From assembly GCA_004213645.1 (NCBI GenBank), contig SGZF01000008.1, forward strand, positions 1 through 42,892: a DNA stretch of 42,892 nucleotides, given 5' to 3'. Position numbers and translations under genes: made by a program. The notes under the pieces are model-generated. The model saw nothing but the letters and a program-made list of their open reading frames with translations, had not been told where the DNA came from and searched no databases. Shown one piece after another: positions 1-42,892 of this stretch. This DNA is from Flavobacteriales bacterium (lineage in GTDB: Bacteria > Bacteroidota > Bacteroidia > Flavobacteriales > Flavobacteriaceae). How positions within the stretch are numbered: position 1 is the stretch's first letter; every line of letters starts with the position of its first letter.

Positions 1-642
1 AAAATGTTATTAAAAGATGTAAAAATTAATGCATTTGTATCATCAGTTGGAGAAATTACATACGATTATCAAAACTCTAAAATTGATTTTGATAAAATCG
101 AGGATTCAATTGTCAGGTGTCCCGATGAGAAAAAATCAGATGAGATGATTAATTTAATTAAATCTATCAAGAAGAACGGAGATACAGTAGGAGGTGTAAT
201 TTCCTGTATTATTAGTGGTGTCCCTGTTGGACTGGGAGAGCCAGTGTTTAATAAATTACATGCTGAGCTTGGTAAAGCAATGTTATCAATAAATGCAGTT
301 AAAGGTTTTGAGTTTGGAAGCGGATTTAAGGGTTCTTCGATGAAAGGATCTGAGCATAATGATTCCTTTAAAGGAGATGGAACAACAAAAACCAATAGAT
401 CTGGAGGTATTCAAGGAGGAATATCAAATGGAATGGATATTTACTTTAATGTTGCATTTAAGCCAGTTTCGACTATTATGAGAGATCAAGATTCAATTGA
501 TAGCGATGGTAATGAAGTTAAAGTTAAAGGTAAGGGAAGACATGATCCATGCGTTGTGCCAAGAGCTGTTCCAATAGTTGAGGCTATGTCTGCTTTAGTA
601 TTGGCTGATTACCACTTATTAAATAGACTTTCAAAAATATAA
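1..642 (+). CDS. aroC: Chorismate synthase, C-terminal part (cut by window edge)
   Basis: Catalyses the last shikimate step, EPSP to chorismate, using reduced FMN. The reading frame is open to base 1 and no start is visible. About 213 residues remain of a family that is normally about 350. The ATG at base 4 lies inside the domain and is not the real start. Family blocks are clear: GDTVGGV followed by [20 protein letters not shown], then [13 protein letters not shown], and near the end [19 protein letters not shown], which belongs to the FMN/substrate site. It is followed after 2 bases by a symporter gene on the same strand. aroB lies 14 kb away, so the shikimate genes are scattered here. Confidence 0.95.
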
Positions 643-644
643 TT

Positions 645-1922
645 ATGAAACTACACTGGAAGATTATCATAGGAATGGTTGCGGGTGTGATATTTGGACT
701 TTTAATGTCTCAAACATCATTTGGATCAGAACTTATAAGTGATTGGTTTAAACCCTTTGGTACAATCTTTATTAATCTTCTAAAATTAATTGCAATGCCT
801 TTAATATTGGCTTCATTGATTAAGGGTATATCTGATTTAAAAGATATATCTAAGCTATCCACTATCGGTACTAGGACATTGGGTGTGTACATTTGTACAA
901 CCGTTCTAGCTGTTATTATAGGACTAGTTTTAGTAAATATTGTCCAGCCTGGTAATACTATAACTGAGGAGACTAGGGTTGACCTAGTTCAAGAATATGA
1001 ACAAGGTGTCCTTGAAAAGCAACAGCAAGCTCAACAACAATCTGAAAGTGGACCTCTACAGCCGTTAGTTGATATAGTACCTTCCAATATTTTTGATGCA
1101 GCTACAAATAACAGAAACATGCTTCAGGTTATTTTCTTTGCTATCTTTTTTGGAATAGGTTTAATTCTTGTTGATCCAAAGATAGCAAGACCCGTAAAAG
1201 AATTTTTTGATGGATTGAATGCTGTAATTCTAAAGTTAATTGATCTAATTATGGAGTTTGCTCCATATGGAGTTTTTGCTTTACTTGCTACACTTGTAGT
1301 AGAGTCGCCAAGTATAGATTTATTTATTGCGCTTGGAATGTATTCCTTGACATTAATCATTGGATTAATCTTAATGATACTCGTGTATAATATAATTGTC
1401 AAACTAGTAACTAATACTAATCCAACCACATTTATGAAAGGTATTTCTGCTGCTCAGCTTCTGGGTTTTTCAACTAGTTCAAGTGCAGCTACTCTCCCTG
1501 TTACAATGAATTGTGCTGAGAATAATTTAGGAGTAGATAAAGAGATTTCTAGTTTTGTCTTGCCAATTGGTGCAACAATTAATATGGATGGAACAAGTGT
1601 TTATCAGGCAGTAGCTGCTGTATTTATTGCTCAAGCTTTTGGACTTGATTTAAGTTTAGGAGCTCAACTTGGAATTATAGTGACGGCCTCATTGGCTTCA
1701 ATTGGTGCTGCTGCAGTCCCTAGTGCTGGTATCGTTATGCTAGTTATAGTTCTTGGACAAGCTGGTATTCCAGAGGCTGGTCTTGCGCTTATTATTGCGG
1801 TTGATAGACCACTAGATATGTGTAGAACAATTGTAAATGTTACTGGTGATGCAGCTGTCTCAATGATTGTTGCTAAATCAGTCGGGAAGTTAAAGGATCC
1901 TAAAGATGTCGGTGAAAATTGA
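645..1922 (+). CDS. Dicarboxylate/amino acid:cation symporter (DAACS, SLC1 fold)
   Basis: Secondary transporter that takes up acidic amino acids or C4-dicarboxylates with Na+ or H+ across the inner membrane. At 425 residues it has the usual length and the SLC1 marks: hairpin 1 with the serine-rich STSSSAATLP, TM7 with NMDGT, hairpin 2 with SIGAAAVPSAG, and TM8 with DRPLDMCRTIVNVTGD. R394 sits where the substrate carboxylate-binding Arg of glutamate/aspartate transporters is found, and N398 where the cation/substrate Asn is. A glutamine-rich loop near residues 125-133 is variable in the family. The gene starts 2 bases after aroC and overlaps ung by 17 bases, so it is probably co-transcribed. 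Glutamate/aspartate is the likelier substrate, but C4 acids cannot be excluded. Confidence 0.92.
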   Translation: MKLHWKIIIGMVAGVIFGLLMSQTSFGSELISDWFKPFGTIFINLLKLIAMPLILASLIKGISDLKDISKLSTIGTRTLGVYICTTVLAVIIGLVLVNIVQPGNTITEETRVDLVQEYEQGVLEKQQQAQQQSESGPLQPLVDIVPSNIFDAATNNRNMLQVIFFAIFFGIGLILVDPKIARPVKEFFDGLNAVILKLIDLIMEFAPYGVFALLATLVVESPSIDLFIALGMYSLTLIIGLILMILVYNIIVKLVTNTNPTTFMKGISAAQLLGFSTSSSAATLPVTMNCAENNLGVDKEISSFVLPIGATINMDGTSVYQAVAAVFIAQAFGLDLSLGAQLGIIVTASLASIGAAAVPSAGIVMLVIVLGQAGIPEAGLALIIAVDRPLDMCRTIVNVTGDAAVSMIVAKSVGKLKDPKDVGEN

Positions 1923-2580
1923 TGAATCTTGGAAAAGACTTCTAGAGTCAGAGTTCAATTCAGAATATTTTAAAAAGCTAATTTCCTTTATAAAGGAAGA
2001 ATACTCTGTCTTCAAATGTTACCCTAAAGGCCCTGAGATATTTAATGCATTTGATTTTTGTCCAATTTATAATCTTAAAGTTGTCATTATAGGTCAAGAC
2101 CCATATCATGGGGTAAACCAAGCCAATGGTTTATGCTTCTCAGTAAATAAAGGGATTTCACATCCACCATCATTAATTAATATTTTCAAGGAGATTGAAG
2201 ATGATCTTAATTTTAAATTTGAGAATAGCAATGGAGATCTCTCAAAGTGGGCTAATCAAGGTGTTATGCTTTTAAACGCAACATTGACTGTTAGAGAAGG
2301 ATTTGCAGGAAGTCATCAAAATAGAGGGTGGGAAATATTTACTGATAAGGTAATTGAAATTATATCTAATGAAACAAATAATACTGTTTTTTTATTATGG
2401 GGATCATTTGCTAAGCAAAAAAGAAAATTGATTGATGCAAGTAAACATAATATACTAGAATCAGGTCATCCATCACCATTAAGTGCAAATAGAGGTTATT
2501 GGTTTGGCAATAAACATTTTAGTAAGTGTAATAAGTATTTAGATAGTTATGGAAAAAAGAAAATTGATTGGTCATTATGA
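1906..2580 (+). CDS. ung: Uracil-DNA glycosylase, family 1
   Basis: Removes uracil from DNA to start base-excision repair. The 224-residue protein has the complete family-1 set: water-activating GQDPYHG (D65), the uracil-binding stretch LLNATLTV (N124) and the minor-groove loop HPSPLSA (H188). The start ATG gives MSVKIDESWK, which matches where the family normally begins, even though it lies 17 bases inside the symporter gene. The overlap is therefore real rather than a start-calling error. Its TGA stop overlaps the ATG of the following E1 gene as ATGA, which suggests translational coupling in one operon. Confidence 0.97.
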   Translation: MSVKIDESWKRLLESEFNSEYFKKLISFIKEEYSVFKCYPKGPEIFNAFDFCPIYNLKVVIIGQDPYHGVNQANGLCFSVNKGISHPPSLINIFKEIEDDLNFKFENSNGDLSKWANQGVMLLNATLTVREGFAGSHQNRGWEIFTDKVIEIISNETNNTVFLLWGSFAKQKRKLIDASKHNILESGHPSPLSANRGYWFGNKHFSKCNKYLDSYGKKKIDWSL

Positions 2581-4556
2581 AGTTTGATGTAAACGGAATA
2601 GATAAAGATATTCTTATCAATTTATTTGAAAACATGTTGAAATCTAGAATGATAGAAGAAAAAATGATCATTCTATTAAGACAAGGTAAAGTTTCAAAAT
2701 GGTTTAGTGGAATTGGTCAAGAGGCTATATCAACTGGTGTTACAGAGGCTTTAGATAGTGATGAATATATTTTACCATTACACAGAAATCTTAGTGTTTT
2801 TACATCAAGAAAGGTTCCATTAGATAGACTCTTTGCTCAATGGCAAGGAAAAAATGAAGGATTCACTAAAGGGAGAGATAGAAGCTTTCATTTTGGGACA
2901 AATGAGCACAAAATTGTAGGAATGATTTCTCATTTAGGACCTCAAATGGGGGTAGCTTGTGGAATTGCCTTATCTAATAAATTAAAGAATAATAATAAGG
3001 TTACTGCAGTTTTTACTGGTGATGGAGGAACAAGTCAAGGAGATTTTCATGAAGCTCTAAATCTAGCCTCAACTTGGAGTCTCCCAGTAATATTTTGTAT
3101 TGAAAATAATGGGTATGGTTTAAGTACACCAGTAAAAGAGCAATATGCAATTGAAAATCTTGCTGATAGAGGTGATTCATATGGTATTGAATCTCATATA
3201 ATTGATGGAAATAATATAATTGATGTTTACAGTTGTGTTAAATCAGTTGTTGAAAATATGAGAAAAGACTCAAAGCCTGTTTTAATTGAGTTTAAGACAT
3301 TTAGAATTAAAGGTCATGAAGAGGCGAGTGGTCAAGCATATATTGACGAAAGTATAATAGAAAAATGGGCTAAAAAAGACCCTATATCTCATTTTGAATT
3401 GTTTTTATTGAAATCAAAATATCTATCAAAAAAAGAAATGGATGCTATCAATGCTTCTACTTCTAAAGAAATAGATCAAAACTGGAGTTCTGCTAACTCA
3501 TACAAAGAGGTTGATTTTAATATTGAAAATGAGTTAGGGGATGTTTATAAAGAACATAATGAAGGAAAATCAGAACCAAAAGATGAATCTTTAAGGGAAG
3601 TAAGGCTTGTAGATTCAATAAAGGACGGTATCTATGAATCAATGGAACAACATGATAACCTTGTGATTATGGGGCAGGATATTGCCGAATATGGGGGAGT
3701 ATTTAAGGTCACAGACGGTTTATTTGATAAATATGGAAAAAATAGAGTGTTAAATACTCCTTTATGCGAATCAGTAATATTATCATCAGCATATGGCTTA
3801 AGTGTTGGAGGCTATAAGTCTATCGTGGAGATGCAATTTGCAGACTTTGTTAGCTCTGGTTTTACTGCTGTGGTTAACCTTATAGCAAAGTCTAATTATA
3901 GGTGGTCTCAAAACTCTGATGTAGTAGTCAGAATGCCATGTGGAGGAGGAGTAGGGGCAGGACCATTTCATTCTCAAACAAATGAAGTATGGTTTACTAA
4001 GGTTCCTGGTTTAAAGGTTGTATACCCATCTCATCCATATGAGGCAAAGGGTTTACTAAATGCATCTATTGATGATCCTAACCCTGTAATGTATTTTGAA
4101 CATAAGTTTTTATACAGGACTGTATCTGAAGAAATACCATCATCTAGATACACATTAGAGCTAGGAAAAGGGAAAATTAGAAATATTGGCTCAAAAGTGA
4201 CTATTGTGAGTTATGGATTAGGTGTTCATTGGGCATTAGATCTATTGGATAATTATAAAAATCAAGAAATTGAAATTATTGATTTAAATACTCTTGTTCC
4301 TTGGGATAAAGAATTAGTTTTCAATTCAATAAAAAAAACAGGTAAAGTATTACTTTTAAGTGAAGATACTCTTTTTAACAGCTATTTAGGAGAGATTTCA
4401 GCTGTAATTAATGAAGAAATATTTGAACATTTAGATGCTCCTGTTATTAGAGTTGGATCTTTAGATACCCCAGTACCTTTTGCTAAAAATCTGGAAGAAG
4501 GATTTCAAGCAAGTTATAAATTAAAAGATAAGTTAGACTATCTGCTTAACTACTAA
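2577..4556 (+). CDS. Fused alpha/beta E1 of a 2-oxoacid dehydrogenase complex
   Basis: Thiamine-diphosphate-dependent decarboxylase subunit of a 2-oxoacid dehydrogenase, with alpha and beta chains joined in one 659-residue protein. The alpha half (about 1-320) carries the ThDP motif GDG (148-150) ending in NN (177-178). The beta half (from about 340) begins MGQDIAEYGGVFKVTDGL and includes the FADF and GPFHSQ blocks. An in-frame TTG lies three codons upstream, but the ATG that overlaps the ung stop is the more natural start. Family resemblance is closest to branched-chain 2-oxoacid dehydrogenase E1 of Bacteroidota; pyruvate is an alternative substrate. No E2 or E3 gene is in the window, so the complex is encoded at dispersed loci. 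Confidence 0.9.
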   Translation: MKFDVNGIDKDILINLFENMLKSRMIEEKMIILLRQGKVSKWFSGIGQEAISTGVTEALDSDEYILPLHRNLSVFTSRKVPLDRLFAQWQGKNEGFTKGRDRSFHFGTNEHKIVGMISHLGPQMGVACGIALSNKLKNNNKVTAVFTGDGGTSQGDFHEALNLASTWSLPVIFCIENNGYGLSTPVKEQYAIENLADRGDSYGIESHIIDGNNIIDVYSCVKSVVENMRKDSKPVLIEFKTFRIKGHEEASGQAYIDESIIEKWAKKDPISHFELFLLKSKYLSKKEMDAINASTSKEIDQNWSSANSYKEVDFNIENELGDVYKEHNEGKSEPKDESLREVRLVDSIKDGIYESMEQHDNLVIMGQDIAEYGGVFKVTDGLFDKYGKNRVLNTPLCESVILSSAYGLSVGGYKSIVEMQFADFVSSGFTAVVNLIAKSNYRWSQNSDVVVRMPCGGGVGAGPFHSQTNEVWFTKVPGLKVVYPSHPYEAKGLLNASIDDPNPVMYFEHKFLYRTVSEEIPSSRYTLELGKGKIRNIGSKVTIVSYGLGVHWALDLLDNYKNQEIEIIDLNTLVPWDKELVFNSIKKTGKVLLLSEDTLFNSYLGEISAVINEEIFEHLDAPVIRVGSLDTPVPFAKNLEEGFQASYKLKDKLDYLLNY

Positions 4557-5014
4557 TGATGGACTTTTCTAAATTAATTAATTCAATTCATTTGCTAGAT
4601 AAAGATAATGATCCTAAATGGGGGAGAATGAGCTCCTCAATGATGCTAAAACATTGTTCTGCCTTCATCGATGTATATTTAAACAAGACAAAACTTAACC
4701 CTTTGATCTTTATCGTAGGATTTGTTTTTGGATTATTTCACAGACTCTATCTTAAGTATATAGTGAGATATAATGTAAAAAACTATATAAAGAATCTCCC
4801 AACACTTAAGGTTTTTAATACTTACCGATGTGAAAATCTTGATTTTGAATTTGAAAAAAATAAGTTGATAAGGGATTTAAAAGAAGTAGAATCCATTAAC
4901 AAGAGATACTTACTTAATAATTTTCACGGAATCGTTTCTAACAAGGCGTTTAAAAAGGTTGTCTATTTTCATACATCATATCATTTATATCAATTTGATG
5001 TATATAAAACCTAA
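4556..5014 (+). CDS. DUF1569 / DinB-like small protein
   Basis: A 152-residue protein whose N-terminal WGRMSSSMMLKH and C-terminal HTSYHLYQFDV resemble the WGxM...ML.H and H..HHLRQF blocks of DUF1569, a DinB-like four-helix family of unknown activity. A hydrophobic stretch at about residues 50-66 replaces part of the normal helical core, so it may sit at the membrane. The first ATG shares its A with the E1 stop (TAATG); a second ATG follows immediately. It is the last gene of the aroC-side cluster, and its stop overlaps that of mscL on the other strand. Family call is moderate and function unknown. Confidence 0.65.
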   Translation: MMDFSKLINSIHLLDKDNDPKWGRMSSSMMLKHCSAFIDVYLNKTKLNPLIFIVGFVFGLFHRLYLKYIVRYNVKNYIKNLPTLKVFNTYRCENLDFEFEKNKLIRDLKEVESINKRYLLNNFHGIVSNKAFKKVVYFHTSYHLYQFDVYKT

Positions 5015-5454
5015 TTTTTCTTTGTTAGATTTTTATTTAAATCTTTTAGTGAATCATTAATTTCTGTTAGAAGCTTTATGTTTCTTGGTGTTGAAACCTT
5101 ATTATTACTAGGATCTTCAGCTTGTACCTTTAATTTATTTAAAAATTTTATTACAATGAAAATTGTAAACGCTACTATCATAAAGTCTATAAAAGTTTCA
5201 ATAAAAAACCCATAGTTTATAGCTACTTCTTGATTAATTATATCACCTGAAGAGTTTATATCAGCCTCCCTTAGAATAATTTTTTTTGAATCTATATTCA
5301 ATCCATTTGAAAGCAAGGAGAGGGGAGGAAGAAGTATCTGCTTAACTAATACATCAATTACGGAGTTAAAAGATGCACCAATTATTATTCCAATTGCCAT
5401 TTCCATCATATTTCCTTTAACAGCAAATTCTTTAAATTCTTGTATTAATTTCAT
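5011..5454 (-). CDS. mscL: Large-conductance mechanosensitive channel
   Basis: Opens a wide pore under membrane tension to release solutes on sudden dilution. The 147-residue length and order fit MscL: amphipathic N-terminal helix (EFKEFAVKGN), TM1 with the Gly/Ala-rich AIGIIIGASFNSVIDVLV, a periplasmic loop of about 35 residues, TM2 (FIDFMIVAFTIFIVIKFLN), and a cytoplasmic C-terminal helix rich in Lys/Asn. It probably forms its own transcript. The 107 bases upstream separate it from the small gene at 5562 and show no clear promoter match. Its last codons overlap the convergent upstream gene. Confidence 0.95.
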   Translation of the reverse strand: MKLIQEFKEFAVKGNMMEMAIGIIIGASFNSVIDVLVKQILLPPLSLLSNGLNIDSKKIILREADINSSGDIINQEVAINYGFFIETFIDFMIVAFTIFIVIKFLNKLKVQAEDPSNNKVSTPRNIKLLTEINDSLKDLNKNLTKKN

Positions 5455-5561
5455 AGTTTAAGTTTAATAGAATTTAAAATTAAAAAAAAATAGCACTTAT
5501 TAAGATTTATTCTGGCCTTAAGTCCTGACCATTTAAAAGAAATAGGAGTAATAATAATTTA

Positions 5562-5687
5562 TTAGTAATCTCTATTTTCAAAGTCTTCATTTTCCTCTTT
5601 TATTATTTTACGTATAAGTAAATAAATGAGTGATACTATTATTACCAACCAAATAATAATACTAAAAATCATTTCTGAGTTATTCAT
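5562..5687 (-). CDS. Small single-pass membrane peptide (41 aa) downstream of YbjQ
   Basis: A 41-residue ORF whose ATG directly abuts the YbjQ stop codon (TAA then ATG, no gap), an arrangement typical of translational coupling. The product starts MNNSEM, has one hydrophobic helix at about residues 7-25 (rich in Ile, with one Trp), then a basic patch RKIIK and an acidic tail EENEDFENRDY. This inside-positive, acidic-tail layout suits a real tiny membrane protein with the tail in the cytoplasm. I recognise no family. What speaks for it is the perfect junction, the composition and its ending just before the spacer. What speaks against it is its small size in AT-rich DNA. Confidence 0.6.
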   Translation of the reverse strand: MNNSEMIFSIIIWLVIIVSLIYLLIRKIIKEENEDFENRDY

Positions 5688-6002
5688 TTAATCAAGTTTT
5701 ACTGCTGTTCCATAAGCCATTATTTCTGAGCAACCTTGCATAATCATTGAAGTAGTTATTCTAACATTGATAACAGCGTCAGCATCCATAGTTTTAGCAT
5801 TATCAATCATTCTACTGATAGCTTGTTCGCGAGCTTGAGCTTGAAGCCTAGTATACTCGCTAATTTCTCCACCGACAACATTTTTCAGACCTGCCCATAT
5901 ATCTCTTGCTACGTTTCTAGCTCTAACAGTATTTCCACGAGCAATTCCTAAAGTATTAGTTATTTTATGACCTTGAATTTCAGGGGTAGTAGATATAATC
6001 AT
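5688..6002 (-). CDS. YbjQ/UPF0145 family protein
   Basis: A 104-residue protein of the YbjQ (heavy-metal-binding domain, UPF0145) family. The family forms pentameric assemblies and its biological role is not settled. It begins MIISTT and ends with the block DADAVINVRITTSMIMQGCSEIMAYGTAV. An in-frame TTG two codons upstream would extend it, but the ATG giving MIISTT is where the family starts, and the TTG lies inside a TATATTTG promoter-like motif. Two such motifs stand within 20 bases of the start. The following 41-residue membrane peptide is coupled to it. No signal peptide or membrane segment is seen in this protein itself. Confidence 0.88.
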   Translation of the reverse strand: MIISTTPEIQGHKITNTLGIARGNTVRARNVARDIWAGLKNVVGGEISEYTRLQAQAREQAISRMIDNAKTMDADAVINVRITTSMIMQGCSEIMAYGTAVKLD

Positions 6003-6005
6003 ATT

Positions 6006-6021
6006 CAAATATACAAACTTA
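6006..6021 (-). promoter_or_regulatory. Tandem TAnnTTTG promoter motifs before YbjQ
   Basis: On the minus strand TAAGTTTG (6014-6021) is followed immediately by TATATTTG (6006-6013), both perfect matches to the Bacteroidota -7 element. The second ends only 3 bases before the ATG at 6002, so a transcript from it would be nearly leaderless. No TTG -33 box is evident at the usual distance. Confidence 0.45.
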
Positions 6022-6080
6022 GTTAAATATATTCTGTTTTACATAATATTAATTATAGGACAATTAAAGATTATACTTTA

Positions 6081-6114
6081 AAATAAAAAAGCCTCTTATA
6101 ATGACAGAGGCTTT
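6081..6114 (-). terminator. Intrinsic terminator after the SPFH gene
   Basis: A 9-bp perfect stem, AAAGCCTCT/AGAGGCTTT (6088-6096 with 6106-6114), with a 9-base loop. Read on the minus strand it is followed by a run of Ts (TTTTTTATTT). It lies about 30 bases after the stop of the SPFH gene and closes the lpxD-to-SPFH operon. It is the only convincing intrinsic terminator in the window. Confidence 0.9.
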
Positions 6115-6144
6115 AATTTATCTTAATTATTTATTAGAATCATA

Positions 6145-6960
6145 TTAGTTGTTACCAAGTATTATGGGTAATCCATTTTCACCAGATCCAACAACAATTA
6201 CCTTGGAATTTGGAGATTCAGCTAACTTGAGTGTAGCTTCAATACCTTTTTCTTGAAGAATTCTATCAGTCAATGAAGCACTTAGTATTCTGTTTGCTAT
6301 TGCTTTACCTTCAGCATCAATTCTTTGTCTTTCAGCTTCTTGTTCAGCTTTAACTAATCTAAACTCATATTCTAAAGCTTCTTGCTCTTGAACTAATTTT
6401 CTTTCAATACCTTCTTTAATAGCAGTTGGAAGAGTAACATCTCTAACAAGAACAGAGTTTAATTGAATATACTGACCTAAAACATCATCTCTAGTTTCAA
6501 TAAAAATCTCATTTTGTATTGCATCTCGTTTAGTTGAGTAAAGTTGTTCAGGAGTATATCTTCCTACAACACTTCTAGCTACAGCCCTTATATTAGGTAA
6601 TAGAACTGAATTTAAATAGTTTTCACCTTTGGTCTGATGAAGTAATCCTAAGTCGTTATAAACTGGTTGATATAAAACTGAAACATCGAGACTAATTTCA
6701 AGTCCATTTGAAGATAAAACTTGCATACTCTCAAGAACCTCTTGTTGCTTTACATTATATATAACAATTCTATTCCATGGTGCAATAATTTTAAAACCTT
6801 CACCTTTTGGTGGTTGATCAGTTACAACACCTCCTTGAAGTGTTCTAAAAAGAACCCCAGCCTCACCTGATCCAATATTAACAGATGATCTAGATATAAA
6901 TACAATTAGTAAAAGCGATAATAAAATAATAGGTAAACCTATGTTTGGTAAATTTTTCAT
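6145..6960 (-). CDS. Prohibitin-type SPFH membrane protein
   Basis: A 271-residue prohibitin-family protein. It has one N-terminal membrane segment (about residues 7-23), an SPFH/band-7 domain from about 30 to 185 (EAGVLFRTLQGGVV, then IRAVARSVVGRYTPEQLYSTKRDAI), and a charged coiled coil (about 185-225, LVQEQEALEYEFRLVKAEQEAERQR) of the kind that builds ring oligomers. Family members organise membrane patches and often associate with membrane proteases such as FtsH; that role is an inference here. It is the last gene of the lipid A/fatty-acid operon, 13 bases after fabG and just before the terminator. Confidence 0.88.
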   Translation of the reverse strand: MKNLPNIGLPIILLSLLLIVFISRSSVNIGSGEAGVLFRTLQGGVVTDQPPKGEGFKIIAPWNRIVIYNVKQQEVLESMQVLSSNGLEISLDVSVLYQPVYNDLGLLHQTKGENYLNSVLLPNIRAVARSVVGRYTPEQLYSTKRDAIQNEIFIETRDDVLGQYIQLNSVLVRDVTLPTAIKEGIERKLVQEQEALEYEFRLVKAEQEAERQRIDAEGKAIANRILSASLTDRILQEKGIEATLKLAESPNSKVIVVGSGENGLPIILGNN

Positions 6961-6973
6961 TTAAATTTAATTT

Positions 6974-7720
6974 TTAAGTTAACATTCCTCCATCTACGTG
7001 AAGAACTTGTCCGGTTATATAATTTGAAAGATCTGAGGCTAGAAAAACACATGCATTTCCAACATCACTTGGACTTCCACTTCTTTTGAGTGGAATACTT
7101 TCTTTCCAAGAGTTGATGACATCTTCAGAAAGAGAATCAGTCATATCGGTTTCAATAAATCCTGGGGCAATAACATTGCTCCTAATATTTCTTGAACCAA
7201 GTTCAAGAGCTACAGACTTAGAAAAGCCTATTATACCTGCTTTAGAAGCAGAATAGTTAGATTGTCCTGCATTTCCTTTAACACCAACTACAGAACTAAT
7301 ATTTATTATAGAACCACTTCTCTGTTTTAAGAATGTTCTAATTGAAGCTTTTGTTAAATTAAATACAGATGATAAGTTTGTGTTAATGACAGAATCAAAA
7401 TCCTCTTTATTCATTCTCATAAGAAGATTATCTTTTTTTATACCTGCATTATTAACTAGTATATCAATTTTTCCAAAATCTGAAATAACATTGTCAACTA
7501 GTTTTACAGAATCATCATAGTTGGAAGCATCACTTTTATATGATATTGACTTAATTCCAAGATCATTTAAATCAGAGACTAAATTTTCAGCTGATTCTTT
7601 AGAGTTATTGTAAGTAAATGCAACATTACAGCCATTTTCAGCGAAAGATTGACAAATAGCTCTACCTATACCCCTACTTCCACCAGTAACAACAGCAACC
7701 TTTGATTCAAGTAATTTCAT
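6974..7720 (-). CDS. fabG: 3-oxoacyl-[acyl-carrier-protein] reductase
   Basis: NADPH-dependent reduction of 3-oxoacyl-ACP in fatty-acid elongation. At 248 residues it is a classical short-chain dehydrogenase: cofactor loop TGGSRGIGR (12-20), NNAG (90-93), and the catalytic set N115, S143, Y156, K160, spaced as in the well-studied E. coli enzyme. The GNAGQSNYSASKAG block and a C-terminal ITGQVLHVDGGM are characteristic of FabG rather than sugar or alcohol dehydrogenases. Its start shares one base with the sucD stop. It lies in an operon with lipid A genes, consistent with supplying hydroxyacyl chains to both phospholipid and lipid A synthesis. Confidence 0.95.
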   Translation of the reverse strand: MKLLESKVAVVTGGSRGIGRAICQSFAENGCNVAFTYNNSKESAENLVSDLNDLGIKSISYKSDASNYDDSVKLVDNVISDFGKIDILVNNAGIKKDNLLMRMNKEDFDSVINTNLSSVFNLTKASIRTFLKQRSGSIINISSVVGVKGNAGQSNYSASKAGIIGFSKSVALELGSRNIRSNVIAPGFIETDMTDSLSEDVINSWKESIPLKRSGSPSDVGNACVFLASDLSNYITGQVLHVDGGMLT

Positions 7721-8592
7721 TAATTAAGTATTTCTTTTACAGTTTTACCGATATCTGCAGGAGAGTCTACTACATTTATTCCTGATTCTCGCATAATTCT
7801 TTTTTTTGCAGATGCAGTATCATCTTTTCCACCAATAATAGCTCCAGCATGGCCCATTTTTCTTCCTTTAGGAGCAGTTTCACCAGCAATAAATCCAACA
7901 ACAGGTTTTTTATTTCCATTATCTTTTACCCATCTAGCTGCATCTATTTCTAGCTTTCCTCCTATTTCCCCAATTAAAACAATAATATCAGTATTATCAT
8001 CGTCCATAAAAAGCTGAACGGAGTCCATTAATGTTGTTCCAATTATTGGATCACCCCCTACTCCTATTGCTGTAGAAATACCGTATCCAGATTTTACAAC
8101 TTGATCAGCAGCTTCGTAAGTAAGTGTGCCAGACTTAGAGACTATTCCAACATTTCCTTTTTTAAAAACAAATCCTGGCATAATTCCAATTTTAGCTTCT
8201 TCAGGTGTAATTATTCCTGGACAATTTGGACCAATAAGTCTGATATTTTTACCACTTATATATGAAATTACTTTAGTCATATCATTTACTGGTATACCCT
8301 CGGTTATAGCAACTATAGTCTCTATGCTAGATTCAGCAGCTTCCATTATAGCATCTGCTGCGAACATTGGAGGTACAAATATTATAGATGTATTTATTTG
8401 CTCAGTTATGAGTGCTTCAGCAACACTATTATAAACAGGTTTTTCAAGATGTTTTGTGCCACCTTTTCCAGGAGTTACTCCACAAACTATATTTGTTCCA
8501 TAATCAATCATTTGTTGAGAATGAAAAGTACCTTCACTCCCTGTAAATCCTTGAACTAAAACTTTAGAGTTTTTGTTAACTATTATACTCAT
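7720..8592 (-). CDS. sucD: Succinyl-CoA ligase, alpha subunit
   Basis: Alpha subunit of the TCA-cycle enzyme that converts succinyl-CoA to succinate with ATP or GTP formation. The 290 residues include the CoA-binding N-terminal fold (VLVQGFTGSEGTFH, GVTPGKGG), the GPNCPGIITPEE block, and the phosphorylated histidine in GHAGAIIGG (H248). The beta-subunit gene sucC is not next to it, which is common in Bacteroidota. It sits between efp (20-base gap) and fabG (1-base overlap), so a central metabolic gene is embedded in a lipid/envelope operon. Confidence 0.97.
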   Translation of the reverse strand: MSIIVNKNSKVLVQGFTGSEGTFHSQQMIDYGTNIVCGVTPGKGGTKHLEKPVYNSVAEALITEQINTSIIFVPPMFAADAIMEAAESSIETIVAITEGIPVNDMTKVISYISGKNIRLIGPNCPGIITPEEAKIGIMPGFVFKKGNVGIVSKSGTLTYEAADQVVKSGYGISTAIGVGGDPIIGTTLMDSVQLFMDDDNTDIIVLIGEIGGKLEIDAARWVKDNGNKKPVVGFIAGETAPKGRKMGHAGAIIGGKDDTASAKKRIMRESGINVVDSPADIGKTVKEILN

Positions 8593-8612
8593 TAGTATAC
8601 TTTATGACAAAT

Positions 8613-9176
8613 TTATTTTATTCTTTCGATATACTGACCTTTTTCAGTATCAATTTTTACTTTATCACCCTCATTAATAAATAAAGGGACATTAATACTA
8701 GCGCCAGTTTCTAAGGTAGCAGGTTTAGTAGCATTTGTTGCAGTGTTACCTTTTACTCCTGGTTCAGTTTGAGTAACTTCTAGAATAACATTAAGGGGCA
8801 TATCAACAGAAAGTGGATTGTTATCTTCCATATTAATTATAATATTAACATTTTCACCCTCTTTTAAAAGGTCTGGATATTCAATCTTGTTTTTGTCAAT
8901 TGTAATCTGATTGAAATCATCATTATTCATAAAGTGAAAATGATCAGTATCACTATAAAGAAATTGATACTGATTTGTAACAATTTTTACCTCTTCAATT
9001 TTATGTCCAGAAGGAAATGTATTATCAAGTACTTTTCCATTTGTAACACTTTTTAATTTTGTTCTTACAAAAGCTGGACCTTTACCAGGTTTAACATGAA
9101 GAAATTCAATTATTTTATAAATATCATGATTATACTTGATGCAAAGACCCTTTCTAATATCACTTGTGCTTGCCAT
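8613..9176 (-). CDS. efp: Translation elongation factor P
   Basis: Binds between the P and E sites of the ribosome and relieves stalling at polyproline stretches. The 187-residue length and three-beta-barrel layout are normal. The loop that reaches the peptidyl-transferase centre reads KPGKGPAF, with K32 at the tip where E. coli carries the modified K34, so this is the lysine-type rather than arginine-type EF-P. No epmA/epmB candidate is in the window, so whether the lysine is modified cannot be told. It lies 3 bases after lpxA and 20 before sucD, in the same operon. Confidence 0.97.
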   Translation of the reverse strand: MASTSDIRKGLCIKYNHDIYKIIEFLHVKPGKGPAFVRTKLKSVTNGKVLDNTFPSGHKIEEVKIVTNQYQFLYSDTDHFHFMNNDDFNQITIDKNKIEYPDLLKEGENVNIIINMEDNNPLSVDMPLNVILEVTQTEPGVKGNTATNATKPATLETGASINVPLFINEGDKVKIDTEKGQYIERIK

Positions 9177-9179
9177 AAA

Positions 9180-9965
9180 TTAATTTTTTTGAAAATACCC
9201 TTTCATTATTCCTCTTTGTGAGTTTTCAATAAACTGAATTATCTCGTCTCTTTCAGGAGTAGCGTTAAGCTCAGCTTGAATTATTTCCATCGCTTGAGTA
9301 TTGTTATATTTCTTCTGATAAAGTATCCTGTAAATATTTTGAATGTCTTGAACTTTTTTACTTTCAAAACCTCTTCTTCTTAATCCAACTGAATTAATTC
9401 CAACATAAGAAAGAGGTTCTCTTGCTGCTTTTACATATGGCGGAACGTCTTTTCTTACAAGTGAACCACCAGCAACAAATGCATGTGAACCGATTTTACA
9501 AAATTGATGAACTGCAACAAATCCAGATAAAATTACATAATCACCAACTGTTATATGGCCGGCCAAGGTACTATTGTTGGAAAAAATACAATGATCACCA
9601 ACTATACAATCATGAGCAACATGTGAATAGGCCATAATTAAGCAATTAGAACCAATTTTAGTTGTCCCCCTGTCTTTTGTCCCCCTATTGATTGTAACAC
9701 ATTCTCTAATTGTAGTATTGTTTCCAATTTCACATAAAGAATCTTCTCCTTCAAATTTTAAATCTTGAGGATTAGCTGCAATTACAGAACCAGGATATAT
9801 GAAGCAATTCTTTCCAATTCTTGCACCCTCCATTATAGTTACGTTTGACCCAACCCATGTTCCTTCGCCAATTTGAACATTATTGTTTATTGTAGTAAAT
9901 GGTTCTACGACAACATTTTTTGCAATTTTTGCACCAGGATGAACATATGCTAATGGTTGGTTCAT
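9180..9965 (-). CDS. lpxA: UDP-N-acetylglucosamine acyltransferase
   Basis: First step of lipid A synthesis: transfers a 3-hydroxyacyl chain from ACP to the 3-OH of UDP-GlcNAc. The 261 residues form a left-handed beta helix seen as hexapeptide repeats (IGEGTWVGSNVTI, IGSNCLIMAYSHV, VGDHCIFSNN) plus a C-terminal helical domain. The catalytic histidine lies in HVAHDC (H118, with H115 nearby), and the motif LSGFVAVHQFCKIG is present. Its ATG overlaps the lpxC/fabZ stop as ATGA. The downstream order efp-sucD-fabG shares the transcript. Confidence 0.97.
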   Translation of the reverse strand: MNQPLAYVHPGAKIAKNVVVEPFTTINNNVQIGEGTWVGSNVTIMEGARIGKNCFIYPGSVIAANPQDLKFEGEDSLCEIGNNTTIRECVTINRGTKDRGTTKIGSNCLIMAYSHVAHDCIVGDHCIFSNNSTLAGHITVGDYVILSGFVAVHQFCKIGSHAFVAGGSLVRKDVPPYVKAAREPLSYVGINSVGLRRRGFESKKVQDIQNIYRILYQKKYNNTQAMEIIQAELNATPERDEIIQFIENSQRGIMKGYFQKN

Positions 9966-11368
9966 AATTTATCTTTTTTAATAATTTTTGCCATAAATTC
10001 ACCTTCACTTTTTATTTCGTTTCCAACAAAACTTTGACCATACATGTGAATTATTCCTCTTCTAATGGGTGAAATAAGCTCTAATTTACAAATTAATGTA
10101 TCCCCAGGAATAACCGGATTCTTGAATTTACACTTATCCATTTTCATAAAAAAAGTAAGATAGTTTTCCGGATCTGGAACTGTATTTAAAACTAAAACAC
10201 CACCAGCTTGAGCCATGAATTCAACCTGAAGAACACCAGGCATTACAGGAGCACCAGGAAAATGACCTTTTACCCATGATTCTGTTTTCTCAACTTTTCT
10301 GAGTCCTATAACATGTGAATCAGATAACTCAATAACTTCGTCAATTAAAAGAAAGGGAGGTCTATGAGGTATTAAATTCATTATTTCCTTTGAATCCATC
10401 AATGGCTTCTTGTTAAAGTCAATTGGTGGTAATATGTTTTTCTTGTCTACTTTTATCAATTCAGAAACCTTTTGTGCAAATTTAGCATTAATTGAATGAC
10501 CTGGTTTTTCCGCTATAACTTTACCTCTAATTTTCATACCTATTAATGCAAGATCACCAATAATATCTAAAAGTTTGTGCCTAGCAGCTTCATTAGGATA
10601 ATGTAAGCTTAAGTTATCTAATATGCCATTTGGTTTTACAGAAATTGAATCTTTGTTAAATGCCTTTTTAAGGCGCTCCATATTGCTATCAGCTAAAGGC
10701 TTATCAACATAAACAATAGCATTATTAAGGTCGCCACCTTTTATTAAACCATTTTCAAGTAATGTTTCTAATTCATGAAGAAAACTAAATGTTCTAGCTG
10801 ATGAAATTTCATTTTTAAACTCACTTAAGTCATTAATAACAGCTGTCTGAGTACCAAGTACTTTTGTATTAAAATCAATTTTTGTCTCAATTTTGTATTT
10901 CTCGTCAGGAATTATAGAAATTTTACTACCTGTTTCTTGACATTCAAAAGATATTTTTTCATCAGGAAAGAATTCTTCTCTTAATGCATTTTGTTCAACT
11001 ATTTTAGCTTCTTCAATTGCATTTATAAAAAACTTTGATGAGCCGTCCATTATAGGTACTTCAGGTCCATTTAGACTTATATAACAATTATCAACATCTA
11101 ATCCAGTCAAAGCTGCTAGAACATGTTCAGATGTATGAATCCTAAATGAACCATTATCTAGGTTTGTGCCTCTATCAGTATTTGATATATATTTAATATT
11201 TGCTTCAATAGAGTTATTAGTTTGTATGTCTTCTCTTACGAAAACTAATCCTGTATTTGATGGAGCTGGTTTAAAAGTAAGCCTAACATTTTCGCCAGTG
11301 TGAAGTCCAACACCATTAAGTGAAGATTCCTTTGAAATTGTTTTTTGAGGTATAGTTCTTCTAATCAT
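9962..11368 (-). CDS. lpxC-fabZ: Bifunctional LpxC deacetylase / FabZ dehydratase fusion
   Basis: Joins the committed lipid A step (UDP-3-O-acyl-GlcNAc deacetylase) with 3-hydroxyacyl-ACP dehydratase; this fusion is characteristic of Bacteroidota. LpxC occupies about 1-310: zinc ligands H82, H264 and D268, general base E81 and H291. FabZ occupies about 322-468: H369 in GHFPG and E383 in QVEFMAQ, the normal 14 residues apart. Both active sites look complete. I start at ATG 11368 (468 aa, [10 protein letters not shown]), which overlaps lpxD by 8 bases; a TTG five codons upstream is also open but less likely. Physical fusion could balance hydroxyacyl-ACP use between lipid A and fatty-acid synthesis. 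Confidence 0.96.
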
Positions 11369-12374
11369 TAGTTTTTGTATCAATTTTCTTAACTATCTCA
11401 GGTAAATTCTTAAAGTGAACGTAGGATTTGTTATAATTAATATATGAAATAGCAGGTGTTCCCGTTATTCGAGAATTACTTTTTACATCTGAAGTAACAC
11501 CAGCTTGAGCTTGTATCTTTACATTGTCTCCAATTTTAATATGACCAATAATTCCAACCTGCCCACCTATCATGCAATTTTTCCCAATTTTAGTAGATCC
11601 TGCAACACCAGATTGAGCAGCAATGGCAGTATTTTCTCCAATCTCAACATTATGAGCAATTTGAATTTGATTATCTAACTTAACACCATTATTTATAATT
11701 GTTGAACCAAGTGTTGCTCTATCTATAGTAGAGTTTGAACCAATCTCAACATTATCTCCAATAATAACGTTTCCAGTTTGAGGTATCTTTTGATAGCTTC
11801 CATCTTCATTTGGTGCAAATCCAAAACCATCGGAACCAATTGAACATGAACTATGTATTATACAATTTTTTCCAATAATTGTATCATCTAAGATTTTTAC
11901 TCCAGGAAATATTTGACATCCATCACCTATCTCTACGTTATTTCCAATATAAACTTGATTTTCAATTATACAATTGTCAGAAATCTTAGACATTTTTCCA
12001 ATGCTTGTAAAAGAACCAATATATGCAGAATCAGAAATTTTAGAGGAATTATCAATGACTGTAAAATCACTTATTCCTTTTTTTGAAGTCTTTTTAATAT
12101 TAAATAATTCAAGAATTGAAGTGAAAGATGAATAAGGGTCTTTTACTTTAATTAATGTTGTGTTAATTTTTTCACTAGGTTCAAAGTCATTTGAAACAAT
12201 TGTTGCAGATGCATTTGTTGTATATATATGTTCAGTATACTTGGGGTTAGCAAGAAATGTTACAGAGCCTTTTGATCCTTCTTCTATCTTTGAGATTTTA
12301 TTAATATCAACATCTCTATCACCAATAACGGTTCCATTAATTTGATCTGCAATCTGTCCAGCTGTAAAATTCAT
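11361..12374 (-). CDS. lpxD: UDP-3-O-(3-hydroxyacyl)glucosamine N-acyltransferase
   Basis: Third lipid A step: adds the N-linked hydroxyacyl chain. The 337 residues comprise an N-terminal uridine-binding domain (about 1-100, with [10 protein letters not shown]), then a long left-handed beta helix (about 110-320) of hexapeptide repeats. Catalytic H241 stands in [12 protein letters not shown], where E. coli LpxD has H239. It is the first gene of the seven-gene operon running down to the SPFH gene. A perfect TAATTTTGCA motif ends only 3 bases before its ATG, implying a very short or absent 5' leader. Confidence 0.96.
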
Positions 12375-12377
12375 ATC

Positions 12378-12387
12378 TGCAAAATTA
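12378..12387 (-). promoter_or_regulatory. TAATTTTGCA promoter motif before lpxD
   Basis: Minus-strand TAATTTTGCA is a perfect TAnnTTTG -7 element with the trailing CA also seen before aroB, uvrA and the ferredoxin gene. Only GAT separates it from the lpxD ATG, so transcription would begin at or next to the start codon. It probably drives the whole lpxD-to-SPFH operon. No clear -33 TTG is visible. Confidence 0.5.
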
Positions 12388-12425
12388 AAAAATTATGTTA
12401 AATGCTTATATTTAGCCATGTTAAT

Positions 12426-12833
12426 ATGAAAATAAAATTTGAATTAAATCAATTAGTAGAGGTTTCAAATAAGGTTAAAAATCATTTAAGTGCTAATGTA
12501 GTTTTGATTAGTGGTGAAATGGGAGCTGGTAAAACTACACTTATCAAACAAATATTGTCTTTATTAGATGTTATTGATAATGTTTCAAGTCCAACTTTTT
12601 CAATTATAAATGAGTATTTAACAAAAAATGATCAAGTAATATACCATATTGATTTGTATAGAATAAAAAGTATTAATGAAATAGAAGGTATTGGTTTGTT
12701 TGAATATTTAGAGTCTGGAAATTTGTGTTTTGTTGAATGGGGAGAGGCAATTGAAAATTTGATTGATTTAGAGTTCAATAAATTTATTATTTCAAAAAAA
12801 AATAATTCAAGGATAATTGAAAAAATAAAATGA
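12426..12833 (+). CDS. tsaE: tRNA t6A37 threonylcarbamoyl synthesis ATPase TsaE
   Basis: ATPase that works with TsaB and TsaD to make t6A at position 37 of ANN-decoding tRNAs. It is 135 residues from the chosen ATG (MKIKFEL). It has Walker A GEMGAGKTTLIK, switch-like SPTFSIINEY, then HIDLYRI and CFVEWGE, the usual order in the family. An in-frame ATG 24 bases upstream would add eight residues, but it coincides with a TATATTTA promoter-like stretch, so the shorter form is preferred. It diverges from lpxD and its TGA stop overlaps the next ATG as ATGA. Confidence 0.93.
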   Translation: MKIKFELNQLVEVSNKVKNHLSANVVLISGEMGAGKTTLIKQILSLLDVIDNVSSPTFSIINEYLTKNDQVIYHIDLYRIKSINEIEGIGLFEYLESGNLCFVEWGEAIENLIDLEFNKFIISKKNNSRIIEKIK

Positions 12834-13162
12834 GTTTTTTAAAAAGATTATATTATTATTCTTCAGGATTCGTAATTGGAATTATATTTTTACTATTTAT
12901 TTTTAATGGGAAAAGAGCCTCATGTAATTATGGTCCAAGCGCACGAGTTATAGACAATATTCTAACAAAGGAATTGACTTTAGAGTCTAATATAGATAAT
13001 CTTAACAATAGTGATTTGATTGAAATTATTTCTAACGGCAGAGTCATCTTTAACAAAAGTGAGCCAAATAATAAGCCTTGTGGAAAATATTATATTGAAT
13101 CAGAATCTATGGATTTAATTATTATTAATTGTAAAAACGAGGCTATTATTAAAATTAAATAG
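12830..13162 (+). CDS. Small membrane-anchored protein, DUF4258-like
   Basis: A 110-residue protein with one N-terminal membrane segment (about 8-26, YYYSSGFVIGIIFLLFIFNG) followed by a soluble domain that begins GKRASCNYGPSARVIDNI. It has three cysteines outside the membrane segment (in ASCNYGP, NKPCGKYY and IINCKNE), which could pair in an oxidising periplasm. From memory it resembles short flavobacterial proteins annotated DUF4258 that sit beside tsaE, proline dehydrogenase and aroB; I cannot verify the family here. It is translationally coupled to tsaE (ATGA) and overlaps the proline dehydrogenase gene tail-to-tail by 8 bases. Confidence 0.7.
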   Translation: MSFLKRLYYYSSGFVIGIIFLLFIFNGKRASCNYGPSARVIDNILTKELTLESNIDNLNNSDLIEIISNGRVIFNKSEPNNKPCGKYYIESESMDLIIINCKNEAIIKIK

Positions 13163-14318
13163 ATCTTCTTCGTTTCAATTCAAGTTTAATTAAATCTAAT
13201 TCTCTTGAGGTTTGACCTTTTACAGAAGTGTTTTCTTCTGCTCTTCTAATTAAATAAGGAATAACTTCTTTAATTGGTCCATAAGGAAGATATTTAATTA
13301 CATTAAAACCTTCTGCGGCAAGATTAAAGGTTATGTTATCACTCATTCCATAGAGTTGTCCAAACCAAATTTTTGAACTATTCTTATCAATCCTTTTTAA
13401 ATTCATTATATCTATAATTTTATATATACTCTCTTCATTATGGGTTCCACAGAAAATGGAGAAAACTTTTAAATTAGATATAATAAATTCAACTCCTTCA
13501 TTAAAGTTAATATCAGTTAATTTTTTTGATTCACATATTGGACTTCTGTAATTTTTTCTTTTTGCTCGTCTATTTTCTTTTTCAATGTAAGCTCCTCTTA
13601 CTATTTTTACACCCAAGAGAAAATTATTTTTATCTGCTTCATTTTTTAGTTTTTTTAAATATTTAAGTCTATCATGTCTGTACATTTGTAAAGTATTGAA
13701 AATTATAACTTTTTCTTTATTATAATTTTTCATCATTTTTAAAACTATTTCATCAATAGCATCTTGAATCCATGATTCCTCAGCATCTACAAGAAGTTTC
13801 ACCCCTCTAATGTGAGCAAGTCTACATATTTTATCAAATCTTTGAAAAGCATTGTCGTATTCTTTTAATTCATTTGTATCTAGAGCCTTCTTGTTAGATA
13901 CTTTTTCTAAAATAATAGAGCTTGCAACAGCTGTTGGTTTAAATACAGTAAAATCAAGAATTTTTTTGTTAGCAACAAACTCAATTGAATTTAGAACTTC
14001 TTTTAAGGCCAAATCATACGAATTCTCACTCACTAGACCTTCAACAGAATAATGTAAGTAGCTTTTTACATTTTTAAGATTAAGTTTTTTAACAGTTTCA
14101 TATGATTTATCCAATGACTCTCCAGAACAAAACTGTTCAAAAACTGTTTTTTTAATTAAAAATAATATCGGAAGTCTTAATTTTAAAGATATCTCAAGTA
14201 CAGTTTTACCAATGTTGGTTAATGTTCTACTTGATATTATTTTAAACAATAAATAGGCTTTTTTTAATTCAAAGTTTGTTTTAAGGGTAAAACCATTTTT
14301 AGTATTGTCTAAAAGCAT
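13155..14318 (-). CDS. Proline dehydrogenase (monofunctional)
   Basis: FAD-dependent oxidation of proline to pyrroline-5-carboxylate. The 387-residue TIM-barrel lacks the P5C dehydrogenase domain of bifunctional PutA. Family blocks: KLLVDAEESW, IFNTLQMYRHDRL, GVKIVRGAYI with the following ExxRA, WFGQLYGMSDNITFNLA, and the C-terminal YLPYGPIKEVIPYLIRRAEEN that closes the active site. A TTG twelve codons upstream is also open, but the ATG giving MLLDNTKNGFTLK fits the family start. It diverges from aroB with 45 bases between starts, a pairing I recall as common in flavobacteria. Confidence 0.92.
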   Translation of the reverse strand: MLLDNTKNGFTLKTNFELKKAYLLFKIISSRTLTNIGKTVLEISLKLRLPILFLIKKTVFEQFCSGESLDKSYETVKKLNLKNVKSYLHYSVEGLVSENSYDLALKEVLNSIEFVANKKILDFTVFKPTAVASSIILEKVSNKKALDTNELKEYDNAFQRFDKICRLAHIRGVKLLVDAEESWIQDAIDEIVLKMMKNYNKEKVIIFNTLQMYRHDRLKYLKKLKNEADKNNFLLGVKIVRGAYIEKENRRAKRKNYRSPICESKKLTDINFNEGVEFIISNLKVFSIFCGTHNEESIYKIIDIMNLKRIDKNSSKIWFGQLYGMSDNITFNLAAEGFNVIKYLPYGPIKEVIPYLIRRAEENTSVKGQTSRELDLIKLELKRRRSI

Positions 14319-14338
14319 AAAATAAATACCTAATTTTG
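14305..14338 (+). promoter_or_regulatory. Promoter of aroB (TTG ... TAATTTTG)
   Basis: TAATTTTGCA at 14331-14340 is a perfect -7 element. A TTG at 14305-14307 lies 23 bases upstream, at the outer limit of the -33 spacing described for Flavobacterium. The ATG of aroB follows 25 bases after the TTTG. The region overlaps the divergent start of proline dehydrogenase. Confidence 0.55.
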
Positions 14339-14363
14339 CAGTAAATCTAATCAAAATTAATTA

Positions 14364-15392
14364 ATGAAAACAGATCGATATTCCTCTTTAGAAAAAATTA
14401 TAAAATCAAATATGTTTTCTTCAATATTTATTTTAGTTGATGAAAACTCGCATAGATTTTGCTTGGATGTTTTTATTAAAAAAACAAAAATTAGTGATTA
14501 TAATGAGATTAAAATTATATCAGGTGAGGAAAACAAAAATATAAATACTTGTATCGAGATATGGGATAAATTAAATTATTTTAAAGCTGATAGAAATTCA
14601 TTATTGATAAACTTAGGAGGAGGAGTTTTAACTGACATAGGAGGTTTTGCAGCATCTACTTATTTGAGAGGAATACGTTTTGTAAATGTCCCAACTACTC
14701 TTTTAGGAATGGTAGATGCCTCTCACGGGGGGAAAACAGGAGTAGATTTTAAATCATTAAAAAATCAAATAGGAGTATTTAGTGAACCATTAGAAGTAGT
14801 TCTAGACAGTGATTATCTTAAAACTCTATCAAAAGAAGAGTTTATTAATGGATATGCAGAAGTCGTTAAACACAGTCTTTTAACAAACAAATTGGAACTA
14901 AGTTTTGATTCTCTATCTAAACTAGATATAAACAAAGACGTCGATTTTATTATTGAAAATTATTCAGAAATTAAAAATGAAATTGTTAGTTCTGATAAAT
15001 ATGAATCTAATAAAAGAAAAATACTAAACTTTGGTCATACAATTGGTCACGCAATCGAATCTTATTCACATATATCAGATAGCTTTAAACCTCTAAGACA
15101 TGGAGAGTCAATAGTGATAGGAATATTAACTGAACTATATATCTCTCATAAAATGTTAGGTTTTTCACTTCATGATTTAAAAACAATAAAAAAACATTTA
15201 TTAAATTATTTCATTAAAATTAAATTTAATGGAGAAGACTTAGATAAAATATATGATCTGTTGATATACGATAAAAAAAATGATGGAAATAGAGTCAATT
15301 TTGTTTTACTAAAAAAAATAGGAGAACCTATAATAGATCAGGAAATAGATAAAGATCTATTCATAGATTCTTTTACTTTCTATGAAAAATAG
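14364..15392 (+). CDS. aroB: 3-dehydroquinate synthase
   Basis: Second shikimate step: DAHP to 3-dehydroquinate, with NAD+ and a divalent metal. The 342 residues show the NAD-binding GGGVLTDIGGFAAST (85-99), the PTTLLGMVDASHGGKTGVDF loop (110-129), and metal ligands expected at E166 (GYAEVVKH), H225 (FGHTIGHA) and H246 (RHGE), with H229 as the second active-site histidine. No other shikimate gene adjoins it. The stop is separated from the convergent Lrp-family gene by a single base and no terminator is seen. Confidence 0.96.
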   Translation: MKTDRYSSLEKIIKSNMFSSIFILVDENSHRFCLDVFIKKTKISDYNEIKIISGEENKNINTCIEIWDKLNYFKADRNSLLINLGGGVLTDIGGFAASTYLRGIRFVNVPTTLLGMVDASHGGKTGVDFKSLKNQIGVFSEPLEVVLDSDYLKTLSKEEFINGYAEVVKHSLLTNKLELSFDSLSKLDINKDVDFIIENYSEIKNEIVSSDKYESNKRKILNFGHTIGHAIESYSHISDSFKPLRHGESIVIGILTELYISHKMLGFSLHDLKTIKKHLLNYFIKIKFNGEDLDKIYDLLIYDKKNDGNRVNFVLLKKIGEPIIDQEIDKDLFIDSFTFYEK

Positions 15393-15393
15393 T

Positions 15394-15867
15394 TTATAGA
15401 TTTTGAAATATATTTTTCATCAATCTTTTTTTGTCATTTATGCTTTCTTCAAGTGATATCATAGTTTCAGTTCTTAGAACTCCTTCAACATCATCAATTG
15501 AGAAAATTATTTCTCTAGCATGCTCAGTACCTTTTGCTCTTATTTTACAAAAAATATTGTATTTTCCAGTTGTTATATGAGCAACAGTTACATATGGTTT
15601 TTTCTTAAGTTCATCAATTATATCATAAGTTCTTCGTGATCTATCAATTAAAATTCCTACATAGGCTATAAAATTATAACCAAGCATTTTATAATCTAAT
15701 GTAAGAGATGAACCCTTAATTATCCCTAGATCTTCCATTTTTTTCACTCTAACATGAACAGTTCCAGCTGATATTAAGAGTCTCTTAGCGATGTCTGTAA
15801 ATGGTGTTCTAGTGTTATCAATTAATATATCAAGGATTTTTTTGTCTACTTTGTCTAGTTTTTGCAT
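15394..15867 (-). CDS. Lrp/AsnC-family transcription regulator
   Basis: A 157-residue feast/famine regulator. It has an N-terminal winged helix-turn-helix (about 1-60; LDKVDKKILDILIDNTRTPFTDIA then ISAGTVHVRVKKMEDLGII) and a C-terminal RAM effector domain (about 65-145; VTVAHITTGKYNIFCKI). Such proteins form octamers that wrap DNA and respond to amino acids. The gene diverges from an XRE regulator across 207 bases containing several ACAATTGT-type palindromes, which are candidate sites for this protein or its neighbour. The ligand is unknown. Confidence 0.93.
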   Translation of the reverse strand: MQKLDKVDKKILDILIDNTRTPFTDIAKRLLISAGTVHVRVKKMEDLGIIKGSSLTLDYKMLGYNFIAYVGILIDRSRRTYDIIDELKKKPYVTVAHITTGKYNIFCKIRAKGTEHAREIIFSIDDVEGVLRTETMISLEESINDKKRLMKNIFQNL

Positions 15868-15970
15868 GTTTATGGTCTTATTGTCAATTGGAGCACTAAA
15901 ATATTAATTTTTTTTATAGGTTTTTCACACTTGTATATATTTTTGACCGAAATTTTAATTTTTTCAATAT

Positions 15971-16016
15971 AATTGTTGTACAATTTACAATTGTTTCTTA
16001 TGTTTACAATTGTAAA
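15971..16016. promoter_or_regulatory. Cluster of three ACAATTGT/TTGTACAA palindromes
   Basis: Three inverted repeats in 46 bases: AATTGT-TGT-ACAATT (15971-15985, with the 8-bp palindrome TTGTACAA inside), a TTTACAATTGTTT site holding ACAATTGT (15987-15994), and a perfect 14-bp palindrome TTTACAATTGTAAA (16003-16016). The 8-bp cores are centred 11 and 19 bases apart, so roughly one and two helical turns. This is the usual look of an operator array for a dimeric or higher-order regulator. It lies 59 bases before the XRE gene and about 100 before the Lrp gene. Which protein binds is not decided by sequence. Confidence 0.6.
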
Positions 16017-16074
16017 TATTATATTGTCTATACACTGTAATTCAATAAGTTATATAATATTATAAAAGTTAAAA

Positions 16075-16440
16075 ATGAATAATAAAAACATATTAAGTAG
16101 AGTAAAAAAAATAATTGAGGAGTACAACTTAACTAACTCTGAATTTGCTCAAAAAATAGGAGTTCCCAAGTCATCTATCTCTCACCTACTCTCAGAGAGA
16201 AATAAGCCAAGTCTAGATCTAATAATAAAGATTTTAGAAAATTTCGATGATATAAAAGCAGATTATCTGATTTTTGGAGACACTCAGAATGAAAAAATTC
16301 AAATTGAGCCTCCTGGAGAGCTTTTTTCTAATCAAGAGATAGATAATACCAAAGAATATGTTAAAGAATCTAATAATAAGGTTAAATCGATTATTATTAT
16401 TTACGAAAACAATAAATTTGAACAAATTGATAAGCTTTAA
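16075..16440 (+). CDS. XRE-family helix-turn-helix regulator
   Basis: A 121-residue regulator with a Cro/CI-type helix-turn-helix at about residues 5-60 (NLTNSEFAQKIGVPKSSISHLLSERNKPSLDLIIKILENF). It has a hydrophilic linker and a short C-terminal strand-like block (KVKSIIIIYENNKFEQI). From memory, this two-part layout is widespread in Bacteroidota, where the C-terminal stretch often reads as in this protein, and the role is not known. No -7 TAnnTTTG element precedes it. The palindrome cluster upstream suggests autoregulation or control by the divergent Lrp-type protein. A lipoprotein gene begins 1 base after its stop. Confidence 0.9.
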   Translation: MNNKNILSRVKKIIEEYNLTNSEFAQKIGVPKSSISHLLSERNKPSLDLIIKILENFDDIKADYLIFGDTQNEKIQIEPPGELFSNQEIDNTKEYVKESNNKVKSIIIIYENNKFEQIDKL

Positions 16441-16441
16441 A

Positions 16442-16813
16442 ATGAAAAAAGCATTTATACTGTCCCTACTTCTAACATCTTGTTATTCTGTTGAGAGAAA
16501 CTGTTCTGATTTTAAAACTGGTGTATTTGAATTTTCTACCTTGATTAATGATTCTATAGTTACCTCATCATTTACTAGAACCAATAACTATGAAATTGAA
16601 ACATTTAAAGGAATAAAAGATTCGTCGACTGTAAAATGGGTTAATAAATGTGAGTTTTTATTGACAAAAATAAATCCTAGAACAAACCAAGAAAAAAGAC
16701 CAATAAGAATAAAAATATTAAGAACTTATGGAGATCAGTATGACTTCGAATATTCAGGAGTTAATAATCCTGATAAAATTAGCAGAGGAACAGTAAAAAG
16801 ATTATCTAATTAA
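16442..16813 (+). CDS. Small lipoprotein neighbouring parC
   Basis: A 123-residue protein with a lipoprotein signal: MKKAFILSLLLTSC, lipobox LLTS-C with the acylated cysteine at C14. The mature part (ERNCSDFKTGVFEF..., VKWVNKCEFLLTKINPR) has paired cysteines and no recognised catalytic motif. From memory, homologues next to parC in Bacteroidota are often labelled 'DNA topoisomerase IV' merely by proximity; nothing in this sequence supports a topoisomerase role. Its start is the ATG 1 base after the XRE gene, and a longer frame open upstream is only read-through. It overlaps the parC 3' end by 4 bases. Confidence 0.85.
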   Translation: MKKAFILSLLLTSCYSVERNCSDFKTGVFEFSTLINDSIVTSSFTRTNNYEIETFKGIKDSSTVKWVNKCEFLLTKINPRTNQEKRPIRIKILRTYGDQYDFEYSGVNNPDKISRGTVKRLSN

Positions 16814-18888
16814 AACTTCAAACTTGTCTGAGTTTCATCAGAACCATTAGATACCTGTTGTTCATCTTTAACCTCAATATTTTTTACTTCATTATCTTTT
16901 TTTGAAATAGAGTCTCTTGACTTATATGAAACTTTTCTTATAGAGTCTTTAGTTACAATATTTCCTTTTGAGTCCCTACCCTTTATAATTAGGTCTCCAA
17001 AATCTTGCTCAAATTTATCTTTCTTTCTTAAGGATGGTTTTTTTCTTAAATATACTGTTACAACATCAGCTTCATTAATGTTATTCACACTGAAATAAAG
17101 AATTTTTGATAATTCTTTACCTTGAGTTAAGTTGTAATCCTTATCTCTTATTACTCCAGAAACTTTAAACCTTTTGATAAATGAAGTACCCTTCTTACCA
17201 TCAGTATATATTAAGTTGTAAATTTTCTGCTTACTTTCTGAATTAAATAATGAAACATGAAGAATATCTTTTCCAATAAAGACTTTACTATCAACTTTAA
17301 CAACTTTCATTATCCCATCTTTTGTAAATACAATTACATCATCTAGATCAGAACAATCAGATACAAAATCATTCTTTTTTAGAGCTGTGCCAATAAAACC
17401 TTCCTCTTTATTTACATATAATTTCTGATTCTTAATCGAAATTTTCTTCTTATCTAGATCATCAAACTCTTCTATAATTGTTTTTCTCTTTTTTTCTTTG
17501 CCATAGTGTTTCTTTAGATGAGTAAAGTATTGAATTGTATAATCAACAATATGATTTAAGTTATTTTTAACCTCCTCAATATTAACTTCAATGTTGGTTA
17601 ATTTTTCTTTAACCTTATTTAAATCAAACTTTGAAATTTTCCTAATTGGTATTTCAGTAAGTTTTTTAATATCATCAACTGTAACATTCCTCTTTAAATT
17701 CTTTTTAAATGGTTCTAATCCGTTATCAATAGTAGACAAAACATCATCCCATGTTATTTTTTCTTCAATATTTCTATATATTCTATTTTCAATAAAAATC
17801 CTTTCTAATGATATTGTGTGCCATTGACTTTCTAATTCATTTAATTGAATTTCTAACTCTTTCTTTAATAAACCTTTAGTGTTGTCTGTTGAAATTTTTA
17901 GAATATCTCTTACTCCTATAAATTGAGGCTTATTATCCGATATAATGCAACATAAAGGAGAAATAGATACTTCGCACTGAGTAAACGCATATAATGAATC
18001 TATACTTTTTTGCATTGATGAGCCTGATGGAAGGTAAACGAGAACTTCAACATCTGATGAAGTATTATCCTCAATCTTTTTAATCTTAATTTTTCCCTTT
18101 TCTGAAGCTTTTATTACAGATTCAATTAACGATGCTGTAGTAGTTCCATAAGGTATTTCCTTGATTATTATGATATTTTTATCATACTTTTCAACCAAAG
18201 CTCTTACTTTAACCCTTCCCCCTCTATTTCCATCATTATAATTTTTTATATCAATACTTCCTCCTGTTTGAAAGTCAGGAAAGAGCTTAAAACTTCTACC
18301 TTTTAAATAATTTATACTACCATTTATTAATTCATTGAAGTTATGAGGTAAAATTTTTGTTGATAAACCAACAGCAATACCTTCAGCTCCTTGAGCTAAT
18401 AATAAAGGAAACTTGACTGGAAGATGTATGGGTTCTTTTTTACGACCATCATATGATAACTGCCAATCAGTTGTTTTCGGATTAAAAACTACTTCTAATG
18501 CGAATTTCGACAGTCTAGCTTCTATATACCTTGAAGCAGCAGCTTTGTCACCAGTGTAAATATTACCCCAATTACCCTGCATATCAATTAATAATTCTTT
18601 TTGACCAACTTGAACCATTGCATCTGATATACTTGCATCACCATGAGGATGATATTGCATTGTATGCCCAACCACATTAGCAACTTTATTATATCGACCA
18701 TCTTCAAGATCAAACATAGAGTGAAGAATTCTTCTCTGGACTGGTTTTAAACCATCCATTAAATCTGGAACTGCTCTTTCTAATATTACGTAAGATGCAT
18801 AATCAAGAAACCATTCTTTATACATTCCACCAACTTTAGTCAAAGAATCTGAGTGTTCTAAATTTATATTTTCATCATTTTCAATCAT
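16810..18888 (-). CDS. parC: DNA topoisomerase IV subunit A (short C-terminal domain)
   Basis: DNA-breaking subunit of topoisomerase IV, which decatenates daughter chromosomes. Catalytic tyrosine Y121 follows AASR. The winged-helix start ([21 protein letters not shown]) and tower/coiled-coil regions are intact. The C-terminal domain begins near residue 495 and shows only a few beta-pinwheel-like repeats ([45 protein letters not shown]) before a charged tail. No GyrA box is seen, which favours ParC over GyrA. At 692 residues it is shorter than the 850-900 I remember for flavobacterial ParC. It overlaps parE by 8 bases. Confidence 0.93.
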
Positions 18889-20743
18889 TTAAATTCTCAT
18901 TTATTAAGTCTAGTTCAACTTTTAGATTCTCAATTATAAATTGTTGTCTATCTGGTGTATTTTTCCCCATGTAGAATTTTAAAAGCTCTTCAATTGTTGT
19001 GTGTTTATCAATAATAACAGGATCTAATTTAATATCATCACCAATAAAATTTTTAAATTCATTAGGAGAAATTTCACCTAAACCTTTGAATCTAGTAATT
19101 TCAAACTTTCCTTTTGACGAATTAATTATATCATTTTTTTCGCCTTCACTATAACAATAATATGTTTTTTCTTTATTTCTAACTCTGAATATAGGTGTCT
19201 GTAGAATGTATAAGTGTCCATTCTTAATCAATTCAGGATAAAACTGCAGAAAGAAGGTTATAATTAAAAGTCTTATATGCATTCCATCAACATCTGCATC
19301 AGTTGCAATTACAATATTATTATATCTAAGATCTTCCATGCTGTTTTCTATATTTAAAGCAGCTTGAAGTAAATTAAATTCTTCATTTTCGTAAACAATT
19401 TTCTTAGTCATTCCAAATGAATTTAATGGCTTACCTCTTAAACTAAACACTGCCTGAGTATTTACATTTCGAGATTTGGTGATAGATCCACTTGCAGAAT
19501 CACCTTCAGTAATAAATATTGTGGAATCAAGTCTATTATCTTTTTTTAACTCGTTTAGATGAACTCTACAGTCTCTTAATTTCTTGTTGTGAAGACTAGC
19601 TTTTTTAGCTCTTTCTCTTGCTAACTTTCTAATTCCTGACAATTCTTTTCTTTCTCTCTCGGCTTGAATAATTTTATTTTGTATTGATTTAGCTATATCA
19701 GAATATTTATGTAAGTAGTTATCTAGTTTTTGCTTAACAAAATCATTAATAAACACTCTTACAGACTTTAGACCTTTTCCCATTTCTGTTGAACCCAACT
19801 TTGTTTTTGTTTGAGATTCAAAAACTGGTTCCATTACTTTAATACTAATTGCTGAAATAATTGACTTTCTTATATCAGAAGTCTCATAATTTTTGCCAAA
19901 AAAATCTCGAATAGTCTTGACAAACGCCTCTCTAAATGCCGACTGGTGGGTTCCACCTTGAACAGTATATTGTCCATTTACAAAGGAATAATATTCTTCA
20001 CTATATTGAGTTCTAGAATGAGTTATAGCTATTTCAATATCTTCTCCTTTGAGATGTATAATGGGATACAAAAAATCTTGCACATTAGACTGCTCTTCAA
20101 TTAAATCTTTTAGACCAGACTCAGATTTAAACTTAGTTCCATTAAGTTTTATAGTTAATCCTGGGTTTAGATAAACATAGAACTTAATCATTTTTTCAAC
20201 ATACTCAAGTCTATATTTGTAATTCTTGAAGATACTTTGATCTGGTTTAAACTCAACATATGTTCCGTTTTTAGCTTCACTTTGGTCAAGATCTTCATTG
20301 GTTAAAACTCCAAGCTCAAAATTTGCAGACTTTGTTTTGCCATCTCTAGTTGACGAAACTAAAAAAGAAGATGATAATGCATTTACTGCTTTTGTTCCTA
20401 CTCCATTAAGTCCTACTGATTTTTTAAAAGCTCGCGTATCATATTTCCCTCCTGTATTCATTTTTGAAACTACATCAACAACTTTTCCAATTGGTATACC
20501 TCTTCCAAAATCTCTTACAGAAACAAAATCATCATTAATAATAATATCAATAACTTTACCCTCTCCCATTACAAATTCATCTACACAATTATCTATTATT
20601 TCTTTAAGTAAAACATATATTCCATCATCAGGAGAAGATCCGTCACCAGATTTACCAATATACATACCAGGTCTTAACCTAATATGCTCTCTCCAATCAA
20701 GAGATTTAATATTTTCTTCTGTGTAGTTTGATGTGGTTGCCAT
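18881..20743 (-). CDS. parE: DNA topoisomerase IV subunit B
   Basis: ATPase subunit of topoisomerase IV. The 620 residues run in order: GHKL ATPase (E48 and N52 in [31 protein letters not shown]), transducer domain with a QTKTKLGS lysine loop, TOPRIM domain ([11 protein letters not shown], then [13 protein letters not shown]), and the C-terminal FKGLGE/RQQFI block. Length and motifs fit ParE rather than the usually longer GyrB; the parC gene directly after it supports this. The ychF gene lies 13 bases upstream on the same strand, so ferredoxin-ychF-parE-parC may be one transcript. Confidence 0.95.
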
Positions 20744-20756
20744 TAATATAAATATA

Positions 20757-21848
20757 CTAAATGTTAAATCTAAAGTGCATTATATCTCCATCCGAAACAA
20801 TATACTCTTTACCTTCAAGTCTCATTTTACCAGCTTCTTTTACTTTCGATTCCGAACCAAATTCAATGTAATCATTATAATTAATTACTTCAGCACATAT
20901 AAACCCCTTTTGAAAATCTGTATGTATTTGCCCAGCAGCATCATAAGCTGAATCTCCAATTCTTATAGTCCAACCTCTCACCTCTTTATCCCCTGCTGTG
21001 AAATAACTGTGTAAGTTTAATAATTTATATGAGGCTCTAATTAACTTATTAGAACCAGATTCTTTTAAACCAAGATCATCAAGAAATATTTTTTTTTCTT
21101 CAAATGAATCAAGCTCGTTAATCTCGGATTCTATTTTTGCTGAAATAATAATAACTTCTGAGTCATTAATCTTAATTTCATTTTTTACATCATCGACATA
21201 AGAGTTACCATTAATAACGTCATTTTCATTGACATTACACACATAAAGTATTGGCTTAAATGATATTAATTCTAATGGTTTAATAAAACCTAAAAATTGA
21301 TCCTCTGAATAATCTTCTATTTTGACTGACATATTTTCTAACTGAATTCTGACTTTTTCTAGAACTTCAATTTCTTTTTTTGATTCTTCACTTCCTGATC
21401 TTAGAGTTTTTTTGATTTTATCCAACCTTTTATCTAGAACTTCTATATCCTTAAGAACCAATTCATACTCAACAACTTCTTTATCTGATAAAGGATTAAT
21501 CTTTCCATCAACATGCACAATATTAGGATCATCAAAGCATCTCAAAACATGAATTATTGCATCAGTTTCTCTAATATTTGATAAGAATTTATTTCCTAAT
21601 CCTTCGCCTTTACTTGCCCCTTTAACTAATCCTGCAATATCAACAATTTTAACAGTTGTTGGAATAAGTTTTTCAGGATTGATAAGCTCATTTAGTTTAT
21701 TAAGTCTTAAGTCAGGAACATTAACAATACTTACATTGGGATCAATTGTACAGAATGGATAATTTTCACTCTGAGCTTTACTCTGTGATAAACAGTTAAA
21801 AAGAGTTGATTTGCCAACGTTGGGCAATCCTACAATACCTACTTTCAT
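20757..21848 (-). CDS. ychF: Redox-regulated ribosome-binding ATPase YchF
   Basis: Obg-family P-loop protein that in other bacteria binds ribosomes and prefers ATP. The 363 residues include G1 GLPNVGKST (7-15), the G3 block [20 protein letters not shown], the altered G4 NVNE (in place of NKxD, which explains ATP preference in the family) and a C-terminal TGS domain ([39 protein letters not shown]). It sits 3 bases after the ferredoxin gene and 13 before parE. Confidence 0.96.
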
Positions 21849-21851
21849 TTA

Positions 21852-22199
21852 TTAATCGTGCATAAATTTTTGCTTTGACAAAAGCTCATTTTCTGTCTCT
21901 ACATTATTATCATCTGGAACACAACAGTCAACAGGACAAACAGCTGCACATTGGGGTTCCTCATGAAATCCCATACACTCTGTACACTTATCTGGAACAA
22001 TAAAAAAGAATTCATCAGAAATAGGAGTATTGTCAATATCTGAATTAACTTTGTTACCATTAGGTAAAACTACATCTCCTTTTAAATTCGTTCCTTTACT
22101 ATAATTCCATTCTTCTTGACCTTCATATATAGCATTGTTAGGACATTCTGGTTCACAAGCGCCACAATTAATACATTCGTCTGTTATGATTATTGCCAT
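21852..22199 (-). CDS. 2[4Fe-4S] ferredoxin
   Basis: A 115-residue electron carrier with two cluster motifs. The first, [12 protein letters not shown] near the N-terminus, is complete. The second, [18 protein letters not shown], has the longer spacing between the second and third cysteine typical of the 'YfhL/Fdx' type seen in Bacteroidota. An insert of about 45 residues separates the halves. It is divergent from serC and is the first gene of a group with ychF and parE/parC. A TATTTTTGCA promoter motif stands 9 bases before the ATG. Confidence 0.93.
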
Positions 22200-22208
22200 A
22201 ATATTTTA

Positions 22209-22218
22209 TGCAAAAATA
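22209..22218 (-). promoter_or_regulatory. TATTTTTGCA promoter motif before ferredoxin gene
   Basis: Minus-strand TATTTTTGCA (22209-22218) is a perfect TAnnTTTG -7 element ending 9 bases before the ATG at 22199. The palindrome TTGTTAACAA (22237-22246) lies upstream and supplies a TTG at a spacing slightly longer than the flavobacterial norm. Confidence 0.5.
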
Positions 22219-22236
22219 AGATGTATTGTTTAATCT

Positions 22237-22246
22237 TTGTTAACAA
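22237..22246. promoter_or_regulatory. Palindrome TTGTTAACAA between ferredoxin gene and serC
   Basis: A perfect 10-bp palindrome in the 113-bp divergent spacer, placed near the -33 region of the ferredoxin promoter. It could be an operator for either direction. Short AT-rich palindromes also arise by chance. Confidence 0.3.
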
Positions 22247-22312
22247 TTTTTACATAATTTAAAATTACTCATACAGTTTATTAAATCTAAGTTTAGATAT
22301 TTGCAAATATTT

Positions 22313-23383
22313 ATGAAGAAAAAAGTACATAATTTCAGTGCAGGCCCCTCTATATTGCCAGATAAAGTTTTTAAAGATGCATCATCCGCAATTAATAATT
22401 TTAATAATTTAGGGTTATCTATTTTAGAAATTTCTCACAGAAGTAAGGATTTTATTGAAATCTTGGATCAGTCTAGATCGCTTGCTTTAGAAATATCTTC
22501 TTTAAATAAGGATGAATATTCTTGTTTATATCTCCAAGGTGGAGCTAGCATGCAATTTTTGATGACTGCGTTTAACTTTCTTAACTCAAACGCAGCCTAC
22601 ATAAATACTGGTAGTTGGTCTACTAAGGCGATAAAGGAAGCTAAATTATTTGGAAATGTTCATGAAATTTCATCTTCTGAAGACCAGAATTTTAATTACA
22701 TTCCAAAATCAAGTATTATCAAAGAAGATTATGACTATTTACATATAACTTCTAATAATACAATATTTGGAACTCAATTTCATTCTTTTCCTGAAACAAA
22801 TTCTCCTTTGATTGCAGATATGAGTTCAGATATTTTTTCTAGAAAAATTAACTTTTCGAAATTTGATTTAATTTATGCAGGTGCTCAAAAAAACCTTGGT
22901 CCTGCAGGAGTTACAATGGTATTAATAAAAAAAGAATTATTAAAAAGAGTTCAAAGAGAAGTTCCTTCAATGCTAAGCTATAAGGTACATATTGATAAAG
23001 ACAGTTCTTTTAATACCCCACCTGTCTTTCCTATTTATTGTGTGTTTCAAAATTTAAAACTTATTAAAAACGAAACTCTTGAAGTTATTGGTCAAAATAA
23101 TAGAATAAAATCAGGTCTTATTTATGATGAAATTGACAGAAATAAATGTTTTAATGGGTTTGCTAAAATTGAAGATCGAAGTATTATGAATGCTACCTTT
23201 AATTTAAATGATGGATTTGATGCTAACTTATTTAATCAAATTTGTATTGAAAATAACATATCTGGAATTAATGGACACAGGTCTGTTGGTGGATACAGAG
23301 CTTCTATTTATAATGCACTTCCTATAAATAGTGTTAAAATACTCATTGATTGTATGAAAGAATTTGAAACAAATTATAATTAA
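22313..23383 (+). CDS. serC: Phosphoserine aminotransferase
   Basis: PLP enzyme converting 3-phosphohydroxypyruvate to phosphoserine (serine route) and acting in pyridoxal phosphate synthesis. The 356 residues start MKKKVHNFSAGPSILP, with the FSAGP block that opens the family. The PLP lysine is K193 in YAGAQKNLGPAG. HRS (42-44) and the C-terminal GHRSVGGYRASIYNA bind the phosphate of the substrate. An open TTG four codons upstream is rejected in favour of the ATG. It is followed 3 bases later by serA, a textbook serine operon. Confidence 0.96.
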   Translation: MKKKVHNFSAGPSILPDKVFKDASSAINNFNNLGLSILEISHRSKDFIEILDQSRSLALEISSLNKDEYSCLYLQGGASMQFLMTAFNFLNSNAAYINTGSWSTKAIKEAKLFGNVHEISSSEDQNFNYIPKSSIIKEDYDYLHITSNNTIFGTQFHSFPETNSPLIADMSSDIFSRKINFSKFDLIYAGAQKNLGPAGVTMVLIKKELLKRVQREVPSMLSYKVHIDKDSSFNTPPVFPIYCVFQNLKLIKNETLEVIGQNNRIKSGLIYDEIDRNKCFNGFAKIEDRSIMNATFNLNDGFDANLFNQICIENNISGINGHRSVGGYRASIYNALPINSVKILIDCMKEFETNYN

Positions 23384-23386
23384 ATT

Positions 23387-24337
23387 ATGAAAATACTAGC
23401 AAACGATGGCATATCTGAGTCAGGAAAAATTAGATTAGAAGAGTTTGGTTTCGATGTTGATCTAACTAAGGTAGCTCAAGATCAACTTGTAAATTATATT
23501 AATGATAATTCTATATCTACAATATTAGTTAGAAGTGCAACACAAGTAAGAAAAGATATAATTGACAACTGCCCTTCTCTTAAAATAATTGGAAGAGGTG
23601 GAGTCGGAATGGATAATATTGATGTAGATTATGCTAAATCTAAAGGGATTAGTGTTATCAATACTCCTGCAGCTTCTTCTAAGTCTGTTGCAGAATTGGC
23701 ATTTTCTCATTTATTTGGTTGTGTTAGATTTCTTCATGAATCAAATAGATCAATGCCTCTTGATGGGGACACTAAATTTAAAGATCTAAAAAAATCATAT
23801 GCTAAAGGGAGCGAACTTTCAGGTAAAACTATTGGTATTATTGGTTTTGGGCGTATAGGTCAAGAAGTTGCTAAGATTGCAATTGGTATTGGGATGAATG
23901 TAATCTTTCATGATAAATTCATTGATGAAAGTAATTTAGAATTAACTTTTTTTAATAATAAGAAAATTTCTTTTAAACTTAATTCATGCTCATTTGAAAA
24001 AATACTTAGTGAGTCTGATTTTATTACCGTTCATATTCCAGCATCAAATAAATATATATTGGACACTAATGAAATTTCTAAAATGAAAGATGGAGTTGGA
24101 ATTCTAAATCTTTCTAGAGGTGGAATAATAAATGAAGATGAGCTAATAAAAAACATTGAGAATGGTAAAATTTCTTTTGCTGGAATTGACACATTTGAGA
24201 ATGAACCTACACCAAACATAAAAGTTCTTATGAATTCAAATATTTCTCTCACTCCACACATAGGAGCTGCTACAAATGAAGCTCAAGATAGAATTGGTGT
24301 TGAGCTTGCAGATAAAATTAATGATATATTAGGATAA
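23387..24337 (+). CDS. serA: D-3-phosphoglycerate dehydrogenase (short form, no ACT domain)
   Basis: NAD-dependent first step of serine synthesis. The 316 residues hold only the substrate and nucleotide domains: GFGRIG (153-158), catalytic R244 (LSRGGIINE), E273 (FENEP) and H291 (TPHIG). There is no C-terminal ACT domain, so the serine feedback site of long-form enzymes is missing. The position after serC supports phosphoglycerate dehydrogenase over other 2-hydroxyacid dehydrogenases. Its stop shares a base with the start of the DUF6787 gene. Confidence 0.94.
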   Translation: MKILANDGISESGKIRLEEFGFDVDLTKVAQDQLVNYINDNSISTILVRSATQVRKDIIDNCPSLKIIGRGGVGMDNIDVDYAKSKGISVINTPAASSKSVAELAFSHLFGCVRFLHESNRSMPLDGDTKFKDLKKSYAKGSELSGKTIGIIGFGRIGQEVAKIAIGIGMNVIFHDKFIDESNLELTFFNNKKISFKLNSCSFEKILSESDFITVHIPASNKYILDTNEISKMKDGVGILNLSRGGIINEDELIKNIENGKISFAGIDTFENEPTPNIKVLMNSNISLTPHIGAATNEAQDRIGVELADKINDILG

Positions 24338-24642
24338 TGAAAACCCTTAGAGAAAGATGGGGTATTAAGTCTAACTTCCAAATATTAATAATATTTGTAG
24401 TTTTTGGTATTACAGGAACAACTAGTGCCCTCATTTCAGGACCAATAACAGAAATTTTAATAGGGCAAGAAAGTAATATTCATTGGTTACTAAAAATTAT
24501 TTTAAGAGTTTTAATTTTAACTCCAATTTATCAAATATTACTTCTTCTTTTTGGTTTTATATTTTGTCAATATAAATTCTTTTTTCAGTTTGTGAAGAAA
24601 TTTCTTAAAATACTTGGTTTAGGATTTTTATTCAGAAATTAA
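24337..24642 (+). CDS. DUF6787-type small membrane protein
   Basis: A 101-residue protein beginning KTLRERWGI, with hydrophobic segments at about 16-36, 47-65 and 66-82 and a basic C-terminal end. It matches my memory of the DUF6787 family, often annotated near 'diacylglyceryl transferase', that follows serA in Bacteroidota. No catalytic residues are evident. It is coupled to serA through a 1-base stop/start overlap and overlaps msrA tail-to-tail by 15 bases, the longest convergent overlap in the window. Confidence 0.75.
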   Translation: MKTLRERWGIKSNFQILIIFVVFGITGTTSALISGPITEILIGQESNIHWLLKIILRVLILTPIYQILLLLFGFIFCQYKFFFQFVKKFLKILGLGFLFRN

Positions 24643-25155
24643 ATCGCTAAAAACAGATCTTAACTTATTAAGTTTAGGGTTTATTACTGCTTGGCAATAT
24701 GCGTTTTTAGGATTCTTTGTATAATAATCATGATGATAAATTTCAGCTTTGTAAAAATCTGTTTTTTCATTAACCTCAGTAACAATTTTATCTGTATATA
24801 TCTTATTGAACTCTATATTTTTTATAAAATCTATTATAACTTTTCTAATATCATTATCACAAAATATAGCAGACCTATATTGAGTTCCAACATCACCACC
24901 TTGTTTATTAATTGATGTCGGATCATGAACAGTAAAAAATATGCTTAGGATTTGTATCAGAGTAATTCTATTATCAAATTCTATTTTAACAACTTCAACA
25001 TGATTAGTATATCCCTCACAAACCTCTTCATAAGTTGGATTAACAATATCTCCACCCATATAACCAGGGGTAATTGAAATTACACCTTTGATTTTTTTAT
25101 ACACAGATTCAATGCACCAAAAACAACCTCCACCTAAATATATGACTCGATTCAT
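24628..25155 (-). CDS. msrA: Peptide methionine-S-sulfoxide reductase A
   Basis: Repairs S-methionine sulfoxide in proteins. The 175 residues include the catalytic GGCFWC (C11, with C14), GYMGGDIVNPTYEEVCEGYTNHVEVV, and HDPTSINKQGGDVGTQYRSAIF, the substrate and catalytic blocks of MsrA. No signal peptide, so cytoplasmic. There is no MsrB domain. It diverges from lolD and overlaps DUF6787 at its 3' end. Confidence 0.95.
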   Translation of the reverse strand: MNRVIYLGGGCFWCIESVYKKIKGVISITPGYMGGDIVNPTYEEVCEGYTNHVEVVKIEFDNRITLIQILSIFFTVHDPTSINKQGGDVGTQYRSAIFCDNDIRKVIIDFIKNIEFNKIYTDKIVTEVNEKTDFYKAEIYHHDYYTKNPKNAYCQAVINPKLNKLRSVFSDLISE

Positions 25156-25193
25156 TTTTAGATTTTAAACTAAAAGATTAATATTGTAAATGT

Positions 25194-25859
25194 ATGGAAA
25201 TCTTATTGTCAGCTAAACATATTTCAAAAACTTTTAATGGTAAAAAAGTTCTTGATAATGTAAATATTGAAATAAATGAATCAGAAGTAGTTGCGATAAC
25301 AGGAACTTCAGGTGCCGGTAAGACAACTTTATTAAATATCTTAAGTACTCTAGATAAACCTGATTTAAATAATAAATCTTCATTAATCATTGATAACGAT
25401 AACATATTTAACCTATCTAATATTAAATTAGCAAATCTACGAAATGAAAAAATTGGATTTGTTTTTCAATTTCACGAGCTAATTCCAGAACTTACTGTTT
25501 TAGAGAATGTCTCTCTTCCTGGGTGGATTAAAAATGACGATAGTGTGGAAAAAAAAGCTAAAGGTTTATTAGATTATCTTGGCTTAATTGATTTTATTGA
25601 TAAAAAGCCATCTACTCTATCTGGAGGAGAAAAACAAAGAGTTGCTATAGCAAGGGCATTAATTAATAAACCTAAAATTATTTTTGCTGATGAACCAACA
25701 GGTAATCTTGATTCAAAAAATTCAAAAATTTTATTTAACCTTCTTTTTAAATTAAGAGATAACTATAATTGTTCGGTGGTTATTGTAACTCATAATGAAA
25801 AAAATGCAAATATTTGTGATAGAAAACTATTAATTATTGATGGTAAAATCAAAGATTAA
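25194..25859 (+). CDS. lolD: Lipoprotein-release ABC transporter ATPase (LolD-type)
   Basis: ATPase of the LolCDE-type machine that releases lipoproteins from the inner membrane. The 221 residues have Walker A GTSGAGKTT (37-45), the signature LSGGEKQRVA (142-151), Walker B IIFADEPTG with D166/E167, and a final VTHNEKNA switch histidine. The 'HELIPELTVLENVSLP' block fits the LolD/MacB subgroup. No permease gene is alongside, as often in Bacteroidota. A MacB-like or FtsE-like role cannot be excluded. It overlaps the next gene by 20 bases. Confidence 0.85.
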   Translation: MEILLSAKHISKTFNGKKVLDNVNIEINESEVVAITGTSGAGKTTLLNILSTLDKPDLNNKSSLIIDNDNIFNLSNIKLANLRNEKIGFVFQFHELIPELTVLENVSLPGWIKNDDSVEKKAKGLLDYLGLIDFIDKKPSTLSGGEKQRVAIARALINKPKIIFADEPTGNLDSKNSKILFNLLFKLRDNYNCSVVIVTHNEKNANICDRKLLIIDGKIKD

Positions 25860-26619
25860 TATCCCAAACCTGAAAGATTTCTTAGATGAGAAATCTGCTA
25901 AATATGAATCTCCTTCTTTTATAAAAGATGACCCAATAATTATCCCACATCAATTTAGTAATATCAAGGATATTGAGATTTCCGGATTCTTAACATCTGT
26001 CATTTCATGGGGAAATAGAAAATCAATTATTAAAAGTGCAAAGAAGATTATTGAGTATATGGAAAATTCTCCATACGATTTTATTAAAAATCATACAGAT
26101 AGTGATTTAAAAACTATTAATGAATCTATTCATAGAACATTTAATCTTATTGATCTTAATTATTTTATAAAATCTCTTAAAAATATTTATAATGAATATG
26201 AGGGTATTGAAGAGATATTGTCCAATAAAAATAATGGATCAAATCTTCAAGAACGCATTTCTACATTTAAAAACATTTTTTTTAGTTTAAATTGTCCTAA
26301 AAGATCATTAAAACATTTACCGTCTCCAATAAAAGGATCAAGTGCTAAAAGATTTAATATGTATTTAAGGTGGATGGTTAGATCAAATAATAATGGTGTT
26401 GATTTTGGAATATGGAATAAAATTAGTAGTTCTGAACTATCTATTCCATTAGATGTTCATACTGGAAGAATAGCTAGATCACTTGGATTATTAGAAAGAA
26501 AGGTAAATGATTCAAAGTCAGTTACTGAAATTGATAATAAATTAAGAAAAATGGATCCAATTGATCCAGTAAAATATGACTATGCTTTATTTGGATTAGG
26601 AGTTTATGAAAATTTTTAA
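25840..26619 (+). CDS. TIGR02757 (DUF2400) family protein
   Basis: A 259-residue conserved protein of unknown function. Signature blocks are DFLDEKSAKYESPSFIKDDP at the start, ISWGNRKSII, SSAKRFNMYLRWMVR in the middle and LSIPLDVHTGRIARSLGLL near the end, which I recognise as TIGR02757. The fold of the family is thought to be related to helix-hairpin-helix glycosylases, but no catalytic Lys/Asp pair is obvious here. I use the ATG at 25840, inside lolD; a TTG one codon earlier is open as well. Confidence 0.85.
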   Translation: MVKSKINIPNLKDFLDEKSAKYESPSFIKDDPIIIPHQFSNIKDIEISGFLTSVISWGNRKSIIKSAKKIIEYMENSPYDFIKNHTDSDLKTINESIHRTFNLIDLNYFIKSLKNIYNEYEGIEEILSNKNNGSNLQERISTFKNIFFSLNCPKRSLKHLPSPIKGSSAKRFNMYLRWMVRSNNNGVDFGIWNKISSSELSIPLDVHTGRIARSLGLLERKVNDSKSVTEIDNKLRKMDPIDPVKYDYALFGLGVYENF

Positions 26620-26653
26620 ATACATTTTCATCAAAGAATTAAATAAGTTTAAT

Positions 26654-26661
26654 TAGTTTTG
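26654..26661 (+). promoter_or_regulatory. TAGTTTTG promoter motif before dihydroorotase homologue
   Basis: A perfect TAnnTTTG -7 element, 16 bases before the ATG at 26678, in the 58-bp gap after the TIGR02757 gene. No -33 TTG at the expected distance. It suggests that the dihydroorotase homologue and esterase have their own promoter. Confidence 0.45.
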
Positions 26662-26677
26662 TTAAATTCTTTTACAA

Positions 26678-27940
26678 ATGAGTATACTCATAAAATCCGC
26701 AACCATAGTAGATAGTAAGAGTAACTTAAATTTCAAAAAAAAGGATATTTTAATTAGAGATGGTGTAATTATTGATATTGCAGACAATATTAACTCTAAT
26801 ACAAAACAAACATTAAACTATAAAAATTTACATATTTCAAGAGGTTTTATAGATACTTCAGTAAGCTTTGGTGAGCCAGGATTTGAAGAAAGAGAAAATA
26901 TCTTAAATGGATTGCTTGCAGCTGCTTCATCGGGTTTTACCTCAATACTCCTCAATCCTGATTCAAATCCCTTAGTTGATAATCATTCTGCAGTTCAGTT
27001 TTTGAAAAAGAAATCTTCAGAAACTACAACTAAAATATATCCTGTAGCTAACCTTACCGTTGATTCAAATGGAAAGGACCTAGCATCACTTTATGATATG
27101 AAACTTGCTGGCGCTATTGCCTATGGAGATTATAAAAAATCAATTGTAGATTCCTCAATTTTAAAGATTGCACTTGAATATACTAAAACATTTGGAGGTA
27201 GAGTAATTTCCTTCTGTCAAGATGATTTTCTTTCAAAAGAAGGAGTTATAAATGAAAGTATTGTTAGTACTAAATTAGGTTTGAGGGGGATCCCTGATAT
27301 TTCTGAATCAATTAATATATTCAGAGACATTGAGATACTAGGCTATACAGGAGGTAAAATCCATATACCTTATGTAAGTACAAAAAAAGGTGTTGATCTA
27401 ATAAGAGATGCTAAAAAGAGAAAACTTGATATAACAGCAAGTGCTAGTTTACCTCATATAATATATACTGATAATGATATCCCCGACTTTAATACTAACT
27501 TTAAGATTATGCCACCTCTTAGATCTGAAGATGACCTTATATCTCTAAAAAAAGGTTTAATTGATGGGACTATTGACTATATAACAAGTATGCATGAACC
27601 TCAACATATAGATAATAAAAAAGTAGTATTTGATGATGCCTCTTTTGGTTCAATTGCTTTAGAGTCTGTATTTGGATTAATGTGTAACAATTTCACTCTT
27701 GAAAAGACTATAGATATATTAACAAGAAAGAAATCTGTCTTTGAAATTGAAGATCATTCAATAAAAGTTGGCTCTAAAGCTGACCTTACATTATTTAATC
27801 CAGATAAAAATTATGAATTTTCTCAAGATCATATTTTATCAACATCAAAAAATTGTATGTTCATTGGAAAAAAATTAAAAGGCATTATATATGGATCAAT
27901 AAACAACAAAATGCATACTCTAAATAAATTATGGACTTAG
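26678..27940 (+). CDS. Dihydroorotase homologue lacking the metal-binding residues
   Basis: A 420-residue amidohydrolase with class I dihydroorotase layout, but the active site is gone. Where the enzyme has D-x-H-x-H-x-R-E-P-G it reads DTSVSFGEPG, so ligand positions 61 and 63 are Ser and the substrate Arg is Gly. The EHCED histidine is Phe (SFCQDD), the HVST histidine is Tyr (HIPYVST, Y232), and the catalytic Asp of TDHAP is Met (SMHEP, M305). The fold blocks around these remain recognisable. From memory, related Bacteroidota proteins share DTSVS. It is likely non-catalytic, perhaps a partner of aspartate transcarbamoylase like known inactive dihydroorotases. Overlaps the esterase gene by 10 bases. 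Confidence 0.88.
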   Translation: MSILIKSATIVDSKSNLNFKKKDILIRDGVIIDIADNINSNTKQTLNYKNLHISRGFIDTSVSFGEPGFEERENILNGLLAAASSGFTSILLNPDSNPLVDNHSAVQFLKKKSSETTTKIYPVANLTVDSNGKDLASLYDMKLAGAIAYGDYKKSIVDSSILKIALEYTKTFGGRVISFCQDDFLSKEGVINESIVSTKLGLRGIPDISESINIFRDIEILGYTGGKIHIPYVSTKKGVDLIRDAKKRKLDITASASLPHIIYTDNDIPDFNTNFKIMPPLRSEDDLISLKKGLIDGTIDYITSMHEPQHIDNKKVVFDDASFGSIALESVFGLMCNNFTLEKTIDILTRKKSVFEIEDHSIKVGSKADLTLFNPDKNYEFSQDHILSTSKNCMFIGKKLKGIIYGSINNKMHTLNKLWT

Positions 27941-28575
27941 ATTTTTTAATTAGAAGAGCTAATTATAATAAAGAAAAAGTTGGATGTATTTTCATGTTTC
28001 ATGGATATGGAAGTAATAAGGAAGATTTATTTTCACTTGAACAATATCTTCCAAAGTCTCATACAATAATTTCTTTAGAAGCCCCCCTTAAACTTAGTTT
28101 TGGAGGATTTTCTTGGTTTGACATAGATTATTCTGATGTCATTGAAAACAACCTAGACAAAAGATATAAAGAAATAAATCAGAGTATTCAGAATTTGTTG
28201 GATAATATTGATAAACATATTAATAATGAAAATTTAAATAAAGATGATATAAGCATTTTAGGATTTAGCCAAGGTGCTAGCATATGTTGGAAATTAGGTC
28301 TAGATTATAGTTCTAGATTTAGAAGAGTAATCCCTTTAAGTTCATTCATTCACCCATCGTATCTAAACAATAATCTTGAAAATTATAACGATATTCTAAT
28401 TTATAGTTCTCACGGAGTATTAGATGATGTTATTCCAATAAATCTTGTTGAAGAATATATATTACAATTATCTAAGAGAAATAATTTAACTTTTGACAAA
28501 TTTAACTCTGGGCATACAATTTCACAGGAAAATCTTTTAAATCTTATCAGCTGGTTAAAAAAAACTGATAATTAG
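27931..28575 (+). CDS. Alpha/beta-hydrolase, phospholipase/carboxylesterase type
   Basis: A 214-residue serine esterase of the YpfH / phospholipase-carboxylesterase group. The oxyanion block is FMFHGYGSN (22-30), the nucleophile is S113 in GFSQGAS, the acid is D165 in HGVLDDVIP, and the histidine is H195 in SGHTIS. The conserved APLKLSFGGFSWFDID loop is also typical. No signal peptide, so cytoplasmic. The natural substrate is unknown. The 10-base overlap with the dihydroorotase homologue suggests coupled expression. Confidence 0.9.
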   Translation: MDLDFLIRRANYNKEKVGCIFMFHGYGSNKEDLFSLEQYLPKSHTIISLEAPLKLSFGGFSWFDIDYSDVIENNLDKRYKEINQSIQNLLDNIDKHINNENLNKDDISILGFSQGASICWKLGLDYSSRFRRVIPLSSFIHPSYLNNNLENYNDILIYSSHGVLDDVIPINLVEEYILQLSKRNNLTFDKFNSGHTISQENLLNLISWLKKTDN

Positions 28576-29339
28576 CTAAAGTCTAGAACCAACTCATCAT
28601 AAGCTAAGGAAACAGACTCAGGGAGATCATTGCAAACATCTTCATGAAAACCCATATTATGACTTATGTGCGTAAAAAGAGTCTGCTTAGGATTAATCTT
28701 ATTAACTATATTAAGTGCCTCTTCAATATTGAGATGAGATGGATGAGGTTCATATCTTAAAGCATTAATTACGAGTGTATCTAATCCATTTAATTTTTCA
28801 AGCTCTGAATCTGAAATGGTCTTTACATCAGTTAGATAAGCAAAATTTTTAATTCTAAAACCTAAAACTGGAAGACTTAAATGTAATGACTCAATTGGAG
28901 TGATATTAATATTTGACAAATTGAAGTCTTGATTATTTTTAATAAGATTTATTTCAAAGTCAGGGGATCCACGATATTTCTGTTTTGGATCAAAAATATA
29001 TGCAAACCTTTTAGTTAGAGATTCTAATACTCTTTCATTTAGAAATATTGGAATTTTACCCTGTCTAAAAAAGAAAGGTCTGACATCATCAATTCCGGTT
29101 GTGTGGTCAGCATGTTCATGTGTAAATATTATTGCATCTAATTTTTTACAATTAGCTCTAAGCATCTGTTGTCTAAAATCTGGACCACAATCAATTGTAA
29201 AAGTTAAATCATTAGATTCTATCAGAATTGAAGATCGTAGTCTTTTATCCTTTGAATCCTTACTATAAGAAACAGGATGATCACTTCCAATCACAGGTAT
29301 TCCCTGAGAAGTACCAGTTCCTAAAAAAGTTATTTTCAT
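28572..29339 (-). CDS. MBL-fold metal-dependent hydrolase (PhnP-like)
   Basis: A 255-residue metallo-beta-lactamase-fold hydrolase. It has the metal motif THEHADH (H74, H76, D78, H79), an N-terminal FLGTGTSQGIPVIG, the DPKQKYRG-like middle, and late HPSHLNIEEAL and FTHISHNMG blocks with further ligands. It resembles PhnP / cyclic phosphodiesterase-type proteins, but the N-terminal cysteine cluster that binds a structural zinc in PhnP is absent (GSDHPVSYSKDS). The likely role is a phosphodiesterase; substrate unknown. It is divergent from the 475-residue unknown gene. Confidence 0.85.
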   Translation of the reverse strand: MKITFLGTGTSQGIPVIGSDHPVSYSKDSKDKRLRSSILIESNDLTFTIDCGPDFRQQMLRANCKKLDAIIFTHEHADHTTGIDDVRPFFFRQGKIPIFLNERVLESLTKRFAYIFDPKQKYRGSPDFEINLIKNNQDFNLSNINITPIESLHLSLPVLGFRIKNFAYLTDVKTISDSELEKLNGLDTLVINALRYEPHPSHLNIEEALNIVNKINPKQTLFTHISHNMGFHEDVCNDLPESVSLAYDELVLDFS

Positions 29340-29406
29340 TAAATATAAATCTATGATAAATTATTCTTATTTATTGAACAATCTTTGTAATTTTATAAAA
29401 AAATTG

Positions 29407-30834
29407 ATGAATATATCTCTTCCAGGTGACAAACAATTTGAAGAAAGACCTTCACTTGAAAATAAAATTTTAAGAATCAATCTTAACGAAAATATATATG
29501 GCACTTTTGTTGAAATTGGTGCTGGTCAAGAAGTGGTAAGAGGTTTTTATCGAGTTGGTGGTGCATCTGGTACAATTGCTAAATCTATGAGTGCATATGA
29601 TAGAAGCTTTAGTGATAGTATATATGGAAAAGATGGAGAAAAAAGATATGTTACTCAAAACCGTCTTGATCAAATGCTGGATCATGAAATGAAATTATTG
29701 GAACAAAGAATATCAAGAGATGATTTTCCAAATAAGTTTTTTTTCGTTTACGCCAATACAGTTGCAACTATTGATTTTGTAAAAAAATTCAAAGGTCACG
29801 GCTGGATGGGTATTCGATTCCAAACAAATCCAAACGACGACTATTCAGAAATAAAATTACATTTAAGATTTCATCAAAATGAAGCAAAACTTCAACAAGA
29901 AAGTCTTGGTATTATGGGAGTTAATCTTATTTATGGTGCTTTCTATAAACATAATGAACCACTAAAACTAATGAAATATTTGACTGATCATATTGATGAT
30001 CAATCAATTGAAATTGACACTATTAATTTTAGCGGCCCTTTATTTACTAATGTTGATAATAGGTTAATTAGTCTTGAGTTAGTCAGGCTAGGAATGACAG
30101 ATGCTGTAATATTTGATCAGAGTGGTACAAATGTTCTTCCAGCTCAAGTCCTTTACAAAAAGAATATTCTAACCTTGAGAGGAAGTTATAGACCTATGAC
30201 AAATGTTAACGAGGAAATGTTTAAGAAATCTCTTGAAGCATTTTTAAAAGAAAAGAAAGTTAAAGAAGGTGATACTCAGGTTTTGTTTGAAATAACTCTT
30301 TCGAATTTAAGGTCTACAGGAGAGATAGATGATAGTGATTATTTAGATAGAGCTAAACTCCTTTGTTCTATGGGTCATATGGTAATGATTTCAAACTTTT
30401 CAGAATACTATAAATTAGTTCAATACCTTACCAGTTACACAAAGAAACAGTTAGGACTTACAATGGGTGTCAGTAATTTTATTGAAATTTTTGATGAAAA
30501 GTATTATGATAATCTTAAGGGTGGAATACTAGAGGCATTTGGTAATATTTTCAAGAATAACATGAAAATATATCTATACCCACTTCTTGATAAGGAAAAT
30601 GGAGAGACTATCAATTCCAATAATCTTAAACTTGAAGATAACATGAAAGAGTTTTATAAATATTTCAAGGTTAATAACAAAATTCGTGATTTAGAATTTA
30701 ATAAAGAATATTTAGAAATTTTTTCAAAAGATATTTTAAAGCAAATTAAAAACAATCATAAAGGATGGGAGGATAAAGTTCCAAAAGGAATATCAGAAAT
30801 GATTATTAAGAACAAAATGTTTGGTTTCAAGTAA
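29407..30834 (+). CDS. Large soluble protein of unknown function
   Basis: A 475-residue protein without signal peptide or membrane helix. Conserved-looking blocks are KILRINLNENIYGTFVEIGAGQEV, RVGGASGTIAKSMSAYD, a long GHGWMGIRFQ, INFSGPLFTNVDNR, and near the C-terminus a GVSNFIEIFDEKYYDNLKGGILEAFG stretch. From memory, close relatives occur across Bacteroidota and some other phyla. They are inconsistently labelled 'TonB-dependent receptor' or 'nicotinate-nucleotide adenylyltransferase', neither of which fits: no plug/barrel, no signal, no HxGH. The start at 29407 (MNISLPGDKQFEER) is preferred to the ATG at 29353, whose extra residues are unlike the family. It appears to be a single-gene unit. 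Confidence 0.85.
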   Translation: MNISLPGDKQFEERPSLENKILRINLNENIYGTFVEIGAGQEVVRGFYRVGGASGTIAKSMSAYDRSFSDSIYGKDGEKRYVTQNRLDQMLDHEMKLLEQRISRDDFPNKFFFVYANTVATIDFVKKFKGHGWMGIRFQTNPNDDYSEIKLHLRFHQNEAKLQQESLGIMGVNLIYGAFYKHNEPLKLMKYLTDHIDDQSIEIDTINFSGPLFTNVDNRLISLELVRLGMTDAVIFDQSGTNVLPAQVLYKKNILTLRGSYRPMTNVNEEMFKKSLEAFLKEKKVKEGDTQVLFEITLSNLRSTGEIDDSDYLDRAKLLCSMGHMVMISNFSEYYKLVQYLTSYTKKQLGLTMGVSNFIEIFDEKYYDNLKGGILEAFGNIFKNNMKIYLYPLLDKENGETINSNNLKLEDNMKEFYKYFKVNNKIRDLEFNKEYLEIFSKDILKQIKNNHKGWEDKVPKGISEMIIKNKMFGFK

Positions 30835-31281
30835 TTAGTTAATTATTTGTTCAGCATGTTCTTTTGTCTTAACCTTATCAATAACCCTTTCAATAGTTCC
30901 ATTCTCATCAATAATAAATGTTGTTCTTAACACCCCTTCATATTCATTCCCTCGAAATTTCTTTTTTCCCCAAACTCCAAATGCTTTAATCAATTCTTTA
31001 GAATCATCTGCTAGTAAATTATATTTAAATCCAAACTTACCAGCAAACTTATTTTGTTTATCTAAAGTATCTGGACTAACTCCAATTACTTCATAACCCT
31101 CACTTTTAAGTCTTGAATAATTATCATTAAGATTACAACTCTGAGCAGTACATCCGGGAGTATTTGCTCTTGGATAGAAAAATAAAATAATTTTTTTTCC
31201 TTTAAAATCTCTGAGATTTATAGATTCTCCGTTATGTGTTGTTACATTTATATTTGGTATCTTATCGCCTATTTTTAACAT
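30835..31281 (-). CDS. bcp: Thioredoxin-dependent peroxiredoxin Bcp/PrxQ
   Basis: Reduces hydrogen peroxide and lipid hydroperoxides. The 148 residues have the PrxQ arrangement FYPRANTPGCTAQSCNL, with the peroxidatic cysteine C44 and resolving C49 five residues later on the same helix. The TTFIID and GVWGKKKF blocks follow. Cytoplasmic. The stop directly abuts the stop of the 475-residue gene on the other strand. A TACTTTTG promoter motif lies 11 bases before the ATG. Confidence 0.96.
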   Translation of the reverse strand: MLKIGDKIPNINVTTHNGESINLRDFKGKKIILFFYPRANTPGCTAQSCNLNDNYSRLKSEGYEVIGVSPDTLDKQNKFAGKFGFKYNLLADDSKELIKAFGVWGKKKFRGNEYEGVLRTTFIIDENGTIERVIDKVKTKEHAEQIIN

Positions 31282-31292
31282 AATTTTTTTTT

Positions 31293-31300
31293 CAAAAGTA
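31293..31300 (-). promoter_or_regulatory. TACTTTTG promoter motif before bcp
   Basis: A perfect minus-strand TAnnTTTG in the 24-bp gap between bcp and the divergent nth gene, 11 bases before the bcp ATG. It sits only 5 bases from the nth start on the other strand, so the two promoters must overlap heavily. Confidence 0.45.
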
Positions 31301-31305
31301 ATTAA

Positions 31306-31953
31306 ATGAAACTAAAAGAAAAAGTTGATTTCATAATTAACAAACTTGAAGAAATATACCCTAATCTTGAAATTCCTCTAGATCATAAAGATCCCTACAC
31401 TTTATTAATCGCAGTTTTAATGTCTGCTCAAAGCACTGATAAAAAAGTAAATGAAATAACACCCATTTTATTTGCTAAGGCTGATAATCCTTATGACATG
31501 ATTAAATTAACTAAAGATGAAATCAGAGCAATTATCAAACCTGTAGGTTTATCTCCAACAAAATCTAAAGGAATTTGGAATTTATCAAAAATTCTAATAG
31601 AAAAATACGATGGAAAGGTTCCTAAAAACATAGATAATCTTGAAGAACTACCTTCAGTAGGACATAAGACAGCAAGTGTTGTAGTGTCTCAAGGATTTGG
31701 TCAACCAGCATTTCCTGTTGATACTCATATACACAGACTAATGTACAGGTGGGGGCTTTCTAATGGTAAAAATGTTGTTAAAACTGAGATGGATGCTAAA
31801 AGATTATTCCCAAAGTCTAAATGGAATGAATTGCACCTAAGAATCATTTTTTATGGTAGAGAATACTGCCCTGCTCGTGGTTGGGATATTAACAATGACA
31901 TTATAACAAAAACTATTGGCAGGAAGTCTATTATTAATAAACTTATTAAGTAA
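31306..31953 (+). CDS. nth: Endonuclease III, without the [4Fe-4S] cysteines
   Basis: Bifunctional glycosylase/AP-lyase for oxidised pyrimidines. The helix-hairpin-helix LPSVGHKTA carries catalytic K121, and D139 lies in FPVDTHIHR, as in E. coli (K120, D138). The LLIAVLMSAQSTDKKV start is typical. However, the C-terminal loop that normally binds an iron-sulfur cluster (four cysteines) keeps only C188 (GREYCPARGWDINN) and then ends. From memory other flavobacterial Nth proteins are similar. The protein is 215 residues, so the end is not truncated. Confidence 0.93.
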   Translation: MKLKEKVDFIINKLEEIYPNLEIPLDHKDPYTLLIAVLMSAQSTDKKVNEITPILFAKADNPYDMIKLTKDEIRAIIKPVGLSPTKSKGIWNLSKILIEKYDGKVPKNIDNLEELPSVGHKTASVVVSQGFGQPAFPVDTHIHRLMYRWGLSNGKNVVKTEMDAKRLFPKSKWNELHLRIIFYGREYCPARGWDINNDIITKTIGRKSIINKLIK

Positions 31954-31960
31954 TTTTGCA
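31951..31960 (+). promoter_or_regulatory. TAATTTTGCA promoter motif before uvrA
   Basis: TAATTTTGCA, identical to the motifs before lpxD and aroB, begins with the TAA stop of nth itself and ends 14 bases before the uvrA ATG (31975). The nth stop codon thus appears to be part of the -7 element. It suggests that uvrA has its own promoter besides read-through from nth. Confidence 0.45.
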
Positions 31961-31974
31961 TTTTTAAAGTCTTA

Positions 31975-34755
31975 ATGAAAGATCTAAGTAAAATTGACCC
32001 TAAACACAACATTATTATAAAAGGTGCTAAGCTTCATAACCTTAAAAATATAGATGTGGTTATTCCAAGAAATAAGTTTACTGTAATTACAGGTTTATCA
32101 GGATCAGGCAAATCTTCATTAGCCTATGATACACTATATGCAGAAGGTCAAAGACGTTATGTTGAAAGTCTATCATCATATGCTAGACAATTTATGGGAA
32201 AACTAAATAAACCTAAAGTAGATTATATTAAAGGTATATCTCCTGCAATTGCAGTTGAGCAAAAAATCAATACTTCAAACCCAAGATCTACTGTGGGGAC
32301 AAAGACAGAAATATATGATTATTTAAAACTATTATTTGCTAGAATTGGTAAAACTTATTCATCAAAATCAAATAAAATTGTAAAAAAAGATTTTACATCT
32401 GATGTAGTAGATGAAGTTCTAAAAAATAAAGTGAAATCTAAACTTTTACTATTAGCACCAATTGATTCATCTTCAAAAAAATTATCGTCAAATAAAATTG
32501 ATATCCTTAAAAAACAGGGATTTGTAAGAATATTTAAAGATGGAAACATTTTCAATATTGATGAAGTTAATGGTAATGATATATTAAATTTTCATTTAGT
32601 TGTAGATAGACTAGTTGTTAAGAATGATGATGAATTTAAATCAAGAGTTGCAGATTCAGTTGAATTATCATTTTATGAGGGTAATGGTATTTGTTCTATC
32701 TACAATCTGGAAAACAATAAAGAAATTTCTTTTTCAAATAAATATGAAATGGATGGAATTAAGTTTATTGAACCATCTATTCACTTATTTAGCTTTAACA
32801 ATCCATTTGGTGCTTGTAAAAATTGCGATGGATTTGGAGAAACCATTGGAATTGATGAAGAATTAGTAATTCCTAATAAAGGATTATCAGTATATGATGA
32901 TGCAATTGCACCATGGAGAGGAACTGGACTAAGAAAATACTATATGAAGTTAATTGATAATGCTGAGAAATTTAACTTTCCAATTTATGAACCATATAAC
33001 CAATTAACACCAGAAGAAATTAAAATTTTATGGGATGGCAATGAATATTTTAGCGGAATCAACAAGTTTTTTAAGTATTTAGAAAAGAAAAATTATAAAA
33101 TTCAAAATAGAGTTCTTTTATCAAGGTATAGAGGAAAAACACTATGTAATGAATGTAAAGGAAGTAGATTAAGAAAAGAAGCCTATTATGTTAAAATTGA
33201 TGGTAAAAATCTTCCTGAAATCTTAGCGATGCCTATAGATAAATTAAGTGATTTCTTTAAAAACATTAAACTAGATAGTACAGATAAAGCAGTTTCCATT
33301 AGAATTTTAAAAGAGATTAATAATAGAATTGATTATTTAATGAATGTGGGTTTAAGTTATTTGACTCTAAATAGAAAAGCTAACACTCTTTCGGGAGGAG
33401 AAACTCAAAGAATTAATTTAGCATCTTCTCTTGGAAGTAGCCTAGTTGGTTCTACATATATTCTTGATGAACCATCTATTGGATTGCATTCTAGAGATAA
33501 TGAAAATTTAATAAAAATTTTAAAAAACCTAAAGGATATTGGGAATACTGTAATAGTAGTTGAGCATGACGAAGAAATAATCCTTTCAGCCGATCATGTA
33601 ATTGATATTGGACCAATGGCAGGGTCATTAGGTGGAGAAATAGTAGGAGAAGGTAATGTATATGATTTATTAAAAAAAGACACTCTTACATCTAAGTATC
33701 TCAATAAAATTGAAAAAATTGAATATCCAAATTCAAGAAGAAAGTCTAGTCATTTTATAAACGTTAATGGTGCCAAAGAAAATAACTTGAAAAATATTAC
33801 AGTAAAAATCCCTCTGGGATGTTTAACAATGATTACTGGAGTATCTGGAAGTGGAAAATCAACTCTCGTGAAAAAGATAATCTATCCTGCCCTACTGAAT
33901 TACTTTAGAGACTATTCTCTAAAACCGGGAAAGTTTAATGATATTTCAGGAAACTTAAGTAAAATTAAATCTGTTCAATTTATTGATCAAAATCCAATTG
34001 GCAGATCATCTAGATCAAATCCAGTCACATATTTAAAAGTATATGATGATATCCGAAATCTCTATTCTAAAATACCACAATCTATTTCCAAGGGATTTAA
34101 GTCTAACTTCTTTTCTTTTAATACTGATGGTGGAAGGTGTAATGAATGTAAAGGTGAGGGAGTTGTTAGGATTGAGATGCAGTTTATGGCTGATGTTGAA
34201 CTTGAGTGCGATAATTGTAAAGGAAAAAGATTTAAAGATGAAATAACGGCAATTAAGTATAATGGTGTAAGTATTGACATGTTACTAAAAATGACAGTGG
34301 ATGACTCAATTCAATTCTTTAGAAAGTACAATCAAACAAAAATAGTTAGCAAGTTACTTCCTCTTCAATCAGTTGGCTTAGGATATGTGTCTTTAGGGCA
34401 ATCATCAAACACTTTATCAGGTGGAGAAGCTCAAAGGATTAAGTTAGCCTCATTTATTGGTAAAGGAGATCAAATTGAGAAAACTTTTTTCATTTTTGAT
34501 GAACCAACGACAGGACTTCATTTCCATGATGTAAGAAAACTATTAAACACTTTTGACAAGTTAATTAGAATGGGTCATTCAATTTTAGTTATAGAGCACA
34601 ATCTAGATATGATATCTTGCGCTGATCATATTATTGACTTAGGTCCTGAAGGAGGAAATAATGGAGGTGAAATTATTGCTGAAGGAAGTCCAGAGGAAAT
34701 TATAAATAATAAAAAATCACATACTGGCCATTACCTTAAAAAAAAGATAGTTTAA
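31975..34755 (+). CDS. uvrA: Excinuclease ABC subunit A
   Basis: Damage-recognition ATPase of nucleotide excision repair. The 926 residues hold two ABC units: Walker A GLSGSGKSS (40-48) and GVSGSGKST (from 622), signatures LSGGETQRI (from 472) and LSGGEAQRI (from 814). The second zinc module is complete (CNECKGEGV ... CDNCKGKRF). The first shows only its second cysteine pair (C281/C284 in FGACKNC), because the expected first CxxC is replaced by YNLENNKE. The insertion-domain CNECKG at about 390 is present. It is downstream of nth on the same strand and abuts the flippase gene with no gap. Confidence 0.97.
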   Translation: MKDLSKIDPKHNIIIKGAKLHNLKNIDVVIPRNKFTVITGLSGSGKSSLAYDTLYAEGQRRYVESLSSYARQFMGKLNKPKVDYIKGISPAIAVEQKINTSNPRSTVGTKTEIYDYLKLLFARIGKTYSSKSNKIVKKDFTSDVVDEVLKNKVKSKLLLLAPIDSSSKKLSSNKIDILKKQGFVRIFKDGNIFNIDEVNGNDILNFHLVVDRLVVKNDDEFKSRVADSVELSFYEGNGICSIYNLENNKEISFSNKYEMDGIKFIEPSIHLFSFNNPFGACKNCDGFGETIGIDEELVIPNKGLSVYDDAIAPWRGTGLRKYYMKLIDNAEKFNFPIYEPYNQLTPEEIKILWDGNEYFSGINKFFKYLEKKNYKIQNRVLLSRYRGKTLCNECKGSRLRKEAYYVKIDGKNLPEILAMPIDKLSDFFKNIKLDSTDKAVSIRILKEINNRIDYLMNVGLSYLTLNRKANTLSGGETQRINLASSLGSSLVGSTYILDEPSIGLHSRDNENLIKILKNLKDIGNTVIVVEHDEEIILSADHVIDIGPMAGSLGGEIVGEGNVYDLLKKDTLTSKYLNKIEKIEYPNSRRKSSHFINVNGAKENNLKNITVKIPLGCLTMITGVSGSGKSTLVKKIIYPALLNYFRDYSLKPGKFNDISGNLSKIKSVQFIDQNPIGRSSRSNPVTYLKVYDDIRNLYSKIPQSISKGFKSNFFSFNTDGGRCNECKGEGVVRIEMQFMADVELECDNCKGKRFKDEITAIKYNGVSIDMLLKMTVDDSIQFFRKYNQTKIVSKLLPLQSVGLGYVSLGQSSNTLSGGEAQRIKLASFIGKGDQIEKTFFIFDEPTTGLHFHDVRKLLNTFDKLIRMGHSILVIEHNLDMISCADHIIDLGPEGGNNGGEIIAEGSPEEIINNKKSHTGHYLKKKIV

Positions 34756-36216
34756 TTACCAATTCTTATTAAACTTATCAATGAATATATTTACATCATT
34801 ACTCAATCTAAAAATGTATGCAGACAATGTATATAGAATAAAAATTAAACTTGATTTTACAGTAATATTAATTAGTGGTTGGAAACCTAATTGTAGGTTT
34901 GAAAAAACTAAATAGGTAAGAATACTTAGTATTAATATTTTGAAAGTATCCTTACTATATGGGTGAATACCGAACTTATTATTAACTAGGTAAACTTTTA
35001 AAGAATTCATAACTGTCAGAACAATTAAGGTAGCGTAAGCTGCACCTATTATTCCATATAATGATATTAAATAAATATTTAATACAACTGCTAAAATTGA
35101 TGAGAATAATGAAAACCAAAACGTATAATAATAATACTTTGAATTTGATATAATATTATTTACACAGCCCATAGACATAGTGTATAGTTTTCCAAGTGAT
35201 ACTATTATAACAATTGGTATTCCAATTGAATAACCGTCTTGATTTAACATATCATAAAAATCATCAATATTAAGATTAATTAAAAGGAAAAATAAACTTG
35301 CAACTAACATTAAGTTTGTTGAACTTTTCTTAAGTAAATCTTCTAACTTTTTGTTATGATTTTTATTAATTGCATCAGCTACAACAGGGCTTAATATTTG
35401 AAACATTGCTCTACCGGGTATTTCTACAACTGCAGCAATAAATACAGCTACAGAATAATAAGCTACATTTTCAACACTCAAAATAGATGACAACATTGAT
35501 TTATCTATATCTAGAATAATGCTTGTTGCTGCTCCAGATAAAAATATTAATAAACAATATTTGAAAATCTCTTTAAAATCTGTTTTAAAAACAAGATTAA
35601 GCTTAGGTTTATTAGCATAGAATGAATATGTAATTACAATTAAAAGTCTAAGATAATAGCCATATATTAAGAATAAAATAAAACTCTCAAAGTTCAATAT
35701 GCCAAATGAATAAGAAACTAAAAGAATAGCTATAAGAAGTCTTGGATATAGTTCTTTTAAAAAATTTCCGAAAACAGATTTTAGTTTTACTCTCAACCAA
35801 GAATAAAATACCTCAAAAAAAGATGTAGAAATAGCAATAAAAAGAATTACATAAGCATACTTAGATAAACTTTGATCGTTTTGAAAAAGATATTGTCTTA
35901 TTTCATCATAAAATGTAAAAAAGATTGGAACAAACAAAACAACAATTATAGTTGGAATAAGTATTGATAATGTTAATAATCCATCCCTATCTTCTTTCTT
36001 ATTGTATTTTGAATAAAATCTTATAACTGCATGTTGTGTTCCAAAAGATATAAAAGGTTGAACGAGATTTGAAATTGCTAAAAGTGCAATAACTAAACCC
36101 TGAAATTTACTACCAAGGAAAGTTGGATAAAGATAAAGAGTGTTTACAGCACCGATAAGAAATGCTACACCAATACTTATTAGATTTAGAAAAGATTGCC
36201 TAACTACTATACCCAT
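34756..36216 (-). CDS. Polysaccharide/oligosaccharide flippase-type membrane protein
   Basis: A 486-residue integral membrane protein with about 12-14 hydrophobic helices and no N-terminal signal. The N-terminal layout (QSFLNLISIGVAFLIGAVNTLYLYPTFLG, then SFGTQHAVIRFYSKY) and the late GIIGAAYATLIVLTVMNSLKVYLV match the MOP/Wzx family that flips lipid-linked glycans across the inner membrane. No glycosyltransferases are in the window, so the glycan is unknown. It overlaps the YfhO-type gene upstream by 10 bases, pointing to joint work in surface-glycan assembly. Confidence 0.85.
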   Translation of the reverse strand: MGIVVRQSFLNLISIGVAFLIGAVNTLYLYPTFLGSKFQGLVIALLAISNLVQPFISFGTQHAVIRFYSKYNKKEDRDGLLTLSILIPTIIVVLFVPIFFTFYDEIRQYLFQNDQSLSKYAYVILFIAISTSFFEVFYSWLRVKLKSVFGNFLKELYPRLLIAILLVSYSFGILNFESFILFLIYGYYLRLLIVITYSFYANKPKLNLVFKTDFKEIFKYCLLIFLSGAATSIILDIDKSMLSSILSVENVAYYSVAVFIAAVVEIPGRAMFQILSPVVADAINKNHNKKLEDLLKKSSTNLMLVASLFFLLINLNIDDFYDMLNQDGYSIGIPIVIIVSLGKLYTMSMGCVNNIISNSKYYYYTFWFSLFSSILAVVLNIYLISLYGIIGAAYATLIVLTVMNSLKVYLVNNKFGIHPYSKDTFKILILSILTYLVFSNLQLGFQPLINITVKSSLIFILYTLSAYIFRLSNDVNIFIDKFNKNW

Positions 36217-38612
36217 TTGTTTTCTCTGAAAAGCATTAATGCAATTAAACTAAAGGTAATTATAATTGTAATTAATCTAATGTTAATTCCTGTTTTTACA
36301 ATTTCTGGTGAAAAATAGAATTCTACTTTATGAGTACCTTTAGGAATTACCATACCTCTAAGTAAATAATCTACATCAAAGTAAGTAGATTCATTTCCAT
36401 CAATAAATACTTTCCATCCTGATGGATAATATATTTCAGAAAAAACAATAAGCTGATCTGATAGTGACTCAAAATTATATGTGATATGAGAGGATGAATT
36501 TTTTATTTTTTCAATTTTAATAAGCTCAGAAGAGTCATAAGTTAACTTAATATCTGAAGGAATTGTCTTGTCAATACCCAAAGCTATTCTTTGTAAATCC
36601 GTTTCCTTTAATTTATTTAAAAGCTCATCTGGGTTATTTAGAATAATTAATGAATCAACAGCCCAAGCATTTCCATATGCGTCAGGATTTTCGTATAATA
36701 AATCTTGGTTATTCTCATCCTTTCCTATTAAATACTTAATATTTAATGAATTAAATAATTTATTATCATCATGGGTTGACAGGTATTCATAATACTCCTG
36801 GAATCTTCTAAGTTTTGCAGCATGATATCCATTAACAGAGTTATGGAAATATGAGGTGCTTGCATTTGATATACCGGCTGATAAATCATAAACTCTATAA
36901 TCAAGAGTATCATTTAGTATTTCCTTATCTATTTCAGATAATTGATATGTATTTATTGACTTATCAATAAATAATTCTTTTTCAATATATCTGTTATTTA
37001 TAGTATACAAATCAACAAAGACAATTAAGAAAATAAAACTAAATGTAAAATTTCTTCCTATTAATTTGGAAAATCTAAGTGTCAAAAACATAATAAATCC
37101 AATTAATAAAGCTCTTATTATATCATCATTGAAGATGTTTTTTCTTTCTTCAATAATTTGATTAAATATCTCTTGCCCGTAACCATTAGAGTAATAGTTA
37201 TCATATAACCCTGAAAAGGATAAAGAGCTACCTGAAATTAAAATAATAACAAGTGGGATTGAATAAATTGCAAATGATCTTTTAATATTCTTTAAGTTGG
37301 AATCTGCTAAAAATTTGTGAAGACCAATTACTGATAAAAGTGGAATAGCAAACTCAAGAATTATTTGAATTGATGAAACTGCCCTAAACTTATTATAGAA
37401 AGGAAAATAATCAATGAAAAAATTAGTTAAAAATGGTAAATTTTTTCCCCAAGAAAGCGATATTGATAGTATAAAAGATATTAATAACCACCATTTAAAC
37501 GCTCCTTTAACTACAAATAATGATAGTATAAACAAAAAGAAAATAGAAGCGCCTATATATGCTGGAGCTTCAAGTATTGGTTGATCTCCCCAGTATGTTG
37601 GAACTGATTTAATAAATGAATCTGCTTGAGGTTTAGGGACATTATTGTCAATCAAAAATCTATATAAGTCTGAATCCTCACCGAGATTTTCTGATGAGGC
37701 TCCACCTTGAATCCTGGGTGCAATTAGATTAAGGCTTTCAAAAATCCCATAACTATACTGAGTAATATAATCGTAATTCAACCCAGTAGTTTGTTCTTTT
37801 TCGGTTCCATCTGGATTTAGTTTTAATTCACTTTGTGATCTTGTAGAATACTTAGAATAATCATAGGTTGATAAAATATTTGGAGCATTTAATCCTAAAG
37901 ATAAAATCCCAGCTAAAAGAAAAATTCCGATATATCTCAGATATTGTTTTAAATCATTTTTATTATAAGAATCAATAAGGTATACAATAAAATAAACTCC
38001 AAGTAAAATCAATAAGTAATATGTCATCTGATAATGATTGGCTTTAATTTGTAATGATATCCCTATAAGACTTAATAAAAAACCTGGGAGTAGCTTGTTT
38101 TGCCTCAGTAGTACTAATCCTGCAACTACAAGAGGAATGTATGAAATTGCTAGAGCTTTTGTATTATGTCCAACTTGAAGTATTATAAGCAGATAAGTAG
38201 AAAAGGCAAATGCAAAAGAACCTAAGACTGCAATCCTCCATGGAATTTTAAGTACCATTAACAATATATACATAGTTAGTAAGTATAGAAACAGTGTGTG
38301 AGCTGGACGAGGAATAAATCTAAATAATAAATGAAATGGTTGTAAGATGTCGTAAGCAAACTTTGCTCCAAGCTGAAAAGTAGGCATTCCTCCAAATGCA
38401 TTGTCAATCCAGTAAATCTCATTTTTAAAGTTATCTCTGTTTTCTGTAATTTCCCTTGACATTCCCTCATATTGATTAATGTCAGATTGATATAGTTTTT
38501 TACCCTCTAACAATGGACTATAAAAGATAATAGCAACAGCAGCAAAACCAATTGCAGTATATAAATGGATTAGAGATTTTCTGATTGTTACCTTATTAAT
38601 CGATATCCTCAT
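36207..38612 (-). CDS. YfhO-type multi-pass membrane protein
   Basis: An 801-residue protein with an N-terminal membrane helix, a large block of about a dozen helices, and a C-terminal extracytoplasmic beta domain (about 640-775, ending YYPSGWKVFIDGNES...PKGTHKVEFYFSP) before a last helix. That end block is typical of YfhO proteins, which in Gram-positives help glycosylate lipoteichoic acid; in Bacteroidota the role is not settled. The N-terminal loop with SDINQYEGM and FGGMPTFQ resembles GT-C type glycosyltransferases. Overlaps DUF4834 by 17 bases and the flippase by 10. Confidence 0.87.
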   Translation of the reverse strand: MRISINKVTIRKSLIHLYTAIGFAAVAIIFYSPLLEGKKLYQSDINQYEGMSREITENRDNFKNEIYWIDNAFGGMPTFQLGAKFAYDILQPFHLLFRFIPRPAHTLFLYLLTMYILLMVLKIPWRIAVLGSFAFAFSTYLLIILQVGHNTKALAISYIPLVVAGLVLLRQNKLLPGFLLSLIGISLQIKANHYQMTYYLLILLGVYFIVYLIDSYNKNDLKQYLRYIGIFLLAGILSLGLNAPNILSTYDYSKYSTRSQSELKLNPDGTEKEQTTGLNYDYITQYSYGIFESLNLIAPRIQGGASSENLGEDSDLYRFLIDNNVPKPQADSFIKSVPTYWGDQPILEAPAYIGASIFFLFILSLFVVKGAFKWWLLISFILSISLSWGKNLPFLTNFFIDYFPFYNKFRAVSSIQIILEFAIPLLSVIGLHKFLADSNLKNIKRSFAIYSIPLVIILISGSSLSFSGLYDNYYSNGYGQEIFNQIIEERKNIFNDDIIRALLIGFIMFLTLRFSKLIGRNFTFSFIFLIVFVDLYTINNRYIEKELFIDKSINTYQLSEIDKEILNDTLDYRVYDLSAGISNASTSYFHNSVNGYHAAKLRRFQEYYEYLSTHDDNKLFNSLNIKYLIGKDENNQDLLYENPDAYGNAWAVDSLIILNNPDELLNKLKETDLQRIALGIDKTIPSDIKLTYDSSELIKIEKIKNSSSHITYNFESLSDQLIVFSEIYYPSGWKVFIDGNESTYFDVDYLLRGMVIPKGTHKVEFYFSPEIVKTGINIRLITIIITFSLIALMLFRENKWV

Positions 38613-38790
38613 AGTCTATATATTCTCCATATTTTTCATTAGTTTTTTCTTTCTTTTTATCAGAGGATTTATTGAAATCAGATTTTTTTTTAGCAGTTTT
38701 AAATATATCAGCAAAAATCAATCTCAGTATTGAAGGAATAAAATACCTGATAAAGAGATAAATAGCAAGAAATATTATTAAAACCTTCAT
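38596..38790 (-). CDS. DUF4834-type small membrane protein
   Basis: A 64-residue protein with a single hydrophobic helix (about 1-25, VLIIFLAIYLFIRYFIPSILRLIF), a stretch of lysines (FKTAKKKSDFNKSSDKKKEK) and an acidic end (YGEYIDYEDID). This matches my recollection of DUF4834. It is the first gene of the three-gene unit with YfhO and the flippase, overlapping YfhO by 17 bases. Function unknown. Confidence 0.8.
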   Translation of the reverse strand: MKVLIIFLAIYLFIRYFIPSILRLIFADIFKTAKKKSDFNKSSDKKKEKTNEKYGEYIDYEDID

Positions 38791-38805
38791 AATTTATGGG
38801 TTTAC

Positions 38806-38813
38806 CAAATTTA
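38806..38813 (-). promoter_or_regulatory. TAAATTTG promoter motif before DUF4834-YfhO-flippase
   Basis: A perfect minus-strand TAnnTTTG, 15 bases before the ATG at 38790, in the 69-bp divergent gap with the acetyltransferase gene. No -33 TTG in the usual window. Confidence 0.45.
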
Positions 38814-38859
38814 GTGAAATCTTGAAAAATAACTATTTATTGGTAACTTGTATTTTTAA

Positions 38860-39999
38860 ATGGAAATCAACTCAAAAATTACCATAAAAGAGGTTATTAA
38901 TAGTGATGAATTAAAACAATTTGTCATGTTTCCACATAAACTATATAAAGATTCAAAGTATTGGGTTGCACCTATAACTAAAGAAGAATTAGAAGTTTTA
39001 AATAAAGAAACAAACCCTGTTTTTAAAAATGCAATAGCTCATTATTTCCTTGCATATATAGATGGGGAAATTGTTGGAAGAATTGCTGCTTTGATAAATT
39101 GGGTTGAAGTTAATGACCTTAAAAAGAAAAAAGTAAGGTTCGGTTGGTTTGATTTTGTAGATAAAAAAGAAGTGTCAAAAGCTCTTCTCGAAAAAGTAAG
39201 ACAAATTGGAATAAAGAATAACCTAGAGTTTATAGAGGGACCTGTGGGTTTTTCTAATATGGATAAGGCAGGAATGCTAATAAAAGGATTTGAGAAAAAG
39301 AACACTATGATTACTCTATATAATTATGCTTACTATAAGGATCATATGATTGCGCATGGATATAATAAACTTGCAGAATGGGTAGAGTATGAACTTAAAA
39401 TTGCTAACTATGATGATGCCCCTGAAAAGATCAAGAAGTTTTCTGACTTAATTTTAAAAAGATATAAACTCAAGAAATTAAATTTTACAAAGACTGAACA
39501 AATTGTTCCTTATATAGATCAAATGTTTTATCTATTAGGAAAAACCTATGATAAACTTCAAACCTTTGTTCCAATTCAAGATTATCAGATAGACTACTAT
39601 AAGAACAGATTTTTAAAATATATTAATCCAGGCTTCATAAAATGTGTTACTGATGAAAATAATGAATTAGTTGCCTTTGCAATCACGATGCCTTCATTTT
39701 CAAATGCATTAAAGAAAATAAATGGTAAAGTTGACTTAATAGGTAAATTAAGACTTCTACATGCTAAGAGTTTTAATAAAAAAGGTTCATTATATCTAAT
39801 AGGTGTTAGACCTGATTTTCAAAATAAAGGAGTTATAGCAATTCTGTTTAATGAACTTCAAAAGTTTTACAATAAATTTGGAATTATTGAGGTTGAAACA
39901 AATCCTGAGCTTATTGAAAATGCTGCTATTCAACAGCTCTGGAAGAATTATGAGAATAATCAACATAAAAACAGAGCTACTTTTACTAAAGAAATTTAA
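38860..39999 (+). CDS. Two-domain GNAT-like acetyltransferase
   Basis: A 379-residue protein that reads as two acyltransferase-like halves. The N-terminal half (about 5-170) has the YFLAYIDGEIVGRIAALIN strand-helix typical of GNAT folds. The C-terminal half (about 230-360) ends with SLYLIGVRPDFQNKGVIAILFNEL, a clear acetyl-CoA loop (Q/RxxGxG/A-like). It is known in Bacteroidota as a conserved GNAT protein without an established substrate. Adjacent to mnmE (2-base gap), so probably co-transcribed. Confidence 0.8.
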   Translation: MEINSKITIKEVINSDELKQFVMFPHKLYKDSKYWVAPITKEELEVLNKETNPVFKNAIAHYFLAYIDGEIVGRIAALINWVEVNDLKKKKVRFGWFDFVDKKEVSKALLEKVRQIGIKNNLEFIEGPVGFSNMDKAGMLIKGFEKKNTMITLYNYAYYKDHMIAHGYNKLAEWVEYELKIANYDDAPEKIKKFSDLILKRYKLKKLNFTKTEQIVPYIDQMFYLLGKTYDKLQTFVPIQDYQIDYYKNRFLKYINPGFIKCVTDENNELVAFAITMPSFSNALKKINGKVDLIGKLRLLHAKSFNKKGSLYLIGVRPDFQNKGVIAILFNELQKFYNKFGIIEVETNPELIENAAIQQLWKNYENNQHKNRATFTKEI

Positions 40000-40001
40000 T
40001 A

Positions 40002-41399
40002 ATGTACAATGAAGGGACTATTATAGCTCTATCTTCTGCTCCAGGATCTGGAGCTATTGCTATTATAAGATTATCAGGAGAAGATGCTATTTCTAAAACA
40101 GATTTGTTCTTTAAATCTAAATCAGGGAAAAAACTCTCAGATAGTAAAGGATATTCAATAAGTTATGGGAACTTAATAGATAATAACGAGATAATTGATG
40201 AGGTAGTTATTAGTGTTTACAAAGCCCCCCACTCCTACACCGGCGAAAATATTATTGAAATCTCCTGTCATGGATCAACATATGTTCAGCAAAGAATACT
40301 CTCTTTATTTACTAATGTTGGTGTTAAACTTGCCTCTGCAGGAGAATTCACACTAAGAGCATATCTAAACAACAAGAAAGATCTATCCCAAGCTGAGGCT
40401 GTTGGTGACTTAATTGCTTCAGAGTCAAGAGAAGAACATAGAGTAGCAATGGAGCAAATGAGAGGTGGATATTCAGATGAAATTGAGGTGTTAAGAGAAA
40501 AACTTATTCATTTTAAGTCACTTATAGAGCTTGAACTTGATTTTTCTGAAGAAGATGTTGAGTTTGCAGATAGAAGTGATTTAAAAACACTCTTAAATGA
40601 ATTAGAAGGTAAATTGTCGGGTTTAATTGACTCGTTTACATACGGAAATGTAATAAAAGAAGGAATATCAGTAACGATTGCTGGAAAACCAAATGCAGGA
40701 AAATCATCCCTATTAAACGCTATAGTTAATGAGGATAAGGCAATAGTGTCAAATATTCCAGGTACAACAAGAGATGCAATAGAAGATGTAACTAATATAA
40801 ATGGTGTTAAATACAGGTTTATTGATACTGCTGGTATTCGAGAAACAACAGATGAGATAGAATCTATAGGTGTTGCTAGAGCAAAAAGTAAAATTGATTC
40901 CTCAAGAATACTAATCTATCTTTTTGATAGGTCAGATATAACAGAAAATGAGCTAATTAAAGAGGTAAAATCCTATTTAAGAGAGGATCTTCAAGTATAT
41001 CTAGTTGAAAACAAAATTGATTTATTAAATAATTCTAATACAGATACTTATAAAGATAAAATAAAGTCTTTAATTAATGAAAATAGTGTTTCTTTTTATA
41101 GAATTTCTGCTCTAGATAGTGAACTCGTATCAGGTTTAAAAGAATTGATATCTAACAATCTTAAACTATCCTCTCAAAGCAACATAATTATCACAAATTC
41201 AAGACATCTAGAAGCTTTAAATAATTCATTAAAAGCAATTGAATCTGTAAATAAGGGATTAAAAGAAGGGTTATCTGGTGATTTACTCAGTGTTGATCTT
41301 AATGATGCTATTATAAATATCTCAATTATCACCGGAAAGATAGATATTGATCAAGATATCCTAGGATCAATATTCTCCAAGTTCTGTATTGGTAAATGA
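40002..41399 (+). CDS. mnmE: tRNA uridine-5-carboxymethylaminomethyl GTPase MnmE
   Basis: GTPase that, with MnmG, makes cmnm5U at tRNA position 34. The 465 residues comprise an N-terminal folate-binding domain (TIIALSSAPGSGAIAIIRLSG, then SCHGS), a helical domain with AEFTLRAYLNNKKDLSQAEAV-type block, and a G domain with G1 GKPNAGKSS (from 228), DTAG and NKID. It ends in the invariant CIGK (C462). It follows the acetyltransferase gene by 2 bases and converges on DUF418 with a 24-base AT-rich gap and no clear hairpin terminator. Confidence 0.97.
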   Translation: MYNEGTIIALSSAPGSGAIAIIRLSGEDAISKTDLFFKSKSGKKLSDSKGYSISYGNLIDNNEIIDEVVISVYKAPHSYTGENIIEISCHGSTYVQQRILSLFTNVGVKLASAGEFTLRAYLNNKKDLSQAEAVGDLIASESREEHRVAMEQMRGGYSDEIEVLREKLIHFKSLIELELDFSEEDVEFADRSDLKTLLNELEGKLSGLIDSFTYGNVIKEGISVTIAGKPNAGKSSLLNAIVNEDKAIVSNIPGTTRDAIEDVTNINGVKYRFIDTAGIRETTDEIESIGVARAKSKIDSSRILIYLFDRSDITENELIKEVKSYLREDLQVYLVENKIDLLNNSNTDTYKDKIKSLINENSVSFYRISALDSELVSGLKELISNNLKLSSQSNIIITNSRHLEALNNSLKAIESVNKGLKEGLSGDLLSVDLNDAIINISIITGKIDIDQDILGSIFSKFCIGK

Positions 41400-41423
41400 A
41401 TTAAATTAATGATTATCAGTTAA

Positions 41424-42632
41424 TTACTTAATTAATTTTTGCAATTTTAGATAGGTTACACTTCTCCAAATCCATTCTAATGGACCATATCTGTATTTTT
41501 TGAGAAAATAAATAGAAGCTATCATTTGAAGAAAATAAATTAACAATCCTATTATGATTAGGCTAAAATTACCAAACTTACTGAAGAATGGTCCTAATGC
41601 CCATGGTGCAAATAACACTAACCCAAAAACACCTTGAAGTGTATAATTTGTCAGAGCTGTTCTACCATAAGGTGATAAAGAATTTAGTATCGATTGAATC
41701 CTAGAATTTTGATAAAGCACAATGAATCCAAGACCTAAAATAAAAGATGAAACAACTAACGAAGAATCCTGCAAAGCTTTTACAAAAATTAAGTTATTGT
41801 CTATAAGGTTGTTTCCAGGAACAAACAACAATCTAGTATTGGTATCTGGAAATTGATTTAATAAACATGTTAATCCAATAAAAGATACCACAGACAAAAG
41901 CAATAGTCTAAATGTTAGTTTCTTGTTATCACCTAGTTTTTCAAGATATTTTGAGCGTCCAACCAAATAACCAATTATAAAAATTCCTAATGTTAAGTAT
42001 CCTCTTCCAAACATTCCAAACTGGTAGTTTATCTTTCCGTTAAGTCTCGATTGATAATTATGTTTAACAGTATTTATTAAGCTAGGGTTTTCAAGGTGTT
42101 GAGGTGTTTCCCTATTATATCTATTTGAGCTCCTATTCTCTTCAATAATCTCAGTAGATACACCCTTATTATGATTTATAGTTTGATAAACCCTTGGGCC
42201 ACCTGTAATAAGTAGAGCAGTAAATAGTATTAGAATGTATTTGTTAATGTTTTTTATAAATAGAAGAATAATTCCAAATATTGCATAAACAGATAAAATC
42301 TCAACATTATAGATTGAATGAATTAAAATACCCAGCAGAAAAAGAAAAAGCATTCTTCTTGTAAAGAAACTGTTAAAACTAATATTCTTGGATTGCGCAC
42401 TTTTCATTTGAATATAGAAACTAACACCAAATAAAAATGCAAAAATATTTATAAATCTTCCAATTACAATATTATAGGCGAACCATGTAGATGATGAATC
42501 TAATAATGGTAAATTAAAATAGATTATATCAGCTTGAATATTTTGAATTCCAAATTGCTGAATCATATGAATTATTATAACTCCAAGCAAAGAGAATCCT
42601 CGTAATGCATCTAAAACTTCAATTCTTTTCAT
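41424..42632 (-). CDS. DUF418-family membrane protein
   Basis: A 402-residue multi-pass membrane protein. It begins EVLDALRGFSLLGVIIIH, the N-terminal block of DUF418/acyltransferase-3-like proteins, and ends with the diagnostic YRYGPLEWIWRSVTYLK. About ten helices lie between, with a central loop near residues 155-200. The activity is unknown; related proteins are thought to modify or transport cell-surface molecules. The 149 bases upstream hold a TAAATTTA near-match promoter element just before the start. Confidence 0.9.
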   Translation of the reverse strand: MKRIEVLDALRGFSLLGVIIIHMIQQFGIQNIQADIIYFNLPLLDSSSTWFAYNIVIGRFINIFAFLFGVSFYIQMKSAQSKNISFNSFFTRRMLFLFLLGILIHSIYNVEILSVYAIFGIILLFIKNINKYILILFTALLITGGPRVYQTINHNKGVSTEIIEENRSSNRYNRETPQHLENPSLINTVKHNYQSRLNGKINYQFGMFGRGYLTLGIFIIGYLVGRSKYLEKLGDNKKLTFRLLLLSVVSFIGLTCLLNQFPDTNTRLLFVPGNNLIDNNLIFVKALQDSSLVVSSFILGLGFIVLYQNSRIQSILNSLSPYGRTALTNYTLQGVFGLVLFAPWALGPFFSKFGNFSLIIIGLLIYFLQMIASIYFLKKYRYGPLEWIWRSVTYLKLQKLIK

Positions 42633-42781
42633 CTATAAATTTAGTAATCTAAAGTTAACAATAGTTTATTTTTCATGTAGAAATACGTCGAAACCCCTCC
42701 TACTCTAATAATAACTAGTTGATTTTAAACATTATAAGCTAAAAAAGATATATTGTATTGGGAAGTAAGTAGGTTTCACTA

Positions 42782-42892
42782 TCATTTATCAAAAAAGGGT
42801 TTTTCATACCGAAGTAGTGCAACTGCACCACCTATCAAAACAGGAAATATTAAATCATCATCCCAAAACCCTTCTAAGGATTTGGATATTAT
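42782..42892 (-). CDS. C-terminal fragment of an unidentified membrane protein
   Basis: An open frame of 36 codons runs from the right edge to a TGA at 42782-42784. It reads like a protein end: a charged stretch (SKSLEGFWDDD), a hydrophobic helix with a glycine pair (LIFPVLIGGAVALL), then RYEKPFFDK. The composition is plausible for a membrane protein C-terminus, but 36 codons can also be open by chance. Family not recognised. If real, it precedes DUF418 on the same strand by about 150 bases. Confidence 0.45.
   Translation of the reverse strand: MISKSLEGFWDDDLIFPVLIGGAVALLRYEKPFFDK

Follow-up and report, generated by a model that had tools for sequence, protein, structure and literature searches.

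The window (the whole stretch of DNA analysed here, 42,892 nucleotides) carries a gene for a dihydroorotase-like protein without metal ligands, called here pseudo-dihydroorotase (pseudo-DHO; protein P0001). Its frame is open throughout its 420 codons, as the initial annotation stated. The flanking genes and the codons found at the metal-ligand columns of active dihydroorotases (DHOs) are listed in Table 1.

Table 1. Features of the pseudo-DHO locus. Positions are those of the window; the residue numbers of the ligands are those of the Aquifex enzyme.
Feature	Positions	Strand	Description or basis
DUF2400 / TIGR02757 protein, upstream	25837..26619	+	profile matches
Pseudo-DHO gene (P0001)	26678..27940	+	420 aa, ATG to TAG, stop included
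Codons 61-65: S61 and S63 (HxH pair), G65 (substrate Arg)	26858..26872	+	alignment
Codon Y152, column of ligand Asp153	27131..27133	+	alignment; ligand as named in the available text of PMC3880350
Codon F179, column of His180	27212..27214	+	alignment
Codon Y232, column of His232	27371..27373	+	alignment
Codon M305, column of Asp305	27590..27592	+	alignment
Phospholipase/carboxylesterase-type hydrolase (PF02230), downstream	27931..28575	+	first 10 bp shared with the end of the pseudo-DHO gene

Residues 2-408 of P0001 align without large gaps to solved type I DHOs, in line with the claimed preservation of the DHO fold. Among solved structures, the Aquifex enzyme matches best, both bound to aspartate transcarbamoylase (ATCase; 3d6n, E 9e-64) and free (1xrf). 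DHO models give the best profile scores, yet these lie far under the cut-offs (PRK09059: 297 bits; cut-off: 645). A Pfam search returned no family at an E-value of 0.01 or better. The predicted single-chain model, built for P0001 and three relatives (records titled 'uncultured Bacteroidetes'), has a mean pLDDT of 30.5 and a pTM of 0.25, too low to serve as a structure.

The ligand columns were taken from Aquifex His61, His63, Asp153, His180, His232 and Asp305, as given in the available text of PMC3880350, and from the alignment to 3d6n. In P0001 they hold S61, S63, Y152, F179, Y232 and M305. All six ligands are thus replaced, as the initial annotation had claimed, and its placing of the columns stands for 61, 63, 179, 232 and 305. 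Its column 151 is one position too low: of the two Asp in FTDDG, the ligand is the second, which precedes Gly154 and therefore corresponds to Y152. D151 is retained in P0001 and is not a ligand. G65 does stand in place of the substrate Arg, the column being Arg in 20/20 active homologues. Compared with type I DHOs (EC 3.5.2.3), homology covers the full fold, and neither the metal ligands (H, H, D, H, H, D; 0/6) nor the substrate Arg are present. The same six residues are unchanged in the three relatives (77, 77 and 75% identity to P0001). From these replacements we infer that the pseudo-DHO is catalytically inactive. Ligand loss alone is no proof of this, because a third PyrC paralog of Pseudomonas, distinct from PyrC' and with zinc ligands not conserved, is reported in the accessible part of PMC2770081 to have DHO activity.

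The coupling to an esterase gene is real in the form of the overlap given in Table 1; an esterase homologue lies downstream in 25/26 loci of the family, mostly after a gap. The promoter-like motif assigned to the gene (TAGTTTTG at 26654) is weak: its pattern has 55 occurrences in the window, fewer than the 74 predicted by chance. In this genome (G000), the pseudo-DHO and pyrB are on different contigs (C30 and C26, respectively). With L139 set aside, pyrB was found in the flanks (1.5-3 kb) of only 1/111 class loci (26 + 27 + 58), namely L138, at a distance of about 3 kb. The gene directly upstream, on the same strand, is generally a BatA-type membrane gene (PF07584): 91/112 class loci (26/26, 22/27 and 43/59). 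The 26 other family genomes all have this neighbour; the window has the DUF2400 / TIGR02757 gene instead. A BatA-type gene beside the pseudo-DHO is absent from 5/5 distinct genomes of the window's genus (7 loci), and beside the DHO of other classes it was found in 0/20 loci. At L141 and the 90 other class loci that have it, the BatA-type neighbour encodes a protein of some 680 aa. There are hints in this arrangement of another link.

A strong homologue (E 3.5e-46 or better) is present in 135/158 sampled class genomes, and the gene is retained even in genomes of about 1.2 Mb. Over distinct pairs of the genus, its dN/dS is 0.07-0.12, synonymous sites being near saturation in the pairs that contain the window (L202 and L213 are the same gene in this comparison). 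Values for pyrB are somewhat lower (0.03-0.07); those for the esterase are 0.05-0.09 where computable. Decay is argued against by the dN/dS of about 0.1 in the genus and by the strong homologues in 135/158 class genomes. Purifying selection and class-wide retention agree with the view of the initial annotation that the gene is kept for a purpose.

An alignment of homologues at the ligand columns, proposed as a check in the initial annotation, comprises 115 rows: the window, the three relatives, 26 of the family and 85 more of the class. At most four of the six ligands are kept in 114/115 of them (none: 18; one: 52; two: 19; three: 24; four: 1; six: 1). The sole row with six is L139, an active homologue beside pyrB whose closest grouping in the tree is with a Hymenobacter plasmid copy. 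L178 (G330, 101 bits) falls under the 120-bit limit and was left out of this count. Column 61 holds S, Q, R, H, F, N, G or K, and column 232 holds T, G, N, S, H, A, P or Y. As the ligand-column residues differ between lineages, the pocket is free of any shared constraint. In a conservation profile computed without L139, L201 and L202, the six columns pass from ranks 3-54 in the actives to ranks 137-355 in the class homologues. There are 102 columns with at least 95% constancy in the 20 actives; in 54 of these the residue is unchanged in 80% or more of the class homologues. Conservation in the block 196-210, which follows the position of Aquifex loop A, is 0.71, as high as in the actives (0.72).

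Counts of PyrI (the regulatory chain of class B ATCase), PyrB and DHO refer to the sample of 158 class genomes. PyrI is over the cut-off in 7/158 (G230, G238, G331, G357, G359, G379 and G381); in G029 the PyrI match is only sub-cut-off and full of stops. None of the 7 has a strong pseudo-DHO homologue (best E 5.6e-23), so that PyrI over the cut-off and a strong pseudo-DHO occur together in 0/158 class genomes. The PyrI chain may take the same place as the pseudo-DHO; PyrI is not known to be a DHO homologue. The 22 genomes without a strong homologue (G330 excluded) comprise the 7 with PyrI, 5 without a clear PyrB (no match in G262, G278, G310 and G336; in G267 E 5e-23 at best) and 10 with PyrB and without PyrI.

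The PyrB tree (103 sequences) places 76 of the 135 strong-homologue genomes as pseudo-DHO genomes. The 59 others are not placed as such; they include G072, which is placed besides as an active-DHO genome. The 76 form, with G330 and G270, one clade (native PyrB clade, support 0.90), in which 77/78 placed genomes have a homologue: strong in 76, and in G330 full-length and diverged, with 2/6 ligands and a BatA-type gene upstream. G270, whose PyrB lies inside this clade as sister to that of G330, is undecided because a cross-match to catalytic DHO would score as well as its best match (E 2.1e-19). Among the 17 other placed class genomes, 16 are without a strong homologue and the 17th, G072, has an active DHO beside pyrB. 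The 16 are the 7 with PyrI and 9 without it (G012, G323, four of f78 and three of f85). These 9 are also those of the 10 PyrB-without-PyrI genomes whose PyrB falls outside the pseudo-DHO PyrB clade; the tenth is G270. G323, which has no strong homologue, has a PyrB that groups with those of the PyrI type on a long branch (support 1.0), while the pseudo-DHO is kept in four further sampled genomes of this genus. No p-value is given, because the absences fall in about five lineages and are not independent genomes; masked stretches of sequence may also conceal genes.

G371 (L062, L273; same genus as G323) has a native-clade PyrB as well as a PyrI-type one, and no PyrI match; its PyrI-type PyrB is included in the trees and left out of the genome counts. 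In G368 (genome 95% complete, 360 contigs) a strong homologue is present and PyrB gave no match. PyrB is over the cut-off in 21/25 genomes of the window's genus. In a mirror-tree comparison of 22 genomes, the pseudo-DHO correlates with PyrB (r 0.826; partial r 0.495) and with the catalytic DHO (r 0.865; partial r 0.633); no specific signal was found among these 22.

A catalytic DHO of the PRK09236 type is over the cut-off in 140/158 class genomes and in 129/134 strong-homologue genomes (G072 excluded). The five others are G000 (this genome), G265, G266, G316 and G319. The catalytic DHO is also over the cut-off in all 7 PyrI genomes, in G323 and in G012, and so does not follow the PyrB-type pattern. 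In the window's genus it is over the cut-off in 9/25 genomes. No PRK09236-type or other catalytic DHO is visible in G000, part of which reads N; such stretches are also found in genus relatives, and 12/21 loci examined have long N runs. A loss of the catalytic DHO in G000 was considered and dropped, as the stretch of N in this genome and in its relatives could hide the gene. The empty search result for G382 was dropped as a loss on account of the same N stretches.

In other classes of the phylum, 20/20 fetched homologues (20 fetched of 173 matched genomes) keep all six ligands. The DHO is directly behind pyrR-pyrB in 7/20 of these loci; in the other 13, the fetched 2 kb contain no pyrB. Relative to the actives, the class homologues group in a single clade (FastTree support 0.997 with L139, 0.644 without it). 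A wider tree contains 64/114 class pseudo-DHO rows with alphaproteobacterial and other references added, and places no Pseudomonas sequence. There, the class pseudo-DHOs and a Rufibacter plasmid copy form a clade (support 0.593), which joins the active DHOs of the phylum (0.748) apart from the alphaproteobacterial group with Sinorhizobium meliloti. L139 and a Hymenobacter copy fall outside the class pseudo-DHO clade in the wider tree. Supports of this size are modest, and on this branching it is likely that the ligands were lost independently in this class.

The known system closest to the role proposed below is the Pseudomonas PyrC' or pDHO (class A2 ATCase; PMC7053772), likewise a DHO homologue without zinc ligands. 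In the available text of PMC7053772, the pDHO of P. aeruginosa is described as inactive and needed for ATCase activity; it forms a dimer, PyrB depends on it to become an active trimer in a dodecamer, and it is proposed to keep the PyrB trimers together. The pseudo-DHO shares with a class A2 pDHO the absence of zinc ligands and substrate residues and the co-occurrence with a particular ATCase catalytic chain. Adjacency to pyrB, which is usual and not strictly defining for that class, is not found. The Pseudomonas complex is shown biochemically according to the same source. In the present class the gene does not adjoin pyrB and most often follows a BatA-type gene. Also, unlike the alphaproteobacterial homologues sampled, the pseudo-DHO groups with the active DHOs of its own phylum (0.75) in the tree described above, where Pseudomonas is not represented. 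It is probably a further variant alongside the known class A2 pDHO.

A second comparison is with smc01361 of S. meliloti ('PyrX'): like P0001, the pyrB-adjacent S. meliloti homologue aligned here retains no ligand at the six columns (R, F, G, G, E, S) and has G in place of the substrate Arg. As reported in the accessible part of PMC5929573, a catalytic PyrC is encoded elsewhere in that genome and disruption of smc01361 causes pyrimidine auxotrophy. Unlike the window gene, smc01361 adjoins pyrB, has this known phenotype and occupies a separate tree branch. The DHO of Aquifex aeolicus (class A1 ATCase, 3d6n), the best solved sequence match, forms a dodecamer with ATCase. Unlike P0001 it has intact ligands and is active in the complex, according to the available text of PMC3880350; the same source reports that loops disordered in the free DHO become ordered in the ATCase complex, which keeps its activity when alanine replaces both beta-site histidines. 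No description of a pseudo-DHO in this phylum was found in the literature searched.

The pseudo-DHO is rather likely to be a non-catalytic partner of ATCase (PyrB), as in the class A2 ATCase of Pseudomonas. P0001 fits this role: it conserves the fold and, near loop A, the block 196-210, its pocket is eroded and its presence follows the ATCase type. The active relatives beside pyrB in other classes and the precedents in Pseudomonas and S. meliloti also speak for it. Against it count the distance of the gene from pyrB, the BatA-type neighbour, the mirror-tree result and the strong homologue of G368 with no PyrB match. The structural partnership that the initial annotation offered as one hypothesis stands as regards distribution: the pseudo-DHO tracks a single PyrB clade, and a strong pseudo-DHO homologue was not found with PyrI or other PyrB types. 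The physical complex is the part that we infer, together with the order of events, the stoichiometry and the need of PyrB for the pseudo-DHO. The gene would descend from a type I DHO akin to the active one in the pyrR-pyrB-pyrC operons of other classes. The catalytic metal site would have been lost while a second DHO (PRK09236 type) carried out the reaction, and the protein would have been retained as a non-catalytic ATCase subunit. By analogy with the ATCase-DHO dodecamer of Aquifex and the ATCase-pDHO dodecamer of Pseudomonas, dimers of the pseudo-DHO may bridge two PyrB trimers, stabilising and perhaps regulating them in the place taken by PyrI dimers in the E. coli-type ATCase. A broader proposal is more speculative and, on present evidence, rather doubtful: across nearly the whole class, a PyrI-type chain may have been replaced by a dead DHO of independent origin acting as regulatory and assembly subunit of ATCase, and its emptied, variable active site may hold lineage-specific effector sites.

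Other readings of the gene were weighed. It is unlikely that the pseudo-DHO has left pyrimidine synthesis to serve as an envelope scaffold or sensor with its BatA-type membrane neighbour. This would account for the upstream, same-strand position of that gene in 91/112 class loci, a link older than the family; against it, the window's genus keeps the pseudo-DHO without an adjoining BatA-type gene (5/5 distinct genomes) at a dN/dS of about 0.1, and loss of the pseudo-DHO accompanies a change of PyrB type. Catalysis of a new small-molecule reaction, metal-free or with different metals, is quite improbable. The fold and many barrel residues are kept (54/102 of the columns constant in the actives), but the pocket varies most (columns 61 and 232), and proteins with a new reaction in common should have similar pockets.

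That the protein is the working DHO of the organism by unusual chemistry is very improbable. No PRK09236-type or other DHO is visible in G000, the Aquifex complex is active without both beta-site histidines (PMC3880350, available text) and the Pseudomonas PyrC paralog without zinc ligands is said to be active (PMC2770081, accessible part). However, P0001 also lacks the alpha-site His pair, Asp153, Asp305 and the substrate Arg, 9/25 genus genomes have a catalytic DHO over the cut-off, and the absence in G000 means nothing where part of the genome reads N. A functionless relic under decay would explain the ligand loss and the gene in two pieces in G294; it is scarcely credible in view of the intact frame, the dN/dS of 0.07-0.12 and the retention in genomes of about 1.2 Mb and in 135/158 class genomes.

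If the pseudo-DHO is an ATCase partner, many proteins of the class named 'dihydroorotase' (e.g. the Rufibacter plasmid copy) would be ATCase subunits, and the class would have an ATCase type not described in the literature searched. The phylum would also offer a natural series, from an active subunit (pyrRBC operon) to a dead subunit to loss with other PyrB types, and a direct test of the retention of a pseudoenzyme after its chemistry has been handed over.

Some individual copies differ from the general pattern. In G294 (C1:3673936-3675179), the pseudo-DHO gene is split into two adjoining pieces, by a frameshift or a sequencing error. An active-looking type I DHO with intact ligands is encoded beside pyrB in L139 (2989-4359) and in L325 (2498-3775, Hymenobacter volaticus plasmid); of two trees, one places this branch outside the clade of the class, in which nearly all other sampled copies are dead. 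The pseudo-DHO of Rufibacter tibetensis plasmid 2 (L321; NZ_CP012645.1, 12.5 kb; 7672-8952) has all six columns replaced (S, F, G, R, Q, G) and sits between a hypothetical protein and two DUF4199 proteins.
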